Shown here in pieces: positions 1 through 64,000 of a DNA stretch of 64,000 nt (positions within the stretch are counted from its first letter, which is position 1; every line of letters begins with the position of its first letter). The position numbers and the translations under genes were made by a program. Source of the stretch: Arthrobacter hankyongi (lineage in GTDB: Bacteria > Actinomycetota > Actinomycetes > Actinomycetales > Micrococcaceae). The stretch covers positions 1-64,000 of the forward strand of contig NZ_JAKLTQ010000013.1 in the NCBI RefSeq assembly GCF_022012395.1, given 5' to 3'. Below the pieces are notes generated by a model. The model ran no database searches, was not told where the DNA came from, and saw only the letters and a list, made by a program, of their open reading frames with translations.

Positions 1-143
1 TGCCCAAGGTAGCCTGAGCACAACCGCACAAATTGCACCCACCGATTGAGTCCGCCTAGGGAATTCGCAGAGCTTGAAGCCTAAAGCAGGGCGGCGCGGA
101 ACGGGCGGCGCGGCACGGAGGGCTGGACCTGGGGCGGGCCTGC

Positions 144-2138
144 CTACCGGGCCTCGCAGATCGCCTTGATCTCGGCGATGCACGGCTCGTTCTGCAGCGA
201 GGTGGTGTCGCCCAGGGTGCTGCCCTCGAACAGCTGGGTCAGCAGCCGGCGCATGATCTTGCCGGAGCGGGTCTTGGGCACGTCCGGGACGAACACGATC
301 TCGCGCGGCTTGGCGATCGGGCCGATCTGCACCGCGACGTGCTCGCGCAGGGCGGCCACGGTCGCCGCAACCCGCTCTGCGGGCGCATCCGGGCCGATCA
401 GCGACTTATCCAGCGGCACCACGAACGCGGTGGCGGCGTGGCCGGTCTTGGCATCGAACGTCGGGCACACACCCGCCTCCACCACGGCCGGATGGGAGAC
501 CAGCGCGGACTCGATCTCGATGGTGGAGAGCCGGTGCCCGGAGATGTTGATGACGTCGTCCACCCGGCCCAGGATCCACACGTCCCCGTCCGCGTCGAAG
601 CGGGCGCCGTCCCCGGCCAGGAACCAGCCCTGTTCGGCATACTTGCGCCAGTAGGAGTCCAGGTAGCGCTGCGGGTTGCCCCACACGGTGCGGGCCATCG
701 CCGGGCCGGTCTTGGTGACCACGATGTAGCCCTGCACGTTGGCAGGCACGGTGCTGCCGGCGTCGTCGACAATGTCCACGGCCAGGCCCGGCAGGGCCCG
801 GGTGGCGCAGCCGGGCTTGAACGCTGCGTCGTCCTGGCGCGGCGAGAGCACGGTGGCGCCGGTCTCGGACTGCCACCAGGTGTCCACCATCGGCACGCCG
901 CCGGACGTGTCGCGGCCGACCTGGCTGCGCAGCCACTTCCACGCCTCCGGGTTCACCGCCTCGCCGACGGTGCCGCAAAGCCGGATCGAGGACAGGTCGT
1001 GCTCCGCCGGAATGCCCTCGGGGAACCAGCCCATCAGCGAGCGGACCAGGGTGGGCGCCGTGTAGTACGAGGTCACCTTGTAGCGTTCGATCACCTCGAA
1101 GTGCCGGCCCGGATGCGGGGTGTTCGGCGTGCCCTCGTAGATGACCTGGGTGACGCCGTTGGAGAGCGGGCCGTAGATCTCGTAGGTGTGCGCGGTGACC
1201 CAGGCCAGGTCGGCGGTGCACCAGTGCACGTCCTGCTCCCGCCGGGCCGGATCCGGGTGCGAGAAGAGGAATTCGTGGCTCCAGGAGGCCTGCGTCAGGT
1301 AGCCGCCCGAGGTATGCACCAGGCCCTTGGGCTGGCCGGTGGTGCCGGAGGTGTACATGATGAACAGCGGGGTTTCGGCGTCGAACGCCTCCGGTTCGTG
1401 CACGTCCGGGGCGGGGCCGACGACGTCGTCCCACCACAGGTCCCGGCCCTCGACCCAGTTGACGTCCTTGTGGCCGGTGCGGTTGATGACCAGCACGTGT
1501 TCGATGGCGTTGTCCCCGGAGACCGCCTCGTCCGCGTTGGCCTTGACCGGGACGGCCGTTCCGCGGCGGAACTGGCCGTCGGTGGTGACCAGCAGCTTGG
1601 CGCGGGTGTCCTCGACGCGGAACTTCAGTGCCTCGGCCGAGAAGCCGCCGAAGACCAGCGAGTGCACGGCGCCGATCCGGGCGCAGGCCAGCGTGATGAC
1701 AATCGTCTCGACGATCACCGGCAGGTAGATGATCACCCGGTCGCCCTTGCCGATGCCCAGGGCGAGCAGCGCGTTGGCGGCCTTGGCGACTTCCTTCTGC
1801 AGGTCCGCGTAGGTGACGGCGCGTCGGTCGCCCGGTTCGCCCTCGAAATACAGGGCAACCTTGTCCCCGCGGCCGGCGGCCACATGGCGGTCCACGCAGT
1901 TGTAGGCCACGTTGAGCTTGCCGCCGGCGAACCACTCGATCCGGGGAATCGTGTACTCGGCGTCTTCGTCGGACACTTCGGGGCCGCTCAGCCGGCGGGC
2001 CGGCTCGAAGGTGTGCGCGGTGTGCCACGGTTCGGCCCAGTCCAGCCGGCGGGCCGCGTCCTCCCAGAACGCAATGCGTGCCGCCTCGTCCGGTGTCTGA
2101 ACCTCTGCCGCTGCTTCGATGCCGGCAATTGCGCCCAT
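144..2138 (-). CDS. acs: acetyl-CoA synthetase (AMP-forming)
   Basis: Activates acetate to acetyl-CoA through acetyl-AMP in the cytoplasm. It is a full-length ANL adenylating enzyme. The P-loop YTSGTTGQPKG lies near residue 262, WVTAHTY and TWWQSETG (acyl pocket, with the pocket Trp kept) follow, and the C-terminal PKTRSGKIMRR near residue 625 carries the catalytic and acetylatable Lys. Usual E. coli segments WVTGHSY and GSVGEPI read WVTAHTY and GTVGEAV here, so substrate preference should not be assumed. I chose the ATG at 2138, about 10 nt after GGGCGG; an ATG at 2156 in the same frame lies too close to its AGAGGAA. The leader holds a SAM-I riboswitch, which is unexpected for acs. Activation of propionate or another short acid is possible. 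Confidence 0.93.
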   Translation of the reverse strand: MGAIAGIEAAAEVQTPDEAARIAFWEDAARRLDWAEPWHTAHTFEPARRLSGPEVSDEDAEYTIPRIEWFAGGKLNVAYNCVDRHVAAGRGDKVALYFEGEPGDRRAVTYADLQKEVAKAANALLALGIGKGDRVIIYLPVIVETIVITLACARIGAVHSLVFGGFSAEALKFRVEDTRAKLLVTTDGQFRRGTAVPVKANADEAVSGDNAIEHVLVINRTGHKDVNWVEGRDLWWDDVVGPAPDVHEPEAFDAETPLFIMYTSGTTGQPKGLVHTSGGYLTQASWSHEFLFSHPDPARREQDVHWCTADLAWVTAHTYEIYGPLSNGVTQVIYEGTPNTPHPGRHFEVIERYKVTSYYTAPTLVRSLMGWFPEGIPAEHDLSSIRLCGTVGEAVNPEAWKWLRSQVGRDTSGGVPMVDTWWQSETGATVLSPRQDDAAFKPGCATRALPGLAVDIVDDAGSTVPANVQGYIVVTKTGPAMARTVWGNPQRYLDSYWRKYAEQGWFLAGDGARFDADGDVWILGRVDDVINISGHRLSTIEIESALVSHPAVVEAGVCPTFDAKTGHAATAFVVPLDKSLIGPDAPAERVAATVAALREHVAVQIGPIAKPREIVFVPDVPKTRSGKIMRRLLTQLFEGSTLGDTTSLQNEPCIAEIKAICEAR

Positions 2139-2253
2139 GTGTATTCGACCGCCCATTTCCTCTAGCCGTTGACTGTGTCCCGAAGCTGCCGGTGAAGCAG
2201 TCGGTCCCTGCGCGCGGGCCGCAGAAGGGCCCGCCGCGGCGGCCGGAAAGTCT

Positions 2254-2341
2254 CCATCGATCCTGGCGGTAGCACCCTCGCTCCCAAGGGGAGGGGTTGC
2301 TGCGGCGTCGCGGAGCCAGGTCTCTTAGCCGCTCGGGATGG
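2254..2341 (-). promoter_or_regulatory. SAM-I (S-box) riboswitch in the acs leader
   Basis: Read on the minus strand, P1 pairs CCATC with GATGG. Inside are the S-box core elements AAGAGACCTGGC (kink-turn side of P2), GACGCCGCAGCAACC, and GGGTGCTAC followed by GCCAGG. It matches the two plus-strand aptamers at 3804 and 11917 almost base for base. The acs start lies about 110 nt downstream. A GC hairpin (GCGGGCC paired with GGCCCGC, about 2213-2233) lies between them and may be part of the expression platform; I see no clear U-run. Confidence 0.9.
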
Positions 2342-2546
2342 TTCCCTCAAGGAAACGGCATGCTGCGGCCGATGGTCAAACCGGTTCCTCACGCACCGTA
2401 ACAAACGGCCGGTCCGCGTATAGCAGGATAGAGGGTGTGCCGGCCCGGTGTTCCCCGGGGCGGCCGGCAACGGGCTGGAGGGTGCGGATGGGCAGGGGGC
2501 AGTCCGGAATTTTCCGCGCCGGGGAAATCGGGGGACAACGACGCCG

Positions 2547-3218
2547 GTGACCGCCCTCCAGTATCTCTCCGTCGTGGTCCTGACCGCCTTGGGCGGCTTC
2601 GACCCCGCGCCGGCGCTGATCGCGGCGGCCGCCCTGGCCGCCGGCTTCCGGCGCCGGCACGTGCTGGGGTTCGCGGCCCTGCTCATTGGCGGCACCGCCG
2701 CGTGGGGCCTGGTGCTCACCGTGATCGGCGGCGCGCGCCTGGGCCGCGTGGACTGGCATGCCCTCGCCCGGGGCGGGGCCGTAGCCGCCTGGGTGGAGCT
2801 CGCCCTCGGACTCGGCGGCTGGGCCCTGTACCGGGCGCTGCGCCGGCGCCGCCCGGAGTCCAGCCGCGAGGTCCGCTCGCCCTGGGGGCTGTACGCGACG
2901 GCAGCGGGCTTCGTGGCCATCGTGGTCTTTGACCTGCCGTTCGACGTTATGGTGGTGGCCTCGGCCGGGCAGCCGCCGGTGCTGGCCGTCCCGGGCTGGG
3001 TGGCGTGGGCAGCGCTGTCCCAGGCCCCGCTGACCCTCCTGGGGGTGGCCGTGGCCGCGGGCCGGCACCGCAGCGCCGTAGCCCGCCTGAACCGGATCTG
3101 GTCCCGGTTCGCCCCGGTGGCGGGCACCGTGGCGACGGCGTGCCTGGCTGTAGCCGCGCTGGTGCTGCTCGCCGACGCCGCGCAGTTCCTGGTCCGGGGA
3201 CACTTCCTGGTGCCGTAG
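2547..3218 (+). CDS. integral membrane protein of unknown function
   Basis: 223 residues, starting at the GTG at 2547 with GGGGGAC about 10 nt upstream. About five or six hydrophobic helices are visible: near the N-terminus (QYLSVVVLTAL), then AALAAGF, LLIGGTAAWGLVLTV, the segment before ALYRALRRRR, YATAAGFVAIVVF, and a C-terminal helix. A basic RRRRPESSREVRS loop sits mid-protein. I recognise no family. It is divergent from the acs leader, and the short gap to the CoA-binding protein downstream (46 nt) would allow co-transcription. Confidence 0.7.
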   Translation: MTALQYLSVVVLTALGGFDPAPALIAAAALAAGFRRRHVLGFAALLIGGTAAWGLVLTVIGGARLGRVDWHALARGGAVAAWVELALGLGGWALYRALRRRRPESSREVRSPWGLYATAAGFVAIVVFDLPFDVMVVASAGQPPVLAVPGWVAWAALSQAPLTLLGVAVAAGRHRSAVARLNRIWSRFAPVAGTVATACLAVAALVLLADAAQFLVRGHFLVP

Positions 3219-3264
3219 GGGTCTGGCACTGTTCCGCATCCCGTGCGCTCTCTAGGCTGGCGGT

Positions 3265-3681
3265 ATGGCACATGTCAATGATCCCGAAGTCATCCGGCGG
3301 CTGCTCACCACGCCGGCGCGCTGGGCCGTCGTCGGGCTCTCCGCGAACCCGCACCGGGTCGCCCCCGGCGTCGCCCGCTTCCTGCGCGACGGTCTCGGGA
3401 TGGAAATCGTTCCGGTGAACCTCAGGGGCGAGGAGTTCGACGGGGAGGTCGGCTACCGGACGCTGGCGGAGATTCCGGGCGGCGTCGACGTGGTGGACTG
3501 CTTCGTGAACTCACAGAAGGTCGGTCCGGTCGTGGACCAGGCGATCGAGGCCGGCGCGAAAGCCGTCTGGCTGCAGCTGGGCGTGGTGGACGAAGCGGCG
3601 GCCGCACGCGCCGCGGCGGCCGGGCTCGACGTCGTGATGGACACCTGCCCGGCGATCGAGGCCCCGCGGATGGGACTTTAG
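3265..3681 (+). CDS. CoA-binding protein (YccU-like)
   Basis: 138 residues, one CoA_binding_2 (Rossmann-type) domain covering nearly the whole protein. Visible family features are the N-terminal WAVVGLSANPHR nucleotide loop, the central IVPVNLRGEEFDGE, the VDVVDCFVNS strand-loop, WLQLGVVDE, and a C-terminal DTCPAIEAPR with the conserved Cys-Pro. Members bind CoA or acyl-CoA; the cellular role is not settled. The start is the ATG after CTGGCGGT. It lies just upstream of the second SAM riboswitch and is not controlled by it. Confidence 0.88.
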   Translation: MAHVNDPEVIRRLLTTPARWAVVGLSANPHRVAPGVARFLRDGLGMEIVPVNLRGEEFDGEVGYRTLAEIPGGVDVVDCFVNSQKVGPVVDQAIEAGAKAVWLQLGVVDEAAAARAAAAGLDVVMDTCPAIEAPRMGL

Positions 3682-3803
3682 CGCGCATACCCTACGGCAC
3701 GGCGCCGGTGCGCCCGCTTTTTGTGGCGCCGCGTGACTTGTTTTGAAATGTGACGCAAACTGTTTCCCACTCCGGTCCCGGCCCGGGCAGACTGGCTGCG
3801 TAA

Positions 3804-3892
3804 CCATCCAGAGCGGCTGAGAGACCTGGCTCCGTGACGCCGCAGCAACCGCCCCCTTGCGGGGAAGACGGTGCTAATGCCAGGGCCGATGG
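3804..3892 (+). promoter_or_regulatory. SAM-I (S-box) riboswitch of the importer-monooxygenase operon
   Basis: P1 is CCATC paired with GATGG. The core holds TGAGAGACCTGGC, GACGCCGCAGCAACC, a CG-rich P3 arm and GGTGCTAATGCCAGG, which is the classical S-box arrangement. It lies 98 nt before the substrate-binding protein start at 3991. Known S-box RNAs bind S-adenosylmethionine and turn genes off when SAM is plentiful. Confidence 0.95.
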
Positions 3893-3963
3893 AGTCTGCC
3901 CAAGCCCTCCCGTTGGTCCCTGCCGTGCCCTGCGCGGCCGGCCCGGCTGTGCCTGCGGCATTC

Positions 3964-3984
3964 CTCGGTCATGACCGAGAGGAG
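3964..3984 (+). promoter_or_regulatory. palindrome abutting the Shine-Dalgarno of the operon's first gene
   Basis: CTCGGTCATGACCGAG is a perfect 16-nt palindrome at 3964-3979, and the ribosome binding site AGAGGAG starts on its last bases. Its position between a SAM-I aptamer and the first start codon makes it a candidate expression platform acting on translation initiation. That mechanism is inference. Confidence 0.5.
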
Positions 3985-3990
3985 CCTTCG

Positions 3991-5646
3991 ATGGCTATTC
4001 AGGAATCCGAGGGGTCCCGTGCCCCGCGCCGCGTCCGCCGGCTGCAGGCCGCAGCGCTGCTGGGGGCCGCCGCGCTGCTGCTGACCGCCTGCGGCGGCAA
4101 CGCCGGCGGTACCACCCAGTCCGCGGCCGGCAGCAGCGAGCCGGTGAAGGGCGGCACCCTGGTGTACGCCGAGGTCACGCCGATCAACAATTTCCAGACC
4201 CAGTCCGCGCGGTTCTACGAGAAGGCCAACGTACTCAACAGCGTGCTGGACCGGCTGACCTATTTCGACGCCGAGTCCGGCAAGCTGGTGCCGTGGATCG
4301 CCTCCTCCTTCAAGGCCAACGGGGACAACACCGAGTTCACCTTCGACCTGAAGCCGGGCGTGACCTTCAGCGACGGCACGAAGCTGGACGCCGCCGCCGT
4401 CAAGGCCAACCTGGACGCGCTGGGCAAGGGTGTCGAGAAGGCGCAGATCCAGCCGAACGTGGACTTCTCCGCGTACAAGTCCGCCGAGGTGGTGGACCAG
4501 GACACCGTGAAGGTGCAGCTGAAGAGCGCCGACGCCAACTTCCTGCGCGCCACCTCGTCGGTGGCCGCCGGTCTGGTCTCGCCCAAGACGCTGGAGCTGG
4601 ACAACGCCGGGCAGTCGGACATCAAGCAGATCTCCGGTTCCGGCCCGTTCGTCTACGAGTCCGAAAAGCCGGACGAGGAGGTTGTGCTGGCCAAGCGCGC
4701 CGACTACAAGTGGGCGCCGGAGACCGCCAAGAACCAGGGCGCCGCCTACCTGGACAAGGTCGTGGTGAAGTACCTGCCCGAGGTCGCCCACCGGGCCGGC
4801 GCCGTGCAGAGCGGCCAGGTGGACCTGGTCCGCGGCCTGCAGCCGGCCGACGAAGCCGCCGTCGCCAGCAGCGGCAACCAGGTGCTGCCGGCACCGGGCA
4901 TCGACCTGACCGCCAACACGGCGGCGGTGCGCATTGGCAGCGGCAAGCTCGCCGACGAGAAGGTGCGCCGGGCCCTGCAGGTCGGCATCGACCGGCAGGC
5001 GCTGAAGGACACCGTGCTCTCGGACAGCTACCAGATCGCCGGCTCCATCCTCAACCACAAGGCCCCCGGCTTCGTGGACCTCTCGGCCGACCTGGCCTAC
5101 AACCCGGAGCAGGCCAAGAAGCTGCTGGACGAGGCCGGCTGGGTCCCGGGCGCGGACGGCATCCGGGCCAAGGACGGCCGGAAGCTGGAAGTCACCGTCA
5201 CCACCTCGAACAACTCGGTGGTGATCAAGCCGGCGTTCGAGCTGATCGAGCAGCAGTGGCGGGCGATCGGCGTTAAGCTGGTCAACCGGGCGGCCGACAA
5301 CACCTTCCTGGCCACCGCGCTGCAGGACCCCAAGGTCGAGTTCTTCGGCACCCGCCAGTTCGCCTACGGCGGCCTGGGCCCGGTCTTCGGCCCGGAGACC
5401 AACACCCAGACGCTGAACGCCGACAAGGAGCTTAACGCGCTGTTCGCCGACGAGCGTGCCGCCGCCGACGCGGACAAGCACAAGGAACTGGTGGCCGAGG
5501 AACAGCGCGCGCTGGTCACGGACAAGGCCCTGGCCCTGGTGCTGTGGGACGAGGTCCAGGTCTACGGCGCTCACGAGGGCACCCACGTCGAGTTCACCTC
5601 CGGCACCGCGCCGATCTTCCAGGGTGCCTGGAAGGCCAACGGGTAG
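3991..5646 (+). CDS. ABC importer substrate-binding lipoprotein (SBP_bac_5 family)
   Basis: 551-residue extracellular solute receptor of the oligopeptide/dipeptide/nickel family. A basic N-terminus and hydrophobic stretch end in the lipobox LLTAC near residue 33, so the mature protein is lipid-anchored. KGGTLVYAE opens the mature fold, and FDLKPGVTFSDGTKLDA is a typical SBP_bac_5 segment. The ATG at 3991 is preceded by GAGAGGAG. First gene of a SAM-riboswitch operon ending in two flavin monooxygenases, so the ligand is more likely an organosulfur compound than a nutritional peptide. The ligand itself cannot be read from the sequence. Confidence 0.92.
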   Translation: MAIQESEGSRAPRRVRRLQAAALLGAAALLLTACGGNAGGTTQSAAGSSEPVKGGTLVYAEVTPINNFQTQSARFYEKANVLNSVLDRLTYFDAESGKLVPWIASSFKANGDNTEFTFDLKPGVTFSDGTKLDAAAVKANLDALGKGVEKAQIQPNVDFSAYKSAEVVDQDTVKVQLKSADANFLRATSSVAAGLVSPKTLELDNAGQSDIKQISGSGPFVYESEKPDEEVVLAKRADYKWAPETAKNQGAAYLDKVVVKYLPEVAHRAGAVQSGQVDLVRGLQPADEAAVASSGNQVLPAPGIDLTANTAAVRIGSGKLADEKVRRALQVGIDRQALKDTVLSDSYQIAGSILNHKAPGFVDLSADLAYNPEQAKKLLDEAGWVPGADGIRAKDGRKLEVTVTTSNNSVVIKPAFELIEQQWRAIGVKLVNRAADNTFLATALQDPKVEFFGTRQFAYGGLGPVFGPETNTQTLNADKELNALFADERAAADADKHKELVAEEQRALVTDKALALVLWDEVQVYGAHEGTHVEFTSGTAPIFQGAWKANG

Positions 5647-5654
5647 GTAAGGCC

Positions 5655-6614
5655 ATGGGACGCTACGTCGCACTACGGATCGGGCAGGCGCTGCTCGTTG
5701 TCTGGCTGGCCTACACCGTCATCTTCCTCGCCGTGCAGCTGTTGCCCGGCGACCCGGTGACGATCTTCCTGAGCACGGATGCCGCCGTGGACCAGGCCAC
5801 CATCGACAACATGAAGCGCCAGTACGGCTACGACCAGCCGCTGCCGGTCCAGTACTTCGCCCAGCTGGGCGGCCTGCTCCACGGCGACGTCGGCTACTCC
5901 CTGGCCTCGGGGGAACCGGTGGCCGCGCGCATCGGCGGGGTCATCGGTTCCACCCTCGCGCTGGCGTTGTCCGCCTTCGCCACCGCCGTCGGGCTCGCCC
6001 TGGCGGTGGTGGCGGCGGCCACGCTGACCCGCTCGGCGGCGCTGCGGAAGCTGCTGACCAACCTGCCGCCGCTGTTCGCTGCCGTGCCGGTGTTCTGGCT
6101 GGGGCTGGTGCTGCTGGAGCTGCTCTCCATCCGCTGGGGCGTAATGTCCCTGTTCCCGGACGGGTCCTTCCTGTCCCTGGCGGTGCCGGTGTTCGTCCTC
6201 GGCGTGCACGTTTCGGCCCCGATCGCCCAGGTGCTGCTCAAGAGCATCGACACGGTCTACAACCAGCCGTTCATCGATGTGCTGCGGGCCAAGGGCGCCT
6301 CGGCCGCCTGGATCTTCTTCCACCATGCGCTGAAGAATGCGGCCGGGCCGGCGGCGACGATCACCGGCATCACCGTCGGGACGCTGCTGGCCGGCTCGGT
6401 CATCACCGAGACCGTCTTCGCCCGCTCCGGCCTCGGCGCCGTGGTGCTGCAGGCGGTGACCACCCAGGATGTGCCGCTGGTGCAGGGGCTGGTGCTGCTG
6501 ACCGCCACCGTCTTCGTCGCCGTCAACCTCCTCGTGGACCTGCTCTACCCGCTGCTTGATCCGCGCATCCTCAAATCCAACGGCCAGGGCTCCCCGCGGG
6601 CCCTGGGCGTCTGA
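5655..6614 (+). CDS. ABC importer permease (DppB-like)
   Basis: 319 residues with about six membrane helices. The N-terminal RIGQALLVVWLAYTVIFL helix followed by LLPGDPVTIFL is diagnostic of the first permease of oligopeptide-type importers. The cytoplasmic coupling segment runs around VLRAKGASAAWIFFHHALKNA, and the C-terminus LLYPLLDPRI is typical. Starts 8 nt after the receptor gene stop, with GGTAAGG as ribosome binding site. Pairs with the next permease to form the channel. Confidence 0.93.
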   Translation: MGRYVALRIGQALLVVWLAYTVIFLAVQLLPGDPVTIFLSTDAAVDQATIDNMKRQYGYDQPLPVQYFAQLGGLLHGDVGYSLASGEPVAARIGGVIGSTLALALSAFATAVGLALAVVAAATLTRSAALRKLLTNLPPLFAAVPVFWLGLVLLELLSIRWGVMSLFPDGSFLSLAVPVFVLGVHVSAPIAQVLLKSIDTVYNQPFIDVLRAKGASAAWIFFHHALKNAAGPAATITGITVGTLLAGSVITETVFARSGLGAVVLQAVTTQDVPLVQGLVLLTATVFVAVNLLVDLLYPLLDPRILKSNGQGSPRALGV

Positions 6615-6630
6615 GCGAAGCGAGCCCGCC

Positions 6631-7506
6631 ATGACCCTGCAGTTCAACGAAACAGAAACAACAACGACGACGACGGCGGGTCCCGTCCGCGGCGCCGCCC
6701 GCCGTGCCGGCGCCGGCCGCGCCCGTCTGTGGCTGACCGCGGTACCCCTGCTGCTGGTGCTGTGCTGGGCCCTGTTCCCGGCCCTGTTCAGCTGGCAGGA
6801 CCCGATCGCCGGGGTCGGCGCCGAGAAGTTCCAGCCGCCCAGCGGCGGACACTGGTTCGGCACCGACCACCTCGGCCGCGATGTCTACACCCGGGTGGTG
6901 CACGGCACCTCGCAGACCCTGCTGACCGCCGGGCTCGCCGTGCTGGTCGGCCTGGTCGCGGGCACCGCCGTCGGCCTGGCCGCTGCCACCGCCGGGCGCG
7001 CCGCCGACGCGGCGACCATGCGGCTGGTCGACGTGCTGCTGGCCGTACCCGGCTTCCTGATCTCGCTGATCGTGGTCACCGCGTTCGAACCGGGGCCGGT
7101 CTCCCTCGGCGTCGGGGTGGGGATCGCCTCGATCGCCTCCTTCGCCCGCGTGGTCCGGTCCGAGGTGCTGCGCGTGCGCAACCTGGACTTCGTCGAGGCG
7201 GCCTTCCTCAGCGGCGGCACCTACCGCACCGTGATCCTGCGGCACATCCTGCCCAACGCCACCGGGCCGGTGCTGGCGCTGCTGGCGGTGGACCTGGGCG
7301 CCGCCATCCTGGCCATCTCCGGCCTCGGCTTCCTCGGCTTCGGCGCCCCGCCGCCGACGCCGGAGTGGGGCCTGCTGATCGCCGAAGGCCGCCAGTACCT
7401 GGGCAGCGCCTGGTGGATGACCAGCCTGCCGGGCCTGGTCATTGTCGCCACCGTCGTCCTGCTGGCCGGGCTCGGCCGCCAGCTGCTGAAAATTTTCCGG
7501 TTCTAG
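6631..7506 (+). CDS. ABC importer permease (DppC-like)
   Basis: 291 residues. The N-terminus is a polar run with six consecutive Thr, then a helix (WLTAVPLLLVLCWALFPAL). The family hallmark HWFGTDHLGRDVYTRVVHG comes next, then four or five helices, and the EAA-type loop FVEAAFLSGGTYRTVILRHI. GFGAPPPTPEWGLLIAEGR near the C-terminus is also typical. Starts 16 nt after the DppB-like gene, which supports one operon. Confidence 0.93.
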   Translation: MTLQFNETETTTTTTAGPVRGAARRAGAGRARLWLTAVPLLLVLCWALFPALFSWQDPIAGVGAEKFQPPSGGHWFGTDHLGRDVYTRVVHGTSQTLLTAGLAVLVGLVAGTAVGLAAATAGRAADAATMRLVDVLLAVPGFLISLIVVTAFEPGPVSLGVGVGIASIASFARVVRSEVLRVRNLDFVEAAFLSGGTYRTVILRHILPNATGPVLALLAVDLGAAILAISGLGFLGFGAPPPTPEWGLLIAEGRQYLGSAWWMTSLPGLVIVATVVLLAGLGRQLLKIFRF

Positions 7507-7514
7507 GAGGACCC

Positions 7515-9164
7515 ATGGGCACCATCACCACCGAGCCGGCCGCCCCGCTGCTGGCCGTGCGCGGGCTGCGCGTCGAGTACGAACCCGGTCGCGCCGCCGT
7601 CGACGGCGTCGACCTGGACCTGAAGCCGGGGGAGATCGTGGCGCTGGTCGGCGAGTCCGGCTCGGGCAAGACCACGCTGGCCAGGTCCATCCTCGGCCTG
7701 CTGCCGGCCACCGCCCGGATTGCCGCCGGCAGCATCGACTTCGACGGCACGGACCTGGCCGGGCTGACCGAGAAGCAGCTGACCCGGATCCGCGGCCGGC
7801 GGATCGGGCTGGTGCCGCAGGACCCGGGTGCCTCACTGGACCCGGTCCGGACCATCGGCTCCCAGGTGGCCGAGGTGTTCCGGCTGCACCGGGACGGGCG
7901 CCGCCGGACCCGGCGCGAACTGCGCGCCGAGGTCATCCGGCTGCTCACCATGGTGGGGATCGACCGCCCCGAGGAGCGGCTGCGGCAGTACCCGCACGAA
8001 CTCTCCGGCGGCCTGAAGCAGCGCGTGCTGATCGCCATCGGGTTCAGCCTGCGCCCGCAGGTGCTGATCGCCGACGAGCCGACGTCGGCGCTGGACGTCA
8101 CCGTCCAGCGCACCGTGCTGGAGGTCTTCGACCGGCTGGCCAAGGAATTCGGCACCGCGGTCGTGTTCGTCACCCATGACCTGGCCGTCGCCACCGACCA
8201 TGCGGACCGCATTGTGGTGATGCGCGGCGGGCGCATCCGCGAGGACCGCGCCGTGGCCGAGATCCTCAGCCGGCCCGAGGACGAGTACACCGTGCGGCTG
8301 TTGGCGGAGGCGGCCCCGGCCCGCGCCGCTGCCCCGGCCGCGTCCGCGGAGGAGGGCGGGCCGGCCCCGGCCTTCGCCCTCGAGGCGCGCGGGCTGGTGA
8401 AGGTCTTCGGCCGCGGCGGCATCGAACATCGCGCCGTCGATGCGGTGTCCTTCGGCGTCCGGCCGGGCACCACCTTCTCGCTCGTGGGCGAGTCCGGGTC
8501 CGGGAAGTCCACCACCGCCCGCATGCTGATGCGGCTGCTGGACCCGACCGAGGGCAGCGTCCTGGTCGACGGGCGCGACGTGACCGGGCTGGACGGGCGC
8601 GGCAAACGCGACCTGTGGCGCACCCTGCAGCTGGTCTACCAGAACCCGGACTCGGCGCTGGACCCGCGGCTGCGGATCCGCGACATCATCGCCGAACCGC
8701 TGCTGAACTTCGGCCTGGGCGACCGGGCCGCCCGGCGGGAGCGGGTGGCCGAACTGCTCGAACAGGTCAACCTGCCCGACCATGCCGCCGCAGCCCGCCC
8801 GATGGAGCTCTCCGGCGGTCAGCGCCAGCGCGTGGCCATCGCCCGCGCGCTGGCGCTGGGCGCGAAGGCGCTGGTCCTGGACGAGGCCCTCTCCGCGCTG
8901 GACGTGCTGACCCAGGCCCAGATCCTGGCCCTGCTCCAGGAACTGCAGCGCGAACTGAAGCTGACCTACCTGTTCATCTCGCACGACCTGCACGTGGTCG
9001 AACGCATCTCCGACCAGGTCGGCGTCATGCGCGGCGGCCGGCTGGTCGAGACCGGGCCGACCGCCGGCATCTTCGGCGACCCGCAGCACGAATACACCCG
9101 TCTGCTGCTGGATTCCAACCCGGGCCACCGGCTGCGCGGCCTCGCCGGCGCCACCAACCATTGA
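7515..9164 (+). CDS. ABC importer ATPase with two fused nucleotide-binding domains
   Basis: 549 residues holding both ATPases of an oligopeptide-type importer in one chain. Domain 1 has Walker A GESGSGKTT, signature LSGGLKQR and Walker B VLIADEPTSALD. Domain 2 has GESGSGKST, LSGGQRQR and ALVLDEALSALD. An Ala-rich linker (about residues 262-285) joins them. In domain 2 the usual DEPxSALD proline is Ala. Start ATG at 7515 is preceded by AGGAGG. The fused form contrasts with the split ATPases of the importer at 58570-63832. Confidence 0.93.
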   Translation: MGTITTEPAAPLLAVRGLRVEYEPGRAAVDGVDLDLKPGEIVALVGESGSGKTTLARSILGLLPATARIAAGSIDFDGTDLAGLTEKQLTRIRGRRIGLVPQDPGASLDPVRTIGSQVAEVFRLHRDGRRRTRRELRAEVIRLLTMVGIDRPEERLRQYPHELSGGLKQRVLIAIGFSLRPQVLIADEPTSALDVTVQRTVLEVFDRLAKEFGTAVVFVTHDLAVATDHADRIVVMRGGRIREDRAVAEILSRPEDEYTVRLLAEAAPARAAAPAASAEEGGPAPAFALEARGLVKVFGRGGIEHRAVDAVSFGVRPGTTFSLVGESGSGKSTTARMLMRLLDPTEGSVLVDGRDVTGLDGRGKRDLWRTLQLVYQNPDSALDPRLRIRDIIAEPLLNFGLGDRAARRERVAELLEQVNLPDHAAAARPMELSGGQRQRVAIARALALGAKALVLDEALSALDVLTQAQILALLQELQRELKLTYLFISHDLHVVERISDQVGVMRGGRLVETGPTAGIFGDPQHEYTRLLLDSNPGHRLRGLAGATNH

Positions 9165-9175
9165 AAGGACCACGT

Positions 9176-10441
9176 ATGAGCACCACCGTCACCGAACCGG
9201 CCACCCGCCCCGCCGCAGCACCCGATGAGGCCCGCTACGCCGCCCTGGCCCAACGCTTCCGCCCGGTCTTCGCGCGCATCGCCGCCGGTGCGCTGGAGCG
9301 CGAGCAGCAGCGCATCCTGCCGCACGAGCAGGTCCGCTGGCTCAAGGAGGCCGGCTTCACCACACTGCGGCTGCCGGCCGAATTCGGCGGCGACCCGGTC
9401 AGCCACGAGCACCTGTTCCGGCTGCTGATCGAGCTGGCCGAGGCCGATTCCAACGTCAGCCACCTGCTGCGCTCGCACTTCTCCTTCGTGGAGACCATCG
9501 CCCTGCAGCCTCGCGCCTTCCAGCAGCGCTGGTTCCCGCGCGTAGCGGCCGGCGAGATCTTCGGCAACGCCGCCACCGAGCGCGGCGGCAACGCACTGGG
9601 CAGCACGCAGACCAAGCTGCGCCTGGTGGACGGCCGCTGGCTGCTGGCCGGGGAGAAGTACTACACCACCGGCTCGATCTTCGCCGACTGGGTGGTGGTC
9701 ATGGCCAGCACCGAGGGCGTGGAGGGCCGCCAGTACGCGCTGGTCCGCACGGACGATCCGCGCGTGCGGATCCTCGATGACTGGGACGGCTTCGGCCAGC
9801 CGTTGACCGGCACCGGCACCGCGGTGTTCGACGACGTCGAGGTGGCCGCCGAGGACATCATCGCGCGCAAGGTCTCCAGCACGCTGGAGCCGGCCTTCTT
9901 CCAGCTGTGCCTGCTGGCCGTGCTGGTGGGCATCGGCCGGGCCGCGCTGAATGACGCCGCCGGGCTGGTCCGCCACCGCACCCGCACCTTCAACACCGGC
10001 TCCGGCCAGCTGTTCCGCGACGACCCGCTGATCCAGGAGCACGTGGGACTGCTGGCGGCCAAGGTGTACGCCGCCGAGGCGGTGGTCACCGCCGCCGCCC
10101 GCGACCTGGATGCCGCCGTCGACCCGCAGTTGGGGCTCGACGCCGAGGCCGCCTTCCTGCGTGCCGAGCTCGGCGTGCAGCAGGCCCACGTCACGGTGCC
10201 CTCGCTGGTGCTTGCCGCCACCGGCGAGCTGTTCGACGTCACCGGTGCCTCGGCGACCAGCCGCGGCAAGGCCCTGGACCGGCACTGGCGCAACGCCCGG
10301 ACGGTGGCCACCCACAATCCGGTCGCGTTCAAGGCCCGCTCGGTGGGCGACTTCCACATCAACGGCACCATCCCCACCGGGCTGAACAGCATCGGCGAGG
10401 CCCCGGCGTCGCACGCCGGACGTGACGGGGGAGCGGCCTGA
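9176..10441 (+). CDS. acyl-CoA dehydrogenase-fold flavin monooxygenase (SfnC/DszC-like)
   Basis: 421 residues with the acyl-CoA dehydrogenase fold. The N-terminal helical domain contains LPHEQVRWLKEAGFTTLRLP. The middle beta domain contains GNAATERGGNAL and GEKYYTTGSIFADW. The C-terminal four-helix bundle ends with the HNPVAFKARSVGDF segment seen in the DszC/SfnC monooxygenase branch. These enzymes use reduced flavin from a separate reductase to oxygenate sulfur compounds such as dibenzothiophene or sulfones. No reductase is in the window. Translationally coupled to the next monooxygenase (TGATG). The sulfur role is supported by the SAM riboswitch upstream. Confidence 0.87.
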   Translation: MSTTVTEPATRPAAAPDEARYAALAQRFRPVFARIAAGALEREQQRILPHEQVRWLKEAGFTTLRLPAEFGGDPVSHEHLFRLLIELAEADSNVSHLLRSHFSFVETIALQPRAFQQRWFPRVAAGEIFGNAATERGGNALGSTQTKLRLVDGRWLLAGEKYYTTGSIFADWVVVMASTEGVEGRQYALVRTDDPRVRILDDWDGFGQPLTGTGTAVFDDVEVAAEDIIARKVSSTLEPAFFQLCLLAVLVGIGRAALNDAAGLVRHRTRTFNTGSGQLFRDDPLIQEHVGLLAAKVYAAEAVVTAAARDLDAAVDPQLGLDAEAAFLRAELGVQQAHVTVPSLVLAATGELFDVTGASATSRGKALDRHWRNARTVATHNPVAFKARSVGDFHINGTIPTGLNSIGEAPASHAGRDGGAA

Positions 10442-11868
10442 TGGCGGACGCACGGCCCCGGCTGCTGCTCAGCGCCTTCCTGATGAACACCTCCAGCCAC
10501 ATCCTCGGCGGGCAGTGGCGGCATCCGGAGGCGCAGCAGCACCGCTTCCACGAGCTGCCGTTGTGGACCGACCTGGCCCGGCAGCTGGAGGACGCCAAGT
10601 TCGACGCGATGTTCTTCGCCGACGTCGTCGGCCTCTACGGCAACCACGAGGGCGGCTGGGCCTCGCTGGTGCGCAAGGGCATGCAGGTCCCGGCGCACGA
10701 TCCGCTGGTGCTGTGCTCGGCGCTGGCCGCGGTGACCCGCGAGATCGGCCTGGCCATGACCAGTTCCGTGATCCAGTCCGACCCGTTCCAGCTGGCCCGC
10801 CAACTCTCCACCCTGGACCACCTGAGCGGCGGCCGGGCGGCCTGGAACATCGTCACCAGCGTGCTGGAGAACTCGCACCGGAACTTCGGCGCCGACGGGC
10901 TGGCCGCGCACGACGACCGCTACGACTGGGCCGACGAATACGTGGAGGCCGCCTACAAGCTCTGGGAAGGCTCCTGGGCGGACGATGCGGTGCTGGCCGA
11001 CAAGGCCAGCGGCATCTACGCCGACCCGGCGAAGGTGCACAAGATCCACCACCGCGGGGCGCGCTACTCGATCGAGGGCCCGCACCTGGCCATTCCCAGC
11101 CCGCAGCGCACGCCGTTCCTGTTCCAGGCCGGCAGCTCCACCCGCGGCCGGCGCTTCGCCGCGGCCAACGCCGAGGCGACCTTCCTCTTCGCCCCGCACA
11201 CCGACTACGTGCGCAAGCAGGCCGCGGCGGTCCGCGCGCTGGAGGCGGAAGCGGGCCGGACGCCGGGCGACGTGAAGATCTTCGCCGGGCTGTCCTTCGT
11301 CGTCGGCAGCACCGAGGCCGAGGTCCGGCGCAAGGAGGCCGAGTACGACGAGTACCTGGACCTGCACGCGATCATCGCCCACATCGGCGGCGGCATCGGC
11401 GTCGACCTCGGCGGCCTGCCGCTGGACACGCCGCTGGGCGAGGTGGCCACCGAAGGCGCCCGGGGCGTGCTGGAGGCCGCGATCGCCTCGGTGCCCGGCG
11501 GCAAGCCGACCATCGGGGACCTGGCCCGCTACCGGGCCAAGGCCCAGCAGATCGCCGGCACCCCGGAGCAGATCGTGGATGAGCTTCAGCGCTGGCAGGA
11601 CGCGGGGATCGACGGCGTCAACGTGATGAACCAGATCCTGCCCGGCTCCTACACCGATTTCATCGAGGGGGTGCTGCCCGAACTGCGCCGGCGGGGCCTG
11701 GCCCAGACCGAGTACCGTCCGGGCACGCTGCGCGAGAAAGTCTTCGGCCGCGGGCCGCTGCTGGAGGACTCCCACCCGGCGGCCAGGTTCCGCGGGGCCT
11801 TCGGCCAGTACGCTGCCGCCGCCACCGAACGGCCGCCGGCAGCCGCCGGAGCGGGTTACCGACTGTGA
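10441..11868 (+). CDS. NtaA/SnaA/DszA-family FMN-dependent monooxygenase
   Basis: 475-residue bacterial-luciferase-fold (TIM barrel) monooxygenase. Diagnostic segments are the N-terminal GGQWRHPEA, FDAMFFADVVG, TLDHLSGGRAAWNIVTS, DEYVEAAYKLWEGSW and SPQRTPFLFQAGSS. Members of this family cleave C-S or C-N bonds of sulfones, dimethyl sulfide or aminopolycarboxylates using FMNH2. Its ATG overlaps the previous stop by one base, so the two monooxygenases are probably made together and act in sequence, in the manner of DszC and DszA. Last gene of the SAM-controlled operon. Confidence 0.92.
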   Translation: MADARPRLLLSAFLMNTSSHILGGQWRHPEAQQHRFHELPLWTDLARQLEDAKFDAMFFADVVGLYGNHEGGWASLVRKGMQVPAHDPLVLCSALAAVTREIGLAMTSSVIQSDPFQLARQLSTLDHLSGGRAAWNIVTSVLENSHRNFGADGLAAHDDRYDWADEYVEAAYKLWEGSWADDAVLADKASGIYADPAKVHKIHHRGARYSIEGPHLAIPSPQRTPFLFQAGSSTRGRRFAAANAEATFLFAPHTDYVRKQAAAVRALEAEAGRTPGDVKIFAGLSFVVGSTEAEVRRKEAEYDEYLDLHAIIAHIGGGIGVDLGGLPLDTPLGEVATEGARGVLEAAIASVPGGKPTIGDLARYRAKAQQIAGTPEQIVDELQRWQDAGIDGVNVMNQILPGSYTDFIEGVLPELRRRGLAQTEYRPGTLREKVFGRGPLLEDSHPAARFRGAFGQYAAAATERPPAAAGAGYRL

Positions 11869-11916
11869 CATCGGATTTCGTGTCCGCCCCGGTCAGGGTG
11901 TCCAATGAAGAGGTAA

Positions 11917-12006
11917 CCATCCCGAGCGGCTGAGAGACCTGGCTCTGTGACGCCGCAGCAACCCCCTCCTTCACCGGAGCAAGGGTGCTACTGCCAGGAC
12001 CGATGG
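11917..12006 (+). promoter_or_regulatory. SAM-I (S-box) riboswitch of the DmoA-like gene
   Basis: P1 CCATC/GATGG encloses TGAGAGACCTGGC, GACGCCGCAGCAACC and GGGTGCTACTGCCAGG. Downstream, 12032-12055 forms a ten-pair hairpin with a TTCG tetraloop, a probable expression-platform element. The ATG it controls is at 12101. Confidence 0.95.
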
Positions 12007-12100
12007 AGAAGCACGAACTTTTCGTTGGTCACCGCGGCACCTTCGGGTGCCGCGGAACCGGCGTGCAGGCTCTTCACGGTCGGATCAAGAGGAGTCTGAC

Positions 12101-13504
12101 ATGACAGCAGCGGCAGCCCAGCGCCACGTCCGTTTCAACGCCTTCGACATGAACTGCGTCGGGCACCAGTCCCCGGGCCTGTGGCGCCACCCGCAGGACA
12201 AGTCCGCCGACTACAACACCATCGGCTACTGGACCCATCTGGCCAAGGTGCTGGAGAAGGGCCTGTTCGACGGGCTGTTCATCGCCGACGTGCTGGGCAC
12301 CTACGACGTCTTCGGCGGCACCAACGAGGTGCCGCTGCGCACCGCCGCCCAGGTCCCGGTCAACGATCCGTTCCTGCTGGTCTCGGCGATGGCCGCGGTC
12401 ACCGAGAACCTCGGCTTCGGCGTCACCGCGGGCACCGCCTACGAGCACCCGTACCCGTTCTCCCGCCGGCTGGCCACCCTGGACCACCTGACCAACGGCC
12501 GCGTCGGCTGGAACGTGGTCACCGGCTACCTGCCCTCGGCCGCGCGCAACATGGGCCAGGAGGACCAGCTCGAGCACGACGAGCGCTACAACCACGCGGA
12601 CGAGTACATGGAGGTCGTCTACAAGCTCCTCGAGGGCTCCTGGGAGGACGACGCCGTGGTCAAGGACCGCGAGCGCGGGATCTTCACCGACCCGGCCAAG
12701 GTCCACGAGATCCGCCACGAGGGCAAGTACTTCAAGGTTCCCGGCATCGCGATCACCGAGCCGAGCCCGCAGCGCACCCCGGTGATCTTCCAGGCCGGCG
12801 CCTCCCCGCGCGGGATGAAGTTCGCCGCGCAGAACGCCGAGGCCGTCTTCGTCACCTGCCCGACGAAGGAAATGCTCGCCGCCACGGTGAAGAAGATCCG
12901 CGACGCGGCCGAGGCAGCCGGGCGCGACCGCTACGACATCCGCATCTACACCATGCAGACCGTGGTGACCGGCCCGGACAGCGCCACCGCGCAGGCGAAG
13001 TTCGAGGACTACAAGTCCTACGCCGACATCGACGGCGCGCTGGCCCTGATCTCCGGCTGGATGGGCGTGGACCTGTCCACCTACGGCCCGGACGACGTGA
13101 TCGGTGACAACGTGAAGTCCAACGCCATCCAGTCCTCGGTGGAGACCTTCCAGAAGGCGTCCGGCGACACCGGCAAGCCGTGGACGATCCGCCAGCTGGC
13201 CGAATGGGTCGGCGTCGGCGGTTTCGGCCCGATCACCGTCGGTTCCGGTGCCGAGGTGGCCGCCAAGCTCGTCGAGTGGGTCGAGGAGACCGACGTCGAC
13301 GGCTTCAACCTGGCCTACGCGATCACCCCGGGCACGTTCGAGGACATCGTCGAGTTCGTGGTGCCCGAGCTGCAGAAGCTGGGCGCCTACCCGACCGAGT
13401 ACGCCCCGGGCACGCTGCGGAACAAGCTGTTCGGCCGCGGCGACAAGCTGCCCGAGAACCACCGCGCCGCCAACTACCGCCTCGAGGCCCTGGCGAAGCT
13501 CTAA
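12101..13504 (+). CDS. NtaA/DmoA-like FMN-dependent monooxygenase
   Basis: 467 residues, same luciferase-like family as the gene at 10441 but clearly a different paralogue. FDMNCVGHQSPGLWRHP, FDGLFIADVLG, TLDHLTNGRVGWNVVTGYL, ADEYMEVVYKLLEGSW and SPQRTPVIFQAGASPRG are the family blocks. The closest characterised relatives I can suggest are dimethyl-sulfide monooxygenase DmoA and similar C-S cleaving enzymes. It has its own SAM-I riboswitch, so it is a separate transcript of the same sulfur regulon. Start ATG after AGAGGAG. It also needs a flavin reductase that is not encoded nearby. Confidence 0.92.
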   Translation: MTAAAAQRHVRFNAFDMNCVGHQSPGLWRHPQDKSADYNTIGYWTHLAKVLEKGLFDGLFIADVLGTYDVFGGTNEVPLRTAAQVPVNDPFLLVSAMAAVTENLGFGVTAGTAYEHPYPFSRRLATLDHLTNGRVGWNVVTGYLPSAARNMGQEDQLEHDERYNHADEYMEVVYKLLEGSWEDDAVVKDRERGIFTDPAKVHEIRHEGKYFKVPGIAITEPSPQRTPVIFQAGASPRGMKFAAQNAEAVFVTCPTKEMLAATVKKIRDAAEAAGRDRYDIRIYTMQTVVTGPDSATAQAKFEDYKSYADIDGALALISGWMGVDLSTYGPDDVIGDNVKSNAIQSSVETFQKASGDTGKPWTIRQLAEWVGVGGFGPITVGSGAEVAAKLVEWVEETDVDGFNLAYAITPGTFEDIVEFVVPELQKLGAYPTEYAPGTLRNKLFGRGDKLPENHRAANYRLEALAKL

Positions 13505-13517
13505 CGGCACCCCGGCT

Positions 13518-13552
13518 CCGGGCCCGCTTACATCTTGCCGTAGCGGGCCCGG
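13518..13552. terminator. stem-loop at the convergent gene ends
   Basis: CCGGGCCCGCT pairs with AGCGGGCCCGG (11 pairs, 13-nt loop), straddling the last codons of the DUF1206 gene just after the DmoA-like stop. No strong T-run follows, so termination is probable rather than certain. Confidence 0.5.
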
Positions 13553-14379
13553 GCGCCCAGGTACAGGCCGTAGCAGATCAGTCCCAGCGCCACCACAATC
13601 AGCGCGGCGTCGCCGAAGGGCTGGTCCCGCAGCCCCTTGAGCGCGCCGTCCAGCCCGGTCGCCTGGGCCGGATCGTGCCTGACGGCGGCCACCGCGAAGA
13701 GGATGCCCAGCACGACCAGGGCCAGTCCCTTGCCGATGTAGCCGGCCGTTCCGGTCCAGGTCACGGCCCGGCCCAGGGTCCCGGCCGGCAGCTGCCGCAG
13801 GTCGTCACGGAACTTACCCCGTGCACCCTTGACTACGTAAAAGACGCCGGCGGCCGCGATCCCGGCGCCGACCAGGAACAGCAGCACCGCGCCTGCGGGC
13901 GCCTGCATCAGGGCCGTGCTGGCGTCCTGGGTCTTTTCCCCGCTGTCGGTGCCGCCGCCCAGGGCAAAGCTGCCGAAGGTCGCGGCCAGTAGGGCGAAGA
14001 CGACGGCGAGGCCCGCCGACTTGACCCGGTACTTCAGCCGGTCCCGGCCCTCGAACCGTCTGCCGCCGAAGACCGCCTCGCTGACCTGCCACAGCGCCAG
14101 CGCGGCCCCCGCGGCCAAACCGGCCCACAACAGGACCACGCCGCCCGGGGTTGCGGCCAGCTGGCCGACGGCGCCGGACTGGTCCGCCTCGCCGGCGTGG
14201 CCGAAGGCCAGCCGGAGCGCGATGTAGCCGATGAGCAGGTGCAGCAGGCCATTGGCCGCCCAGCCGCACCGGGCCACGGCCTGGAAGGCCTTGGACTGCT
14301 TGGCCCGCTCTGCCGCGCCCGAGACCTCGCGGGCTGCCTGCATGCCCCGCCCTTCGGCACCCTCCGTGGCATCGTCCAC
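13528..14379 (-). CDS. DUF1206 domain-containing membrane protein
   Basis: 283 residues with about six helices arranged as three DUF1206 repeats (two helices each): ARCGWAANGLLHLLIGYIAL with VVLLWAGLAAGAALALW, then KSAGLAVVFALLAATFGSF with VLLFLVGAGIAAAGVFYVV, then TGTAGYIGKGLALVVLGILF with DAALIVVALGLICYGLYL. Each repeat opens with a G-x-G-like motif. The function of the family is unknown. The GTG start at 14379 follows GGAGGAT on the minus strand; longer in-frame extensions upstream are antisense to other genes and were not used. Confidence 0.88.
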   Translation of the reverse strand: MDDATEGAEGRGMQAAREVSGAAERAKQSKAFQAVARCGWAANGLLHLLIGYIALRLAFGHAGEADQSGAVGQLAATPGGVVLLWAGLAAGAALALWQVSEAVFGGRRFEGRDRLKYRVKSAGLAVVFALLAATFGSFALGGGTDSGEKTQDASTALMQAPAGAVLLFLVGAGIAAAGVFYVVKGARGKFRDDLRQLPAGTLGRAVTWTGTAGYIGKGLALVVLGILFAVAAVRHDPAQATGLDGALKGLRDQPFGDAALIVVALGLICYGLYLGARARYGKM

Positions 14380-14496
14380 GCCGATCCTCCATCCGCCTGC
14401 CGCTGTTGTCCCCGCGGCACCATCGTCCCACTTCAACGTCCCGCTGGACAGCCGGTCCGGGTACCGGCCGGCACGGTGCGGGAGTACCCTCGAACT

Positions 14497-14889
14497 GTGG
14501 ACGGATCCTCCCTTCGCTCGTTCTGCCTGTCGCTGCCGGGCGCCTTCGAGGACTTTCCCTTCGGCCCGGACGCCTCGGTCTTCAAGGTCCGGGCGGGGGC
14601 CTCGGCCGCGCGCATGTTCGCCCTGTCCGACCTGGGTGCCGAGCCATTGAGCGTGAGCCTGAAGTGCGAGCCGGCCCTGGCCCAGCAGCTGCGTGCGGCC
14701 CATCCGGAAATTACCGGCGCGTACCACATGAACAAGACCCACTGGAACGGGGTGCGGCTGGACGGGAAGCTGCCCGACGGCATGGTCCGTGACCTGATCG
14801 AAGACTCCTACGACCTGGTGGTCGCCGGCCTGCCGCGGCAGGACCGCGAGGCCCTGGGCTGGCAGCGGCTGGCCGAGGAGGGCCGGTGA
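14497..14889 (+). CDS. MmcQ/YjbR family protein
   Basis: 130 residues. Family features visible are the LPGAFEDFPFGPDASVFKV start, the central LSVSLKCEPALAQQLRAAHPEI, YHMNKTHWNGVRL, and the C-terminal LIEDSYDLVVAGLP. YjbR-type proteins have a double-wing DNA-binding-like fold, but a biochemical role is not established. A GTG start gives a protein of the right length; the upstream GGGAG is rather far. The stop overlaps the GTG of the next gene by four bases. Confidence 0.88.
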   Translation: MDGSSLRSFCLSLPGAFEDFPFGPDASVFKVRAGASAARMFALSDLGAEPLSVSLKCEPALAQQLRAAHPEITGAYHMNKTHWNGVRLDGKLPDGMVRDLIEDSYDLVVAGLPRQDREALGWQRLAEEGR

Positions 14890-15605
14890 TTCCCCAGGAA
14901 CGGCTGAACGAACTGTGGGATTCCTCGGATCCGCACGGCACCGAGCAGCGGCTGCGGGACGCGGACACCAACCAGTTCGCGCTGCGCTCGGACCGGAACG
15001 AACTGGCCACCCAGATCGCCCGCGCGCTGGGGCTGCAGGGCCGCCACGACGAGGCCCTGGACATGCTGGCGCGGATCGACGACGACGCTCCGGTGGTGCG
15101 GCTGCGGGTGCTGCTCGAGCGCGGCCGGATCCTGCATGCCCTGGGCAGGCACAGCCAGGCCCTGCCCCTGTTCGAGGAGGCAGCCCGCCGGGCCGGGGAC
15201 TTCGGCCATGACTTCCTGGCGGTGGACGCGCTGTCCATGGCGGCGCTGGCGGACCCGCACCGGGCCGGGGAGCATACCGCTGCGGCGCTGGCCGTCCTGT
15301 ACCGCTCGGACGACGAGCGGGTGCGCCGGCTGGCCATCGGACTGTATGCGAACCTAGGCCAGGTACTGCTGGACAAGCACGACTACGTCGGCGCCCACGA
15401 GCAGTTCCAGCTGGCCGAGGACGCGGCCCGCGCCCACGGCGGCGAGGACGAGCTGCACCGGGCCCGCTGGGCGGTGGCGCGCAGCCTGCGCGCGCTGGGC
15501 CGGCATGACGAGGCGCTGGCCATCCTGCACCACCTGGCCGAAGCCCGCCCGGATGATCCGGACGTGCAGGAGGAACTCCGCCTCCAGGAGCACCACCCCT
15601 CCTAA
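14886..15605 (+). CDS. tetratricopeptide-repeat protein
   Basis: 239 residues, almost wholly helical TPR-like repeats: LGLQGRHDEALDMLARI, ILHALGRHSQALPLFEEAARRAG, GQVLLDKHDYVGAHEQFQLAEDAAR and LRALGRHDEALAILHHL all carry the TPR pattern of small residues and aromatic or acidic positions. No catalytic domain, signal peptide or membrane helix. Probably a cytoplasmic scaffold. It is coupled by GTGA overlap to the YjbR-like gene. Confidence 0.82.
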   Translation: MIPQERLNELWDSSDPHGTEQRLRDADTNQFALRSDRNELATQIARALGLQGRHDEALDMLARIDDDAPVVRLRVLLERGRILHALGRHSQALPLFEEAARRAGDFGHDFLAVDALSMAALADPHRAGEHTAAALAVLYRSDDERVRRLAIGLYANLGQVLLDKHDYVGAHEQFQLAEDAARAHGGEDELHRARWAVARSLRALGRHDEALAILHHLAEARPDDPDVQEELRLQEHHPS

Positions 15606-15682
15606 CCGACCTGACACTTAACGCCCTTTTCACCGCTGAAACGGTCGTTAAGGGGCAACCCGGTCCGGGGTAGGCTCGGAGG

Positions 15683-16222
15683 ATGGAAGGATCCGGCCTG
15701 ACCTATACCGAACAGGGCCTGACCCGGCAGCACCAGGCACCGGACGGCTACCGGGTCGCCCGGCACCGCATCGCCGTCGGCCGCGGACCGCGGGCCTATG
15801 CAGCGTTGGCCGAGGGCATCATGGGCTGGCAGCTGCACCGGCTGGCCGGGCTGCGGGTGGACCCGGCGACGCCGCGCGCGGCGGCGGGCGTGCGCATGGC
15901 CTCGCGCTTCGGTCTGGGTCCGCTCCGGCTGCGGATTCCCTGCCAGGTAGTCTGGGCCGAGAATGACGAGCGGTCCGGAGCGAGCCGGCGCACCGGCTTC
16001 GGCTATGGCACTCTGCCCGGGCACCCCGAACGCGGGGAGGAAAGCTTCGTCGCGGTAATGGAACCGGACGGCACGGTCTGGTTCGACCTGTTTGCCTTCA
16101 GCCGGCACGCGAACTGGTTCTTCCGGGCCGGAGCCCCGGTGGCCTCCGCCTGCCAGGCACTGGCCACCCGCCGCTACCTGCAGGCCGCCCGGCTCCTGGC
16201 ATCTGGCAGGATGGAGCCATGA
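15683..16222 (+). CDS. DUF1990 family protein
   Basis: 179 residues. The pattern YRVARHRIAVGRGPRAY, IMGWQLHRLAGLRV, IPCQVVWAEND, GFGYGTLPGHPERGEESFVA and a C-terminal ANWFFRAGAPVASACQ matches DUF1990, an actinobacterial and plant family of unknown function. Start ATG at 15683 follows GGCTCGGAGG. The upstream gap contains an inverted repeat (CTTAACG at 15618-15624 with CGTTAAG at 15647-15653) that could be an operator. Overlaps the next gene by ATGA. Confidence 0.88.
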   Translation: MEGSGLTYTEQGLTRQHQAPDGYRVARHRIAVGRGPRAYAALAEGIMGWQLHRLAGLRVDPATPRAAAGVRMASRFGLGPLRLRIPCQVVWAENDERSGASRRTGFGYGTLPGHPERGEESFVAVMEPDGTVWFDLFAFSRHANWFFRAGAPVASACQALATRRYLQAARLLASGRMEP

Positions 16223-16539
16223 TTTTCATCGTGGTCAAGTTCAAGGTCCAGCCCGAATACGCCGACAACTTCCCGGAGCTGGTGCGGGAGTTTACCGAGG
16301 CCACCCGCGCCGAGCCCGGGAATCTTTGGTCAGACTGGTCGCGCAGCGTAGAGGACCCCAACGAGTACGTGCTCGTCGAGGCCTTCAAGGACGACGCCGC
16401 CGCGGCGCACGTCAACAGCGCGCACTTCAAGAAGGCGATGGCCGAGCAGCCGCAGTACCTGCAGGCAACCCCGCGGATTATCAGCCGCCAGATCGAGGGC
16501 GAAGGCTGGGACGAGATGGGCGAAATGACGGTGGCGTAG
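16219..16539 (+). CDS. ABM-domain (antibiotic biosynthesis monooxygenase/YgiN-like) protein
   Basis: 106 residues, a single dimeric alpha-beta barrel ABM domain. The opening MIFIVVKFKVQPEYADNF, the central TRAEPGNLWSDWSRSVEDP with VLVEAFKDDAAAAHVNS, and the terminal FKKAMAE are typical of putative quinol monooxygenases related to YgiN. The substrate is unknown. It starts inside the stop codon of the DUF1990 gene and is followed by a strong stem-loop. Confidence 0.88.
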   Translation: MIFIVVKFKVQPEYADNFPELVREFTEATRAEPGNLWSDWSRSVEDPNEYVLVEAFKDDAAAAHVNSAHFKKAMAEQPQYLQATPRIISRQIEGEGWDEMGEMTVA

Positions 16540-16564
16540 GCCCCTCGAATCGTACCAGTGGATT

Positions 16565-16603
16565 GATCCGTGCGGTGGGCCTTTGACGCCCACCGCACGG
16601 ATC
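16565..16603. terminator. 16-bp perfect stem-loop after the ABM gene
   Basis: GATCCGTGCGGTGGGC pairs perfectly with its complement across a 7-nt loop, 25 nt after the stop. A short AT-rich tail follows. It most likely ends the plus-strand transcript. Confidence 0.8.
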
Positions 16604-16648
16604 ATATTCCTTGTAGGGCAAGCGGGTAGAGGCTAGGCTACTCAAAGT

Positions 16649-16670
16649 CCAAATCAAAATTTTGATTTGG
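16649..16670. repeat. AT-rich 22-bp perfect palindrome
   Basis: CCAAATCAAAA is followed directly by its exact reverse complement. It sits between two convergent terminators, in an A/T-rich patch unlike its surroundings. No gene start is clearly downstream on either strand. Confidence 0.7.
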
Positions 16671-16705
16671 AGCAAATTTGGAGTTGGAGGACCCCGGGCA
16701 TGAAA

Positions 16706-16741
16706 GCGGCGGCGGCCCCTTCGCAAAGGGGCCGCCGCCGT
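16706..16741 (-). terminator. terminator of the purSQL operon
   Basis: CGGCGGCGGCCCCT pairs with AGGGGCCGCCGCCG around a 6-nt loop, about 23 nt after the purL stop; on the minus strand it is followed by CTTTC. Confidence 0.75.
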
Positions 16742-16763
16742 TACCTGTTCCTGAAGCGGAAGG

Positions 16764-19169
16764 TTAGGCGAAGTACTTGGGCAGGGTGCCCTCGTGCGCT
16801 TCCTTCAGCTCGGCCAGCGGCAGGCTGAACTGGCCCTGGAAGTCCAGCGCCTCGTTCTGCGTGTCCACCACGCCGATCCGCAGGTGCGCGAAGCCCCGGG
16901 CAGTGCACATGTCCTTGAACCGGACCTCTTCGCTGCGGGCCACGGCGACGACGGCGCGGGCCTGGGATTCGCTGAACAGCGCGGTGAACAGGTCCACGCC
17001 GTCGCGTTCGCACAGCTCGCCCAGGCCGATCCGGGCGCCGACGCCGAAGCGCAGGGCCATCTCGGACAGGGCCGCGGCGAGGCCGCCCTCGGACAGGTCG
17101 TGCGCGGCGTCGATCATGCCGTCGCGCGAGGCGTTGATCAGCAGCTCGCCGAGCAGCTTCTCGGCCGCCAGGTCCAGCACCGGCGGCTTGCCGCCGAGGT
17201 GCCCGCGCAGGTTGGCCCATTCGGAGCCGTCCAGTTCGTCCCGGGTGGTGCCCATCAGGTAGATCGCCTGGCCGTCCTCGCGCCAGCCCGACGGCGTGCG
17301 GCGGGCGACGTCGTCGAACTTGCCCAGCACGCCGACCACCGGGGTCGGGTGGATGGCCACGCCGCCGGTCTGGTTGTACAGCGAGACGTTGCCGCCGGTG
17401 ACCGGCACGCCCAGCGTCATGCAGGCGTCGGAGAGCCCGCGCACGGCCTCGGCGAACTGCCACATCACCTCGGGGTCCTCCGGGGAACCGAAGTTCAGGC
17501 AGTCGGTGACCGCCATCGGCACGGCGCCGGCGGTGGCGACGTTGCGGTAGGACTCGGCCAGCGCCAGCTGGGCGCCGGTGTACGGGTCCAGGTAGGCGTA
17601 GCGGCCGTTGCAGTCGGTGGACAGCGCCACGCCCATGCCGGTGGTTTCGTCCACGCGGATGACCCCGGCGTCGTCGGGCATCGCCAGCGCGGTGTTGCCG
17701 CGCACGTAGCGGTCGTACTGGTTGGTGATCCAGTCCTTGGCGCACATGTTCGGGGAGGCCATCAGCTCCAGCACCGCAGCCTTGAGCTCCTCGCCGGAGG
17801 CGGGACGGGAGGCGTCGGCGGCCGAGCCGGCGAAGGCGTCCGCCTGCACGCCGTCGAGCCACTCGGGGCGGTGGTATGGGCGCTCGTAGACCGGGCCCTC
17901 GTGGGCCACGGTGCGCGGATCCACGTCCACGATGGTCTCGCCGTTCCAGTCGATGATCAGCCGGCCGGTGCCGGTGACCTCGCCGAGCCAGGAGTACTCC
18001 ACGTTCCACTTGGCCAGGATCGCCTCGAACGCCTCGACGTTCTGCGGCGTCACCACGGCCATCATGCGTTCCTGCGACTCGGACATCAGGATTTCGCCCG
18101 GGGTCAGGGTCGGGTCACGCAGCAGCACGGAGGTCAGCTCGATGTGCATGCCGCCGTCGCCGTTGGAGGCCAGTTCGGAGGTGGCGCAGGAGATGCCCGC
18201 GGCGCCGAGGTCCTGGATGCCTTCCACCACGGAGGCCTTGAACAGCTCCAGGCAGCACTCGATCAGCACCTTCTCGGCGAACGGGTCGCCCACCTGGACG
18301 GCCGGGCGCTTGGCCGGCTTGGAGTCGTCGAAGGACTCCGAGGCCAGCACCGAGGCGCCGCCGATGCCGTCGCCGCCGGTGCGCGCGCCGAAGAGCACCA
18401 CCTTGTTGCCGGCGCCGGAGGCGTTGGCCAGCCGGATGTCCTCGTGCCGCATCACGCCCACGGCCAGCGCGTTCACCAGCGGGTTGCCCTGGTAGACCGA
18501 GTCGAAGACCACTTCGCCGCCGATGTTGGGCAGGCCCAGGCTGTTGCCGTAGCCGCCGATGCCGGCCACGATCCCGTGGACCAGGCGGGCGGTGTCCGGG
18601 TGGTCCACGGCGCCGAAGCGCAGCGGGTCCATCACGGCCACCGGCCGGGCACCCATCGAGATGATGTCGCGGACAATGCCACCGATGCCGGTGGCGGCGC
18701 CCTGGTAGGGCTCCACGAAGGACGGGTGGTTGTGGGACTCGACCTTGAAGGTCACGGCCCAGCCGTCGCCGAGGTTGGTGACGCCGGCGTTCTCGCCGAT
18801 GCCCACCAGCATGTCCTTCTTCATCTCCTCGGTGACCTTGTCGCCGAACTGGCGCAGGTGCACCTTGGAGGACTTGTAGGAGCAGTGCTCGCTCCACATC
18901 ACCGAGTACATCGCCAGCTCGGCGGCGGTGGGGCGGCGGCCGAGGATCTCGACCACGCGGTTGTACTCGTCTTCCTTCAGGCCCAGTTCGGCCCAGGGCA
19001 GCGGGGTGTCCGGGGTGGCCGCGGCGTGTTCGACCGTGTCGATGTTGAACTTGCGGCCCTCGATATGTTCGACGGCGTCGGCCGGGCCGCCGAGGTGGTG
19101 CCCGTGCTCGTTCCGGGCCTCGGCGGGGGTCTCCAGCCGGCTCTGGACTCGCTGGTTAAGGTCGCTCAT
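16764..19169 (-). CDS. purL: phosphoribosylformylglycinamidine synthase subunit PurL
   Basis: 801-residue small-type FGAM synthase subunit of de novo purine synthesis, converting FGAR, ATP and ammonia to FGAM with PurQ and PurS. Visible are the N-terminal linker, [17 protein letters not shown] with the catalytic His region, [24 protein letters not shown] (substrate and ATP site, quoted in part: [17 protein letters not shown]), [14 protein letters not shown], and the second AIRS-like half with [18 protein letters not shown]. About 40 residues longer than many homologues because of an N-terminal extension. The ATG overlaps the purQ stop by one base. Confidence 0.97.
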
Positions 19170-19939
19170 CAGTTGGCCCCCACGATCTTCTTCAAAACAG
19201 AGGTGAACATGCCCAGTCCGTCGGTACCGCCGCGCACGCCGACGGGGCCGAAGGCCGAGGAGTCCGGGCCGTAGCCGGCCTCCACCGCGTGCTCGGGGTG
19301 CGGCATCAGGCCGACGACGTTGCCCGCGGCGTTGGTGATGCCGGCGATGTCGCGGCGGGAGCCGTTGGGATTCACGTCCACGTAGCGGAACACCACGCGG
19401 CCCTCGCCCTCGAGCTCGTCCAGGGTCTTCTCGTCCGCGACGTACTGGCCGTCCTGGTTCTTCAGCGGCACCACGATCTCGGACCCGGCGGCGTACTCGG
19501 CGGTCCAGGCGGTGGAGTTGTTCTCCACCCGCAGCTTCTGGTCCCGGCAAACGAAGTGCAGGTGGTTGTTCTTGATCATCGAGCCGGGCAGCAGGTGCGC
19601 CTCGGTGAGGACCTGGAAGCCGTTGCAGATGCCCAGCACGGGCAGCCCGCCCTTGGCGCCGTCAACGACCTGTTCCATTACCGGCGCGAAGCGGGAGATG
19701 GCGCCGGCGCGCAGGTAGTCGCCGTAGGAGAAGCCGCCGGGCAGGATGACCGCGTCCACGCCCTGCAGGTCATGGTCGCCGTGCCAGAGGCTGACCGCGG
19801 TGCCGCCGGCCAGCCGCACGGCGCGGGCGGCGTCGGCGTCGTCGAGCGTGCCGGGGAAGGTGATGACGCCGATCCGGGCGCCGGACAGGCCCGCGTCGGG
19901 GGCGGGCGAGAAGTCGCCGATCAGGGGAGTCTCGCTCAT
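19169..19939 (-). CDS. purQ: phosphoribosylformylglycinamidine synthase glutaminase subunit PurQ
   Basis: 256-residue class I glutamine amidotransferase that supplies ammonia to PurL. The nucleophile Cys is in GICNGFQ (residue 105), the oxyanion strand is [13 protein letters not shown], and the catalytic His-Glu pair is in MPHPEHAVE. About 25 residues longer than B. subtilis PurQ because of N-terminal and loop extensions. Overlaps purS and purL by one base on each side, so the three subunits are translated together. Confidence 0.97.
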
Positions 19940-20211
19940 TACTCGCTGACCCCGATGGTGGCGTCCTTGACGACCTCGACCCGGGTGACGTCCTCGATCA
20001 CCGGGTTGGACAGCAGCGTGACGGCCGCGTGGCGGGCCTGCTCGAGGACCTCCTCGGTGACCTCGCCGTCCACGGTCAGTTCGAACCGCTTGCCCTGGCG
20101 GACGGCGCTGAAACCCGTCTGGCCCAGGCGCTGCAGCGCACCGGCAATGGCCTTACCCTGCGGATCGAGGATTTCGGGTTTGGGCATGACATCGACAATG
20201 ATCCGGGGCAT
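19939..20211 (-). CDS. purS: phosphoribosylformylglycinamidine synthase subunit PurS
   Basis: 90-residue PurS, the bridging subunit of the three-part FGAM synthase. [20 protein letters not shown], the [17 protein letters not shown] strand pair and the C-terminal [12 protein letters not shown] are characteristic. The chosen ATG at 20211 is preceded by AGGAG at the right distance; an in-frame extension further upstream has no such site. First gene of the operon. Confidence 0.95.
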
Positions 20212-20292
20212 CCGGTAACTCCTGTGCGTGGGGCAGTGTGGATCTTCCAGGGAAGCTGGGCAGTCCCATTCTACCGGGCCTACCATAAGGCC

Positions 20293-20415
20293 ATGGCCGA
20301 GAGACCTAAGTCACTTCTGCTCCCTATCCTGGCCGCCGCCGTGGTGGCCGGCCTGGCCCGGATGGTGATCCAGAAGATCAAACAGGACCGCCGGCTGCGC
20401 CAGGCAGGACGCTAG
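20293..20415 (+). CDS. small single-span membrane protein
   Basis: 40 residues: a hydrophobic stretch LLLPILAAAVVAGLARMVI flanked by a short polar N-terminus and a strongly basic C-terminus (KIKQDRRLRQAGR), so an N-out/C-in span is predicted. The stop overlaps the stop of the convergent lipoprotein gene, which fits a real gene end. AAGG lies before the ATG. Unknown function and too short for a family assignment. Confidence 0.5.
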   Translation: MAERPKSLLLPILAAAVVAGLARMVIQKIKQDRRLRQAGR

Positions 20416-20978
20416 ACGCCGGGACCGAAGTCCCCGAACAGCGCCTGCATGGCCTGCCATTCGGCGATCCGGCAGCCGTCGGTCAGGGAGAACACCTTGT
20501 CCACCGGCTTGCCGTTCAGTGTGCCGGTGACGCGCGCCTGCTGCGGTCCGCCGTACTGCTGCGTGCAGGCCCGGTTGGGGTTCGGCGGCGCAAAGAAGAC
20601 CGCGTCGCCGGACTTGGCCAGCGCGGCGCACGCGGCCTCCGGGTTGCTGACGGTGGACTTGGCCGTGGGCCGGGAGTCCACGCAGACCAGCACCTGCTCC
20701 TGGCTGCCGGCCACCCCCTGGGTGGACATCACGATCTTCAGGCTGGCATCGGTCACGGCGGCTCCCTTGGTTGGTCCCGGGCTCGACGGCGGTGTGGCCG
20801 GGGGCGGGGTTCCCGGCGCCGGCTGCGTGGCCGGCGGCGGTGTGGTGGCCGAGGGCGACGGCGCGGGCCCGCCGGGACCGCCGCAGCCGGCCAGCAGCAG
20901 GGCGATCCCGGCCGCCGCCGCGGCGGCCTTGGGGAGTACCCGGAGGAATGTGTGGTGCCGGCACTGCGTCATGGTCAT
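20412..20978 (-). CDS. lipoprotein with an SSI-like (subtilisin inhibitor) domain
   Basis: 188 residues. A signal sequence ends in lipobox LLLAGC (Cys 32), followed by a Pro/Ser/Thr linker of about 40 residues. The globular part has exactly four Cys (VLVCVD, AACAAL, ACTQQYGG, DGCRIAEW), the number needed for the two disulfides of Streptomyces subtilisin inhibitor. ACTQQYGGP..ARVTGTLNGKPVD and SLTDGCRIAEWQ resemble the C-terminal part of SSI-type proteins. If correct it is a membrane-anchored serine-protease inhibitor. A large subtilase lies 1.2 kb away. Domain call is by eye. Confidence 0.65.
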   Translation of the reverse strand: MTMTQCRHHTFLRVLPKAAAAAAGIALLLAGCGGPGGPAPSPSATTPPPATQPAPGTPPPATPPSSPGPTKGAAVTDASLKIVMSTQGVAGSQEQVLVCVDSRPTAKSTVSNPEAACAALAKSGDAVFFAPPNPNRACTQQYGGPQQARVTGTLNGKPVDKVFSLTDGCRIAEWQAMQALFGDFGPGV

Positions 20979-21950
20979 TCACCCAATCGGTTCATCCGGT
21001 AGGTCCGGGCCGCGTCCGGGCTTCGGTTCCTGCACCGCGTCCAGTGCCCGGAGCAGCCTGCCGCGCAGTACCTGTGCCTCGGCGGCGAAGGCCCGCTGTG
21101 CCGCAGCATAGCGCGCCCGCCCCGGCGCCGTCTCGATCTCGATCGCGTCGTAGCCCCAGCCGGACAGATCGTACGGGGAGGCCTGCATGTCCATTTCCCG
21201 GATCCGCCAGGCCAGCTCGAAGCAGTCCAGCACCAGTTCGCCCGGCAGCGCCGGGGCGAGCTTGTAGGCCCACTTGTACAGGTCCATGTTGGCGTGCAGG
21301 CAGCCGGGCTGTTCCATCAGGCGCTGGTTCTCCCGGGTGGGCCGCAGGGTGTTCAGCGGCACCGCCTGCGGGGCATAGAAGCGGAAGGCGTCGAAGTGCG
21401 AGCAGCCGATCCGGCTGGCCTCCACCACCGCGTCCGTCCCGTCCGCGCCCAGCCGCAGGTCCAGGTAGTCGTGCCGGATCCCGTTGGCCGCGGACTTGTA
21501 GGCCATCGCCCACTCGTGCAGCCCGAAGCAGGAGAACCGGGCCGGCCGGGCGGCGGTGCCGGCCAGGATGATCCGGACGAAGTCCACCGTGGCGGACCGG
21601 TCGGCCAGGAACGCCGCGGTGTCGAAGGCGGCCGCGGCGGTATCCGGGGCCAGGCCGGCGTCGAGCCGTTCGCCGTCGGTCAGGCCGCGGTAGTACTTCC
21701 AGCCGGCCCGTTCGGCCGCCGCGGGACCGGCCACCACCGTGCCGGCCCCGGGGTGCCAGCGCTGCAGCTGGCCCGGCTTGTGGTTGTAGTAGGTGAAGAG
21801 GAAATCCTCCACCGGATGCCGGCGGCCGGCCGAGCGGCGCTGCAGGTACGGTTCGGTGAACCTGCCGGCCCGCCGCCGGTGGGCCTCGGCGCGGGCCAGC
21901 CACTGCCGCTCGGGCAGGACGGCCGGCCGGACGGACGGGGTCTGACGCAT
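20979..21950 (-). CDS. conserved actinobacterial protein, often labelled 3-methyladenine DNA glycosylase
   Basis: 323 residues. HPVEDFLFTYYNHKPGQLQRWHPG, CFGLHEWAMAYK, SHFDAFRFYAP and DMQASPYDLSGWG are strongly patterned conserved blocks. Proteins of this type in actinobacteria commonly carry the label 3-methyladenine DNA glycosylase, but I see no helix-hairpin-helix or other glycosylase motif that supports it. The many His, Trp and Tyr residues suggest an enzyme. It ends directly before the ATG of the SSI-like lipoprotein gene, so the two may be co-transcribed. Confidence 0.72.
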   Translation of the reverse strand: MRQTPSVRPAVLPERQWLARAEAHRRRAGRFTEPYLQRRSAGRRHPVEDFLFTYYNHKPGQLQRWHPGAGTVVAGPAAAERAGWKYYRGLTDGERLDAGLAPDTAAAAFDTAAFLADRSATVDFVRIILAGTAARPARFSCFGLHEWAMAYKSAANGIRHDYLDLRLGADGTDAVVEASRIGCSHFDAFRFYAPQAVPLNTLRPTRENQRLMEQPGCLHANMDLYKWAYKLAPALPGELVLDCFELAWRIREMDMQASPYDLSGWGYDAIEIETAPGRARYAAAQRAFAAEAQVLRGRLLRALDAVQEPKPGRGPDLPDEPIG

Positions 21951-22077
21951 GCCCCTATTATCGCAGCACGGCGCGCTTTGCAGCAGGCAGACCCATTATC
22001 ATCCGCGCCCGCAGTGGTCAATGGTTGCATATGGAAACAGGCCAAGCGCTGCTGGTGAATTCGGCCCCAACACGCCG

Positions 22078-22106
22078 TTGACATGGCCCAATAGCTTCAT
22101 AGGGAT
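22078..22106 (+). promoter_or_regulatory. possible promoter of the subtilase gene
   Basis: TTGACA at 22078-22083 is a perfect -35 hexamer. About 17 nt later a weak -10 (AGGGAT or TAGGGA) follows. The subtilase start is about 95 nt downstream. Only the -35 is convincing. Confidence 0.35.
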
Positions 22107-22197
22107 TCCCGGATGGAGTATTTTTGGCTCAAACTAGGTCTGCGCGATGAGGCCGAGTTGGTCTGGCTCTGAAACAGGTGAAAGGCGGCTCCCTCTC

Positions 22198-25100
22198 ATG
22201 AAAACGCAAGGCATAGGCTTTGTGCGCAGGCCGCGGCTGCGCGCCGCCCTGACGCTGGCCTTAGGCAGTGCCCTGATGTTCTCCTCCGGCGCCGCCGCCA
22301 CCGCCGTACCCACGCAGGATGGGAAGACCGCCCCGGCGGACCCGAAGGTGGACCCCGGGGCGGTGCCCGAGCCGTACGAGGACGGCCGCTACATCGTGAT
22401 GCTGGACGCGGATCCGCTGGCCACCTACGACGGCGGCGTGGCCGGGCTGCCGGCCACGAAGCCGGCCGAGGGGGAAGGGCTCGACGACGAGAGCCCCAAC
22501 GCCGTCAAGTACCGGCAGCACCTCGAGCGCGAGCAGCAGCAGCTGGCGCAGTCCGAAGGCGTCAAGATCAGCGCCAGCTTCACGACGGCCGTCAACGGTT
22601 TCGTGGCGAACCTGAGCGGGCTGCAGGCTGCCGCGCTGACCAAGGCCGCCGGGGTCGCCGTCGTGGCCAAGGACCAGAAGTTCCAGCCGGACTATTCGAG
22701 CACCGAGTTCCTGGGCCTGCCCGGCGGCAAGGGCGTCTGGAAGCAGCAGTTCGGTTCGGAGAAGAAGGCCGGGGCCGGCACCGTCGTCGGCGTCCTGGAC
22801 ACCGGCTACACGCCGGACAACCCGTTCTTCGCCGGGGACAAGGTTGAGCCGCTCAAGGGCAAGCAGCGGCCCGTGGTCGGGGCGCCCTACCTCAACGCGG
22901 ACGGCGAGATCGCCATGCTCAAGGCGGACGGCTCCGTATTCAAGGGCAAGTGCCAGGCCGGCGAGTCCGGTTCCGGGTTCAACGGCACCGAGTGCAACAG
23001 CAAGGTGCTCGGTGCCCGCTACTACGCCGAGGAGTTCCTCACGGACCCGCAAACCGGCGGCAAGGGGCCCAAGGAATCGATCTCGCCGCTGGACACCGAA
23101 GGGCACGGCACCCATACCGCCAGCACCGCGGCGGGCAACTTCGGGGTGAAGACCGAAGTGGGCGGGCGCAACTTCGGCATCGGCTCCGGCGTGGCGCCGG
23201 CGGCGAAGGTTGCCGTCTACAAGATCTGCTGGACCGGGGCGAACCCGGGCGCCAGCGGCTGCTACACCTCCGCCGCGGTCGCCGCCATCGACCAGGCGGT
23301 CCGGGACGGCGTGGACGTGCTGAACTTCTCCATCTCGGGCGACAACACCACCATCAGCGACCCGGTGGCGATGGCCTTCCTGTCCGCCGCGCGGATGGGG
23401 ATTTTCATCTCCGCCTCGGCCGGCAACGAAGGCCCCGCGTCCGCCACGGTCAACCACAGCGCCCCGTGGATTACCACCGTGGGGGCCAGCACCTTCTCCA
23501 ATGCGCTGCAGGGCACCGTGGAACTCTCCGACGGCAGCAAGTACCGCGGCGCCTCGATCATGAACAAGGAAGTGAAGAAGGCGGGCATCCTGCTTTCCAG
23601 CGACGCCCCGGTGGCCGACGACGGCAACCCGGCCACGGACGAGGTCAACGACGCCCGGCTCTGCATCCCGGGCAAGCTCAACAAGGCCAAGGTCAAGGGC
23701 AAGATCGTCGTCTGCGTCCGCGGCGTCAATCCCCGCGTGGACAAGTCCGAGGCCGTCAAGCAGGCCGGCGGCGTGGGCATGGTGCTGGTCAACCTGACGC
23801 CGAATTCGCTGGATCTGGACCTGCACGCGGTGCCGACGGTGCACATCAACGACCCGGGCATCGTGGACAAGGTCGCCGGCAATCCGAAGCTGACCGCCGC
23901 GCTGGTGGACCACGACACGACCGGGAAGAAGGAGCCCCCGCTCCCGCAGATGGCCGCCTTCTCCTCGCGCGGCCCGTCCAACGCCGTGAATTCGGACCTG
24001 CTCAAGCCGGACTTGGCCGCCCCGGGCGTCGGGGTGCTGGCCGGGGTGTCCCCGATCAACGGCGGGGAGGAATTCGGTTTCCTCTCGGGCACCTCCATGG
24101 CTGCTCCCCAGGTGGCGGGCCTCGGGGCCCTGCTGCTGGCCAAGAATCCCGACTGGTCGCCCGCGATCGTCAAGTCGGCGCTGATGACCACCGCGGCGGA
24201 CGTGGTCACCGATAACGGCTCGGTCAACCATGACAACTTCGCCACCGGGGCCGGCGAGGTGGACCCGGAGCGGATGGCCAGCCCCGGGCTGGCCTACGAT
24301 GCCAGCCTGAGCGACTGGGCCGGCCTGCTGCAGGGATCGGGCATCAACCTAGGCATGGACCCGAAGATCAACATCGCGGCCAAGGACGCCAATGTGCCCT
24401 CGTTCGCGCTTGGGACGCTGGTCGGCGAGGTATCGGTGAAGCGGACCGTGACAGCCCTGGAAGCCGGCCGCTACACGGTCTCCGCGGACGTGCCGGGCAT
24501 CGAGGTCCGGGTGGAGCCGGCCGTGCTGAAGCTGGACAAGGGGGACAAGGCCAGCTTTACCGTGACCTTCAAGAACGCGGGCGCGGCCTTCGGTGAATTC
24601 GCCATGGGCGAGCTGATCTGGTCGGGCGCCGGCCGGACGGTGACGTCGCCGGTGGCGGTCCGGCCGGTGGCCGTGCGGGCGCAGCAAAGCGTCGTCGTGC
24701 AGTCCGAGGGGACCAAGGGCGAGGCTGCCATCAAGGTGCAGTCGGGCACCAATGACCCGCTCGACCTCACCGTGGCCGGCCTGGCCAAGGCCGATGCCCT
24801 GACCGGCGAGCGGACGCCGGAACCCGGGCTGATCAACGATGCCAGCGCGCTGGTGTCCCGGCTGGTGGTTCCCGAGGGTGCCGCGCTGGCGCGGATGGGC
24901 ATCGATGCGGCGACGAAGGGTGCGGACTGGGACCTGTACGTGGTCACGCCGACCGGCGAGATGCTGCAGTCCACCGCTGCGGGGTCCAAGGAAGAGGTGC
25001 TGATCACCGCCCCCGAGCCTGGAGTCTACGGCGTGTACGCCCACCTGTACGCAGCGCCGGAGGGGGCCACGCAGGCCAGCGCGACGCTGCACACCGCCGC

Positions 25101-25272
25101 GGTCACCTCGGACGCGGGCAACCTCGGAGTGGATCCGGATCCGCTGGAGCTGGCCAACGGGCAGTCCGGCGAGGTCCGGGCCCACTGGAACGGACTGGAC
25201 AGCGGCAGCTGGACCGGGCTAGTCCGGTTTGGGGACAGCGCGGGCACCGCCCTGACGGTGAACATCCCCTGA
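22198..25272 (+). CDS. secreted subtilisin-like serine protease (S8) with I9 propeptide and PA domain
   Basis: 1024 residues. A signal peptide ends after about residue 36 (SGAAATA). An I9-type propeptide follows (GRYIVMLDADPL to about 165). The catalytic triad is Asp201 (GVLDTGY), His303 (EGHGTHTAS) and Ser633 (GTSMAAPQVAG), with oxyanion Asn410 (SASAGNEG). A PA domain is inserted between His and Ser (RLCIPGKLNKAKVKGKIVVC to about 560), the layout of cucumisin-like subtilases. The C-terminal 370 residues are beta-rich, Fn3-like and bacterial pre-peptidase-like, without a sortase signal, so the enzyme is probably released. Start at 22198 gives a clean signal peptide. Confidence 0.95.
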   Translation: MKTQGIGFVRRPRLRAALTLALGSALMFSSGAAATAVPTQDGKTAPADPKVDPGAVPEPYEDGRYIVMLDADPLATYDGGVAGLPATKPAEGEGLDDESPNAVKYRQHLEREQQQLAQSEGVKISASFTTAVNGFVANLSGLQAAALTKAAGVAVVAKDQKFQPDYSSTEFLGLPGGKGVWKQQFGSEKKAGAGTVVGVLDTGYTPDNPFFAGDKVEPLKGKQRPVVGAPYLNADGEIAMLKADGSVFKGKCQAGESGSGFNGTECNSKVLGARYYAEEFLTDPQTGGKGPKESISPLDTEGHGTHTASTAAGNFGVKTEVGGRNFGIGSGVAPAAKVAVYKICWTGANPGASGCYTSAAVAAIDQAVRDGVDVLNFSISGDNTTISDPVAMAFLSAARMGIFISASAGNEGPASATVNHSAPWITTVGASTFSNALQGTVELSDGSKYRGASIMNKEVKKAGILLSSDAPVADDGNPATDEVNDARLCIPGKLNKAKVKGKIVVCVRGVNPRVDKSEAVKQAGGVGMVLVNLTPNSLDLDLHAVPTVHINDPGIVDKVAGNPKLTAALVDHDTTGKKEPPLPQMAAFSSRGPSNAVNSDLLKPDLAAPGVGVLAGVSPINGGEEFGFLSGTSMAAPQVAGLGALLLAKNPDWSPAIVKSALMTTAADVVTDNGSVNHDNFATGAGEVDPERMASPGLAYDASLSDWAGLLQGSGINLGMDPKINIAAKDANVPSFALGTLVGEVSVKRTVTALEAGRYTVSADVPGIEVRVEPAVLKLDKGDKASFTVTFKNAGAAFGEFAMGELIWSGAGRTVTSPVAVRPVAVRAQQSVVVQSEGTKGEAAIKVQSGTNDPLDLTVAGLAKADALTGERTPEPGLINDASALVSRLVVPEGAALARMGIDAATKGADWDLYVVTPTGEMLQSTAAGSKEEVLITAPEPGVYGVYAHLYAAPEGATQASATLHTAAVTSDAGNLGVDPDPLELANGQSGEVRAHWNGLDSGSWTGLVRFGDSAGTALTVNIP

Positions 25273-25300
25273 GAGTGGGGCGCTCCCGCCCACTCTCAGG
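25268..25300. terminator. bidirectional stem-loop between subtilase and ohrR-like gene
   Basis: CCTGAGAGTGGG pairs perfectly with CCCACTCTCAGG (12 pairs, 9-nt loop). The left arm includes the subtilase stop codon. It can serve both convergent genes. Confidence 0.75.
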
Positions 25301-25315
25301 GGGCGCCTGAGCCGC

Positions 25316-25774
25316 TCAGTCGGCGGCCAGGGCCAGTTGGGAGGCGCGGATCAGCTCCCGCATGGAGCCGTTCAGCTCCCGCAGCGCATCGCGGTCCAGG
25401 CCCAGCCGCTGAAGCATGGTGCCCGGCACGGAGAGCGCCTGCTGGCGCAGCGCGGCGCCGTCGGCGGTCAGCCCGACGGCGAGTGACCGCTCGTTGCCGG
25501 CGACCCGGCTGCGCGTGACCAGGCCCGCGGCCTCCAGCCGCTTGAGCATGGGGGAGAGGGTGGCCGGTTCCTGCAGCAGCGCCTCGGAGAGGTCCTTGAC
25601 CGTGCGCGGGCTCTGCTCCCACAACGCGAGCATGACCAGGTACTGCGGATGGGTCAGGCCCAGCTCCTCGAGGACCGGCCGGTAGGCGGCCACCACGCTG
25701 CGTGAGGCCACCGACAGAGCGAAACACAGCTGGTGCTCCAGCAGGAGGTCTTCTTCGCCTGCAGGCTGGGTCAT
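25316..25774 (-). CDS. MarR-family regulator, OhrR type
   Basis: 152 residues, winged helix. EEDLLLEHQLCFALSVASR carries the single reactive Cys (residue 17) of OhrR organic-peroxide sensors, followed by YRPVLEELGLTHPQYLVMLALWE and the DNA-recognition region TVKDLSEALLQEPATLSPMLKRLEAAGLV. In the OhrR family, oxidation of this Cys by organic hydroperoxides releases DNA. The usual partner Ohr peroxidase is not adjacent. Instead the gene is divergent from a small unknown protein, with an operator-like palindrome between. A TTG 18 nt upstream is an alternative start. Confidence 0.82.
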   Translation of the reverse strand: MTQPAGEEDLLLEHQLCFALSVASRSVVAAYRPVLEELGLTHPQYLVMLALWEQSPRTVKDLSEALLQEPATLSPMLKRLEAAGLVTRSRVAGNERSLAVGLTADGAALRQQALSVPGTMLQRLGLDRDALRELNGSMRELIRASQLALAAD

Positions 25775-25795
25775 GGGATCACATCCGTTCAAATA

Positions 25796-25809
25796 GTTAA
25801 TGCACTAAC
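25796..25809. promoter_or_regulatory. operator-like palindrome between the OhrR-type gene and the small-protein gene
   Basis: GTTAATGCACTAAC is an imperfect palindrome (12 of 14 positions self-complementary), in an AT-rich patch 22 nt before the regulator start and 65 nt before the divergent start. The size suits a MarR dimer; binding is inferred. Confidence 0.5.
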
Positions 25810-25873
25810 AGTTAGCGTAATATGGCAATGTCGGGGAGTCCACCGGCGGACAACTGGAAGAAAGGGCCGCGTT

Positions 25874-26083
25874 ATGGCAGAGAAGAAGTCGTTGTCGCAA
25901 CGGTTTATGGACCTCACGGGCAAGCTGCGGATGATCTTCGGGCCGGCCCAGAAGAGCGGCGTGGACCATCCGATGACGGAGGCGAACCAGGAGCTGCTCA
26001 AGCAGCGCGAGGCCGAGGCCTCCCAGTGGGAAACCGTGAAGCGGCCGGACGGCAGCACGTACATCGTGCCCAAAAAGCTGTAG
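25874..26083 (+). CDS. small protein of unknown function, paralogue 1
   Basis: 69 residues, charged, no signal or membrane segment. RFMDLTGKLRMIFGPAQ is closely matched by RFMTMTDKTRKVWGPAD in the next gene, and both then carry an acidic helix. The C-terminus ETVKRPDGSTYIVPKK looks like a short beta-hairpin. ATG at 25874. The promoter region is shared with an OhrR-type regulator, so peroxide-responsive expression is possible. I do not recognise the family. Confidence 0.68.
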   Translation: MAEKKSLSQRFMDLTGKLRMIFGPAQKSGVDHPMTEANQELLKQREAEASQWETVKRPDGSTYIVPKKL

Positions 26084-26166
26084 CCCGGGCCGGCGTGAGC
26101 ATCCCCATGGCGGCCAAAGCGAGCTAGAATATGGCCATCGCAGCCGCCTGATGGAGGGTGATTCGA

Positions 26167-26448
26167 ATGGCCGGAAAGGCTGATTTCCTTCGGCGCTTCA
26201 TGACGATGACGGACAAGACCAGGAAGGTCTGGGGCCCGGCGGACCGGGGCGCCATGGATGAGCCCGTTCTCCACAAGCATGACGATTTCGAGGCCGCCTC
26301 GCAGGCCGAGCTCTCCGAATTCGAGATCGAGCGGGATGCGGATGGCCATGCCTATGCCCACCGCAAGCGCCACGAGGCCACCGGGGCTGATGCCGCCGCG
26401 ACACCGATACCGCCGGGGACAACGCCCGAGGCCGGTCCGAACAATTAA
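26167..26448 (+). CDS. small protein of unknown function, paralogue 2
   Basis: 93 residues. The N-terminal FLRRFMTMTDKTRKVWGPADRG aligns with paralogue 1 (R-F-M-x-x-T-x-K-x-R-x-x-x-G-P-A), and FEIERDADGHAYAHRKR occupies the place of its WETVKRPDGSTYIVPK. The C-terminal 25 residues are Ala/Pro-rich. GGAGGG lies 8 nt before the ATG at 26167. It follows paralogue 1 by 83 nt, so both may be on one transcript ending at the stem-loop at 26472. Confidence 0.68.
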   Translation: MAGKADFLRRFMTMTDKTRKVWGPADRGAMDEPVLHKHDDFEAASQAELSEFEIERDADGHAYAHRKRHEATGADAAATPIPPGTTPEAGPNN

Positions 26449-26470
26449 AGGGCAAACAATTAAAGAGCAA
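26441..26470. repeat. two tandem 15-mers across the stop codon
   Basis: ACAATTAAAGGGCAA is followed at once by ACAATTAAAGAGCAA (one mismatch). The first copy contains the stop codon of the small protein. Probably a local slippage duplication. Confidence 0.8.
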
Positions 26471-26471
26471 A

Positions 26472-26505
26472 ACGGCGGTGCCGGCGCGAAGCCGGACACC
26501 GCCGT
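26472..26505. terminator. bidirectional terminator
   Basis: ACGGCGGTG..CCGGC pairs with GCCGG..CACCGCCGT. GTTGTTTT follows on the plus strand and TTTTGCTCTTT on the minus strand, so it can end both the small-protein and the aspartate-kinase transcripts. Confidence 0.85.
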
Positions 26506-26532
26506 CGTTGTTTTAAGGCGCCTGGCCGGCCG

Positions 26533-27819
26533 TCAGCGGCCGGTGCCGCCGTAGATGGTGGCGTTGCTTTCGCCGTCGAGGTCGAAGGCCGCATGCACGG
26601 CTCGGACGGCCTTGTCCAGCAGGTCTGCGTGGGTCACGATCGAGATGCGGATCTCCGAGGTGGAGATCATGTCCACGTTCACACCGGCGTCGTGCAGCGC
26701 CTGGAAGAACTTGTAGGACACGCCCGGGTTCGAGCGCATGCCGGCGCCGATCAGGGACAGCTTGCCAATCTGGTCGTCATAGTCGATGTTCTCGAAGCCC
26801 ACCTGCTCCTGGGCGGCCTTCAGGGCCTCGATGGCGTCCCGGCCTTCCACGATCGGCAAGGTGAAGGAGATATCCGTCTTGCCCGAACCCTTGGTGGACA
26901 CGTTCTGGACGATCATGTCGATATTCGAGTGCGCACCGGCGACGATGCCGAAGATTTCCGCCGCCTTGCCCGGAATGTCGGGCACGCCGAGGATGGTGAC
27001 CTTGGCCTCGGAACGGTCGTGGGCAACGCCGGAGATGATGGGCTGTTCCAAGGGTTCTCCCTCTTGAATCTTGATCTTGTCGTCGGGGCTGGGCAGGACC
27101 CACGTTCCCTCGTTGGTGCTGAAGGAGGAGCGCACGTGCAGCGGTACTCCGAACCGGCGCGCGTACTCCACGCACCGCAGGTGCAGGATCTTGGCACCGG
27201 AAGCTGCCAATTCCAGCATCTCCTCGCTGGAGATCCTGTCAATCTTTTGGGCGCTGGGAACCACCCGGGGGTCGGCAGTAAATACCCCGTCCACGTCCGT
27301 GTAGATCTCGCAGACGTCGGCATCGAGTGCCGCGGCCAGGGCCACGGCCGTGGTATCCGAGCCGCCGCGGCCCAGCGTGGTGACGTCGTTGCTGTCCTGG
27401 GTCATGCCTTGGAAGCCGGCCACGATGGCGATATCCCCGCGCTCGATACAGGTCTTGATGCGGTGCGGGGAGACATCGATGATGCGCGCCTTGCCGTGGA
27501 TGGCGTCGGTGATCATGCCGGCCTGGCTGCCGGTGAAGGACTGGGCCGTGGCGCCTTCCTCGTTGATCGCCATGGCCAGCAGCGACATCGAGATGCGCTC
27601 GCCGGAACTGAGCAGCATGTCCATTTCGCGGGCCGGGGCGCTGGCGGTGATCTGCCCGGCGAGGTCCAGCAGTTCGTCCGTGGTGTCACCCATGGCGGAG
27701 ACGACGACGACGACCTCGTTGCCGGCCGCCTGCGTCCGGGCCACGCGTTTGGCCACGCGCTTGATGCCTTCGGCGTCCGAAACGGAGGAACCGCCAAATT
27801 TCTGCACTATCAAGCTCAT
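26533..27819 (-). CDS. lysC: aspartate kinase
   Basis: 428 residues. First step of lysine, threonine, methionine and diaminopimelate synthesis: ATP plus aspartate to aspartyl phosphate. [12 protein letters not shown] is the kinase start, [20 protein letters not shown] the nucleotide and aspartate site, and two ACT domains follow ([20 protein letters not shown] and [19 protein letters not shown]) which bind Lys/Thr effectors. Length matches actinobacterial LysC. In Corynebacterium the 3' half is also translated as a regulatory beta subunit; that may hold here but I did not locate a clear internal start. The usual neighbour asd is not adjacent. Confidence 0.96.
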
Positions 27820-28115
27820 GCGTCCACGTTCTTTCAACATCTCCTGGCTTGGGCCATCCGGCATTGCTGGGGCTCCAGTCATGCCGTGCGGGCGCCGGTA
27901 GGGGCCGGACAAAGGTTTGCGGGGGCCACGGCATCCGGCGCGGCCGACAAGAAGAGTTTAGCCCGTGACCATGGCGCCTCCGAATCGGCGGCGCCGTTGT
28001 GACGGCGGGATGCCGGCCGCCGGGGCTGGGTGGAGGTGCCGGGTAGAAGAATGTGGTCAGCCTGCTTATGGTTAAGGAGTCTTGGGGGATCCATCTGCCA
28101 GACCGGGAGGGGCAC

Positions 28116-28415
28116 ATGACCAATCCAGCCGAGGAGCCAACGGTTTTGCCGGACGTGCAGGATGCGGACAGGTTTGAGCAGCAGTTGCCGGTGTCGCCGG
28201 ACGAGGACGGCATGCTGGACGCCGAGACGCCGGGCCCGCTTGAGGGATCCGAAGCGGACCGGATGGAGCAGCGGCTGCCGGAAACACCCCCGGCGGGCCG
28301 CGGGATACCGCCGTCCGGGCAGCCGGAGGAGGGATCCGAAGCGGACCGGATCGAACAGGCGACGGGAATTCCCGGCGCCGACGATGAGGACTACCCGTAC
28401 GGCTCGGCCGGCTGA
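28116..28415 (+). CDS. small acidic repeat protein of unknown function
   Basis: 99 residues, strongly acidic and probably disordered. A short motif is repeated three times: DADRFEQQLPVSP, EADRMEQRLPETP and EADRIEQATGIP, the last two each preceded by EGS. GGGAGGGG before the ATG is a strong ribosome binding site. It lies on the opposite strand between recR and lysC. Similar ADxxEQ-repeat proteins occur in actinobacteria but I know of no function. Confidence 0.68.
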   Translation: MTNPAEEPTVLPDVQDADRFEQQLPVSPDEDGMLDAETPGPLEGSEADRMEQRLPETPPAGRGIPPSGQPEEGSEADRIEQATGIPGADDEDYPYGSAG

Positions 28416-28438
28416 GGCGCGCAGGGCCGGAACGGCGC

Positions 28439-29035
28439 CTAGGTGAGGTTCCGGCGGCCCTCGAAGGCCCGGCCGAGGGTGATTTCGTCCGCGTATTCCA
28501 GGTCCCCGCCCACCGGCAGGCCCGAGGCCAGCCGGCTGACCGTGATCCCGATGGTCTTGAGCATCCTGGCCAGGTAGGTGGCGGTGGCCTCGCCCTCGAG
28601 GTTGGGGTCCGTGGCGATGATGATTTCCTGGATCTGCCCGTCGGAGAGCCGATTGAGCAGCTCCCGGATGCGCAGCTGTTCCGGGCCGATGCCGGCAATC
28701 GGGTTGATCGCCCCGCCGAGCACGTGGTAGCGGCCGCGGAAGGACCGGGTGCGTTCGATCGCGACGACGTCCTTGGACTCCTCCACCACGCAGATGGCGG
28801 TCGGGTCCCGGCGCGGATCGCGGCAGATGCTGCAGGTTTCCTGCTCGGAAATATTTCCGCAGATGCTGCAGAACTTGACCCGCTCCTTGACATGGACCAC
28901 CGCGTCCACCAGCCGCTTCATGTCCTCGGGGTCCGCTTCCAGGATGTGGAACGCGATGCGCTGGGCGGACTTGGGGCCGATGCCGGGCAGGCGGCCGAGC
29001 TCGTCAATCAGCTCCTGGACGGCGCCTTCGTACAC
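28439..29035 (-). CDS. recR: recombination mediator protein RecR
   Basis: 198 residues, full length. Helix-hairpin-helix [20 protein letters not shown], zinc site of four Cys (56, 59, 68, 71; FCSICG and TCSIC), then a TOPRIM domain ([33 protein letters not shown]) and the C-terminal [22 protein letters not shown]. Works with RecO and RecF at single-strand gaps. It starts 22 nt after the dnaX stop, so the two form one transcript; the ybaB gene often found between them is absent. Confidence 0.97.
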
Positions 29036-29057
29036 TGAACCTCAATCTCCTGACCGG

Positions 29058-31769
29058 TTAGGACGCATCGAGGCTGCGTTCCTCGATCAGGCGCCCGCCC
29101 AGAATGCGTTCGATGGCGGCACGTCCCACCAGAATCGAGTCCTCGATCGACTCATCGTCATCGCTGGGAATGTCCTCGTCGTAGCTCAAGTTTAGGCCAC
29201 GTCCGGACGCGTCCCGCACGGCGGGGGCCGCCGGGGCCTGCCGGGCTTCGGCAGCCTTGGCCTGGTTGAGCAGCTGCTGGTAGCGGCTCACGGTCCGTCC
29301 GCTGCCGGGATCCGGGGGGGTCTCCCATTCGTCGGCCGGTTCCTCGTCCGAGTACGGGATGTCCTCGTAGGGCGAGGCCGGCCGCGGGCCGGCAGGCTGG
29401 GGTGCCTTGGCGGGCGACGACGACGGCACGGGCGGCGCGGCCTGGACAGGCGGCGCCGCTACGGCGGCGGCAGGTGCCGGGGTTGCCGCTGGCGCTTGAG
29501 TTGCCGGTGCCGCCGGCGGCGTGGCCACCGGAGCGGCGGGGGCCGGTCCGGCAGCTTCCGGGGCGGGGCCCCAGACCTGCCCGGCCGGTGACGGCGCGGC
29601 CAGATGGGCGAAGACCGGCTTCTCCGGATCGGCCGGACCCCAGGCGGCAGGGGCCGGCTGGGGCGTGTTGGACACGGCAGGACCCCAGGCCGCGGGGGCC
29701 GGCGCGGGTGCTTCCGGCGGGGAGGCCGGCCTCGGTGCCGGAACGGTGCGTTCGGCTACCCCGGGTTCCGCCGCCGGGGCCCTTGCCGGCTCCGGCCGGC
29801 TAGTTGGTGCTTTTGGGCCGGACTCACCCGCTGCCGCGGAGGAGCCGTCGACGGTGCGGATCTGGCAGTCGATGCCGAGCACCTTGTGGATCGCCCGGCG
29901 CAGGTTCTCGGCGTGGTCGCCGCGCTCGAAGTTCGTGGCCGAACCCTGGTTCTTGAAGCCCAGGGCCAGGACCGTGCCGTCGAAGCCGGCCGGCGTCGCG
30001 TTGGTGCTGACGTTCATCCAGGTCACCTTGCGGATGCTGCCAAGCTCCTCGAGGATCTCCGGCCAGGCCCGGCGGATCATTTCGATCTGGCCGGTGGCGG
30101 CAGCCGGCTGCGCGGCCTGCGGATGCTGCGGTGCTGGCTGCTGCGCAGGCTGGGGTGCGGGCCGCTGCTGCTGGGCCGGTGCCTGCTGGGCGGCCGGTCG
30201 CTGCGCGGCAGGCTGCTGCGCGGCCGGTCGCTGGGCGGGTGCCTGCTGCGGTGTGGGCTGCTGGGCTGCCGCGGGGCGGGCCGGCTCCGGGCGGGGCGGC
30301 GCGGAAACGCCCCAGCCGCCGCCCCAGTCTGCGGTGTTGCCGGCGGGGACGCCGTCGCCGGAAGCCGCGGCCCGGGCTGCTGCGGGCTCGGCCGGACCGG
30401 ATGCCGCCGGACGGGGGGACGCGGCGGGCGCACCGCTGGCGCCGGGCAGGGCGTCTTCGCGCGGCCAGTCGGCGGTGGTCACCCGGGGCGCGGTCACGCG
30501 GTCGGGGCTGCTGGCCGGGGACTCCTGTGTGGCCGGGGCCTCCGGCGCGGCAGGGGTCGAGGCTGTGGGAGATGCGGCGGGAACGGCGTCGGCCACGGGG
30601 GCGCCGCCGTAGCTGAGCCGGCGTTCGATCCGGTCCACCCGCGCCGCGATGCCGCGTTCGGCCTGTTCCGCTGCCGGCAGCAGGATCCGGGCACAGAGCA
30701 GTTCCAGATGCAGCCGGGGCGAGGTGGCGCCGGTCATCTCGGTCAGGGCCTGGTTGGTGATGTCCGCGGCGCGGGAGAGCTCGGCCGAGCCGAGCTGGTT
30801 GGCCTGGGTCTGCATCCGGATGATCTGGTCCTCCGGGACGCCGCGCAGGATGGCGTGCGCACTCTCGGGCATCGCCTTGACGATGATCAGGTCGCGGAAG
30901 CGCTCCAGCAGGTCCTCCACGAAGCGCCGGGGGTCGTGGCCGGTCTGGATCACCCGGTCCACGGCGCTGAACACCGTGGGTGCGTCGGCGGCGGCGATCG
31001 CCTCCACCACGTCGTCCAGCAGTGAGGCATGCGTGTAGCCCAGCAGCGAGACGGCCAGTTCGTAGTCCAGGCCCGCGGCCCCGGCGCCGGCCATCAGCTG
31101 GTCCAGCACGGAAAGCGAGTCGCGCACCGAACCGCCGCCGGCCCGGATCACCAGCGAGAGCACGCCGGGGGCCACTGCCACCTGCTCCTGCCCGCACAGC
31201 TGCTCCAGGTACTTCAGCAGCGGCTCCGGCGGCACCAGCCGGAACGGATAGTGGTGGGTGCGGGAGCGGATGGTGCCGATGACCTTGTCCGGCTCCGTGG
31301 TGGCGAAGATGAACTTGATGTGTTCCGGTGGCTCCTCCACGATCTTCAGCAGCGCGTTGAAACCGGCCGAGGTGACCATGTGGGCCTCGTCGATGATGAA
31401 GACCTTGTAGCGGTCCCGGACCGGGGCGAAGGTGGCGCGCTCACGCAGGTCGCGGGCGTCGTCGACGCCGCCGTGGCTGGCGGCGTCGATCTCGATCACA
31501 TCCAGGCTGCCCGGGCCGCCGCGGCCCAGCTCCACGCAGGAGTCGCACTCGCCGCACGGGGTCGGCGTCGGGCCCTTGGCGCAGTTCAGGCAGCGGGCCA
31601 GGATGCGGGCCGAGGTGGTCTTGCCACAGCCGCGCGGACCGGAGAAGAGGTAGGCGTGGTTCACGCGGTTCTTCTGCAGCGCGGCCATCAGGGGGTCGGT
31701 GACGTGTTCCTGCCCGATAACGTCCGCGAAGGTATCCGGCCGGTAACGGCGGTAAAGGGCTGTACTCAC
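29058..31769 (-). CDS. dnaX: DNA polymerase III subunits gamma and tau
   Basis: 903 residues, clamp-loader ATPase. Walker A SGPRGCGKTTSA (about 43-54), zinc-binding Cys cluster CLNC and CGECDSC, DEAH-type Walker B FIIDEAHM, the sensor region ATTEPDKVIGTIRSRTHHYPF, and the collar domain to about residue 370. A long Pro/Ala/Gln-rich stretch follows. Within it is a conserved actinobacterial module (RAWPEILEELGSIRKVTWM to VLGIDCQIRTVDG, about 560-640). I see no sign of a programmed frameshift. Confidence 0.97.
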   Translation of the reverse strand: MSTALYRRYRPDTFADVIGQEHVTDPLMAALQKNRVNHAYLFSGPRGCGKTTSARILARCLNCAKGPTPTPCGECDSCVELGRGGPGSLDVIEIDAASHGGVDDARDLRERATFAPVRDRYKVFIIDEAHMVTSAGFNALLKIVEEPPEHIKFIFATTEPDKVIGTIRSRTHHYPFRLVPPEPLLKYLEQLCGQEQVAVAPGVLSLVIRAGGGSVRDSLSVLDQLMAGAGAAGLDYELAVSLLGYTHASLLDDVVEAIAAADAPTVFSAVDRVIQTGHDPRRFVEDLLERFRDLIIVKAMPESAHAILRGVPEDQIIRMQTQANQLGSAELSRAADITNQALTEMTGATSPRLHLELLCARILLPAAEQAERGIAARVDRIERRLSYGGAPVADAVPAASPTASTPAAPEAPATQESPASSPDRVTAPRVTTADWPREDALPGASGAPAASPRPAASGPAEPAAARAAASGDGVPAGNTADWGGGWGVSAPPRPEPARPAAAQQPTPQQAPAQRPAAQQPAAQRPAAQQAPAQQQRPAPQPAQQPAPQHPQAAQPAAATGQIEMIRRAWPEILEELGSIRKVTWMNVSTNATPAGFDGTVLALGFKNQGSATNFERGDHAENLRRAIHKVLGIDCQIRTVDGSSAAAGESGPKAPTSRPEPARAPAAEPGVAERTVPAPRPASPPEAPAPAPAAWGPAVSNTPQPAPAAWGPADPEKPVFAHLAAPSPAGQVWGPAPEAAGPAPAAPVATPPAAPATQAPAATPAPAAAVAAPPVQAAPPVPSSSPAKAPQPAGPRPASPYEDIPYSDEEPADEWETPPDPGSGRTVSRYQQLLNQAKAAEARQAPAAPAVRDASGRGLNLSYDEDIPSDDDESIEDSILVGRAAIERILGGRLIEERSLDAS

Positions 31770-31846
31770 GATGAAAACACTATCCGTTGAGGCCTAGGGT
31801 CCGCACCCGGCACGCACAGACCGGGGAACGGACGGGGATGCACGTA

Positions 31847-31937
31847 AAAGACCCCTCATGCACCTGCCAGAGCCCGCTTACCCTTGCTACCTTCCGGTCC
31901 TGGGGGAGTTCACAGGATGACACCACATGAGGGGCCG
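31847..31937 (-). ncRNA. ffs: signal recognition particle RNA (small bacterial type)
   Basis: Minus strand. The helix 8 core AGGACCGGAAGGTAGCAAGGG with its GGAA loop and asymmetric bulge is diagnostic (shown in part: CCGGAAGGTAGCAAGGG). The ends pair as GGCCCCTCATG with CATGAGGGGTC. It lies just upstream of dnaX as in many actinobacteria; TTTTACG follows the 3' end. Ends are estimated to a few bases. Confidence 0.93.
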
Positions 31938-31946
31938 CCCACTAGC

Positions 31947-32174
31947 TTACCCGATGTTCCCGGCGGCTTCCGAATCCGGCCGATCGTTCCGGCCGATCGC
32001 CCTGATCTGCTCGAGGGTCAGTTCCGCGGCGGCGGCCAGGTCCTCGGCCTGGATGCCGGCCGCCAGCGCTTCGCGCACCGCATCACGCAGGTCCGCGTCA
32101 GCATTATCCAGCTGGAACTCCTGCCATTCCTTGTCTGCGGCAGCGCTGCGGACCCTGATAAGGCGTTCGTCCAC
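31947..32174 (-). CDS. small protein of unknown function upstream of ffs
   Basis: 75 residues, mostly helical, acidic, with no signal or membrane segment. The C-terminal half (GIQAEDLAAAAELTLEQIRAIGR) has the look of a helix-turn-helix of the kind that places a helix of small residues before a recognition helix. The GTG start at 32174 is preceded by GGAAGGGGA. I do not recognise the family; a small DNA-binding regulator is one possibility. Confidence 0.6.
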   Translation of the reverse strand: MDERLIRVRSAAADKEWQEFQLDNADADLRDAVREALAAGIQAEDLAAAAELTLEQIRAIGRNDRPDSEAAGNIG

Positions 32175-32244
32175 CGGGGATCCCCTTCCAAAGGAACTTT
32201 CACCGGCTAAATCTCACCGCAAGAATAAGCCTGCCGACTAGGCA

Positions 32245-32262
32245 TAACAATAAGAATGCTTA
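32245..32262. promoter_or_regulatory. 18-mer with palindromic core in front of the SDR gene
   Basis: TAACAATAAGAATGCTTA matches 16 of 18 bases of the site at 36665-36682. Its core TAAGAATGCTTA is a near-palindrome. It lies 63 nt before the SDR start and 71 nt before the divergent small gene. Confidence 0.6.
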
Positions 32263-32324
32263 GCAAGGGCCGGGTGCCGGTCCGGGCCCTTGCAGAGCCC
32301 GGATGCGGCGCGCAGGATGCTGGC

Positions 32325-33122
32325 ATGGCCTTCACACCCAGGACCGCGATTGTCACCGGATCGGACTCCGGGATCGGCCGTGCTGCAGCCGTGGCCCTCG
32401 CCCGCGCCGGCCTGGATATCGGCATCACCTGGCACACGGATGCGGCCGGCGCGGAGCAGACCGCCGCCGAGGTCCGCTCGCACGGCCGGAGGGCGCAGGT
32501 GGCCCGGCTGGACCTCACCGACCTGCCCGGCTGCGCCGACGTGGTCGACGAGCTGGCCGACGCCCTAGGCGGGCTCGACGTGTTCGTCAACAACGCAGGC
32601 ACCGGCGAGCAGGTCAAGTTCCTGGACCTGGACTACCAGCGCTGGCGCACCACCCTGGCCACGGACCTCGACGGCGCGTTCGTGTGCCTCCAGCGGGCGG
32701 CCCGTCGGATGGTCGCCGCCGGCGTGGGCGGGCGGATCATCGCCGTCACCAGCGTCCACGAGCACCAGCCGCGGGTGGGCTCCGCCGCCTACGATGCGGC
32801 CAAGCACGGGCTCGGCGGGCTGATCAAGACGATGGCGCTGGAGCTGGGCCGGTACGGCATCACGGCCAATTCGGTGGCCCCCGGCGAGATCGCCACGCCG
32901 ATGACTGGGCAGACGGACCAGGATCCGCGCGGCACGCAGCGTCCCGGCGTGCCGCTGGGCCGGCCCGGCGACGCCCGCGAAGTGGCAGCGGTGATTGCCT
33001 TCCTGGCCTCGGCCGAGGCCGGCTATGTGACCGGAGCGTCCTGGACGGTGGACGGTGGCATGCTCCAGATGGGCCCGCAGGCCGGCTCGCATCTCAAAGA
33101 GCAGGATTGGCGCGACGTGTAG
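32325..33122 (+). CDS. short-chain dehydrogenase/reductase
   Basis: 265 residues, classical SDR. Cofactor motif TGSDSGIG near the N-terminus, NNAG (VFVNNAGTG), catalytic Ser in AVTSVHEH and the Tyr-Lys pair in YDAAKHG. DGGMLQMGPQAGSH near the C-terminus resembles general-stress glucose dehydrogenase-like SDRs. WHTD after the second strand, in place of an acidic residue, hints at NADP preference. Start ATG after AGGATGC. Its promoter shares a palindromic 18-mer with the envelope cluster, suggesting stress control. The substrate is unknown. Confidence 0.88.
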   Translation: MAFTPRTAIVTGSDSGIGRAAAVALARAGLDIGITWHTDAAGAEQTAAEVRSHGRRAQVARLDLTDLPGCADVVDELADALGGLDVFVNNAGTGEQVKFLDLDYQRWRTTLATDLDGAFVCLQRAARRMVAAGVGGRIIAVTSVHEHQPRVGSAAYDAAKHGLGGLIKTMALELGRYGITANSVAPGEIATPMTGQTDQDPRGTQRPGVPLGRPGDAREVAAVIAFLASAEAGYVTGASWTVDGGMLQMGPQAGSHLKEQDWRDV

Positions 33123-33124
33123 GG

Positions 33125-33515
33125 CTAGTCCTGCAGCTCCGCCTCCAGCTCTTCTTCCAGCGCAACGTACCGCTCCAGCAGCTCGCGCGCGTGCCCGCCC
33201 GCAGGGCCTTCGGCGTCGAGCCCCGCCGCATCGACCCGGCCTTTTCCGCGCCCGCCGGAAACGGCGGCAGCAGCGGAATGTCCGGGTCGGTGACGGCCTC
33301 GAGGACGAAGGGCCGGTCCGCGGCCAGCGCCCATTCCCAGGCCTCGCCCAGCTCTCCGGGTTCCTCCACGCTCATCCCGTCCAGACCCAGCAGCCGCCCG
33401 TAGTCCGCGTAGCTGAAGTCCGGCAGCGCCTGGCTGTCCGGGAACCTCGGCTCGGCTTCCATCTCGCGCTGTTCCCAGGTCACCTCGGCCAGTTCGCGGT
33501 TGTTGAGCGGAAGCA
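33125..33515 (-). pseudogene. 3' remnant of a thiamine-diphosphate enzyme gene (PoxB/YdaP-like)
   Basis: Read on the minus strand, LNNRELAEVTWEQREMEAEP, DFSYADYGRLLGLDG, ADRPFVLEAVTDPDIPLLPP and FPAGAEKAGSMRRG match the C-terminal end of pyruvate oxidase-like thiamine-diphosphate proteins. The reading then has to shift frame at the C-run at 33221-33224 to continue as LDAEGPAGGHARELLERY to the stop at 33125, so one base has been lost. Some 450 N-terminal residues are missing. The fragment begins just after the stem-loop that follows the DUF3618 gene. Confidence 0.8.
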
Positions 33516-33520
33516 GGAGG

Positions 33521-33554
33521 CCCGGGCAGCGTCGTCTCAGGCTTGCTGCCCGGG
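33521..33554. terminator. stem-loop after the envelope cluster
   Basis: CCCGGGCAGC pairs with GCTGCCCGGG (10 pairs, 14-nt loop), 30 nt past the DUF3618 stop on the minus strand. No clear T-run. Confidence 0.6.
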
Positions 33555-33584
33555 CCGAGGTGAGGTCCGCAGGCTGCTGCGGGA

Positions 33585-34181
33585 TCAGTAGGTTGAGTTA
33601 GGCGGCTGTTGCTGCTGGACGTTGGTCCGGGCCTCTTCGGCGCGCAACTTCACGTCTTCGGCCGCCATGCTGCCCTCGGCCTTGACCCGGTCCGTGGCGT
33701 CCTGGGCGCTTGCCTTGACTTCCTCGGCGGCCTGGCGTGCCGGCTCCTTCATGTCCTCGCCGATCTGCCGGGCGGACTCCTTGACCTCCTCGACCAGCGG
33801 CTGCGCCTTTGCCTTCAGGGCCGCGGCGGCCTGCTGTTCGGCCTCGGTGGGCGGCACCAGCGTGGAAACCAGCCAGCCAACGCCGAAGGCGATCAGTCCG
33901 GCGGCGATCGGGTTGCCGCTGGTCCGGCGGGCGATCCGGTGGGGAACCTCGCCGACGGTGTCGCCGACGTCGTGCGCGGTGGACTGGAGCGAATGCCCGG
34001 TCTCCTGCGCCGAGCCCATGACGCGCTCCTTGGCCTGCTCGAACTTGGTCTTCACCTTGTCCGTCTGCCGATGCATGATCCTGGACGGGGTGACCTTATC
34101 GGCTACGGCGTCCACGTCGCTGCCCAGCCGGCCGCGGGTCGCTTCGATGTCGGCGCGGATCTCTTCGGGTGTCTGGCTCAT
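33585..34181 (-). CDS. DUF3618 domain-containing protein
   Basis: 198 residues. TPEEIRADIEATRGRLGSDVDAVADKVTP is the DUF3618 N-terminal helix pair. One membrane helix follows (GNPIAAGLIAFGVGWLVSTL), then a long charged amphipathic helix rich in Ala, Glu and Lys and a Gln-rich tail, like LEA-type stress proteins. It overlaps the holin-like gene by ATGA. Probably an inner-membrane protein with a cytoplasmic coiled tail; no biochemical role is known. Confidence 0.88.
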   Translation of the reverse strand: MSQTPEEIRADIEATRGRLGSDVDAVADKVTPSRIMHRQTDKVKTKFEQAKERVMGSAQETGHSLQSTAHDVGDTVGEVPHRIARRTSGNPIAAGLIAFGVGWLVSTLVPPTEAEQQAAAALKAKAQPLVEEVKESARQIGEDMKEPARQAAEEVKASAQDATDRVKAEGSMAAEDVKLRAEEARTNVQQQQPPNSTY

Positions 34182-34621
34182 CGTGTTTCCTCACTTGGCT
34201 TCAGGGTTTCGGGAATCTCCTTGACCGTTTCCACGGTGCGCGGCATGCCGCGGACGGTCTTCATTTCCTTCTTGCCGGAGGCGTAAAGGATGGCGGCGAT
34301 GATGGCCCAGATGACCGCCACGATCACGGCCGACCATCCTCCGCCCAGGAGCAGGCCGAGGCCCCACCACAGGGCCACCGACAGGAACAGCAGGACAAAA
34401 TGCCCGGCCACCCCGGCGCCGGCGAGCAGGCCCACGCCCTTGCCGGCGCGGCTGGTGGACTCCTTGAGTTCGGCCTTGGCCAGCTCCACTTCCTGGCGCA
34501 TCAGCACGGAAATGTCGCTGCTGACCTGTGCCAGAAGGTCACCCAGCGAACTGGTCTCGGCCTTGGCCTCGGCCCGGGTGGGCGGCGTCTGCGGGAACTC
34601 GGAAGGGGAGGGCTGGGTCAC
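34178..34621 (-). CDS. phage-holin-superfamily (Phage_holin_3_6-type) membrane protein
   Basis: 147 residues. An amphipathic N-terminal helix SLGDLLAQVSSDISVLMRQE and VELAKAELKESTSRAGKG precede two membrane helices (GVGLLAGAGVAGHFVLLFLSVAL and GWSAVIVAVIWAIIAAILYA). This is the layout of the chromosomal holin-like family found across actinobacteria. It is not evidence of a prophage. Coupled by overlaps on both sides to its neighbours. Confidence 0.87.
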   Translation of the reverse strand: MTQPSPSEFPQTPPTRAEAKAETSSLGDLLAQVSSDISVLMRQEVELAKAELKESTSRAGKGVGLLAGAGVAGHFVLLFLSVALWWGLGLLLGGGWSAVIVAVIWAIIAAILYASGKKEMKTVRGMPRTVETVKEIPETLKPSEETR

Positions 34622-35469
34622 CAGCGTTCACCTCCTTCGCCCGGGGCCCGGGGCGGCAGGTCCGTGGCCGGCTCGGTGCCGGCCGGAGGGACCGGGGGCT
34701 GGGCCGCTCCGCTGTCCGCGGGGTAGGTGCCGGCGCCCGGCGTCGTCGCGTAGGTGTCCGCGCCCGCGGTGCGGTAGGTGTCGCCGCTTTCGGGGACGTG
34801 GGAGGGCGGCGGCGGGACCGTGCCGGTATTCGCCGGCCGCCGTCCCGGGGTTCCTCCAGCCTCGGCGGCCATGCCGCGGGTCAGCCGCCCGGCCAGCAGG
34901 CCCGCTCCGGCAGCAAGGGCCAGGAAGGCGCCGGGCCGGCGCCGGGCAAAGGATTTGATCTCGTCCAGCAGGTCACCCGGTTCCCGCTTCTCCAGCCAGG
35001 CGGCGATGCCGCTGAACCGCTCCGCCGCCTGGTTCACCAGGTTCAGGGCGGTGCCGGACTGCGGCTGGCCGTTGGCCATCGAGGTCAGCTCGTCGCTCAG
35101 GGAACGCAGCTTGGAGGCGGCCCGCTGCTGCTGGGTGCTGGCCTGGCCGCTGAGGTCGTCGCTGAGCTGGGACATGAGGTTCGTGGCCTGGTACTTGGCC
35201 TCCCGGGCCACGTTGCCGGCTTCTTCCTTGGCGGCCTCGGCCACGTGCTGGCCGGCGGCAACGCCTTCGCGGCCTACTTCCTTGGCCTCCTCCGTGGCCG
35301 TGCCTGCGGCGGGCGGAGTGGTTGAAGGCGTGGTCGCCACCGGTTCCGCCGGCCTGACCGGGGGAACCGTCGTCTCGCCCAAGACTGTCTCTCCGAAGGG
35401 AGCCTCCGGCATGCCGGTGCGGGGAGGCAGATCCTCGTCGTAGTTGCCGGTGTTCGGATTTATGCTCAT
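34618..35469 (-). CDS. Ala/Pro-rich protein with one membrane segment, envelope cluster
   Basis: 283 residues. Disordered Pro/Thr N-terminus, then a long helix with repeated A-K-E-x-A pattern (HVAEAAKEEAGNVAREAKYQATNLM), LEKREPGDLLDEIKSFARRRPGAFLALAAGAGLLAGRLTRG (a short membrane or membrane-edge helix following EIKSFARRRPG), and a Pro/Gly/Tyr-rich tail. No enzyme motif. Its position between the BrkB and holin-like genes suggests it works with them at the membrane. Confidence 0.78.
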   Translation of the reverse strand: MSINPNTGNYDEDLPPRTGMPEAPFGETVLGETTVPPVRPAEPVATTPSTTPPAAGTATEEAKEVGREGVAAGQHVAEAAKEEAGNVAREAKYQATNLMSQLSDDLSGQASTQQQRAASKLRSLSDELTSMANGQPQSGTALNLVNQAAERFSGIAAWLEKREPGDLLDEIKSFARRRPGAFLALAAGAGLLAGRLTRGMAAEAGGTPGRRPANTGTVPPPPSHVPESGDTYRTAGADTYATTPGAGTYPADSGAAQPPVPPAGTEPATDLPPRAPGEGGERW

Positions 35470-35515
35470 CTCAGCTCCTTATTTCTGGAATCCGTTGGGC
35501 CGTGTCGTGGCCAGG

Positions 35516-36616
35516 TCAGTGTGGGTTGGCGGGCTGCCGCCCCTCGACGTCGTCCTCCGTCCAGCGGGTGTTGCCGGACTGCACGCGCAGCAGGCGGCCG
35601 CGCGCGACGTCGTCCCGGGCCTGCTGCTGCTGTTTCTCGCTGCGGTGGGTGTCCCGGGGCGGCAGCTGCAGGGTCTCTTCGGCCCGGATGCCGGCCTGCA
35701 GTTCGCGGCCGCGCTCGGTTTCGGCGTCGAACTCGGCGCCGAAGAGCAGGGACAGGTTCGCCAGCCACAGCCACAGCAGCATCACAATGACGCCGCCGAT
35801 GGCCCCGTAGGTCCGGTTGTAGTGGCCGAAGTTGGCCACGTAGAAGCCGAAGCCCGCGGTGGCGACCGCCAGCACGAGCAGGGCGATGAAGGCGCCCATG
35901 CTGATCCAGCGGAACTTGGGCTGCTTCACATTCGGGGTGGCGTAGTACAGCAGGGCGATCGACACCACGGCGGCCAGGATCAGCACCGGCCACTTGACGA
36001 TATTCCAGGCGGTCACCGCCGCCTGGCCCATGCCGATCAGCCCGCCGATGGCCGCGGCGATCGGGCCGGAGACCACCAGCAGGACCAGCATCAGCGCCGC
36101 CAGCACCACCAGGATGACGGTCAGCAGTATCATCATCGGACGCAGCTTCCAGAACGGCCGGCCCTCGTCCACCTCGTAGATGCGGTTCATCGCGCGGCCG
36201 AAAGCCCCCACGTAGCCGGAAGCCGACCAGAGGGCGCCGACAATACCGACGACAAGAGCCAGGCTGGCCGTGCCGGGGGCGGAGAACTGCTGGATCGGCT
36301 GCTCCAGCGCCTTGGCCGCGTCACCCGGAGCGAGCTGGTTGACCAGAGCCAGCATGGCGGCGGTGCCCTCTTCGCTCTGCCCGAAGAGCCCCAGCAGGGA
36401 TACCAGGGCGAGCAGCCCGGGGAACAGGGACAGCACCATGTAGTAGGTCAGCGCGGCCGCCAGGTCCGTGCACTGGTCGGAGGAAAATTCCCGCCGGGCC
36501 TTCCGGAAGATGTACATCCAGGAAGGCTTCTTCAGGTCGGTTGGGGAAGCGGGCTTGTACGGGCTGTCCGGGGCCGGAGCCGTCCGGACTTTGTCGGTAC
36601 TTTTTTGGGTTGCCAT
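35516..36616 (-). CDS. YihY/BrkB family inner-membrane protein
   Basis: 366 residues with six membrane helices. CTDLAAALTYYMVLSLFPGLLALVSLLGL is the family's first-helix signature (shown here in part as AALTYYMVLSLFPGLLAL). GYVGAFGRAMNRIYEVDEGRPFWKLRP and YNRTYGAIGGVIVMLLWLWL follow. The charged C-terminus is cytoplasmic. The family was once linked to ribonuclease BN by error; its true function is unknown. First gene of a four-gene cluster; GAGGAG precedes the ATG, and a palindromic 18-mer lies about 50 nt upstream. Confidence 0.92.
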   Translation of the reverse strand: MATQKSTDKVRTAPAPDSPYKPASPTDLKKPSWMYIFRKARREFSSDQCTDLAAALTYYMVLSLFPGLLALVSLLGLFGQSEEGTAAMLALVNQLAPGDAAKALEQPIQQFSAPGTASLALVVGIVGALWSASGYVGAFGRAMNRIYEVDEGRPFWKLRPMMILLTVILVVLAALMLVLLVVSGPIAAAIGGLIGMGQAAVTAWNIVKWPVLILAAVVSIALLYYATPNVKQPKFRWISMGAFIALLVLAVATAGFGFYVANFGHYNRTYGAIGGVIVMLLWLWLANLSLLFGAEFDAETERGRELQAGIRAEETLQLPPRDTHRSEKQQQQARDDVARGRLLRVQSGNTRWTEDDVEGRQPANPH

Positions 36617-36664
36617 GCCTGTCTCCTCGGTGGGGGAGCCGCATCAGTAGATCCGGTTTCACGC

Positions 36665-36682
36665 TAACACTAAGCATGCTTA
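36665..36682. promoter_or_regulatory. 18-mer with perfect 12-bp palindrome upstream of the BrkB cluster
   Basis: TAACACTAAGCATGCTTA, with TAAGCATGCTTA a perfect palindrome. It matches 16 of 18 bases of the site at 32245-32262 before the SDR gene. It lies about 50 nt upstream of the BrkB start. Confidence 0.65.
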
Positions 36683-36773
36683 CCAACAACCGGGTCGGGC
36701 GGCAAGGTCGCCCGATTCGGCAGATCGGCAAAACTTCGGTATTCTGGTATCCGCTCGCGAAGAGTGAACAACT

Positions 36774-36862
36774 GGAGGATTCGCCTAGCGGCCTATGGCG
36801 CACGCCTGGAACGCGTGTTGGGTTAACAGCCCTCGGGGGTTCAAATCCCCCATCCTCCGCCA
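36774..36862 (+). tRNA. tRNA-Ser (anticodon GGA)
   Basis: Acceptor stem GGAGGAT pairs with ATCCTCC. The anticodon loop reads CTGGAAC with anticodon GGA. A long variable arm typical of serine tRNA is present, the T-arm is GGGGGTTCAAATCCCCC, the discriminator base is G and CCA is encoded. 89 nt. Confidence 0.96.
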
Positions 36863-36870
36863 CATTGCAC

Positions 36871-36911
36871 AAGCGGCCCCGCCCGGTACCGGGCGGGGCC
36901 GCTTGTCTTTT
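36871..36911 (+). terminator. terminator of tRNA-Ser
   Basis: A perfect 34-nt palindrome (arms AAGCGGCCCCGCCCGGT and complement) is followed by GTCTTTT, a strong intrinsic terminator. Confidence 0.92.
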
Positions 36912-36922
36912 GTCCCGCACCT

Positions 36923-37822
36923 CTAACCGTCCAGCCCCAGCCTGCGGCGGCGCCGCCGGGCCGCGGCCTCGCTGGGACCCATCCGGCCCAGGCCGAGGCG
37001 GACGACGGCCAGCACCACGCGCGTGGCCGTGCGCACCGGCAGCGGAACCGGGCCCAGCGCGGGCACGTCCAGGCCGAGCAGCCGCCGGTACTTCGGCTCC
37101 AGCGTGGCGACCGCACCGGCGAAGAGGATGCGGTAGCCCAGCCGCTGGGAGGCCGGCAGCGGCGGGGACTTCAGCAGCGCGACCACCTCGGCCACCCGCT
37201 CACCGGCGGCCAATTCGCCGTCGAAACCGGCCAGCTGCCGCTTCAGCTGCGCCGCATCGCGGGGAGGATCCGGCACGCCCATCAGCCCGGCCGCCACCGC
37301 CCACTCGGCCACATAACGGTCCGGCCCGCCCGGGATCGGCCCGCCGTAGGCGCACTCGGCGGCTAGGAACGCGTCGGTGAAGGCCAGATGCACCCAGCGC
37401 AGCAGGTCCGGATCGTTGGCGCTGTAGGTGCGCGGTGCGCCGTGGGCGTCCGTATAGCCGCCCCGGACACGCTCATGCATCCTCAGCACGCGGTCGCAGC
37501 CGGCCCGGGCGGCGGCCGTGTCCCCATAGGTGACGGTGAAGATCCAACGGATCGTGCGGGCCAGCCTCCCCAGCGCGTCGTCTCTGTAGGCCGAAAAGTC
37601 GTGGACGCCCGCCAGCGCCCCTGGATGCAGGGACTGCACCAGCAGTGCCCGGATGCCGGCCACGAGGGTGGTCATCGATCCGTGCACCGCCCAGACCGCC
37701 GAGTCCGGACCGAAGTAGCCGCCGTCCGTGCCGTCGGCGAAGTCCTGCGGCCACTGCGGCGGCCGGTCCGTGCCGGTAAAGGTCCAGCGAAGCTCGTCCC
37801 GCCAGCCTGCTACGACTCCCAC
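36923..37822 (-). CDS. DUF2236 / MpaB-type oxygenase family protein
   Basis: 299 residues. The N-terminal GPDSAVWAVHGSMTTLVAGIRALLVQSLHPGALAGVHDFSAY carries the family's His-containing core (in part QSLHPGALAGVHDFS). RTIRWIFTVTYGDTAAA, NDPDLLRWVHLAFTDAFL and RFxxEW-like YVAEWAVAAGLMG follow. The family includes the heme b latex-clearing oxygenases and MpaB; conserved His residues bind heme. The substrate is unknown. Start uncertain: the GTG at 37822 has the expected length, but its ribosome binding site is weak. Confidence 0.8.
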   Translation of the reverse strand: MGVVAGWRDELRWTFTGTDRPPQWPQDFADGTDGGYFGPDSAVWAVHGSMTTLVAGIRALLVQSLHPGALAGVHDFSAYRDDALGRLARTIRWIFTVTYGDTAAARAGCDRVLRMHERVRGGYTDAHGAPRTYSANDPDLLRWVHLAFTDAFLAAECAYGGPIPGGPDRYVAEWAVAAGLMGVPDPPRDAAQLKRQLAGFDGELAAGERVAEVVALLKSPPLPASQRLGYRILFAGAVATLEPKYRRLLGLDVPALGPVPLPVRTATRVVLAVVRLGLGRMGPSEAAARRRRRRLGLDG

Positions 37823-37872
37823 GGCATTATTAATACCGCTCCGCCGAGCCCGTCGGTACCCCGCCCGGCCGG

Positions 37873-39552
37873 CTAGAACCGGTAGGTCCAGGCGGAGGTG
37901 CCGGAAAGCCGGTGCGACGGCGAGGATGCCTTGGCGGTGAAGGTCAGCTTCCGCCCGTTGCCAGCCTGGTAGGTCCCGGCGGGCTTGTACCTGCCGTTGA
38001 CGTAGTACTTCACCCCGGATTTCCGGGGAATGGTGTAGCTGTTTTTCGTGCCGTTGAAGGACGGTTTGGCCGCCGTCGTCTTCGTCCGGAAGTCGTACTT
38101 CCACGCGGCGGTGCCCGACAGCCTGTAGCCGGCCAGGGCCTTCGCGCTAACGGTCACGAGCCTGCGGTTTGCCGGGTAGGTGCCCGCCTTCGCCTGCTTG
38201 CCGCCGACGTAGTAGCGGACCCCGGCGGTGCCCGGAATGGTGTAGGTGCCGGACTTCTTGCCGAACGTCACCGCCGCCGGGACCACCCGGACCGGCGCGA
38301 AGTCGAAACTCCACGCCGTGGTGCCGGACAGGACGTAGCCGGCTGCTGCCTTGGCGGTGACCGTAACCTTGGCCCGGTTTCCGCTGTAGCTGCCGGCCTT
38401 CACCGGCTTGCCGTTGGCGTAGTACTGTACGCCGGCCTTGGCCGGAATCGTGTACCGGTCGGCCGACCGGCTGAACGACGGCGCCGCCGGGGTGGTCTTG
38501 ACGGCTGCCGGAGTGAAATCGAAGGTCCAGCTGGCCGGTCCGGACAGCGCATAGCCAGCGTGCGCCGTGGCGGTGACCGTCACCTTGGTGCGGTGGCCAC
38601 TATGGCTGCCCGCGCCCTTGTCCACGCCGTTGACCGAGTAACGGACGCCGGGGACGTCCGGCACGGTGACGGTGCCCGCGGATTTGTTGAAGCCCGGTGC
38701 GGCGGCGGTGACCATGGCGATGGCCGGGGTGAAGTCGAAAACCCAGGTGGTCGGGCCGGACAGAGCATAACCCGCGAGGGCAGTGGCGGTGACTGTCACA
38801 TTGGCCTGGTAGCCGCCGTAGCTGCCCGTGGCCTTGTCGAGGCCGTTGACCGAGTAGCGGACGCCGGGGACCTCGGGCACGGTGACGGTGCCTGAAGACT
38901 TGTTGAAGCTCGGCGCGGCGGCGGTGACCATGGTGATGGCCGGGGAGAAGTCGAAGGACCAGGTGGCTGCCTTCGACAGGACGAAACCGGGCAGGGATTT
39001 CGCAACGATGTTGATTTTCTGGCCGTTGGCGCTGTATGTGCCGGAAGCTCTTGCTGAGCCGTTAACGAAGTATTCCACCATTCCAGGCATGGATTTGATG
39101 CTGTAGGTTCCGTCAAGCGGACTAAACGTAGGCCACGCGGGCGGGATCGCGATCAGCGATGAGTCCCCCTGAAGGCGCCATTCCGTGAACATTCCGCAGC
39201 TAAAGTAATGCCCAGGTGCAGGTTCAATAATGATCTTCGTGCCATTAAGGCTAGCTGTCGGATGCAGGCCAGGTGGAACAGCAGCTTTAGCCCCCGACTG
39301 ATCGACGACGAAATACGACGCATTGTTCACGATGGGGAGTGCGATGTACCCGGGCATTCCGGGAGGATCGAATGTAGGCGCAACTGGTACAACATCCGTG
39401 TCAAAGATCTGGCAAGCATCCGTCAGCGGCTGGATGGCCATGTTTGCCGGAGCCGGTCCGGCTGCGTGGGCAACGGTGCCGAGTGCAGTCAACGAACCGA
39501 GCGACAGCGCGGGCGCGAGGAGCGCAGCCCCCATTACATGTGCAATTTTCAA
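37873..39552 (-). CDS. secreted protein with six tandem 70-residue repeats
   Basis: 559 residues. The TTG start follows CGGGGGAAAC on the minus strand. A signal peptide ends around residue 30 (AHAAGPAPA). A unique N-terminal domain (30-140) carries two Cys. Six repeats follow: 141-213, 214-285, 286-357, 358-427, 428-496, 497-559. The consensus is P-x-F-x-x-x-x-G-T-(Y/V)-T-(I/V)-P, then GVRYYVNGK, AGTY, VTVTAKALAGY and LSGTxAWxFDF. It resembles bacterial surface or cell-wall beta-sandwich repeats but I do not recognise the family. No LPXTG or other anchor is visible. Confidence 0.85.
   Translation of the reverse strand: MKIAHVMGAALLAPALSLGSLTALGTVAHAAGPAPANMAIQPLTDACQIFDTDVVPVAPTFDPPGMPGYIALPIVNNASYFVVDQSGAKAAVPPGLHPTASLNGTKIIIEPAPGHYFSCGMFTEWRLQGDSSLIAIPPAWPTFSPLDGTYSIKSMPGMVEYFVNGSARASGTYSANGQKINIVAKSLPGFVLSKAATWSFDFSPAITMVTAAAPSFNKSSGTVTVPEVPGVRYSVNGLDKATGSYGGYQANVTVTATALAGYALSGPTTWVFDFTPAIAMVTAAAPGFNKSAGTVTVPDVPGVRYSVNGVDKGAGSHSGHRTKVTVTATAHAGYALSGPASWTFDFTPAAVKTTPAAPSFSRSADRYTIPAKAGVQYYANGKPVKAGSYSGNRAKVTVTAKAAAGYVLSGTTAWSFDFAPVRVVPAAVTFGKKSGTYTIPGTAGVRYYVGGKQAKAGTYPANRRLVTVSAKALAGYRLSGTAAWKYDFRTKTTAAKPSFNGTKNSYTIPRKSGVKYYVNGRYKPAGTYQAGNGRKLTFTAKASSPSHRLSGTSAWTYRF
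37876..39132 (-). repeat. six tandem repeats of about 210 bp encoding beta-rich modules
   Basis: The repeats span codons 141-559 of the secreted protein. Repeats 2 and 3 are the most alike (GTVTVPxVPGVRYSVNG, then MVTAAAP at the joins of repeats 1-2 and 2-3), suggesting recent duplication. The last repeat lacks the linker. Confidence 0.85.
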
Positions 39553-39910
39553 TGTTTCCCCCGAGGAATGAACGTGGCTTAGAGCAGAACTTCCTATCAG
39601 GGGCAGCCTAAGGGCGCTCAGTTAAAGCTTTCGTGGCAGGCGGGTTACCAGCCGGTGAAATAACTGGATCGAAATGGGGACAAAGGCGCCGGATGCTTGC
39701 CAAATTCGTCGCAGCGTGCGGTGGTTCTTTCCGGCCGGTGGGCGCCGCAACGCCCGGAAAATCTAGGAAATCCGGCTGAAGAAAGTCCGGACCGTGCACG
39801 AAAAAGTCCATTCCATGTCCGGGCAGCGGATGGCAGCGTCCAGGAAATAGATGGAAGGCCGGGACCTGCCCCCTGCGCCGCTAAGCCCCTGTCCTTGGCA
39901 TTAAACAAAA
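39553..39910. other. intergenic region, no convincing gene
   Basis: About 360 nt upstream of the repeat-protein gene. Short open frames on both strands lack ribosome binding sites and recognisable protein pattern. It presumably carries the promoter of the minus-strand secreted-protein gene, but I see no clear hexamers. Confidence 0.5.
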
Positions 39911-39979
39911 ACGACGGCGGGTGGCCGGATCTCCACGGGCAGGCTGCCCAGTAGAGCTCCGGCGGTCACCCGCCGTCGT
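39911..39979 (-). terminator. terminator of the IPNS-like gene
   Basis: On the minus strand ACGACGGCGGGTG pairs with CACCCGCCGTCGT across a branched 43-nt loop, and the 3' arm runs into TTTTTGTTT. Lies 7 nt beyond the stop. Confidence 0.75.
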
Positions 39980-39985
39980 CAGGGG

Positions 39986-41014
39986 TTACTGGACCACCAG
40001 GTCCGGGTAGTACTTCTCTGTCACGTCCGGGTGCGCGCGCAGCCGGCCCTTGAGCATGTTCTTGCCGAAGCTGGAGAGCATCGGGTTGTTCGGGTCGTCA
40101 GAGAGGCCGCGGGCCTGGGCCTTGAGTTCGGCCGACAGGGGGACCGGGTCGATCACGGCGTCCAGGCGCGGGGACCAGAAGAACGGCACGGAGTAGCGGT
40201 CCACGCCCGGCGGCGGTGCGGTGACGCGGTGGATAGTCGCGGCGATGTAGCCCTCGGTGGCGACCTCGAGCATTTCGCCCAGGTTCACCACCAGGGCGCC
40301 CTCGATCGGCTCGACTTCCAGCCACTCGGTGCTGCCCGGAGGCAGGACCTCCAGGCCGCCGACCATGTCCTGCAGCAGCAGGGTGACGAAGCCGTAGTCC
40401 GCGTGGGAGCCCACGCCCTGGTCGCCGGCTTCCTCGACGACGCCGCCGACGTAGTGGACCAGCTTGCCCATCCAGTGCGGGGTGCCGCGGAAGGGCTCGT
40501 CGAAGTAGTCCTCGGGCAGGCCCAGGCCCACGCCGATGGCGGAGAGCAGCTCGGCGCCGACCTTGGACATGAGCTCGGCCCATGCCATGGCCTTGTCCTT
40601 CAGCTCCGGCAGGGCGGTGTCCGGCCACTGGTTGGGGCCGCGCAGCAGCCAGTACGGCTCGTCCGCCGGGTAGTCCCCGACCGGTTCGCTCTCGGGGGAG
40701 TAGTCCAGCTGCTCGCGGGCGTCGGCCCGGCCGGCCGTCATTTCGGTGCCCATCCGGGTGTAGCCGCGGAAGTGGGGCGAGTTGCGGTTGTCCAGGGCGA
40801 GACGGTCCTCGAGCGGCAGGTCGAAGAAGCGCTTGATCACATCGAACAGTTCCGCGGGCTGGCCTTCGGCGGCGCCGTAGCCGACGATCTGGAAGAAGCC
40901 GACCCGGTGGGCGGCATCGCGCAGCTGCTCGATGAAATCCGAGTTGAACGACCCGTCCGAATTCCGGGCGGTGCTGAGGTCAATGATGGGGATTGATCCG
41001 GAGGTATTCGGCAT
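39986..41014 (-). CDS. isopenicillin N synthase-like Fe(II)/2-oxoglutarate dioxygenase
   Basis: 342 residues, DIOX_N domain then 2OG-FeII oxygenase domain. Iron ligands His204 and Asp206 (GSHADYGF) and His262 (ATIHRV); the oxoglutarate-binding Arg273-x-Ser275 is in VDRYSVPFF. The N-terminus IPIIDLSTAR and RVGFFQIVGYG is typical. Bacterial members are rarely characterised; substrates range from peptides to aromatics and gibberellin-like acids. It stands alone with a 43-nt gap to the upstream HAD gene on the same strand and has its own terminator. Confidence 0.9.
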   Translation of the reverse strand: MPNTSGSIPIIDLSTARNSDGSFNSDFIEQLRDAAHRVGFFQIVGYGAAEGQPAELFDVIKRFFDLPLEDRLALDNRNSPHFRGYTRMGTEMTAGRADAREQLDYSPESEPVGDYPADEPYWLLRGPNQWPDTALPELKDKAMAWAELMSKVGAELLSAIGVGLGLPEDYFDEPFRGTPHWMGKLVHYVGGVVEEAGDQGVGSHADYGFVTLLLQDMVGGLEVLPPGSTEWLEVEPIEGALVVNLGEMLEVATEGYIAATIHRVTAPPPGVDRYSVPFFWSPRLDAVIDPVPLSAELKAQARGLSDDPNNPMLSSFGKNMLKGRLRAHPDVTEKYYPDLVVQ

Positions 41015-41057
41015 GCTGGCACACTAGCACCGGGGCGGGCGATCAGGCCCGCCGCTG

Positions 41058-41996
41058 TTACGCTATATGGCTTGGTTCCAGGGTGCCGGCGATGGCGGCC
41101 CAGGCGCGCAGGAAGGCGGCGCCGGCTACTTCGTGGATGGCGCGCGGCAGGCCCATGTGCGCGGCGGTGAGCACCGGGTAGGGTTTCAGCGGCACTCCGT
41201 CCTCCGGCCGCACGTCAACATGCACGACGGCGTGGCCGTGGTGGTGCAGCCAGTCCGCCATGGCGTAGTCGGTCCGCGAGTCCCCGAGGGTCCGCCAGGC
41301 GTGGGGGACCACCCCGTCCGCGGCCAGCAGTTCCAATGCCCGCTCGGCGCCCAGGTCCTTGCCCAGCTGCACGGACTCGATGTCGGTGGAAATGATGGTG
41401 GGGTCCAGCCGGTAGTCCACCCGGTCGTCGCTGTTGGGCACGTGCCGGTCCAGCCGGCTGGCGCCCAGGTTGAACCGGCCCATCAGGGCCAGCGCCTCGG
41501 CGTCGAAATCCTGCTGCACGCGGCGGTATTCCTGGTTGCTGACCTCAATGACCTGCTCCACGGACACCATGGCGCGCTTGGTCTCGTCGAAGAACATGTG
41601 GCTGGAGTAGTTCTGCTGGACCAGGACGCGGACCTCGGAGGCATAGTCCTGGGGAACGGAGAGCTCGTGGTCCACATGCAGCGTCCCCGGCCCGGCGGAG
41701 CCGAAGCTGAACCAGACGGCGCCCTTCTCGCAGACGGCATGGAAGCGGACGTGCTCCGGAATGCCGGCCTCCATCAGCGGCTGCATGATCTGCTCGCGGA
41801 TGAAGGTGTCGGAACGGCCGGTGTTGAAGACCACGGGCCAGCCGTGCGAGGCCAGCTGCAGCAGCGCCTCGAGGATTTCCGGCGGGACCGAGCGGGTGAC
41901 CGGGCTGGCGATGGGACCGTCCACGTCCAGCAGCAGGCCGATCGGCGGCTGGGCGGGCCGTACATGCTTGGCGGGAGCGACTGCTGGGAACGTCAT
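41058..41996 (-). CDS. HAD-superfamily hydrolase
   Basis: 312 residues. Motif I LLLDVDGPIAS (Asp24, Asp26), motif II in VVFNTGRSD, and motif IV GDSRTDYAMAD. The cap insert between them contains MFFDETKRAMVSVEQ. The layout resembles phosphoglycolate or sugar-phosphate phosphatases of the Cof/IIB type, but no substrate can be named. The gene probably shares a transcript with the dioxygenase downstream. Confidence 0.85.
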   Translation of the reverse strand: MTFPAVAPAKHVRPAQPPIGLLLDVDGPIASPVTRSVPPEILEALLQLASHGWPVVFNTGRSDTFIREQIMQPLMEAGIPEHVRFHAVCEKGAVWFSFGSAGPGTLHVDHELSVPQDYASEVRVLVQQNYSSHMFFDETKRAMVSVEQVIEVSNQEYRRVQQDFDAEALALMGRFNLGASRLDRHVPNSDDRVDYRLDPTIISTDIESVQLGKDLGAERALELLAADGVVPHAWRTLGDSRTDYAMADWLHHHGHAVVHVDVRPEDGVPLKPYPVLTAAHMGLPRAIHEVAGAAFLRAWAAIAGTLEPSHIA

Positions 41997-42151
41997 ACCT
42001 CATTATCTGCCGGATCGACGACGGCGGGCGGACCCATCCGCGGAAACCGGCCCCGTGTCCGGGCGCGGGGCGCGTAACCTTTTGGCCACGACCGCGGAGG
42101 GGCGCGGCGAAACTTATTCAATTGGCTGTCCGGGGAAACTAGGCTGGGGAC

Positions 42152-42451
42152 GTGATCTTCAAAGCTGTAGGCGATTCCCGTCCGTACCCGGAACATGGCT
42201 GTGTGAGCCCCAGGGACTGGGCGTCCGTGCCACCGCGCCAGGTGCGGCTGGATGAGCTGATCACAACTAAAAGCACCCTGGATCTGGGGGCACTGCTGGC
42301 CGAGGATTCCACTTTCTTCGGTGATCTGTTCCCCCATGTGGTGCAGTGGCGCGGCAACATGTACCTTGAGGACGGACTGCACCGGGCGGTGCGCACCGCA
42401 CTGCACCAGCGGGCCCTAATGCATGCGAGGGTGTTGGTGATAGATGACTGA
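42152..42451 (+). CDS. small protein with ParB-like DGxHR motif
   Basis: 99 residues from a GTG. RQVRLDELITTKSTLDLGALL and then MYLEDGLHRAVRTALHQRALMHARVLV follow the order of a ParB/Srx N-terminal fold, in which D-G-x-H-R is the nucleotide-binding signature. The rest of the ParB protein (DNA-binding helix-turn-helix) is absent. Eight bases overlap with the next gene (LytR_C protein), so the two are translated together. Assignment is by motif only; an antitoxin-like role is another possibility. Confidence 0.6.
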   Translation: MIFKAVGDSRPYPEHGCVSPRDWASVPPRQVRLDELITTKSTLDLGALLAEDSTFFGDLFPHVVQWRGNMYLEDGLHRAVRTALHQRALMHARVLVIDD

Positions 42452-43151
42452 ATCTGGCACGATCCCGCCGAACGCGAATCCGAATCCGGAGCGGGACCCG
42501 GAGGATGCTCCGGACGATGAGTACCACCTGCAGGGCCGCCGGATCATCACCGAGGATGATCTGGACGAGGTCTTCGAGGACGACGGCGTGGAGCCCTCCG
42601 AGCGGTACCTCCGCCGGCGGATCCTGCATGGGGTGGTCCTGACGCTTTTGGTGGCCCTGCTGGGCGCCGCCGTCCTGGTGGCCTTTGCGGTGTCCCGCGG
42701 GGACCTGCAGGTCCCCGGTTGGGAGCCCCGGCCCGAGGCTCGGATCACCTGCCCGCCGGACACCTATAAGTATCCGGCCAACCATTCCTTCGTGACCAAT
42801 GTCTACAACAGCACGACCCAGGGCGGTCTGGCCCGCCAGACCTCCGAGGCACTGGCCAAGCGCGGCTACAAGATCGGGGTGGTCGACAGCAAACGGATCA
42901 ACTACTACGGGCTAAGCGCCATCATCGTCTCCGGTCCCAAGGGTGAAGCGAACGCCATGAACCTGCAGCGGAATATTGCCGGCACGGAATATGTGGCTGA
43001 CGAGCGCACCGACAGTAGTGTGGACGTGATCCTCGGCTCGCAGTACAAGAACCTGGTGCCGGCCAAGAAGGTCAATAAGAAGGCCGGCACGCTCAGCTGT
43101 CCGCGGCTCGAGCAGCAGGGCACGACGCCGTCGGCGAACGCGACGAAGTAG
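42444..43151 (+). CDS. LytR_C-domain membrane protein
   Basis: 235 residues. An acidic N-terminal cytoplasmic tail of about 60 residues is followed by one membrane helix (ILHGVVLTLLVALLGAAVLVAF). The extracellular LytR_C domain contains VTNVYNSTTQGGLARQTSEALAKRGYKIG, AIIVSGPKGE and VDVILGSQYKNLVP. This domain occurs alone or fused to LCP ligases and is linked with cell-wall assembly. The C-terminal tail is basic and Ser/Thr-rich. Confidence 0.88.
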   Translation: MTESGTIPPNANPNPERDPEDAPDDEYHLQGRRIITEDDLDEVFEDDGVEPSERYLRRRILHGVVLTLLVALLGAAVLVAFAVSRGDLQVPGWEPRPEARITCPPDTYKYPANHSFVTNVYNSTTQGGLARQTSEALAKRGYKIGVVDSKRINYYGLSAIIVSGPKGEANAMNLQRNIAGTEYVADERTDSSVDVILGSQYKNLVPAKKVNKKAGTLSCPRLEQQGTTPSANATK

Positions 43152-43205
43152 CCCGTGACGAATCCGTCGTGGCTGGGCGGAGACGGCGAGGGTTAGATTG
43201 AGACG

Positions 43206-43775
43206 GTGTCCGACCAGCAGCCCGTGACCGTCTCGATCGCCCGCACCGTCCTGCCCGGCTACGGACGGCAGGCCACCGCCTGGGCGCAGGCCGGCCAGGA
43301 GCTGGCCCGCGAATGGCCCGGCTACCTGGGCTCGGGCTGGGTGCGCACCGGTCCGGATTCAAACGAGTGGCACATGCTCTATCGATTCGCCGACGCCGAA
43401 TCGCTGCGCCGGTGGGAGGAGTCGGGGGAGCGGCGCTGGTGGATCGAAAGTGCGGCAGAACTCATGGAGATCACCCGGGTGGAGCGGCGCACCGGCATCG
43501 AGGGGTGGTTCTCCCAGCCGGGCGACCTGAACCTCGCGGTTCCCCAGACGGTGGTTCCGCCGCGGTGGAAGCAGGCCGTCAGCATCTTCCTGCCGTTCCT
43601 GCCGCTGAGCCTGCTGGCCAACTTCCGGCTCCGGCCGCTGATCGGCGGCTGGCCGCTGGTGTTCCAGGTCCTGCTGGTCACCTGCCTGCTGACGCCGCTG
43701 ATGACCTACATCTTCCTGCCGGTCACCACCCGGCTGCTCAAGTCGTGGCTGCAGGCGCCGCGGCGGACCACCTAA
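43206..43775 (+). CDS. ABM-domain protein with two C-terminal membrane helices
   Basis: 189 residues from a GTG. An N-terminal antibiotic-biosynthesis-monooxygenase domain (VTVSIARTVLPGYGRQATAW, EWHMLYRFADAESLRRWEES) is followed by TGIEGWFSQPGD and two helices (AVSIFLPFLPLSLLANF and LVFQVLLVTCLLTPLMTYIFL). ABM-membrane fusions of this kind are common in actinobacteria and of unknown role. The stop is followed by a strong stem-loop. Confidence 0.87.
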   Translation: MSDQQPVTVSIARTVLPGYGRQATAWAQAGQELAREWPGYLGSGWVRTGPDSNEWHMLYRFADAESLRRWEESGERRWWIESAAELMEITRVERRTGIEGWFSQPGDLNLAVPQTVVPPRWKQAVSIFLPFLPLSLLANFRLRPLIGGWPLVFQVLLVTCLLTPLMTYIFLPVTTRLLKSWLQAPRRTT

Positions 43776-43789
43776 GGTTCCGGAGGGCG

Positions 43790-43827
43790 CTGAGCGCACC
43801 GGGGCCCGAAGGCACCGGTGCGCTCAG
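43790..43827. terminator. bidirectional terminator stem-loop
   Basis: CTGAGCGCACCGG pairs with CCGGTGCGCTCAG (13 pairs, 12-nt loop) between convergent gene ends at 43775 and 43845. Confidence 0.75.
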
Positions 43828-43844
43828 CAATGTGTCCGGCCGCG

Positions 43845-44213
43845 TCAGCGGGCAGCCGCAAACGCGGTATCGCCGTCGTCCACCGAGATCGGCAGCGTGC
43901 GGATCGGGGAGAACGACGCCGGATACATGACCTTGTTCTCCATCGTCTTGATCATCGGCCGGATGATTTTCAGGCACCGCTGCCACTCGGGGTCCGCGGC
44001 CAGCTTCTCGCGGCGGATGCGGCGGTCCTCCAGATCGGCGTAGCCCCACAGGTGGGTCAGCTGGTTGAGTGTGCCGATCTCGGTGATGAAGTAGCCGATG
44101 AAGCCGCCGAGGATCGGCTTCTGGGCCGGCAGTCCGATGGTTTCATACGCCTCGAGGTATTCGTTCAGGTCGGCGCCGGTGTGCAGGACGTAGGTGCGCT
44201 CTTCGACAATCAT
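43845..44213 (-). CDS. NIPSNAP family protein
   Basis: 122 residues, dimeric ferredoxin-like fold. VEERTYVLHTGADLNEYLEAYE, LGGFIGYFITEIGTLNQLTHLWGYAD and REKLAADPEWQRCLKIIRP are the standard NIPSNAP blocks. Bacterial members are often found in catabolic clusters and may bind or transform small aromatic or terpenoid compounds. It follows the symporter gene on the same strand (37-nt gap), so it belongs to the flavoenzyme cluster. Confidence 0.9.
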   Translation of the reverse strand: MIVEERTYVLHTGADLNEYLEAYETIGLPAQKPILGGFIGYFITEIGTLNQLTHLWGYADLEDRRIRREKLAADPEWQRCLKIIRPMIKTMENKVMYPASFSPIRTLPISVDDGDTAFAAAR

Positions 44214-44250
44214 GCTAGGTGCCTTTCGTGGAGTCGGTGGGGGTGGCGGC

Positions 44251-45591
44251 TCAGCGGAAGTGCTGCGGCGTGCCTTCGAGGGTCTTGCCGTCGCGCATCA
44301 GGTACAGGTTCACCAGAGCGGCGGCGATGATCACGACCCAGGTGATGGTGACCGGCGCGGTTCCGCTGCCCAGCCCCATGAGCCAGGAGGCCAGGAGCGG
44401 GGCCGGGGCGGCGAAGATCAGGTTGGCCCCGGTCAGGGCCAGCGCCGAGCCGGTGTAGCGCAGCTTGGTCGGGAAGGCTTCGGCGTACAGGGCGGCCTGG
44501 CCGGCATTGCCGAACTGGGCACCGCACAGTGCGATGCTGACGATTGCCAGGGTCAGCGGGAAGTTGTGCAGGTCGACCACCGGGAAGAAGACCAGCCCGG
44601 CGGCCAGGCAGAACCCGCCGCCGATCAGGAGCACCTTGCGCCGGCCGATGACGTCGGCGACGCGGCCGCCCCACGCGATGGCTCCCACGGACAGCAGGTT
44701 TGCCACCATGACGATGGCGAAGGTCTGGCTCTGGTCGAAGCCGGCGTTCTTGGTCAGGTAGCTGATGCCGAAGACCGAGACCACGTAGAAGGTGACCACG
44801 ATGGGCGCGAACGCCAGGATCAGCCGGGCGATCGTCAGGCCGTGTGACTTCAGCACGCTCAGCGGGCTGACCTGCGGTTCCTCGGAGTCCTCGACCTGCT
44901 GCTGGAACAGCGGGGTCTCTTCGACCTTGAAGCGGATGTAGATGCCCACCACGACCAGCAGGATGCTCAGCAGGAACGGCAGCCGCCAGCCCCACTGCAG
45001 GAAGGCGTCCTCGTCCAGGGACATCGAGAGCAGCACCAGGGAGAGGTTGGCCAGCACCTGGCTCAGCGGCGAGCCCATGGCCATGAGCGCGCCGTAGAAG
45101 GCCCGGCGGTCCTGCGGGGCGTGCTCCATGGTCATCAGCTGCGCGCCGGTGGCCTCCCCGCCGAGGGCGAAGCCCTGGATGAAGCGCATCAGGACGAGGA
45201 TGAGCGGAGCGGCCAGGCCGATCGCGGCGTAGGAGGGCAGCAGGCCGATCACCAGCGAGGCCAGCCCCATGGTGATGAAGGTGACCAGCAGGATCCGGCG
45301 CCGGCCGAACCGGTCGCCGAGGTGGCCGAAGATCATGCCGCCGAGCGGCCGGGCGAAGAAGCCGACGCCGAAGGTCGCGAAGGAGGCCAGGATCCCGACC
45401 GCCGGGTCCAGCTGGTGGAAGAAAAGCTGGGGGAACACGGTGGCCGACAGTGCGCCGTAGATGGCGAAGTCGAACCATTCCAGGGCCGAGCCCAGGGTTC
45501 CGCTGGCCAGGGCGCGGCGGGCTTCCGGAGTTGCGGTCGCGCGGGCCTTGAGCTGGCTGTCGGCCGGTGGCGCACTGAGGTGTTGTTGCAC
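44251..45591 (-). CDS. MHS-family metabolite:H+ symporter (MFS)
   Basis: 446 residues, 12 helices. GSALEWFDFAIYGALSATVFPQLFF, the loop GHLGDRFGRRRIL, RFIQGFALGGEATGAQLMTMEHAP and GGRVADVIGRRKVL are signatures of the metabolite:H+ symporter branch that includes carboxylate, shikimate and betaine carriers. Divergent from three flavoenzymes and thus the likely importer of their substrate, probably an organic acid. AGGAGTCC precedes the start. Operator-like repeats lie in the divergent region. Confidence 0.92.
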   Translation of the reverse strand: MQQHLSAPPADSQLKARATATPEARRALASGTLGSALEWFDFAIYGALSATVFPQLFFHQLDPAVGILASFATFGVGFFARPLGGMIFGHLGDRFGRRRILLVTFITMGLASLVIGLLPSYAAIGLAAPLILVLMRFIQGFALGGEATGAQLMTMEHAPQDRRAFYGALMAMGSPLSQVLANLSLVLLSMSLDEDAFLQWGWRLPFLLSILLVVVGIYIRFKVEETPLFQQQVEDSEEPQVSPLSVLKSHGLTIARLILAFAPIVVTFYVVSVFGISYLTKNAGFDQSQTFAIVMVANLLSVGAIAWGGRVADVIGRRKVLLIGGGFCLAAGLVFFPVVDLHNFPLTLAIVSIALCGAQFGNAGQAALYAEAFPTKLRYTGSALALTGANLIFAAPAPLLASWLMGLGSGTAPVTITWVVIIAAALVNLYLMRDGKTLEGTPQHFR

Positions 45592-45654
45592 TGAGGACTC
45601 CTTTGGGCTGGTGGGTGATCCGTGTCACTTTCCAAAAGAATCTCATCATGCGGG

Positions 45655-45698
45655 ATATTTTGTAAAGATCTATTGAAAGAAATCCCAAAATATGGGAT
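45655..45698. promoter_or_regulatory. inverted repeats in the symporter/flavoenzyme divergent promoter
   Basis: ATATTTTG (45655-45662) is mirrored by CAAAATAT (45686-45693), and ATCCC..GGGAT (45682-45698) forms a second nested inverted repeat. The segment is strongly AT-rich against a GC-rich background. Candidate IclR-family operator; an iclR-type gene ends the plus-strand cluster. Confidence 0.55.
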
Positions 45699-45756
45699 TA
45701 CTTGTTCAAGTGCTTCACATCACACACTTCACCAGCCGTACGACGGAAGGACCGCA

Positions 45757-47163
45757 ATGACGCTGACGACCATGGAACCGCCCCGGCAGGAGGCCGGCAG
45801 CCGCTGCGACGTGCTGGTCCTGGGCTCTGGCATCGCCGGTTCCAGTGCAGCCTGGGCCGCTGCCCGCTCCGGGGCGCGCGTGGTCATGCTGGAAAAGCTG
45901 GACACCCCCGGCGGGTCGGCGGCCCTGTCCGCGGGTATGTTCTGGACCGCGCCCAACTTCGAAGCCCTCCGGGACCGGATCCCCCTGGGCGACGCGGACC
46001 TGGGACGGCAGCTCGTCGCGGACTATCCGGCGGCGCTCGCCGACATCCGGGCCACCGGCATCCGGGTGGCGGCCGAACCGCAGCACGGCATCATGACCTA
46101 CGGGATCGGCTACTCGCTGGATATCCAGGCCCTGCTGGCGCATTGCCGCGAACAGGTGCTGGCCGCGGGCGGCGAGGTGGTCGCCGGCGCGCGGGTGCTG
46201 CGCCTGAGCCACGACGACGGCGGTGTTTCCGGCGCCGTCGTGCGGTACGACGACGGCACAGTAACCGAATACCGGGCAGCCGCCGTCGTGCTGGCCACCG
46301 GCGGCTTCCAGGGCGCCCCGGACGAACTGACCCGGCACATCGGGCCGAACGCGGACCGGCTGGTGCTGCGCTCCAACCCCGGCAGCACCGGCGACGGGCT
46401 GCGCCTGGCCCGGGCCTGCGGCGCCGGGGGAACCAAGGCGATGTCCACCTTCTACGGGCACCTGCTGCCGCATCCGCTGCGCCGCTTCGAAGCGGAGGAC
46501 TTCCTGCCCTATTCGCAGTACTACTCGGACTACTCGATCCTGGTGAACCGTCAGGGCCGCCGGTTCATCGACGAAACGCAGGGCGACGAGATCCTGAACC
46601 AGGCGCTGACCTTCCAGCCGCAGGCCCGAGGCGTGCTGATCTTCGACGACCATGTCCGCCGCACCTACGGCACCGCCGAACCGTTCCCCGGGCTGGGCCT
46701 GATCGACCGTTTCGCCGTGGCGGTCGAGGCCGGCGGTCGGCACGCGAGCGCGGACAGCCTCGACGAGCTCGTCGCGCAGGTCGCGGACTGGGGCATCGAC
46801 CGGCAGACGCTGGAGGACACGGTCTCCGGCTACGGTGCGGCGGCCCAGGCCGGCGGTGGGTTGGCCCACGGCGTGCCGGTGGCGGCCTCCGCCCGGGCGC
46901 CGCAGACCGGACCGTTCTACGCGCTGGAAGTCCAGCCCTCGATCACCTTCACGTTCGGCGGCATCCGGATCAGCGCCGCCGGACAGGTCCTGGATCCGGA
47001 CGGGGTCCCGGTGCCCGGCCTGTTCGCGGGCGGCGCCGACATCGGGGGCCTGTCCAACTACGGCTATGCCGGCGGCCTGGCCCCGGCCTTCATCACCGGC
47101 CGCTGGGCCGGTACCTCCGCGGCGGCCCGCGCGGCCGCCCTGTCCATATCCAAGGAGAACTGA
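45757..47163 (+). CDS. FAD-dependent oxidoreductase (FAD_binding_2), first of three
   Basis: 468 residues. Dinucleotide motif VLGSGIAGSSAAWAAARSG, MLEKLDTPGGSAALSAGMFW, and the C-terminal FAD site GLFAGGADIGGLSNYGYAGGLAPAFITGRWAG. It belongs to the fumarate reductase/3-ketosteroid dehydrogenase flavoprotein superfamily. TFTFGGIRISAAGQVLDPDGVPVPG matches the segment around the active site. The substrate is unknown and the three paralogues here are clearly different from each other. Start ATG after GGAAGG. Confidence 0.9.
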   Translation: MTLTTMEPPRQEAGSRCDVLVLGSGIAGSSAAWAAARSGARVVMLEKLDTPGGSAALSAGMFWTAPNFEALRDRIPLGDADLGRQLVADYPAALADIRATGIRVAAEPQHGIMTYGIGYSLDIQALLAHCREQVLAAGGEVVAGARVLRLSHDDGGVSGAVVRYDDGTVTEYRAAAVVLATGGFQGAPDELTRHIGPNADRLVLRSNPGSTGDGLRLARACGAGGTKAMSTFYGHLLPHPLRRFEAEDFLPYSQYYSDYSILVNRQGRRFIDETQGDEILNQALTFQPQARGVLIFDDHVRRTYGTAEPFPGLGLIDRFAVAVEAGGRHASADSLDELVAQVADWGIDRQTLEDTVSGYGAAAQAGGGLAHGVPVAASARAPQTGPFYALEVQPSITFTFGGIRISAAGQVLDPDGVPVPGLFAGGADIGGLSNYGYAGGLAPAFITGRWAGTSAAARAAALSISKEN

Positions 47164-47165
47164 CC

Positions 47166-48554
47166 ATGACCGAAGCAACCGCCGAAACGTTCGATGCCGT
47201 GGTCGTCGGGGCCGGGATTTCCGGCCTGTCCGCCGCGTTGAGCGCCGTGGAGGCCGGCCTGCGGGTCGCCTTGGTGGAGAAGACCGCAGCGATCGGCGGC
47301 AGCAGCGCCATGAGCGGCGGCTGGTTCGCGTTCTCCGGCACCGCGGAGCAGGCCGCCGCCGGTGTGCGGGATTCGGCGGAGCACTTCCTGGCCGACCTGC
47401 TCGAGGTCGGTGGCCACGCCAACGACCGCGCGCTGCTGCAGGCCTATCTGGACAACCAAGCCGAACTGTACGCCTGGCTCAAGGGCAGGGGCGTGGTCTT
47501 CCAGGAGTTGGAGATCAGCTCCGGGCAATCGGCCGCGCGCAGCCACCTGACGCCGATCAAGGAGGTGCTCAGGTCCTTCGCCGACGCGTTCGTCGCGGCC
47601 GGCGGGACGCTGCTGCTGGACAGCCGCGTGACGGACCTGGTGCGCGACGGCGGCCGGGTGTCCGCCGTCGTTGTCGACACCCCGGACGGCAGCCGGACGC
47701 TGGAAGCCGCCGGCGGCGTCGTGCTTGCCTCCGGCGGGTTCAGCCGCGGCACGGACCTGCTGAGGATCTTCGCCCCGGAGCAGCTGGCGGGCATCCCGTA
47801 CGGCGGGCTGGGCAACACCGGCGACGGGCTGAAGCTGGCCTGGAAGCTGGGGGCCGGCATGGCGGACATGTCCTACATCTCCGGCACCTACGGATCGCAC
47901 CCTGAGACCGGGATCGAGTTCCACGAGCTGCTCTGCGCCTACTACCTGGGCGCGATCATCGTCAACAAGGACGGCAAGCGGTTCGTGGACGAATCCGTGT
48001 CCTACAAGACCTTGGGCTCGGCCTGCCTGGACCAGCCCGAGGGCCTGGGCTTCGAGATCTTCGATGCCAAGGTGCGGGCCAAGTCCCAGCGCGGCGTGCC
48101 GCTGAAGGACATGGACACGCTCGAGGACCTCGGCCACGTGTTCAAGGCGGACAGTCTCGAGGAACTGGCCCGGATCGCCGGGATCGACGCCGGGGCCCTG
48201 GTGGACACGGTCGGGCGCTACAATGCCGTCGTCGCCGGCAGAGAAGAGGACGAGTTCGGCCGGACCGGCCTGTGCACCGGCGTCGGTGAACTGCTACCGA
48301 TCGACCAGGCCCCGTTCTATGCCTATCCGGCCAAGACCCTGATGAACAGCACCTACTGCGGCATCACCATCAACCCGCAGGCGCAGGTGCTGGACGTGGC
48401 CGGCGAGGTGATCGAGGGCCTGTACGCCGCCGGCGAGGTCACCGGCGGCTTCCACGGCGCCGCCTACATGACCGGCACCTCGCTGGGCAAGGGAGCGCTC
48501 TTCGGCCGGCTGGCCGCCCGAAGCATCGCCGCCCGCGTCGGCGTGCCCGCCTGA
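47166..48554 (+). CDS. FAD-dependent oxidoreductase (FAD_binding_2), second of three
   Basis: 462 residues. VVGAGISGLSAALSAVEAGLRVALVEKTAAIGGSSAMSGGWF is the FAD-binding start (in part GAGISGLSAALSAVEAG). GLGNTGDGLKLAWKLGA, RFVDESVSYK and the C-terminal GLYAAGEVTGGFHGAAYMTGTSLGKGALFGR follow the succinate dehydrogenase/fumarate reductase flavoprotein pattern. It starts 2 nt after the previous stop, so both are co-translated. Likely acts on the alpha,beta bond of a cyclic or carboxylate intermediate (inference). Confidence 0.9.
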   Translation: MTEATAETFDAVVVGAGISGLSAALSAVEAGLRVALVEKTAAIGGSSAMSGGWFAFSGTAEQAAAGVRDSAEHFLADLLEVGGHANDRALLQAYLDNQAELYAWLKGRGVVFQELEISSGQSAARSHLTPIKEVLRSFADAFVAAGGTLLLDSRVTDLVRDGGRVSAVVVDTPDGSRTLEAAGGVVLASGGFSRGTDLLRIFAPEQLAGIPYGGLGNTGDGLKLAWKLGAGMADMSYISGTYGSHPETGIEFHELLCAYYLGAIIVNKDGKRFVDESVSYKTLGSACLDQPEGLGFEIFDAKVRAKSQRGVPLKDMDTLEDLGHVFKADSLEELARIAGIDAGALVDTVGRYNAVVAGREEDEFGRTGLCTGVGELLPIDQAPFYAYPAKTLMNSTYCGITINPQAQVLDVAGEVIEGLYAAGEVTGGFHGAAYMTGTSLGKGALFGRLAARSIAARVGVPA

Positions 48555-48579
48555 GACCGCAACCAACAAGAGGAGAGAG

Positions 48580-50130
48580 ATGATCTACACGGCAGACGTC
48601 CTGGTGATCGGCGGCGGCGGATCCGGCATGAGCGCGGCCATCTCGGCGGCCACCAGCGGGGCTTCGGTGATCCTGCTGGAGAAGTGCGCCAAGGTCGGCG
48701 GCAGCACCGCGCTGTCGGTCGGCTCGTTCACCGCGTCCAATACTTCCTACCAGTACCGGGCCGGGGTGAATGACAGCATCGAGCTGTTCATCGAGGACAT
48801 GAAGGTGGCCAACGGGGAGCGCGAGGAGCTGGAGAACCAGGAGCTGCGCCGGGTGCTGGCCGAGAACGCCGGTCCCACCATCGAATGGCTCTCCAGCATC
48901 GGCGTGCAGTTCCTGGGACCGACCCCGGAACCGCCGTATGAAAAGCCCCGGATGCACAACATCATCCCGAATTCCCGTGCCTATGCGGACGCGCTGCTGC
49001 GCGAATGCCGCAAGCGCGGGGTGCAGGTGCTCACCGACATGCGCGTGGAACAGCTGCTGCGCAACGCCGCCGGCGAAATCATCGGGGCCAGCGTCAACGG
49101 GATGAACTACTTCGGCCGCAAGGGCGTTATCCTGGCCACCGGCGACTACTCGGCCTCGGCCGAGATGAAGGCCAAGTACGTGTCCGAGGCGGCGGCGAAG
49201 ATCCCGCCGGTCAACCCGAACAACACCGGGGACGGCTTCAAGCTCGGCACCGAGGCCGGCGGCGTCATGGTGCAGATGGACCGGCTCTACGAGGGCCTGC
49301 GCTTCTTCCCGTCGAAGAAGCCTGACCCGATCAAGATCCTTCCCTCCCACCCGGCACTGTCGCGGATCATGCGCCTGGTCGCCGAGCGGCTGCCCAAGAA
49401 CCTGCTCGCCTTCGTGGCCCGCGGCGCGCTGACCAGCTGGGTGGCGCCGAACAACACGATGTACCGGGCCGGGGCGATCCTGGTCGGCAGCGACGGCCGG
49501 CGGCTGGCCAACGAGGACTCGGACAAGGAACTGGCCCGCGGGGTAGCGGCGCGTGGGTCCAATGAGGCCTACATGGTCTTCGACGAGAAGGTGGCCCACC
49601 AGTTCTCGCGCTGGCCGAACCCGGTCTCCACCTTCCCCGGCGTGGCCTACGCGTACGTGCAGGACTACAAGAAGTACCGTCCGGATGTGTACTTTGCCGC
49701 GGACAGCATCGAGGAGCTCGCGGCCAGGATCGGCGTCGACCCGCAGGCGCTGGCGGACACCGTAGCGGACTGGAATGCCACGGTCGACGCCGGCGAGGAC
49801 CGGGACTTCGGCCGCCGGCACCTGGGCGAGGGGGTGCGGCGGGGACCGTTCTATGCGCTCGGCCCGCTCGGTGCCTTCGTCACCCTGGCCGACGGCGGAC
49901 TGGCCGTGGACACCCAGCTGCGGGTCGTGGACGAGGCCGAGGCTGTGATCCCCGGGCTGTGGGCCGCCGGGTCCACCGGCCAGGGCGGCCTGCAGCTGCT
50001 CAACCACGGCCTGCACATCGGCTGGGCCATGATCTCCGGACGGATCGCCGGCCGGAACGCGGCCCAGGCGCCGGACCGGACGGACCTGGTGCCCGCGGCC
50101 GCACCGGTCGGTGCACGGACGGCTTCCTAA
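48580..50130 (+). CDS. FAD-dependent oxidoreductase (FAD_binding_2), third of three
   Basis: 516 residues. VLVIGGGGSGMSAAISAATSG, LLEKCAKVGGSTALSVGSF, VNPNNTGDGFKLGTEAGG, and the C-terminal GLWAAGSTGQGGLQLLNHGLHIGWAMISGRIAG. The substrate-cap segment holds a hydrophobic MRLVAERLPKNLLAFVARGALTS stretch not present in the other two. AGGAGAGAG lies 6 nt before the ATG. Same superfamily as 3-ketosteroid-delta-1-dehydrogenase and urocanate reductase; substrate unknown. Confidence 0.9.
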   Translation: MIYTADVLVIGGGGSGMSAAISAATSGASVILLEKCAKVGGSTALSVGSFTASNTSYQYRAGVNDSIELFIEDMKVANGEREELENQELRRVLAENAGPTIEWLSSIGVQFLGPTPEPPYEKPRMHNIIPNSRAYADALLRECRKRGVQVLTDMRVEQLLRNAAGEIIGASVNGMNYFGRKGVILATGDYSASAEMKAKYVSEAAAKIPPVNPNNTGDGFKLGTEAGGVMVQMDRLYEGLRFFPSKKPDPIKILPSHPALSRIMRLVAERLPKNLLAFVARGALTSWVAPNNTMYRAGAILVGSDGRRLANEDSDKELARGVAARGSNEAYMVFDEKVAHQFSRWPNPVSTFPGVAYAYVQDYKKYRPDVYFAADSIEELAARIGVDPQALADTVADWNATVDAGEDRDFGRRHLGEGVRRGPFYALGPLGAFVTLADGGLAVDTQLRVVDEAEAVIPGLWAAGSTGQGGLQLLNHGLHIGWAMISGRIAGRNAAQAPDRTDLVPAAAPVGARTAS

Positions 50131-50152
50131 GAACCTACCGAGTGGAGAAGAG

Positions 50153-50935
50153 ATGAGCATGAAGAACCAGACAGCCATCGTGACCGGCGGGGCCGGCGGC
50201 ATCGGCCGGGTAATCAGCCGCAGGCTGGCCGAGGCCGGCTACCAGGTGGTCGTGGCGGACGCCAATGAAACGGCCGCCAAGCAGACGGCGGCCGACCTGC
50301 CGGGCGCCGTCGCGCACTCCTGGTTTGCCGGGGATCTGACCGACAGCGGGACCAACCGGGAGTTGGCGGCGCAGGCGGCCGGGCTGGCCCCGATCGGGGT
50401 GATCGTCAACGCCGTCGGCATCTCGCCCAAGGACAACGGGCGCAAGCGCCCGTTCTGGGAGATCGGCGACGAGGAGTGGGACCTGGTCATGGCGGTGAAC
50501 GTGCGCGCCCCGTTCCTGCTGGTGCGCGAGGCCTTCCGGCAGATGCCGTCCGACGGCAGCGCCAGCATCGTGAACCTGCTGTCCATCACTTCGAAGCTGG
50601 GCACCGGCGGCGCGCCCGACGCCGCGTTCCCGCCGTATCTGCCCTCCAGCGTTGCCTATGCGGCCTCCAAGGCGGCGCTGCAGAACCTGACCGCGAGCCT
50701 GTCCCGGGAGCTGGCCGGGTTTAACATCCGGGTCAACGGGGTGGCGCCGGGCTTCGTGGCCACCACGATGACCGGCGGCATGCCGGACGAGGCGAAGATG
50801 CTCGCCCAGGTTCCGGCCGGACGCTTCGGCCGCCCGGAGGAGATTGCCGACGCGATCGAGTTCCTGGCCAGCGACAAGGCGTCCTACATCAACGGAGCCA
50901 GCCTGGACATCAACGGTGGCTGGCTGACTTGCTGA
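50153..50935 (+). CDS. short-chain dehydrogenase/reductase of the flavoenzyme cluster
   Basis: 260 residues, classical SDR: TGGAGGIGRVISRRL, VADANETAA (Asp favouring NAD), NAVGIS, catalytic Ser in LLSITSK, YAASKAALQNL, and GAPGFVATTMTGGM-like GVAPGFVATTM. The start ATG at 50153 follows GGAGAAG. It comes 22 nt after the third flavoenzyme, so it probably oxidises or reduces a hydroxyl or ketone of the same pathway intermediate. Confidence 0.92.
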   Translation: MSMKNQTAIVTGGAGGIGRVISRRLAEAGYQVVVADANETAAKQTAADLPGAVAHSWFAGDLTDSGTNRELAAQAAGLAPIGVIVNAVGISPKDNGRKRPFWEIGDEEWDLVMAVNVRAPFLLVREAFRQMPSDGSASIVNLLSITSKLGTGGAPDAAFPPYLPSSVAYAASKAALQNLTASLSRELAGFNIRVNGVAPGFVATTMTGGMPDEAKMLAQVPAGRFGRPEEIADAIEFLASDKASYINGASLDINGGWLTC

Positions 50936-50988
50936 CGGAACGGGCCGGTTCCCGGGCGGTTCGTCCGGGAACCGCGGCGTCGCCGTCC

Positions 50989-51024
50989 TCGCGTCTCCTA
51001 CACTGGCAAGTGCAGGAGACGCGA
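50989..51024. promoter_or_regulatory. 36-nt inverted repeat before the iclR-type gene
   Basis: TCGCGTCTCCT and AGGAGACGCGA are perfect 11-nt complements, and the loop itself holds CACT..AGTG. It lies between the SDR stop and the regulator ATG, 12 nt before the start. It could be an IclR operator, or an attenuating hairpin next to the GAGGAGGG ribosome binding site. Confidence 0.6.
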
Positions 51025-51036
51025 GGAGGGAGGGCC

Positions 51037-51774
51037 ATGGACAGCCTGGGACGGATGCTGAGCATCTTCGACCTGCTCACCGAAGACACGGCGGAGATCA
51101 CTCCGGAGCAGGTTGCGGCGCACCTGGACTGTTCCCGGACCACTAGCTACCGCTACCTGAAGGCCCTGACCGAGGCGGGCTTCCTTGCCGGGCATTCCGG
51201 CGGCCGCTACGGCCTCGGCGTGCGCATTGTCCAGATGGACCGGCAGATGCGGCTGACCGATCCGCTGCTGCAGCGGGCCGAGGACCTGCTCATGCCGCTG
51301 AGCCGACAGATCGGCGAGAACCTGCTGCTCAACGGCCATTACGGCAAGTCCCTGGTCTGCATTGCCCAGGCCTGGATCAACCAGCAGCAGCTGACCAACT
51401 ACGGCCGCGGCCAGTCCGTGCCGCTGTTCCGGGGCGCCGCGGGCAAGGTCATCCTGGCGCACCTGCCGGCACACCAGCTCAAGGCCATCTACAAGAAGTA
51501 CCCGCAGGAGATCGCCGCGGCCGGGCTGGGCGAGTTCTGGCCGCAGTTCCGCGACCGGCTGCGTGCCATCCGCCAGCGGGGGTACGACGTCACCCATGCC
51601 GAGGTCGATCCCGGTATCGCCGGCGTCGCCGCCCCGATTTTCGACGGCGACAACGGCATCCTGGGATCGCTGGCGATTGCGATCCCGGTGGAGCGGCTGC
51701 CGGAGGACCTGACCGTCCTGGTGGCGCCGCTGAAGGAAACGGTGCAGAAAATCACCGACCGCGGCCGCGCCTAA
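51037..51774 (+). CDS. IclR-family transcriptional regulator
   Basis: 245 residues. An N-terminal winged helix (RMLSIFDLLTEDTAEITPEQVAAHL, CSRTTSYRYLKALTEAGFL) and an IclR effector domain (LNGHYGKSLVCIAQA, FRGAAGKVILAHLP, GYDVTHAEVDPGIAGVAAPIFDGDNGILGSLAIAIP). It ends the three-flavoenzyme plus SDR operon and is the obvious candidate to control it and the divergent symporter. GAGGAGGGAGG precedes the ATG. The effector is probably a pathway intermediate (inference from family). Confidence 0.93.
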   Translation: MDSLGRMLSIFDLLTEDTAEITPEQVAAHLDCSRTTSYRYLKALTEAGFLAGHSGGRYGLGVRIVQMDRQMRLTDPLLQRAEDLLMPLSRQIGENLLLNGHYGKSLVCIAQAWINQQQLTNYGRGQSVPLFRGAAGKVILAHLPAHQLKAIYKKYPQEIAAAGLGEFWPQFRDRLRAIRQRGYDVTHAEVDPGIAGVAAPIFDGDNGILGSLAIAIPVERLPEDLTVLVAPLKETVQKITDRGRA

Positions 51775-51919
51775 GCGTCCCGGCCGGGGCCGGCGGTCGA
51801 TCACCGGGTGCGGTGGGCTGTTCCATTGTGGCCGGCTTTCGGGCACGACGACGGCGTGTCCCGGACCTTCCGCACTCCCACGGCGGCCAAACCCGGACAC
51901 GACGGACCGGGCGCAGGCC

Positions 51920-52618
51920 TTAGTTGCAGCCCTCCGGGCCGCAGGCCGGGCCGTCGGGGGAGCCGGAGAGCACGGTCAGCGGGCTGCGCTCGGCCCAAGC
52001 CTGGGCGAGTGCCTGGCTGAACACCTCGGCCGGCTGGGCGCCGGAGATGCCGTACTTGCGGTCCAGCACGAAGAACGGCACGCCGGTCACACCCAGCGCG
52101 CGGGCCTCGGCGATGTCGGCGCGCACCTCGTCGGCGAAGCGGTTGCCCTGCAGCGCCTCGCGGATTTCCGCCTCGTCCAGGCCGAGTGCGGCGCCGGCGC
52201 GGGCCAGGTAGTCGATGCTGCCGATGTCCTCGCCGTGCTCGAAGTGTCCGGAGAGCAGGGCTTCCTTGGCCTGGTCCATAAGGCCGTGTTCCTTGGCCAG
52301 GTGCAGGAAGCGGTGCGCGGTGAAGGAGTTGGCCACCACGATCTTGTCGAAGTCATAGTCCAGGCCCTCGCCGGCGGCCTGGGCCGTGACGTGGTCGAAC
52401 ATCTGCCGGACCTGGGCCTGCGGCATGCCCTTGATCTGGGACAGGTACTCGGTCTCGGTGCCGTCGTAGTGCTCCGGCAGGGTGGGGTCCAGCTGGTAGC
52501 TGCGCCATTCGACCTCGATCCCGTCCCTGTGCTCGAAGTTCCCGAGGGCCGTTTCGAAGCGGCGCTTGCCGATGTAGCACCAGGGGCAGGCAATGTCGGA
52601 CCAGATCTCAACCTTCAT
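51920..52618 (-). CDS. DsbA-family oxidoreductase, FrnE type
   Basis: 232 residues, thioredoxin fold with an inserted helical domain. Active site CPWC (Cys11, Cys14) in MKVEIWSDIACPWCYIGKRRFE (start of the FrnE pattern), cis-Pro loop GVTGVPFFVLD, and the Cys-rich C-terminus GPACGPEGC. FrnE-type proteins are cytoplasmic disulfide or 2-hydroxychromene-2-carboxylate isomerase-like enzymes; some are linked to oxidative stress tolerance. An ATG 6 nt upstream is an equal start choice. Confidence 0.9.
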   Translation of the reverse strand: MKVEIWSDIACPWCYIGKRRFETALGNFEHRDGIEVEWRSYQLDPTLPEHYDGTETEYLSQIKGMPQAQVRQMFDHVTAQAAGEGLDYDFDKIVVANSFTAHRFLHLAKEHGLMDQAKEALLSGHFEHGEDIGSIDYLARAGAALGLDEAEIREALQGNRFADEVRADIAEARALGVTGVPFFVLDRKYGISGAQPAEVFSQALAQAWAERSPLTVLSGSPDGPACGPEGCN

Positions 52619-52701
52619 GATCATTGCCAACGGCAACCAATGGCGGCCTATTCCCGGGCTGCCGGCGCGGACACAATGGAAAGGTCGACAGGAGGGCACC
52701 G

Positions 52702-53076
52702 ATGAGCGCAGAGTACGAGCCGGCCCGCACGCCGGAGGACATCACCAGGCTGTTCGTGGAACGCTCCAATGCCGGGGACGCGGACGGCGTGGCGGCGCTG
52801 TACGAGGAGGATGCCGTGATGGCCTACCCGCCGGGGCAGACCACGGTGGGCCGGGCCGCGATCCGCGAGCTGTGGGCGTCGGTGCTGGCGCACGCGCCGA
52901 CGTTCAGCCAGGAGGATCCGCTGCCCACCCTGGTCTGCGGCGACATCGCCCTGACCTCCACCGCGCCGAAGGACGACGCCGGAGCCCGGGCCCAGGTGGT
53001 GCGCCGGCAGCCGGACGGGAGCTGGCTGCGGATCATCGACCAGCCGGAGTTCAAGCCGGTCGAACCGCCGGCCTAG
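52702..53076 (+). CDS. SnoaL/NTF2-like (DUF4440-type) protein
   Basis: 124 residues, cone-shaped NTF2 fold: EDITRLFVERSNAGDADGVAALYEEDAVMAYPPG, TTVGRAAIRELWASVL and WLRIIDQPEF. Such proteins bind or isomerise small ligands and often lack a known activity. GGAGGG lies 8 nt before the ATG at 52702. It is divergent from the FrnE-like gene across an 83-nt gap. Confidence 0.85.
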   Translation: MSAEYEPARTPEDITRLFVERSNAGDADGVAALYEEDAVMAYPPGQTTVGRAAIRELWASVLAHAPTFSQEDPLPTLVCGDIALTSTAPKDDAGARAQVVRRQPDGSWLRIIDQPEFKPVEPPA

Positions 53077-53101
53077 GCGTGCCGCCGGCAGGAGCGGAGG
53101 C

Positions 53102-54403
53102 TCAACCCTCGCCGTCGTTGGCGGCACCGACGACGGCGCCCGCCGGCGCCGTCGTCCCGGCCCGGCGGGCGTGCGGCTTCCGGCCGTGGACCAGGTGGTA
53201 CACGCCGATGCTGAGCACCACCAGCGCGCACAGGGTCGCATACATGCCCGCGTAGCCGGTCAGCGGCAGGAATGCGCCGAGCAGCACCGGGCCGAAGCCC
53301 ACCCCGACGTCCAGCATCAGGTAGTAGGTGGAGGTGGCGACGCCGAGCCGCGCCTCGCCGGCGGCGGTCACGGCGATCGCCTGCGCGCTGGGCATCATCG
53401 CGCCGAAGCCGAGGCCGGCGAACACCGCGGACAGCACCATCGTGGTGATGGACGGCTCCAGTGCCAGCAGGGCCATGCCGACGGCGAAGACCGCCAGCAC
53501 CGGGTACATCACGGTGTTGTCCCCACGGCGGTCCTGGATCCGCCCGACGAACAGCCGCGAGACCAGCACCGCCGCCGCGTAGACCAGGAAGAACAGGCCG
53601 GCCGCAGACTCCAGCCCCTGCGCGCGGGTGTAGGAGATCAGGAACGCGACGATGCCGGAGTAGGCAAAGCCGCCCAGCAGCGCGACGGTGGCGATGGGCA
53701 GCGCGGACGGATCGATGATCGAGGCCAGGCTGAACCGCCGGGCCTTGGACTTCCGGGCCGGGACCGGTGCCGGCCCGGCGGGATCCTCCGGTGCCGGCAC
53801 GGGCAGCCCGGCCGCGGGCCGGTGCTCGGGCAGGCGCATCACCAGGGCGATCGCGAGCGCGGCGATCGAGGAGGCGGTGCAGAACCAGAAGATGCCGTCA
53901 TAGTGGCCGCCGGCGGAGAGCCAGACGGCCAGGAACGGGCCGACGGCGGTGGACAGCGTCGTCGAGAGCCCGTAGTAGCCGGTGCCCTCGCTGCGCCGGG
54001 CCCGCGGAATGAGCCCCTGCACTGCGGCGGACAGCGCGGTGGTGCCGGCCGCGAACGCCACGCCGTGCAGCAGGCGCAGCGCCAGCAGCATTCCCAGTGA
54101 GCCGCTGGGCAGGTAGAGCCAGGACAGCACCGTGAACAGCGTCAGGCCGGCCAGCAGCAGCCGCCTGCGTCCGACGGCGTCAACCAGTCGTCCGCAGAAC
54201 AGCCTGCCGACCACTGCGCCGACGATGAAGGAACTGGACGCGAAGCCGGCGGCGCTGTCCGAGGCCTGGAAGCGCTCGACAGCGTACAGCGCCATGGAGG
54301 TCATCAGCAGGTAGTAGACCATGGAGATGAACAGGTTGGTGGTGATCGCGAGGATGAAGTCCCGGCCCCAAAGTCGTCCCGGTAGTTGCACGCCCGCACC
54401 CAC
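53102..54403 (-). CDS. MFS transporter (exporter type)
   Basis: 433 residues, 12 helices. Loop 2-3 motif CGRLVDAVGRRRLLLAG, second-half loop GRIQDRRGDN, a long central loop rich in Pro/Ala (residues about 205-230), and GLGFGAMMPSAQAIAVTAA. Pattern of drug or sugar efflux permeases. GTG start. No linked regulator; the substrate is not inferable. Confidence 0.88.
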   Translation of the reverse strand: MGAGVQLPGRLWGRDFILAITTNLFISMVYYLLMTSMALYAVERFQASDSAAGFASSSFIVGAVVGRLFCGRLVDAVGRRRLLLAGLTLFTVLSWLYLPSGSLGMLLALRLLHGVAFAAGTTALSAAVQGLIPRARRSEGTGYYGLSTTLSTAVGPFLAVWLSAGGHYDGIFWFCTASSIAALAIALVMRLPEHRPAAGLPVPAPEDPAGPAPVPARKSKARRFSLASIIDPSALPIATVALLGGFAYSGIVAFLISYTRAQGLESAAGLFFLVYAAAVLVSRLFVGRIQDRRGDNTVMYPVLAVFAVGMALLALEPSITTMVLSAVFAGLGFGAMMPSAQAIAVTAAGEARLGVATSTYYLMLDVGVGFGPVLLGAFLPLTGYAGMYATLCALVVLSIGVYHLVHGRKPHARRAGTTAPAGAVVGAANDGEG

Positions 54404-54512
54404 GTTTGTTTCCTCTCCTCGGCATCGGCCGGGAAACTGCCTCCGGCCAGCATCCCATTATCCCCCTCGCAACGGGGGCCGATGACGCCCGGCTGGTGCG
54501 CTGGGAACCCGG

Positions 54513-54980
54513 CTACCGGCCGTTGTCGCTCAGCAGCTCCGTCCGGATGCCGGTGGCGTAGGCAGTGGCGATTCCCGGTGCCGCTGCCTGAAAAACGGTG
54601 CCCCCGCCGGGCAGGACCAGGTAGGCCAGGAACTCTTCATCGAAGGTGGCAATGCCCGCGGCGACGGCCTCCAGCTTCGCCCGGATCAGCACGGATAGCT
54701 TCTGCCAGCGACGGCGGGAAGCCTCCTCAACGGCCCGTGCACCCGGGTCCAGGCTCCGCGGCTGCAGCGGATCACCTGCAGAACCCGACAGGCCAACACT
54801 CCCTGGAAGGGCGAGGATGATACGGAAATGGCGGTTATCGGCGGTGAACGCGATCGCCGCCCGGCCGTCCTCCCAGCCGCAGCGGAACCCGGTGGCACCA
54901 TACCCGGTGAGCATGTCCTGGATTTCCGCACGGAAGGCGGCACAGCTGATCGAGGCGCCCCGGACATAATTAGTCGTCAT
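54513..54980 (-). CDS. conserved protein of unknown function, phage-associated family
   Basis: 155 residues. YVRGASISCAAFRAEIQDMLTGYGATGFRCGWEDGRAAIAFT, then RRRWQKLSVLIRAKLEAVAAGIATFDEEFLAYLVLPGGGTV. The opening YxRGxSxxxxxxRxEIxxxLxxYGAxxF and the K-L-E-A-V-x-x-G-I-x-T-F-E/D-E-E-F-L core are, to my memory, common in phage and prophage proteins of unknown function. No neighbouring phage genes are seen. It may be a domesticated remnant. Confidence 0.68.
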   Translation of the reverse strand: MTTNYVRGASISCAAFRAEIQDMLTGYGATGFRCGWEDGRAAIAFTADNRHFRIILALPGSVGLSGSAGDPLQPRSLDPGARAVEEASRRRWQKLSVLIRAKLEAVAAGIATFDEEFLAYLVLPGGGTVFQAAAPGIATAYATGIRTELLSDNGR

Positions 54981-55122
54981 GTCTCAGGGTAGGCCGCTCC
55001 GTGCCCCGGCCGCATTATGTAGGCCGGTCCGCATTAGGTGCCGTGCCGTATGGTCAGAGGTACGGAGCAATTCTTGCTCCTGTTATGGCGCAGCACCCTG
55101 TGCTGCCGCCGAGGAGCGCATC

Positions 55123-55257
55123 ATGGCTGATAAATCCCCCCGACAATCCGCGTCCAAGAAATCCGGCAAGTCGATCAAGGAAAAGCGCAGCGAGAAGAAG
55201 GCCAAGGCTGCGGACAGCGCGGCCGCGGAAACACTCTCCGCCACCAAAAAACGCTGA
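55123..55257 (+). CDS. very small basic protein
   Basis: 44 residues, Lys/Ser/Ala-rich (KKSGKSIKEKRSEKKAKAAD), no hydrophobic segment. GAGGAG is 6 nt before the ATG. A nucleic-acid-binding or ribosome-associated role is conceivable from charge alone. It ends 11 nt before the next gene and could share its transcript. Confidence 0.6.
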   Translation: MADKSPRQSASKKSGKSIKEKRSEKKAKAADSAAAETLSATKKR

Positions 55258-55268
55258 GGCCCGCGACC

Positions 55269-56405
55269 TTGCTGAGCCTCGGGGTCCTGGCCACAACGCG
55301 CAAGGCCGGCGAACGCAGGCTGCCCATCCATCCGCTGCACTTCGAACGCATCGACGCCGACCTGCGCGAACGGATCATCCTCGAACAGGGCTACGGTGAG
55401 CGCTTCGGCGTTTCCGACGCCCAGCTTGAGCCGCAGGTAGCCCGGATTGTGTCGCGGGAAGAGCTCATCGCCGCGGCCGACGTCGTGGTGCTGCCGAAAC
55501 CGCAGCCCGAAGACCTCGCCGAGCTGCGCGACGGGCAGGTCCTGTGGGGCTGGCCGCACTGCGTCCAGGACCGTGCGGTCACCCAGTTGGCCATCGACAA
55601 ACGCCTGACCCTGATCGCCTTCGAGGCGATGAACCACTGGGCTTCGGACGGCGGATTCGGCCTGCACGTCTTCCACAAGAACAACGAGATGGCCGGTTAC
55701 TGCTCGGTGCTGCATTCGCTGGAGCTGATCGGTTCCACCGGCGACTACGGACGCCGGCTGAGCGCCGTCGTTATTGGGTTCGGGGCCACCGCCCGGGGTG
55801 CGGTGACGGCGCTTAACGCGCACGGCATCCATGACGTCCAGGTCTTGACGAACCGCGGGGTGGCGGCGGTCGGTTCGCCGATCCATTCCGTGCGGATCAC
55901 CCAGTTCGACCACGATGCCACCGCCCCGTATCTGAGCCACGTCATTACGGACCAGGGCCGGGTGCCGCTGGCGCCGTTCCTCGCCGGGAGCGACATCGTG
56001 GTCAATTGCACGCTGCAGGACCCCAACAACCCGCTGATCTATCTCACCGAGGCGGACCTGGACGGTTTCCGGCCGGGCAGCCTGATTATCGATGTGTCCT
56101 GCGACGAGGGCATGGGATTCAGCTGGGCGAAGATGACGACCTTTGCCGATCCCATGTTCGAGGTCGGGGACCACATCCACTACTACGCCGTGGACCACAC
56201 ACCGTCGTACCTGTGGAATTCGGCGACCTGGGAGATCAGTGAGGCGCTGATGCCGTTCCTGCGGCCGGTCATGACGGGGCCGGACGGCTGGAACGCTGAT
56301 GACACCATCAGGCGGGCGATCGAAATCCGCGCTGGCGTCGTTGCGAATCCCGCGGTCCTGGCCTTCCAGAACCGCTCGGCGGATTACCCGCACCTGCCCG
56401 CCTGA
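55269..56405 (+). CDS. N5-(carboxyethyl)ornithine synthase-like enzyme (alanine dehydrogenase superfamily)
   Basis: 378 residues from a TTG. The N-terminal KAGERRLPIHPLHF and VVLPKPQPEDLAELRDGQVLWGWPHCVQD resemble the catalytic half of CEO synthase and lysine-forming saccharopine/alanine dehydrogenases. The nucleotide fold follows (VVIGFGATARGAVTALNAHG). IIDVSCDEGMGFSWAKMTTFADP and YAVDHTPSYLWNSATWEIS are typical of the carboxyethylornithine branch. The family condenses pyruvate with ornithine or lysine using NADPH to give N-carboxyethyl amino acids. No partner gene shows the purpose here. Confidence 0.85.
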   Translation: MLSLGVLATTRKAGERRLPIHPLHFERIDADLRERIILEQGYGERFGVSDAQLEPQVARIVSREELIAAADVVVLPKPQPEDLAELRDGQVLWGWPHCVQDRAVTQLAIDKRLTLIAFEAMNHWASDGGFGLHVFHKNNEMAGYCSVLHSLELIGSTGDYGRRLSAVVIGFGATARGAVTALNAHGIHDVQVLTNRGVAAVGSPIHSVRITQFDHDATAPYLSHVITDQGRVPLAPFLAGSDIVVNCTLQDPNNPLIYLTEADLDGFRPGSLIIDVSCDEGMGFSWAKMTTFADPMFEVGDHIHYYAVDHTPSYLWNSATWEISEALMPFLRPVMTGPDGWNADDTIRRAIEIRAGVVANPAVLAFQNRSADYPHLPA

Positions 56406-56570
56406 CGGCGGCTGCAGGCAGCAGACGGGGCGCGGTTCCCTGCCTTGACAGCCTCCGCTTGTGCCCGGCAGCTGCCTCGATCTTGCGCGGGGTGGAGGCC
56501 TCGCTGACCGGGATGGTCATGCTTGGCGCACGAGGGCTTTATGCGGCAGGGCGTTCGACACTGGACGAAA

Positions 56571-56592
56571 ATAACGACTGGTTGGTATGTTG
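56571..56592. promoter_or_regulatory. TetR-type operator candidate, copy 1
   Basis: ATAACGACTGG then TTGGTATGTTG. It agrees at 18 of 22 positions with the reverse complement of the site at 58399-58420. It overlaps a possible -10 (TATGTT, 56586-56591, with a -35-like TGGACG 18 nt before) and lies 41 nt ahead of the oxidoreductase start, a good repression position. Confidence 0.65.
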
Positions 56593-56632
56593 TGGGCATT
56601 CAACTCTCCACCATCGACGAGCGGGAGTGCAT

Positions 56633-57601
56633 ATGTTAGCTGCTTGCGTGACACGTACAGATGCAGACCATCCAATCCGGGGCTTGACCGTCGCCGATGT
56701 GCCGGAGCCTCCCTGCCGGGACGGCTGGGTGCGGGTAAATGTCCGCGCGGGGTCCATCAACCAGCACGATGTCTGGATCCTTAAAGGAACGGTACCGCTT
56801 ACCGTAGGGCTGCCCGCCGTCATCGGAATGGATGCCGCAGGTACGACCGACGACGGACAGGATGTGATCGTGCACGCTGTGTTGGCGGATCCAGCCTTCA
56901 GGGGCAGTGACGAGACCTTGGATCCCCGGCGCACCTTCCTGCCCGAAGCCGGGCACGGCACTCTCGCCGAAGTCATTGTCGTGCCGCGGCGCAACCTGGT
57001 GGCAAAGCCGAAGGAACTTTCCTGGGCGGAGGCAGCGTGCCTGCCTACGGCCTGGCTGACCGCTTACCGCATGCTTTTCACCAAGGCAGGTGCGCGTGCG
57101 GGCGACCGGGTGCTCATCCAAGGTGCCGGCGGCGCCGTCTCCACGGCCGCCATCGTCCTTGCCCGGGCGGCCGGGCTGCAGGTCCACGTCACGGCCAGGG
57201 ATCCAGTCCGGGGCGAACGCGCCCGCCGGATCGGGGCCCACGAGATCCATCAGCCCGACGATCGGCTTCCGGACCAGATGGACATCGTCATCGAATCGGT
57301 CGGTGCAGCCACGTGGAAAGCGTCCTTGGCCGCTGCCCGGCCCGGGGGGTGCGTCGTCGTCTGCGGCGCCTCGACCGGGTTCACCGTCCCGACGAATCTG
57401 GCCCGGATTTTCTCAAAACAATTGCGAATCGCCGGGTCAACGATGGGCACGCGCGCCGAGCTCGAATCACTGGCGGGGTTCCTTGTTGCCCACGGCGTGC
57501 GGCCCGTCGTCGATTCCGTGAAACCGCTCGCGCAGGTCGCGCATCAATTTGACCGGCTGCTAGCCGGGGCGGCGTTTGGGAAATTGGCGGTGTCGATGTG
57601 A
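56633..57601 (+). CDS. zinc-free MDR-family oxidoreductase (quinone oxidoreductase/enoyl reductase-like)
   Basis: 322 residues. GroES-like domain with GSINQHDVWILKGTVPLTVGLPAVIGMDAAG, then the nucleotide fold GDRVLIQGAGGAVSTAAIVLARAAGLQV. There is no zinc-ligand Cys/His pattern. AKPKELSWAEAACLPTAWLTAYRML is typical of quinone oxidoreductase and enoyl-type reductases. NADPH is likely. GGGAGTGC precedes the ATG at 56633. Followed by GTGA overlap with a crotonase, so the two probably act in one pathway on an acyl-CoA or enone. Confidence 0.9.
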   Translation: MLAACVTRTDADHPIRGLTVADVPEPPCRDGWVRVNVRAGSINQHDVWILKGTVPLTVGLPAVIGMDAAGTTDDGQDVIVHAVLADPAFRGSDETLDPRRTFLPEAGHGTLAEVIVVPRRNLVAKPKELSWAEAACLPTAWLTAYRMLFTKAGARAGDRVLIQGAGGAVSTAAIVLARAAGLQVHVTARDPVRGERARRIGAHEIHQPDDRLPDQMDIVIESVGAATWKASLAAARPGGCVVVCGASTGFTVPTNLARIFSKQLRIAGSTMGTRAELESLAGFLVAHGVRPVVDSVKPLAQVAHQFDRLLAGAAFGKLAVSM

Positions 57602-58374
57602 CGTACGTTGAGGTGGAACGGCGTGGAGGCGCTTCCTGGGCGCGGCTGTGCCGGCCGGAACGTGCCAATGCCCTCGGCCCCGAGATGGTTCAGGAACTCA
57701 GGGCATGGTTGCGGGCGGTAGGGGGTGATCCGGGCATTTCCGCCCTGGTCATCACGGGCTCGGGCACGTCGTTTTGTCCCGGAGCGGATATCAAGGCCTC
57801 CCTGGCCCTGGCGCACGCCCCGGAGGAACGCGCGGCGTACCTGGCCTCGGGGCGAAGCCTGATGGAGGATCTATCCCGGGCGCCGGTCCCGGTGGTCGCC
57901 GCGGTCAATGGGGTGGCCTTTGCCGGCGGATTTGAACTCGTCCTTGCCTGCGATCTGGTGGTCGCGGCAGAAAGCGCCGTCCTCGGGGACCTGCACCTGG
58001 CCAGCGGGCGCATTCCCGCGTGGGGGTCATCGGCCAAGCTCATGTCCGCCCTCGGTCCTTGGCGCGCGGCGCAGGCGCTGCTCCTGCCGCAGCGTTTCAC
58101 GGCCGAGCAACTGCGAGGATTCGGCGTCATTGCCGACGTGGTGCGCGATGCCGATTTGCCGGCGGCCGTCGACCGCATCGTGGACGGACTGGCCCGGGTC
58201 GAAGCCGGGGCCCTGCGCGCCATGAAGGCGCTGCTGGCCGCCCAGAAATCCGAACTCCTGGGCCGGCTTTCGGCCGTGGAATGGGAATCCTTTACCGCGT
58301 ATCTGGCCGGACCGCAGATGCAGGAAATGCCGTGGGCCAGCCGCCCGCAGAAAGACCTTGACCATTCCGTGTGA
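57598..58374 (+). CDS. enoyl-CoA hydratase/isomerase family (crotonase) protein
   Basis: 258 residues from a GTG overlapping the previous stop. Crotonase landmarks: SGTSFCPGADIKASL (first oxyanion loop), AAVNGVAFAGGFELVLACDLVVAAES (second oxyanion loop; in part NGVAFAGGFELVLACD), and ASGRIPAWGSSAKLMSALG. The catalytic Glu position of hydratases after the third loop reads R-I-P-A-W-G here, so simple hydratase chemistry is uncertain; isomerase or hydrolase activity is possible. CoA-ester metabolism is implied. Confidence 0.9.
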   Translation: MTYVEVERRGGASWARLCRPERANALGPEMVQELRAWLRAVGGDPGISALVITGSGTSFCPGADIKASLALAHAPEERAAYLASGRSLMEDLSRAPVPVVAAVNGVAFAGGFELVLACDLVVAAESAVLGDLHLASGRIPAWGSSAKLMSALGPWRAAQALLLPQRFTAEQLRGFGVIADVVRDADLPAAVDRIVDGLARVEAGALRAMKALLAAQKSELLGRLSAVEWESFTAYLAGPQMQEMPWASRPQKDLDHSV

Positions 58375-58398
58375 GCTGGCTTACAGTTCAATCCAGTT

Positions 58399-58420
58399 CA
58401 ACATACCGACTGGCCGTTAT
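58399..58420. promoter_or_regulatory. TetR-type operator candidate, copy 2
   Basis: CAACATACCGAC then TGGCCGTTAT, imperfectly palindromic, and 18 of 22 bases match the reverse complement of copy 1. It lies 25 nt after the crotonase stop and 150 nt before the importer genes. The CATACCGAC half-site is of a type seen for TetR-family repressors. Confidence 0.65.
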
Positions 58421-58522
58421 GAAATTTCCAAAAGTCACATTGAGCACCGGCTCAGGCTCCGGGGCACAATGCGAATGCTGCAAGCGATCAGCGACGAGCT
58501 TTGCCAGATCAAGGAGGATCTC

Positions 58523-58576
58523 GTGCACACAGTACGGGCCGAGGGAAACAGCTGTACCGGGAAAAGCCCATGGTAG
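58523..58576 (+). CDS. possible leader peptide coupled to the importer ATPase
   Basis: A 17-residue frame from a GTG with an excellent AAGGAGGA ribosome binding site. Its TAG overlaps the ATG of the ATPase gene (ATGGTAG), whose own ribosome binding site is weak. This arrangement suggests translational coupling. The peptide has no recognisable feature. Confidence 0.45.
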   Translation: MHTVRAEGNSCTGKSPW

Positions 58577-59433
58577 CGGGGCGCACGATACTGGACGTGA
58601 AAGCCCTGTCCATCGTGCACCCGGGCCGGCGGGGCAAGCCTGCCTCCACCGCAGTGGATGGGGTGGACCTGAGCGTGGGAGCCGGGGAAATCGTCGGCGT
58701 CGTCGGCGAGTCCGGGTCGGGCAAGACGTCCCTGGCCATGGCGGTTCTGGGGCTTGGCCGGACTACCAGCGGCAGCATCGACGTCGACGGCATCGTGCCC
58801 GGACCGCGCCTGCCGCTCGACCAGCGGGCCGCCATCCAGATGGTTTTCCAGGACCCCCACGGTTCCCTCGACCCGCGTCAGAGCATCGGACGGGGCCTGC
58901 GCGAACTGCGCCGGCTGCATAAGGCCCGCACCGGCTGGATCAGCGACGAAGACCTGCTGTCGCGGGTCGGGCTCTCGGGGGACGTCCTGACGCGGCTGCC
59001 GCACCAGATCAGCGGCGGACAGGCCCAGCGGGTGTCCATTGCCCGGGCGCTGCTGCTCCGCCCCACCCTCTTGCTGGCGGACGAGCCGACGTCGGCCCTG
59101 GACGTTTCGGTCCAGGCCCAAATCCTGCGCCTGCTCAAGGGCCTGCGTGACGAAGAAGGCCTCACGATTCTCTTCATCAGCCATGACCTGGCCGTGGTGC
59201 GGTCGGTCTGCGACCGGGTCTACGTGATGAAGAGCGGCCGGGTCGTCGAATCCGGCCGGACCGGCGAGGTCCTCGAGCGCCCGCAGCATCCCTATACCCA
59301 GGCCCTGCTGGCTGCCGTGCCCGGCGGGGATGCGCGGATTCCGGGCCTTGAGGCGCCGGCTGCCGAAGCGCCGCAGGTCCTCCGGGACGAACTCAGCCAA
59401 TCCCGGCTGGCTACTGCAGGGGAGACAGCATGA
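58570..59433 (+). CDS. oligopeptide-type ABC importer ATPase (DppF-like)
   Basis: 287 residues. Walker A GESGSGKTS, VFQDPHGSLDPRQSIG (Q-loop and the oligopeptide-branch motif), signature ISGGQAQRVSIARAL, Walker B LLLADEPTSALD and H-loop FISHDLAVV. The C-terminal stub after HPYTQALLAAVP is short, as in DppF. First gene of a five-gene importer in the order ATPase, permease, permease, ATPase, receptor. Overlaps the next gene by ATGA. Confidence 0.93.
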   Translation: MVAGRTILDVKALSIVHPGRRGKPASTAVDGVDLSVGAGEIVGVVGESGSGKTSLAMAVLGLGRTTSGSIDVDGIVPGPRLPLDQRAAIQMVFQDPHGSLDPRQSIGRGLRELRRLHKARTGWISDEDLLSRVGLSGDVLTRLPHQISGGQAQRVSIARALLLRPTLLLADEPTSALDVSVQAQILRLLKGLRDEEGLTILFISHDLAVVRSVCDRVYVMKSGRVVESGRTGEVLERPQHPYTQALLAAVPGGDARIPGLEAPAAEAPQVLRDELSQSRLATAGETA

Positions 59434-60350
59434 TCCGCCTCATCCTGTCCAAGACCGCCAATGCGGTGCTGACGCTGCTGATCGCCTCCTCCCTGGCGTT
59501 CTTCCTAGCCCGTGGGAGCGGCAGCCCGGTCCGGGAGATCCTGGGCGACTCCGCCACACCCGAACAGGTCGCCCAGCTCACCGCGGAACTCGGGCTGGAC
59601 AAGCCGCTCATCGTGCAGTACGGGCAGTTCCTGCTCGACCTGGTCAGCTTTGACCTGGGCGACTCCCTGCGGTACGGGCAGAGCAATCTTGAGCTGATCG
59701 CCGGCCGGCTGCCGGCCTCCATCGAATTGGCGCTCTTTGCCCTGCTGCTGGCCGTGGCCGTCGGCGTGCCGCTGGGAATCATTGCCGCGATGCGCGAGGG
59801 AGGCGTCGTCGACCGGATCGCCTCGATGCTCGCCCTGCTGGGCCAGTCGGTGCCGCTGTTCTGGCTTGGCCTGATGCTGATCCTGCTCTTCGCGGTACGG
59901 CTGGGGTGGTTCCCCGCCGGGCAGAACGACGGCATCGATTCCCTGGTACTGCCCGCCGTGACCCTGTCAACGCTGCCGATGGCGCAGATAGCCCGCCTGA
60001 CCCGCTCCAGCATGAGCGAGGTGCTGCATGAAGGGTTCATCTCTGCCGCACGGGCCAGGGGGCTTGCCGGGTGGCGGATCATCCTGATTCATGCCTTCCG
60101 CCCGGCGTCGCTGCCCGTCGTGACGATCGTCGGCCTCCAGGCGGGAATGCTCCTGTCCGGGGCGGTAACGGTGGAGTACGTCTTCGCCTGGCCCGGATTG
60201 GGAAGCCTGGCCACGCAGGCGGTGCAGACCAGGGACTTCCCGCTGGTGCAGTCGATCGTGGTCTTCGGCGCGCTGGTCTTCGTTCTGATCAATCTCGCAG
60301 TCGATTTGCTGTACGGACTGGTTGACCCGCGGATCCGGGAGGACGCATGA
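59430..60350 (+). CDS. oligopeptide-type ABC importer permease (DppB-like)
   Basis: 306 residues, six helices. The LSKTANAVLTLLIASSLAFFLARGSG start, GLDKPLIVQYGQFLLDLVSFDLGDSL (in part QYGQFLLDLVSFDLGDS), EAA-type loop FISAARARGLAGWRIILIHAFRPA, and C-terminal LLYGLVDPRIRED. Forms the channel with the following permease; overlaps both neighbours by ATGA. Confidence 0.93.
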   Translation: MIRLILSKTANAVLTLLIASSLAFFLARGSGSPVREILGDSATPEQVAQLTAELGLDKPLIVQYGQFLLDLVSFDLGDSLRYGQSNLELIAGRLPASIELALFALLLAVAVGVPLGIIAAMREGGVVDRIASMLALLGQSVPLFWLGLMLILLFAVRLGWFPAGQNDGIDSLVLPAVTLSTLPMAQIARLTRSSMSEVLHEGFISAARARGLAGWRIILIHAFRPASLPVVTIVGLQAGMLLSGAVTVEYVFAWPGLGSLATQAVQTRDFPLVQSIVVFGALVFVLINLAVDLLYGLVDPRIREDA

Positions 60351-61237
60351 GTGCCTTGACGAGAACGCCCGCAACGTACGGGGCCGGCAGCAAGGGGCGG
60401 GTTCCGTCCCGGGGGACCGCTTCGGTCATCGCTTTCGGGGCGCCCCTGGCCTGCATCGCGCTCATCGCGCTGCTGGCACCGCTGCTTCCGCTGTCGAACC
60501 CCAACGCCCAGGTGCTGTCGGAGGCGCTCCGGCCGCCGGCGTGGTTGGAAGGCGGGGACTGGAGCAGTCCGCTCGGAACCGACCAGCTGGGCCGGGATGT
60601 CCTCTCCCGCCTCGTGTTCGGCGGCCAGCTCACCTTCGTCATCGCATTTACCGGCATGGTGGCCGGGGCGGTTCCGGGCATCCTGCTGGGCCTGCTTGCC
60701 GGCTACCGGCGGGGGTGGGTGGACGCCGTGATCTCGCGCCTGGTCGAAGCCCAGCTGGCCCTGCCGTTCATCCTGGTTGCGATCGCCATTATCGCCGCCA
60801 ACGGGCGGTCCCTGCCGATCCTGGTGGCCGTCCTGGCCCTCGTCGGCTGGGCCCAGTACGCACGGGTGATCCGCGCCGAAACGCTGTCCCTGCGGGAGCG
60901 TCCCTTTGTGCTCGGCCTGCGCTGCGCTGGGGTGCCCACCTGGCGTATCATGCTCGGTCACCTCCTGCCGAACCTGGCCGGATCGGCGACGGTGCTTGCG
61001 ACCCTGCAGATGGGCACCATCGTCCTGGCCGAGAGTGCGCTCAGCTTCCTGGGCCTGGGCGTCGTCGCCCCGGACATCAGCTGGGGGGCCATGCTGGCCG
61101 AAGGCCGCGAGCAGCTCACGCTCGCGTGGTGGGTGGCGCTGCTGCCGGGCCTGGCCATTACCGCCGTCGTGCTCCTGGTCAACCTGTTTGGCGACGCCCT
61201 GCGATCCCGATTCGATCCCAAGAAGCGGAGTTTCTAG
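60347..61237 (+). CDS. oligopeptide-type ABC importer permease (DppC-like)
   Basis: 296 residues. LGTDQLGRDVLSRLVFGGQ is the hallmark loop after the first helix. RPFVLGLRCAGVPTWRIMLGHLLPNLAGSATVL is the EAA loop (in part GVPTWRIMLGHLLPN). SFLGLGVVAPDISWGAMLAEG is conserved near the C-terminus. Directly abuts the next ATPase gene (0 nt). Confidence 0.93.
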   Translation: MSALTRTPATYGAGSKGRVPSRGTASVIAFGAPLACIALIALLAPLLPLSNPNAQVLSEALRPPAWLEGGDWSSPLGTDQLGRDVLSRLVFGGQLTFVIAFTGMVAGAVPGILLGLLAGYRRGWVDAVISRLVEAQLALPFILVAIAIIAANGRSLPILVAVLALVGWAQYARVIRAETLSLRERPFVLGLRCAGVPTWRIMLGHLLPNLAGSATVLATLQMGTIVLAESALSFLGLGVVAPDISWGAMLAEGREQLTLAWWVALLPGLAITAVVLLVNLFGDALRSRFDPKKRSF

Positions 61238-62239
61238 ATGAGCACAGTCCTGTCGGCACGTTCCGTCACCATCGAAGCAGCCACCGGTGCAGGTCCCGTC
61301 AAACTGGTCCACGACGTCAACCTGGACATCCGCGAGGGCGAAATCCTGGGCCTGATCGGGGAATCGGGCAGCGGCAAGACCACCGCTGCCCGGGCGATCG
61401 TGGGTCTTCTCGAGCGGAACGTCCGCGTGAGCTCGGGAGAGATCGCATTGCGCGGGAAGACGATCTCGTCCCCCGAGGTCGACGACTTCAGGAATGTGCG
61501 GGGGAGCGAGATCGGCATGGTCTTCCAAAGCGCCTCGATGTCGCTGAACCCGCTGATGAAGGTTGGCAAGCAGCTGAAGGAAGTGGTCCGCCGGCATCAG
61601 CGGCACCTGTCCCGGCAGCAGATCACCGAGCGGCTGGACCAGGTGCTTCGACAGATGGGATTCACGGATCCCGCCCGCGTCCTGGCCTCCTTCCCGCACC
61701 AGCTCTCCGGCGGCATGCGCCAGCGGGTTTCCATCGCCCTGGCCGTGGTGACGAATCCCGCGGTGGTCATCGCCGACGAATGCACCTCGGCGCTGGACGT
61801 CACGACGCAGGCCGAGGTGGTGCAGTTGCTGCGTTCGCTGACCACCGACTCCCGCACGGCGATGCTCTTCGTCACCCACGACCTGATGCTGGCCCAGGAC
61901 CTCTGCTCCCGGATCGCCGTCATGTATGCGGGGCAGATCATCGAAACGGGCGACGCCCGCGAGGTCGTTAGCAACCCGCGGCACCCCTACACCCGCGCCC
62001 TGCTGGCGGCAATCCCGACGTGGGGCGAGGAAGAGATCCAGGGGATCGAAGGCTCTCCGCCACGGGTGGCGGCGGATTGGCAGGGATGCCGGTTCGCCCC
62101 GCGGTGCCCCGTCGCGAGGGACGAATGCACCCGGACCAGGATTGGGTGGACCCCGACCGGGACCCGGTCCGGTGCCCGCTGCCTCATCGTCGAGGAGGAG
62201 GAACCGGAGTCCTCCGGTTCCATGCTCGACCACGTGTAA
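61238..62239 (+). CDS. oligopeptide-type ABC importer ATPase (DppD-like)
   Basis: 333 residues. Walker A GESGSGKTT, signature LSGGMRQRVSIALAV, Walker B VVIADECTSALD in which the usual Pro after the catalytic Glu is Cys, and H-loop FVTHDLMLA. The C-terminal oligopeptide/dipeptide domain HPYTRALLAAIP to GCRFAPRCPVARDEC has the Cys cluster (CRFAPRCP, C) that in DppD/OppD-type proteins can bind an iron-sulfur cluster or metal. Partner of the ATPase at 58570. Confidence 0.92.
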   Translation: MSTVLSARSVTIEAATGAGPVKLVHDVNLDIREGEILGLIGESGSGKTTAARAIVGLLERNVRVSSGEIALRGKTISSPEVDDFRNVRGSEIGMVFQSASMSLNPLMKVGKQLKEVVRRHQRHLSRQQITERLDQVLRQMGFTDPARVLASFPHQLSGGMRQRVSIALAVVTNPAVVIADECTSALDVTTQAEVVQLLRSLTTDSRTAMLFVTHDLMLAQDLCSRIAVMYAGQIIETGDAREVVSNPRHPYTRALLAAIPTWGEEEIQGIEGSPPRVAADWQGCRFAPRCPVARDECTRTRIGWTPTGTRSGARCLIVEEEEPESSGSMLDHV

Positions 62240-62296
62240 CCGAGTTTGTCCCAGGTATTTCCATGCACTTTGTTGCTACACCTTAGGAGGCTCTAC

Positions 62297-63832
62297 ATGA
62301 TTCGTTCCCGTCGCAGAAAGCACGCGCTACTGGGATTGGTGGTTGCGCTGGCCCTCGGCGCCGCCGGCTGCTCGGCAGGCGGCACCGAAGCTGCCAAGAG
62401 CACGTCCGGCACGGCCGGCACGCTCAAGGTCGTGGTCCCCACCGAGCCCGTAACGCTGAACCCGGTCCTGTCCGTGATCAGCGATGCCCGGGTGTGGGGC
62501 TCGATCATGGACCCGCTCGTCGACGTTGATTCCGCGGGAGCGCCCCAGGACACCGGCCTCGTGACCGCATGGAAGCAGTCCTCGCCCACCGAGTGGGACC
62601 TCACCCTCCGCAAGGGGGTGAAGTTTTCCAACGGCGAGCCGTTCGACGCGGCCGCGGTCAAGTTCGTGATTGAGCAAAACATTACGGACCCTGCCGCGAA
62701 ACTGGCCACCTATATGAGCGTGGTCAAGGCAGTGGAGGCCGTCGACGCGTCCACTGTCCACATCACGACGAAGTCCGCCTACAATGCCCTTCCGCAGCTG
62801 CTGTCCGTCGTCTATGCCGCTCCGCCGGCCTATTACAAGGAGAAGACTGCAGCCGGCTTTGCAAAGGCGCCCGTCGGCACGGGTGCCTTTGTGTTCGACT
62901 CCTACGACCCGGGGCGCCAGATCGTGGTCAAGAAGAATCCGGACTACTGGCGCGGGCCTGCCAAACTGGACGGCATTACCTTCACCTGGGCCCCGGACGC
63001 GGCGTCGCGGACATCGCTGCTGCAGACCGGGTCGGCAGATGTCGCGATCGATGTCTCGGTTGAACAGAAGGCCGCCATTGAAAGCGACCCGAAGCTGCAG
63101 CTGGCCGCCGAACCATCGACGGCGGAGATGATGGTCTTCTTCGAGGCGGCCAAGGCCCCCTTTGACGATGTGAAGCTGCGGCAGGCCGCCGCCATGGCCA
63201 TCGACCGCGATGCATTGGTCAAGTCCCTGTTCCACGGTGACGGGGCCAAGGCCCAGCCGCACATGATCGGCCAGCTGATGTCCTCCACCCCGAAGCACGA
63301 GTCCCCGGTCGCTTACGATCCGGAGGGTGCCAAGAAGCTCCTGACAGGGAGCCAGCCGGCCATTACCTTCTCGTATACGGTCGGCCGCTACCCCCAGGAT
63401 TCGAAGGTCGGCGAGGCCGTGGCCGGCATGCTCGAGGCCGTCGGTTTCAAGGTCAAGCGCAATCCGCTCGATGTGGCCAAGTTCTTCGAGCAGCGGCCTG
63501 CCGGCGCGTTCGAGATGTACATGTACCAGGTTTCGCCGGTGTTCCTGCAGCCGGACGTCTACGTTCACGGCTTCCTCACGGAAAAGAGCATCACCCACCA
63601 CTGCGTCGACCCGCGGATCGATGAGCTGTCGGCCCAGGCGCTGGAGGCTGGGACCCAGGCCGAGAGCGAGCAGAAGTACGCCGAGATTGAGGACTATGCG
63701 CTCAACGAGAAGTTCTGCAACGTCCCGCTTTACGACGTCGTGGGCCTGTACGGGCTCTCGGACAAGGTCGAAGGGTTCGTGGCGCCCCGCAACCAGCTGC
63801 CGAACTGGTCCGTCGTCTCGATGAAGGGCTGA
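62297..63832 (+). CDS. ABC importer substrate-binding lipoprotein (SBP_bac_5 family)
   Basis: 511 residues. Basic N-terminus (MIRSRRRKH), hydrophobic helix and lipobox LGAAGC near residue 23. DLTLRKGVKFSNGEPFDAAAVKF and the KKNPDYWRGPAKLDGITFTW strand pair are standard for this receptor family. AGGAGG lies 7 nt before the ATG at 62297. The receptor sits last in the operon, and with the upstream MDR and crotonase suggests uptake of a compound degraded through CoA esters. Ligand unknown. Confidence 0.93.
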   Translation: MIRSRRRKHALLGLVVALALGAAGCSAGGTEAAKSTSGTAGTLKVVVPTEPVTLNPVLSVISDARVWGSIMDPLVDVDSAGAPQDTGLVTAWKQSSPTEWDLTLRKGVKFSNGEPFDAAAVKFVIEQNITDPAAKLATYMSVVKAVEAVDASTVHITTKSAYNALPQLLSVVYAAPPAYYKEKTAAGFAKAPVGTGAFVFDSYDPGRQIVVKKNPDYWRGPAKLDGITFTWAPDAASRTSLLQTGSADVAIDVSVEQKAAIESDPKLQLAAEPSTAEMMVFFEAAKAPFDDVKLRQAAAMAIDRDALVKSLFHGDGAKAQPHMIGQLMSSTPKHESPVAYDPEGAKKLLTGSQPAITFSYTVGRYPQDSKVGEAVAGMLEAVGFKVKRNPLDVAKFFEQRPAGAFEMYMYQVSPVFLQPDVYVHGFLTEKSITHHCVDPRIDELSAQALEAGTQAESEQKYAEIEDYALNEKFCNVPLYDVVGLYGLSDKVEGFVAPRNQLPNWSVVSMKG

Positions 63833-63850
63833 ACCGCCGCATGAACAGTT

Positions 63851-63889
63851 CCGGGCAGCACCGCAGGGCGCACCGGCGGTGCTGCCCGG
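63851..63889 (+). terminator. stem-loop after the importer operon
   Basis: CCGGGCAGCACCGC pairs with GCGGTGCTGCCCGG (14 pairs, 11-nt loop), 18 nt past the receptor stop. No T-run follows, so efficiency is uncertain. Confidence 0.65.
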
Positions 63890-63917
63890 ACCGTATGGAC
63901 TTAAGGAGTGCCGGGTA

Positions 63918-64000
63918 ATGGACGGGATCTTAGCTGGAACGCAGGAGGAATCCTGCGCCGGGGTTGTCCGGCTGAACTGGGCCTCGGCCAGGTCGCGGAA
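63918..64000 (+). CDS. 5' end of a further gene, cut by the window
   Basis: ATG at 63918 with AAGGAG 9 nt upstream opens a frame that stays open to the window end (27 codons, beginning MDGILAGTQEES). It lies beyond the stem-loop, so it may be a separate transcript. Too short to identify. Confidence 0.4.
   Translation, partial: MDGILAGTQEESCAGVVRLNWASARSR

Follow-up and report, generated by a model that had tools for sequence, protein, structure and literature searches.

The locus

The window (the whole stretch of DNA analysed, 64,000 nucleotides) carries two 18-mers, both on the + strand, that differ at 2 of their 18 bases, as the preliminary description had said (Table 1). The first lies between divergent genes: 62 nt before the ATG of a gene encoding an SDR oxidoreductase on one side and about 70 nt from the start of a gene encoding a 75-aa protein on the other. 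The second lies 48 nt before the ATG of a gene encoding a BrkB/YihY family membrane protein. The spacing of roughly 50 to 65 nt claimed earlier for the SDR and BrkB genes is borne out. Since the 18-mers share a strand, yet the SDR gene is read from the + strand and the BrkB gene from the - strand, a dyad is a better reading of the element than a directed box.

Table 1. Putative operator sites and nearby genes in the window.
Feature	Position	Strand	Remarks
Weak candidate third site	28052-28073		matrix score 13.6; a predicted gene for 99 aa (28116-28415, +) begins about 42 nt further on; chance expectation for scores above 12 is about 4.5 per genome
75-aa protein	31947-32174	-	matches no family in Pfam or NCBIfam; more likely than the SDR gene to be the target of site 1
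Site 1, operator-like dyad	32245-32262 (22-bp form 32246-32267)		centre 32256/32257; matrix score 19.6
SDR oxidoreductase	32325-33122	+	of the NCBIfam PRK12743 type; may be a second target of site 1
DUF3618 protein	33585-34181	-	PF12277
Holin-X type membrane protein	34178-34621	-	PF07332
283-aa protein after BrkB	34618-35469	-	no family above its cut-off
BrkB/YihY family membrane protein	35516-36616	-	PF03631, 223.5 bits; first gene after site 2
Site 2, operator-like dyad	36665-36682 (22-bp form 36666-36687)		centre 36676/36677; matrix score 29.4, the highest in the window

The core of the sites, TAAGNATNCTTA, is confined to these two places in the 5.19-Mb genome (its reversed control occurs at 1 place), and TAACANTAAGNATGCTTA, allowing up to three mismatches, is matched 3 times in the window and not once in any of 100 shuffles. 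The bare 12-mer TAAGCATGCTTA is far less telling: with up to two mismatches it has 29 matches in the whole genome vs 24 for the control, hardly an excess, and it was dropped as a genome-wide marker. Both sites have counterparts in other genomes. Site 1 is conserved in the genome G001 (L346, score 21.9), and in A. mobilis (L010), and the same A. mobilis locus conserves site 2 before BrkB (score 26.6). The comparison of BrkB loci covered the first 46 rows. Plasmid records gave no information on the two sites.

The preliminary description had assigned site 1 to the SDR gene. The assignment is doubtful: an A. crystallopoietes SDR 78% identical to that of the window has no site (best score 4.5), but a paralogue of the 75-aa protein (L351, 49% identity) keeps a weak one (8.4) at the same distance, 69 nt upstream. 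Judging from these comparisons, site 1 would suit the 75-aa gene no less well than the SDR gene.

Distribution of the palindrome

Both 18-mers are copies of a longer palindrome, with consensus AATAGTAAGCATGCTTACTATT and GCATGC at the dyad centre, whose length falls within the range expected of MarR-type operators (16-20 bp or longer). A matrix was built from 163 of 197 collected sites, leaving out 34; sites with identical 78-bp context had been merged before the 197 were counted, and the window's own genome contributed 8 of the 197 to this training set. At least 14 sites in that genome score above 19, among 29 candidates found with the 12-mer, and 52 Mb of sequence simulated by an order-3 Markov model contain none. 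The excess in the window's genome is visible with the longer palindrome only, not with the bare 12-mer. In the window's genus there are 35 matches (control, 2), spread over all 10 genomes, and in a related genus 317 (control, 6), spread over all 26.

The placement of the sites is far from random, as only 3 of the 197 fall inside predicted genes, vs 130.5 expected. The genes that adjoin them include those encoding CsbD, Dps-like ferritin, catalases, PRC-barrel proteins, DJ-1, and BrkB/holin. At named BrkB loci, the core is present with at most one mismatch in 26 of 32 cases from Arthrobacter, Pseudarthrobacter or Paenarthrobacter and in none of 48 others. The earlier suggestion of one regulon under an unknown DNA-binding protein is supported, as the dyad recurs in the genome, the genus and a related genus, nearly always outside genes and beside stress and envelope genes, and as a subfamily of MarR proteins is a good candidate for the binder (see below). 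The two sites of the window belong to a family of putative control sites that precede many stress and envelope genes in Arthrobacter-type bacteria.

No published report of the motif was found; the papers that matched its letters are unrelated by title. The terms CsbD and holin are absent from the available part of the text of a drought transcriptome of an Arthrobacter (PMC9608346), and another Arthrobacter genome paper offers only counts of sigma factors.

Promoter context

The surroundings of the sites were considered in 111 pairs of site and gene (122 minus 11 near-copies). TTG stands at -21 to -19 in 12 of them, which is weak support for a -35 element and too weak for a shared -35 box to be accepted. 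TANNNT at +5 to +10 is found in 55, a number partly forced by the palindrome itself. A sigma-70-like promoter was found at neither of the two sites in the window. Overlap of the dyad with promoters, and repression through it, therefore stand as inferences. A MerR-type spacer operator was rejected, as the position profile, judged by eye, places the dyad over the gene-side end of a plausible spacer, not its middle.

A candidate binding protein

The likeliest binder of the dyad, to judge from the sequences, is a subfamily of MarR proteins. Its one clear member in the window's genome is encoded by a gene (G000:C56:186760-187179, hereafter C56 MarR) divergent from that of an AhpC/TSA peroxiredoxin. 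The protein matches MarR_2 (PF12802) with 35.0 bits (cut-off 27) and MarR (PF01047) with 31.5 bits (cut-off 24.6), and it alone in the genome matches the subfamily at an E-value of 1e-8 or 1e-12. The link to the dyad comes from homologues in eight other families, sampled as loci from 21 of the 27 genomes with a MarR match. In 19 of these 21 loci a site scoring at least 8.9 lies within 220 nt upstream of the MarR gene (at least 12 in 18 of them), and the best score elsewhere in the loci is 1.0. A match to the operator pattern adjoins the MarR gene in 10 of 12 genomes from other families, and 5 of these genomes have no further match. All tested MarR rows form one clade (support 100/100).

The proteins and the sites also vary together. 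Where the residue following QTM in the recognition helix is serine, the corresponding operator base is C in 24 of 30 half-sites, and where it is glycine, the base is A in 15 of 18 (Fisher p 2e-5, though the rows are related and the association largely tracks the split between families and G+C content). The count left out a near-copy (L325) and two loci without a site (L329 and L333). C56 MarR has glycine at this position, and the sites of the window's genome have A in 26 of 28 cases.

Closer to home the association is looser. The promoter of C56 MarR has no site (best score -14.6), so self-regulation through the dyad was rejected, and a site is absent from 7 of 8 other MarR loci of its own family (hence present at 1 of 9, counting C56). 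Within the genus, with the exception of the paralogues L250 and L256, MarR loci show only weak promoter matches (up to 10.9). The subfamily also has homologues in genomes that lack the motif (G014 and G023).

Alternative explanations

If C56 MarR does not regulate itself through the dyad, perhaps some other DNA-binding protein reads it, for example another of the genome's MarR proteins. There is no shortage of candidates: MarR-like matches number in the dozens (64 and 38 at E-values up to 0.001), although many of them belong to other HTH families. Only C56, however, fits the subfamily at the stringent E-values given above, and among the matches listed with their loci (up to 30 per search) there was no strong case of another self-regulated MarR, the best score being 13.0 (L372), with a different core in its dyad. 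We consider another binder unlikely.

TetR proteins also bind palindromes, and the dyad might be a TetR-family operator, with the TetR genes at C13:48945 and C1:609564 of the window's genome as self-regulated masters. A site scoring 21.5 stands 42 nt before the TetR gene of L200, another scoring 20.3 stands about 240 nt before the predicted TetR start of L194, and both proteins match TetR_C_1. The latter site, however, is closer to a divergent 75-aa gene (79 nt), and in the eight other families the dyad is found at MarR genes, not TetR genes (although homologues were sought for MarR alone). A TetR operator seems quite unlikely.

The preliminary description had also raised the input of an alternative sigma factor, in which case the sites would be part of promoters for a SigB/SigF-type sigma. 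The neighbouring genes do resemble SigB regulons, and a SigB/F/G-like gene of A. crystallopoietes (L082; best model under its cut-off) has the exact core 62 nt upstream. But the element is a symmetric dyad, and the SigB-type -10 sequence, GGGTA or GGGTAT, is not enriched downstream: GGGTA lies downstream of 3 of the 111 sites and upstream of 9, and GGGTAT downstream of 1 and upstream of 3. The sigma proposal is unsupported by these counts and is very improbable.

That the two 18-mers are alike by chance, for which the near-control frequency of the 12-mer might be cited, is already refuted by the shuffles, the uniqueness of the core, the sites kept at both places in A. mobilis, and the return of the motif across two genera, and has next to no probability left.

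Proposed mechanism and significance

The sequences show the motif, how far it extends, which genes adjoin it, and how it is tied to the MarR subfamily. On balance it is probable that the two 18-mers are operators of one regulon of stress and envelope genes under a MarR-type repressor. This repressor, a dimeric winged-helix protein of the subfamily with the recognition helix xQTMGxxLxxLE, would bind the dyad close upstream of such genes and block their transcription; in the window's genome, C56 MarR is the candidate. A ligand linked to stress would release the repressor, and release would jointly switch on BrkB with the genes that follow it, the gene for the 75-aa protein, and perhaps the SDR gene. 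About a dozen further loci would be switched on together with them, among them those encoding CsbD, a GlsB-like protein, DJ-1, a GNAT, and a second BrkB.

Arthrobacter-type soil bacteria survive drying, starvation, and toxic compounds, but no report was found on how their general stress genes are wired. One 22-bp dyad and a named candidate repressor make that wiring directly testable. The regulon may also be a clean case of a local repressor growing into a global one, since the matches per genome number 0 to 4 in distant relatives and 2 to 23 in Arthrobacter-type bacteria (the latter counted with a different pattern and mismatch limit). One might speculate, quite tentatively, that a MarR repressor with a nearly local role in related families became the main general-stress switch of Arthrobacter and its sister genus, taking over targets that belong to SigB in other Gram-positives and, in some species, a SigB/F-like sigma gene as well.

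Comparison with known systems

Many MarR-family repressors have palindromic operators, SlyA, OhrR, and HucR among them. The proposed system has in common with them the winged-helix domain of C56, a palindromic site, and, in relatives, a site at the repressor's own promoter. C56 MarR has no close characterised relative: the best NCBIfam models (Saro_0803, BagL/FevM, and OhrR) fall far below their cut-offs, and the best solved structure is 3f3x (E 4.5e-8). A thiol switch of the OhrR type is unlikely, since the protein has no cysteine.

The SigB general stress regulon is known from Bacillus and actinobacteria. Its targets overlap those proposed here (CsbD, DJ-1/PfpI, Dps, catalase, a general-stress SDR, and pyridoxamine-oxidase-like proteins), but they are reached through a SigB promoter there and would be reached through a dyad operator here.

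Two repressors of Corynebacterium glutamicum can be compared by description, from the available parts of the reports. CrtR is likewise an actinobacterial protein of MarR type, its gene often next to one for an mmpL transporter, an arrangement shared by some of the MarR loci examined, and it is described as regulating itself negatively (PMC7432914, PMC5401885). Its motif of 15-19 bp, however, is centred on TTAA and its regulon is small (PMC7432914, PMC5401885), whereas here the centre is GCATGC and the sites are many, and on the difference in operator centre an identity with CrtR was rejected. MalR, whose motif is described as very AT-rich, shares with the proposed repressor its MarR type, its many sites (66 peaks), and a connection to stress-linked remodelling of the envelope (PMC6536590).

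The two dyads of the window

Both 18-mers lie where the preliminary description placed them, before an SDR gene (site 1) and a BrkB gene (site 2), and 2 of their 18 bases differ. Their pattern, with up to 3 mismatches, is matched three times in the window and not once in any of 100 shuffles, and TAAGNATNCTTA is restricted to the two sites in the 5,186,447-base genome (its reversed control is found at one place). The bare 12-mer core, at 2 mismatches, is hardly enriched in that genome (29 matches, barely above the 24 of the control), and the case therefore rests on the longer dyad, a 22-bp palindrome. When the window is scanned with a symmetric 22-bp matrix, the top two places are site 2 and site 1, with scores of 29.4 and 19.6.

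Features and their coordinates (in the window unless a contig or locus is named)
Feature	Position	Strand	Remarks
Site 1	32245-32262		between the divergent 75-aa gene (-) and SDR gene (+)
Site 2	36665-36682		before BrkB (-)
Third-ranked dyad	28052-28073		score 13.6, doubtful; ~42 nt upstream of a predicted gene for an acidic 99-aa protein
9-bp inverted repeat GCAAGGGCC/GGCCCTTGC	32263-32271, 32285-32293		separates site 1 from SDR; by eye, not seen at the same place in A. mobilis
SRP RNA gene (small; RF00169)	31844-31939	-	71.3 bits; flanked by dnaX and the 75-aa gene
129-aa frame	33094-33483	-	no Pfam family; by eye like the end of a 596-aa TPP-type gene, which occupies its place in A. mobilis (L010); perhaps a gene remnant
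SAM riboswitch	2251-2344	-	one of three within 10 kb
SAM riboswitch	3801-3895	+
SAM riboswitch	11914-12009	+
Another MarR gene	25316-25774	-	clade differs from the candidate's; its locus, L380, lacks a strong dyad
Candidate MarR gene	C56:186760-187179		contig of the window's genome
Strong site	C67:51350		contig of the window's genome
SigB/F/G-like sigma factor gene	L082:1864-2640	-	A. crystallopoietes; exact TAAGCATGCTTA core 62 nt upstream
Long palindrome CACCTAATAGTAATCATGCTTACTATTAGGTG	L124:1501-1518		nearly perfect; flanked by a 77-aa gene and a MarR gene

Site 2 lies 48 nt before BrkB (PF03631), which is followed on the same strand by genes for a 283-aa protein, a Holin-X protein (PF07332) and a DUF3618 protein; tRNA-Ser occupies its opposite flank. 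In two named Arthrobacter loci of another gene order (L012 and L019), the dyad is 58 nt before the 'MTENQW' gene that heads a run of holin, DUF3618 and BrkB genes, so that in either arrangement the dyad leads the gene run. A. mobilis, the closest of the named relatives (its BrkB reaches 79% in the best segment), keeps both dyads in the same places. Of 80 named BrkB loci, 32 carry the title Arthrobacter, Pseudarthrobacter or Paenarthrobacter; the core with at most one mismatch is present in 26 of these and in none of the other 48.

Site 1 is 62 nt from SDR and about 70 nt from the divergent 75-aa gene. In A. crystallopoietes, the SDR (78%) lacks a site, its best score being 4.5. A paralogue of the 75-aa gene (genome G001) has a weak site (8.4) 69 nt upstream, the two strong sites being at 71 and 68 nt; at comparable positions, two more paralogue loci reach 8.8 and 10.3, and two others have no site. 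From these comparisons, the 75-aa gene is at least as likely a target as SDR, and site 1 may control both.

Collected sites and the reach of the motif

A set of 197 unique sites was collected from 164 loci by accepting 18-mers with at most 3 mismatches or cores with at most 1. The set is a non-random sample: BrkB loci supplied 41, the window's genome 8, and other fetched loci 148. Genes predicted by a simple gene caller contain 3 of the 197, where 130.5 would be expected, and a predicted start lies within 450 nt of 151 and within 130 nt of 107 (median upstream distance from dyad to gene, 78 nt). From established knowledge of such families, the neighbours would be stress genes. Their largest clusters are the holin-operon head (16 sites), CsbD (15), an Acetyltransf_CG protein (14), a protein without Pfam family (13), PRC-barrel (11), a Transgly_assoc-like protein (9), SDR (8), BrkB (7), and Dps-like ferritin, MarR, catalase and topoisomerase IB (5 each), with Transgly_assoc and catalase fragments slightly below the Pfam cut-off. 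Smaller clusters include DJ-1/PfpI, a pyridoxamine-oxidase-like protein, Mn-catalase, a CBM48 glycogen enzyme, a TPP enzyme, DUF892, a polyketide-cyclase-type protein and a protein kinase.

The matrix, made from 163 of the 197 sites, has the consensus AATAGTAAGCATGCTTACTATT. Fourteen of the 29 twelve-mer candidates in the window's genome score above 19, and none of their reversed loci exceeds 12; 52 Mb of order-3 Markov sequence gives no score above 19, and scores above 17 at about 0.4 per genome. None of the 14 is inside a predicted gene, and for 13, all but the one on contig C67, the next gene begins no more than 250 nt away. Their targets, several named by eye, are the BrkB operon, the 75-aa gene/SDR pair, a second BrkB behind a 104-aa gene (contig C1), an Acetyltransf_CG protein, CsbD, two Transgly_assoc-like proteins, DJ-1, a phosphoglycerate-mutase-like protein, an FTCD-like protein, a TetR gene and small unknowns.

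The proposal of a regulon is supported by recurrence: the dyad is found beyond the two sites, in 10/10 genomes of the window's genus and 26/26 of a related one. Exact CTAAGCATGCTTA occurs in 10 of 39 relatives (9 of the 10 in the window's genus, plus G017 of the related genus), and its reversed control once, in one genome. The 18-bp palindrome TAGTAAGCATGCTTACTA, at up to 3 mismatches, is matched 317 times across the related genus (2 to 23 per genome; control, 6) and 35 in the window's genus (control, 2). Two of these are in the window's genome, site 1 not among them. The search of the window's genus also took in G017 and 28 more genomes; of these 28, two show 1 or 2 matches.

A candidate MarR binder

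In the related genus, two types of MarR gene have dyads close upstream (L129, L276, L124). The first type, used as query, finds a homologue in 10/10 genomes of the window's genus, and exactly one in the window's genome at E 1e-8, divergent from an AhpC/TSA peroxiredoxin gene. This candidate in turn matches in 36 of 149 genomes of the order (E 1e-12), and the 220 nt upstream of the MarR gene were scored in 30 loci among those matches. In 21 loci of eight other families, ATTACTCAGCATGCTGAGTAT-like dyads, absent from matrix training, score at least 8.9 in 19 and at least 12 in 18, the best score elsewhere in these loci being 1.0. A match to ACTMAGCATGCTKAGT adjoins the MarR gene in 10 of 12 other-family genomes and is the sole genome match in 5; of the two exceptions, G030 has no match within 2 mismatches and G071 has its sole match away from the gene. 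One of nine own-family loci has a site (L320, 20.3), and the 220 nt before the candidate itself lack one (-14.6). L256, from the window's genus, holds a paralogue 66% identical to the candidate, with a site of 22.5 eight nt upstream, which was in the training set. In a tree, the homologues form one clade (support 100/100), with sites on both sides of it and the candidate's branch among those without. Among the matches listed, other MarR loci of the window's genome have no strong site.

Protein and site also vary together. In 24 rows, Ser after QTM pairs with C five bases from the dyad centre in 24/30 half-sites, and Gly with A in 15/18 (Fisher p 2.3e-5); the candidate has Gly, and its genome's 14 sites have A in 26/28. 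With related rows, and with groups that differ in G+C content, the pairing is support, not proof, for MarR specificity.

Mechanism

Alternative sigma input, also proposed in the preliminary description, fares poorly: GGGTA is not enriched among 111 site-gene pairs, which disfavours SigB promoters. The dyad before the sigma gene of L082 would make a cascade possible. A sigma-70-like promoter was found at neither window site. Among the 111 pairs, TANNNT occurs in the gene-side arm in 55, partly forced by symmetry; the -35 signal is weak (TTG in 12), and G is at +17, where the start would be, in 52. MarR at the dyad would, on the usual reading of such proteins, block RNA polymerase. Read from its GTG start, the candidate has no cysteine, so a thiol switch is disfavoured; the likeliest signal would be a small molecule.

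Comparison with known systems

A search of one open library found no report of a regulon with this dyad. MarR regulons themselves are known; as a probable MarR regulon, this one would be unusual in its size and target set. As described in papers on CrtR (PMC7432914, PMC5401885) and MalR (PMC6536590), the motifs of both differ from the dyad.
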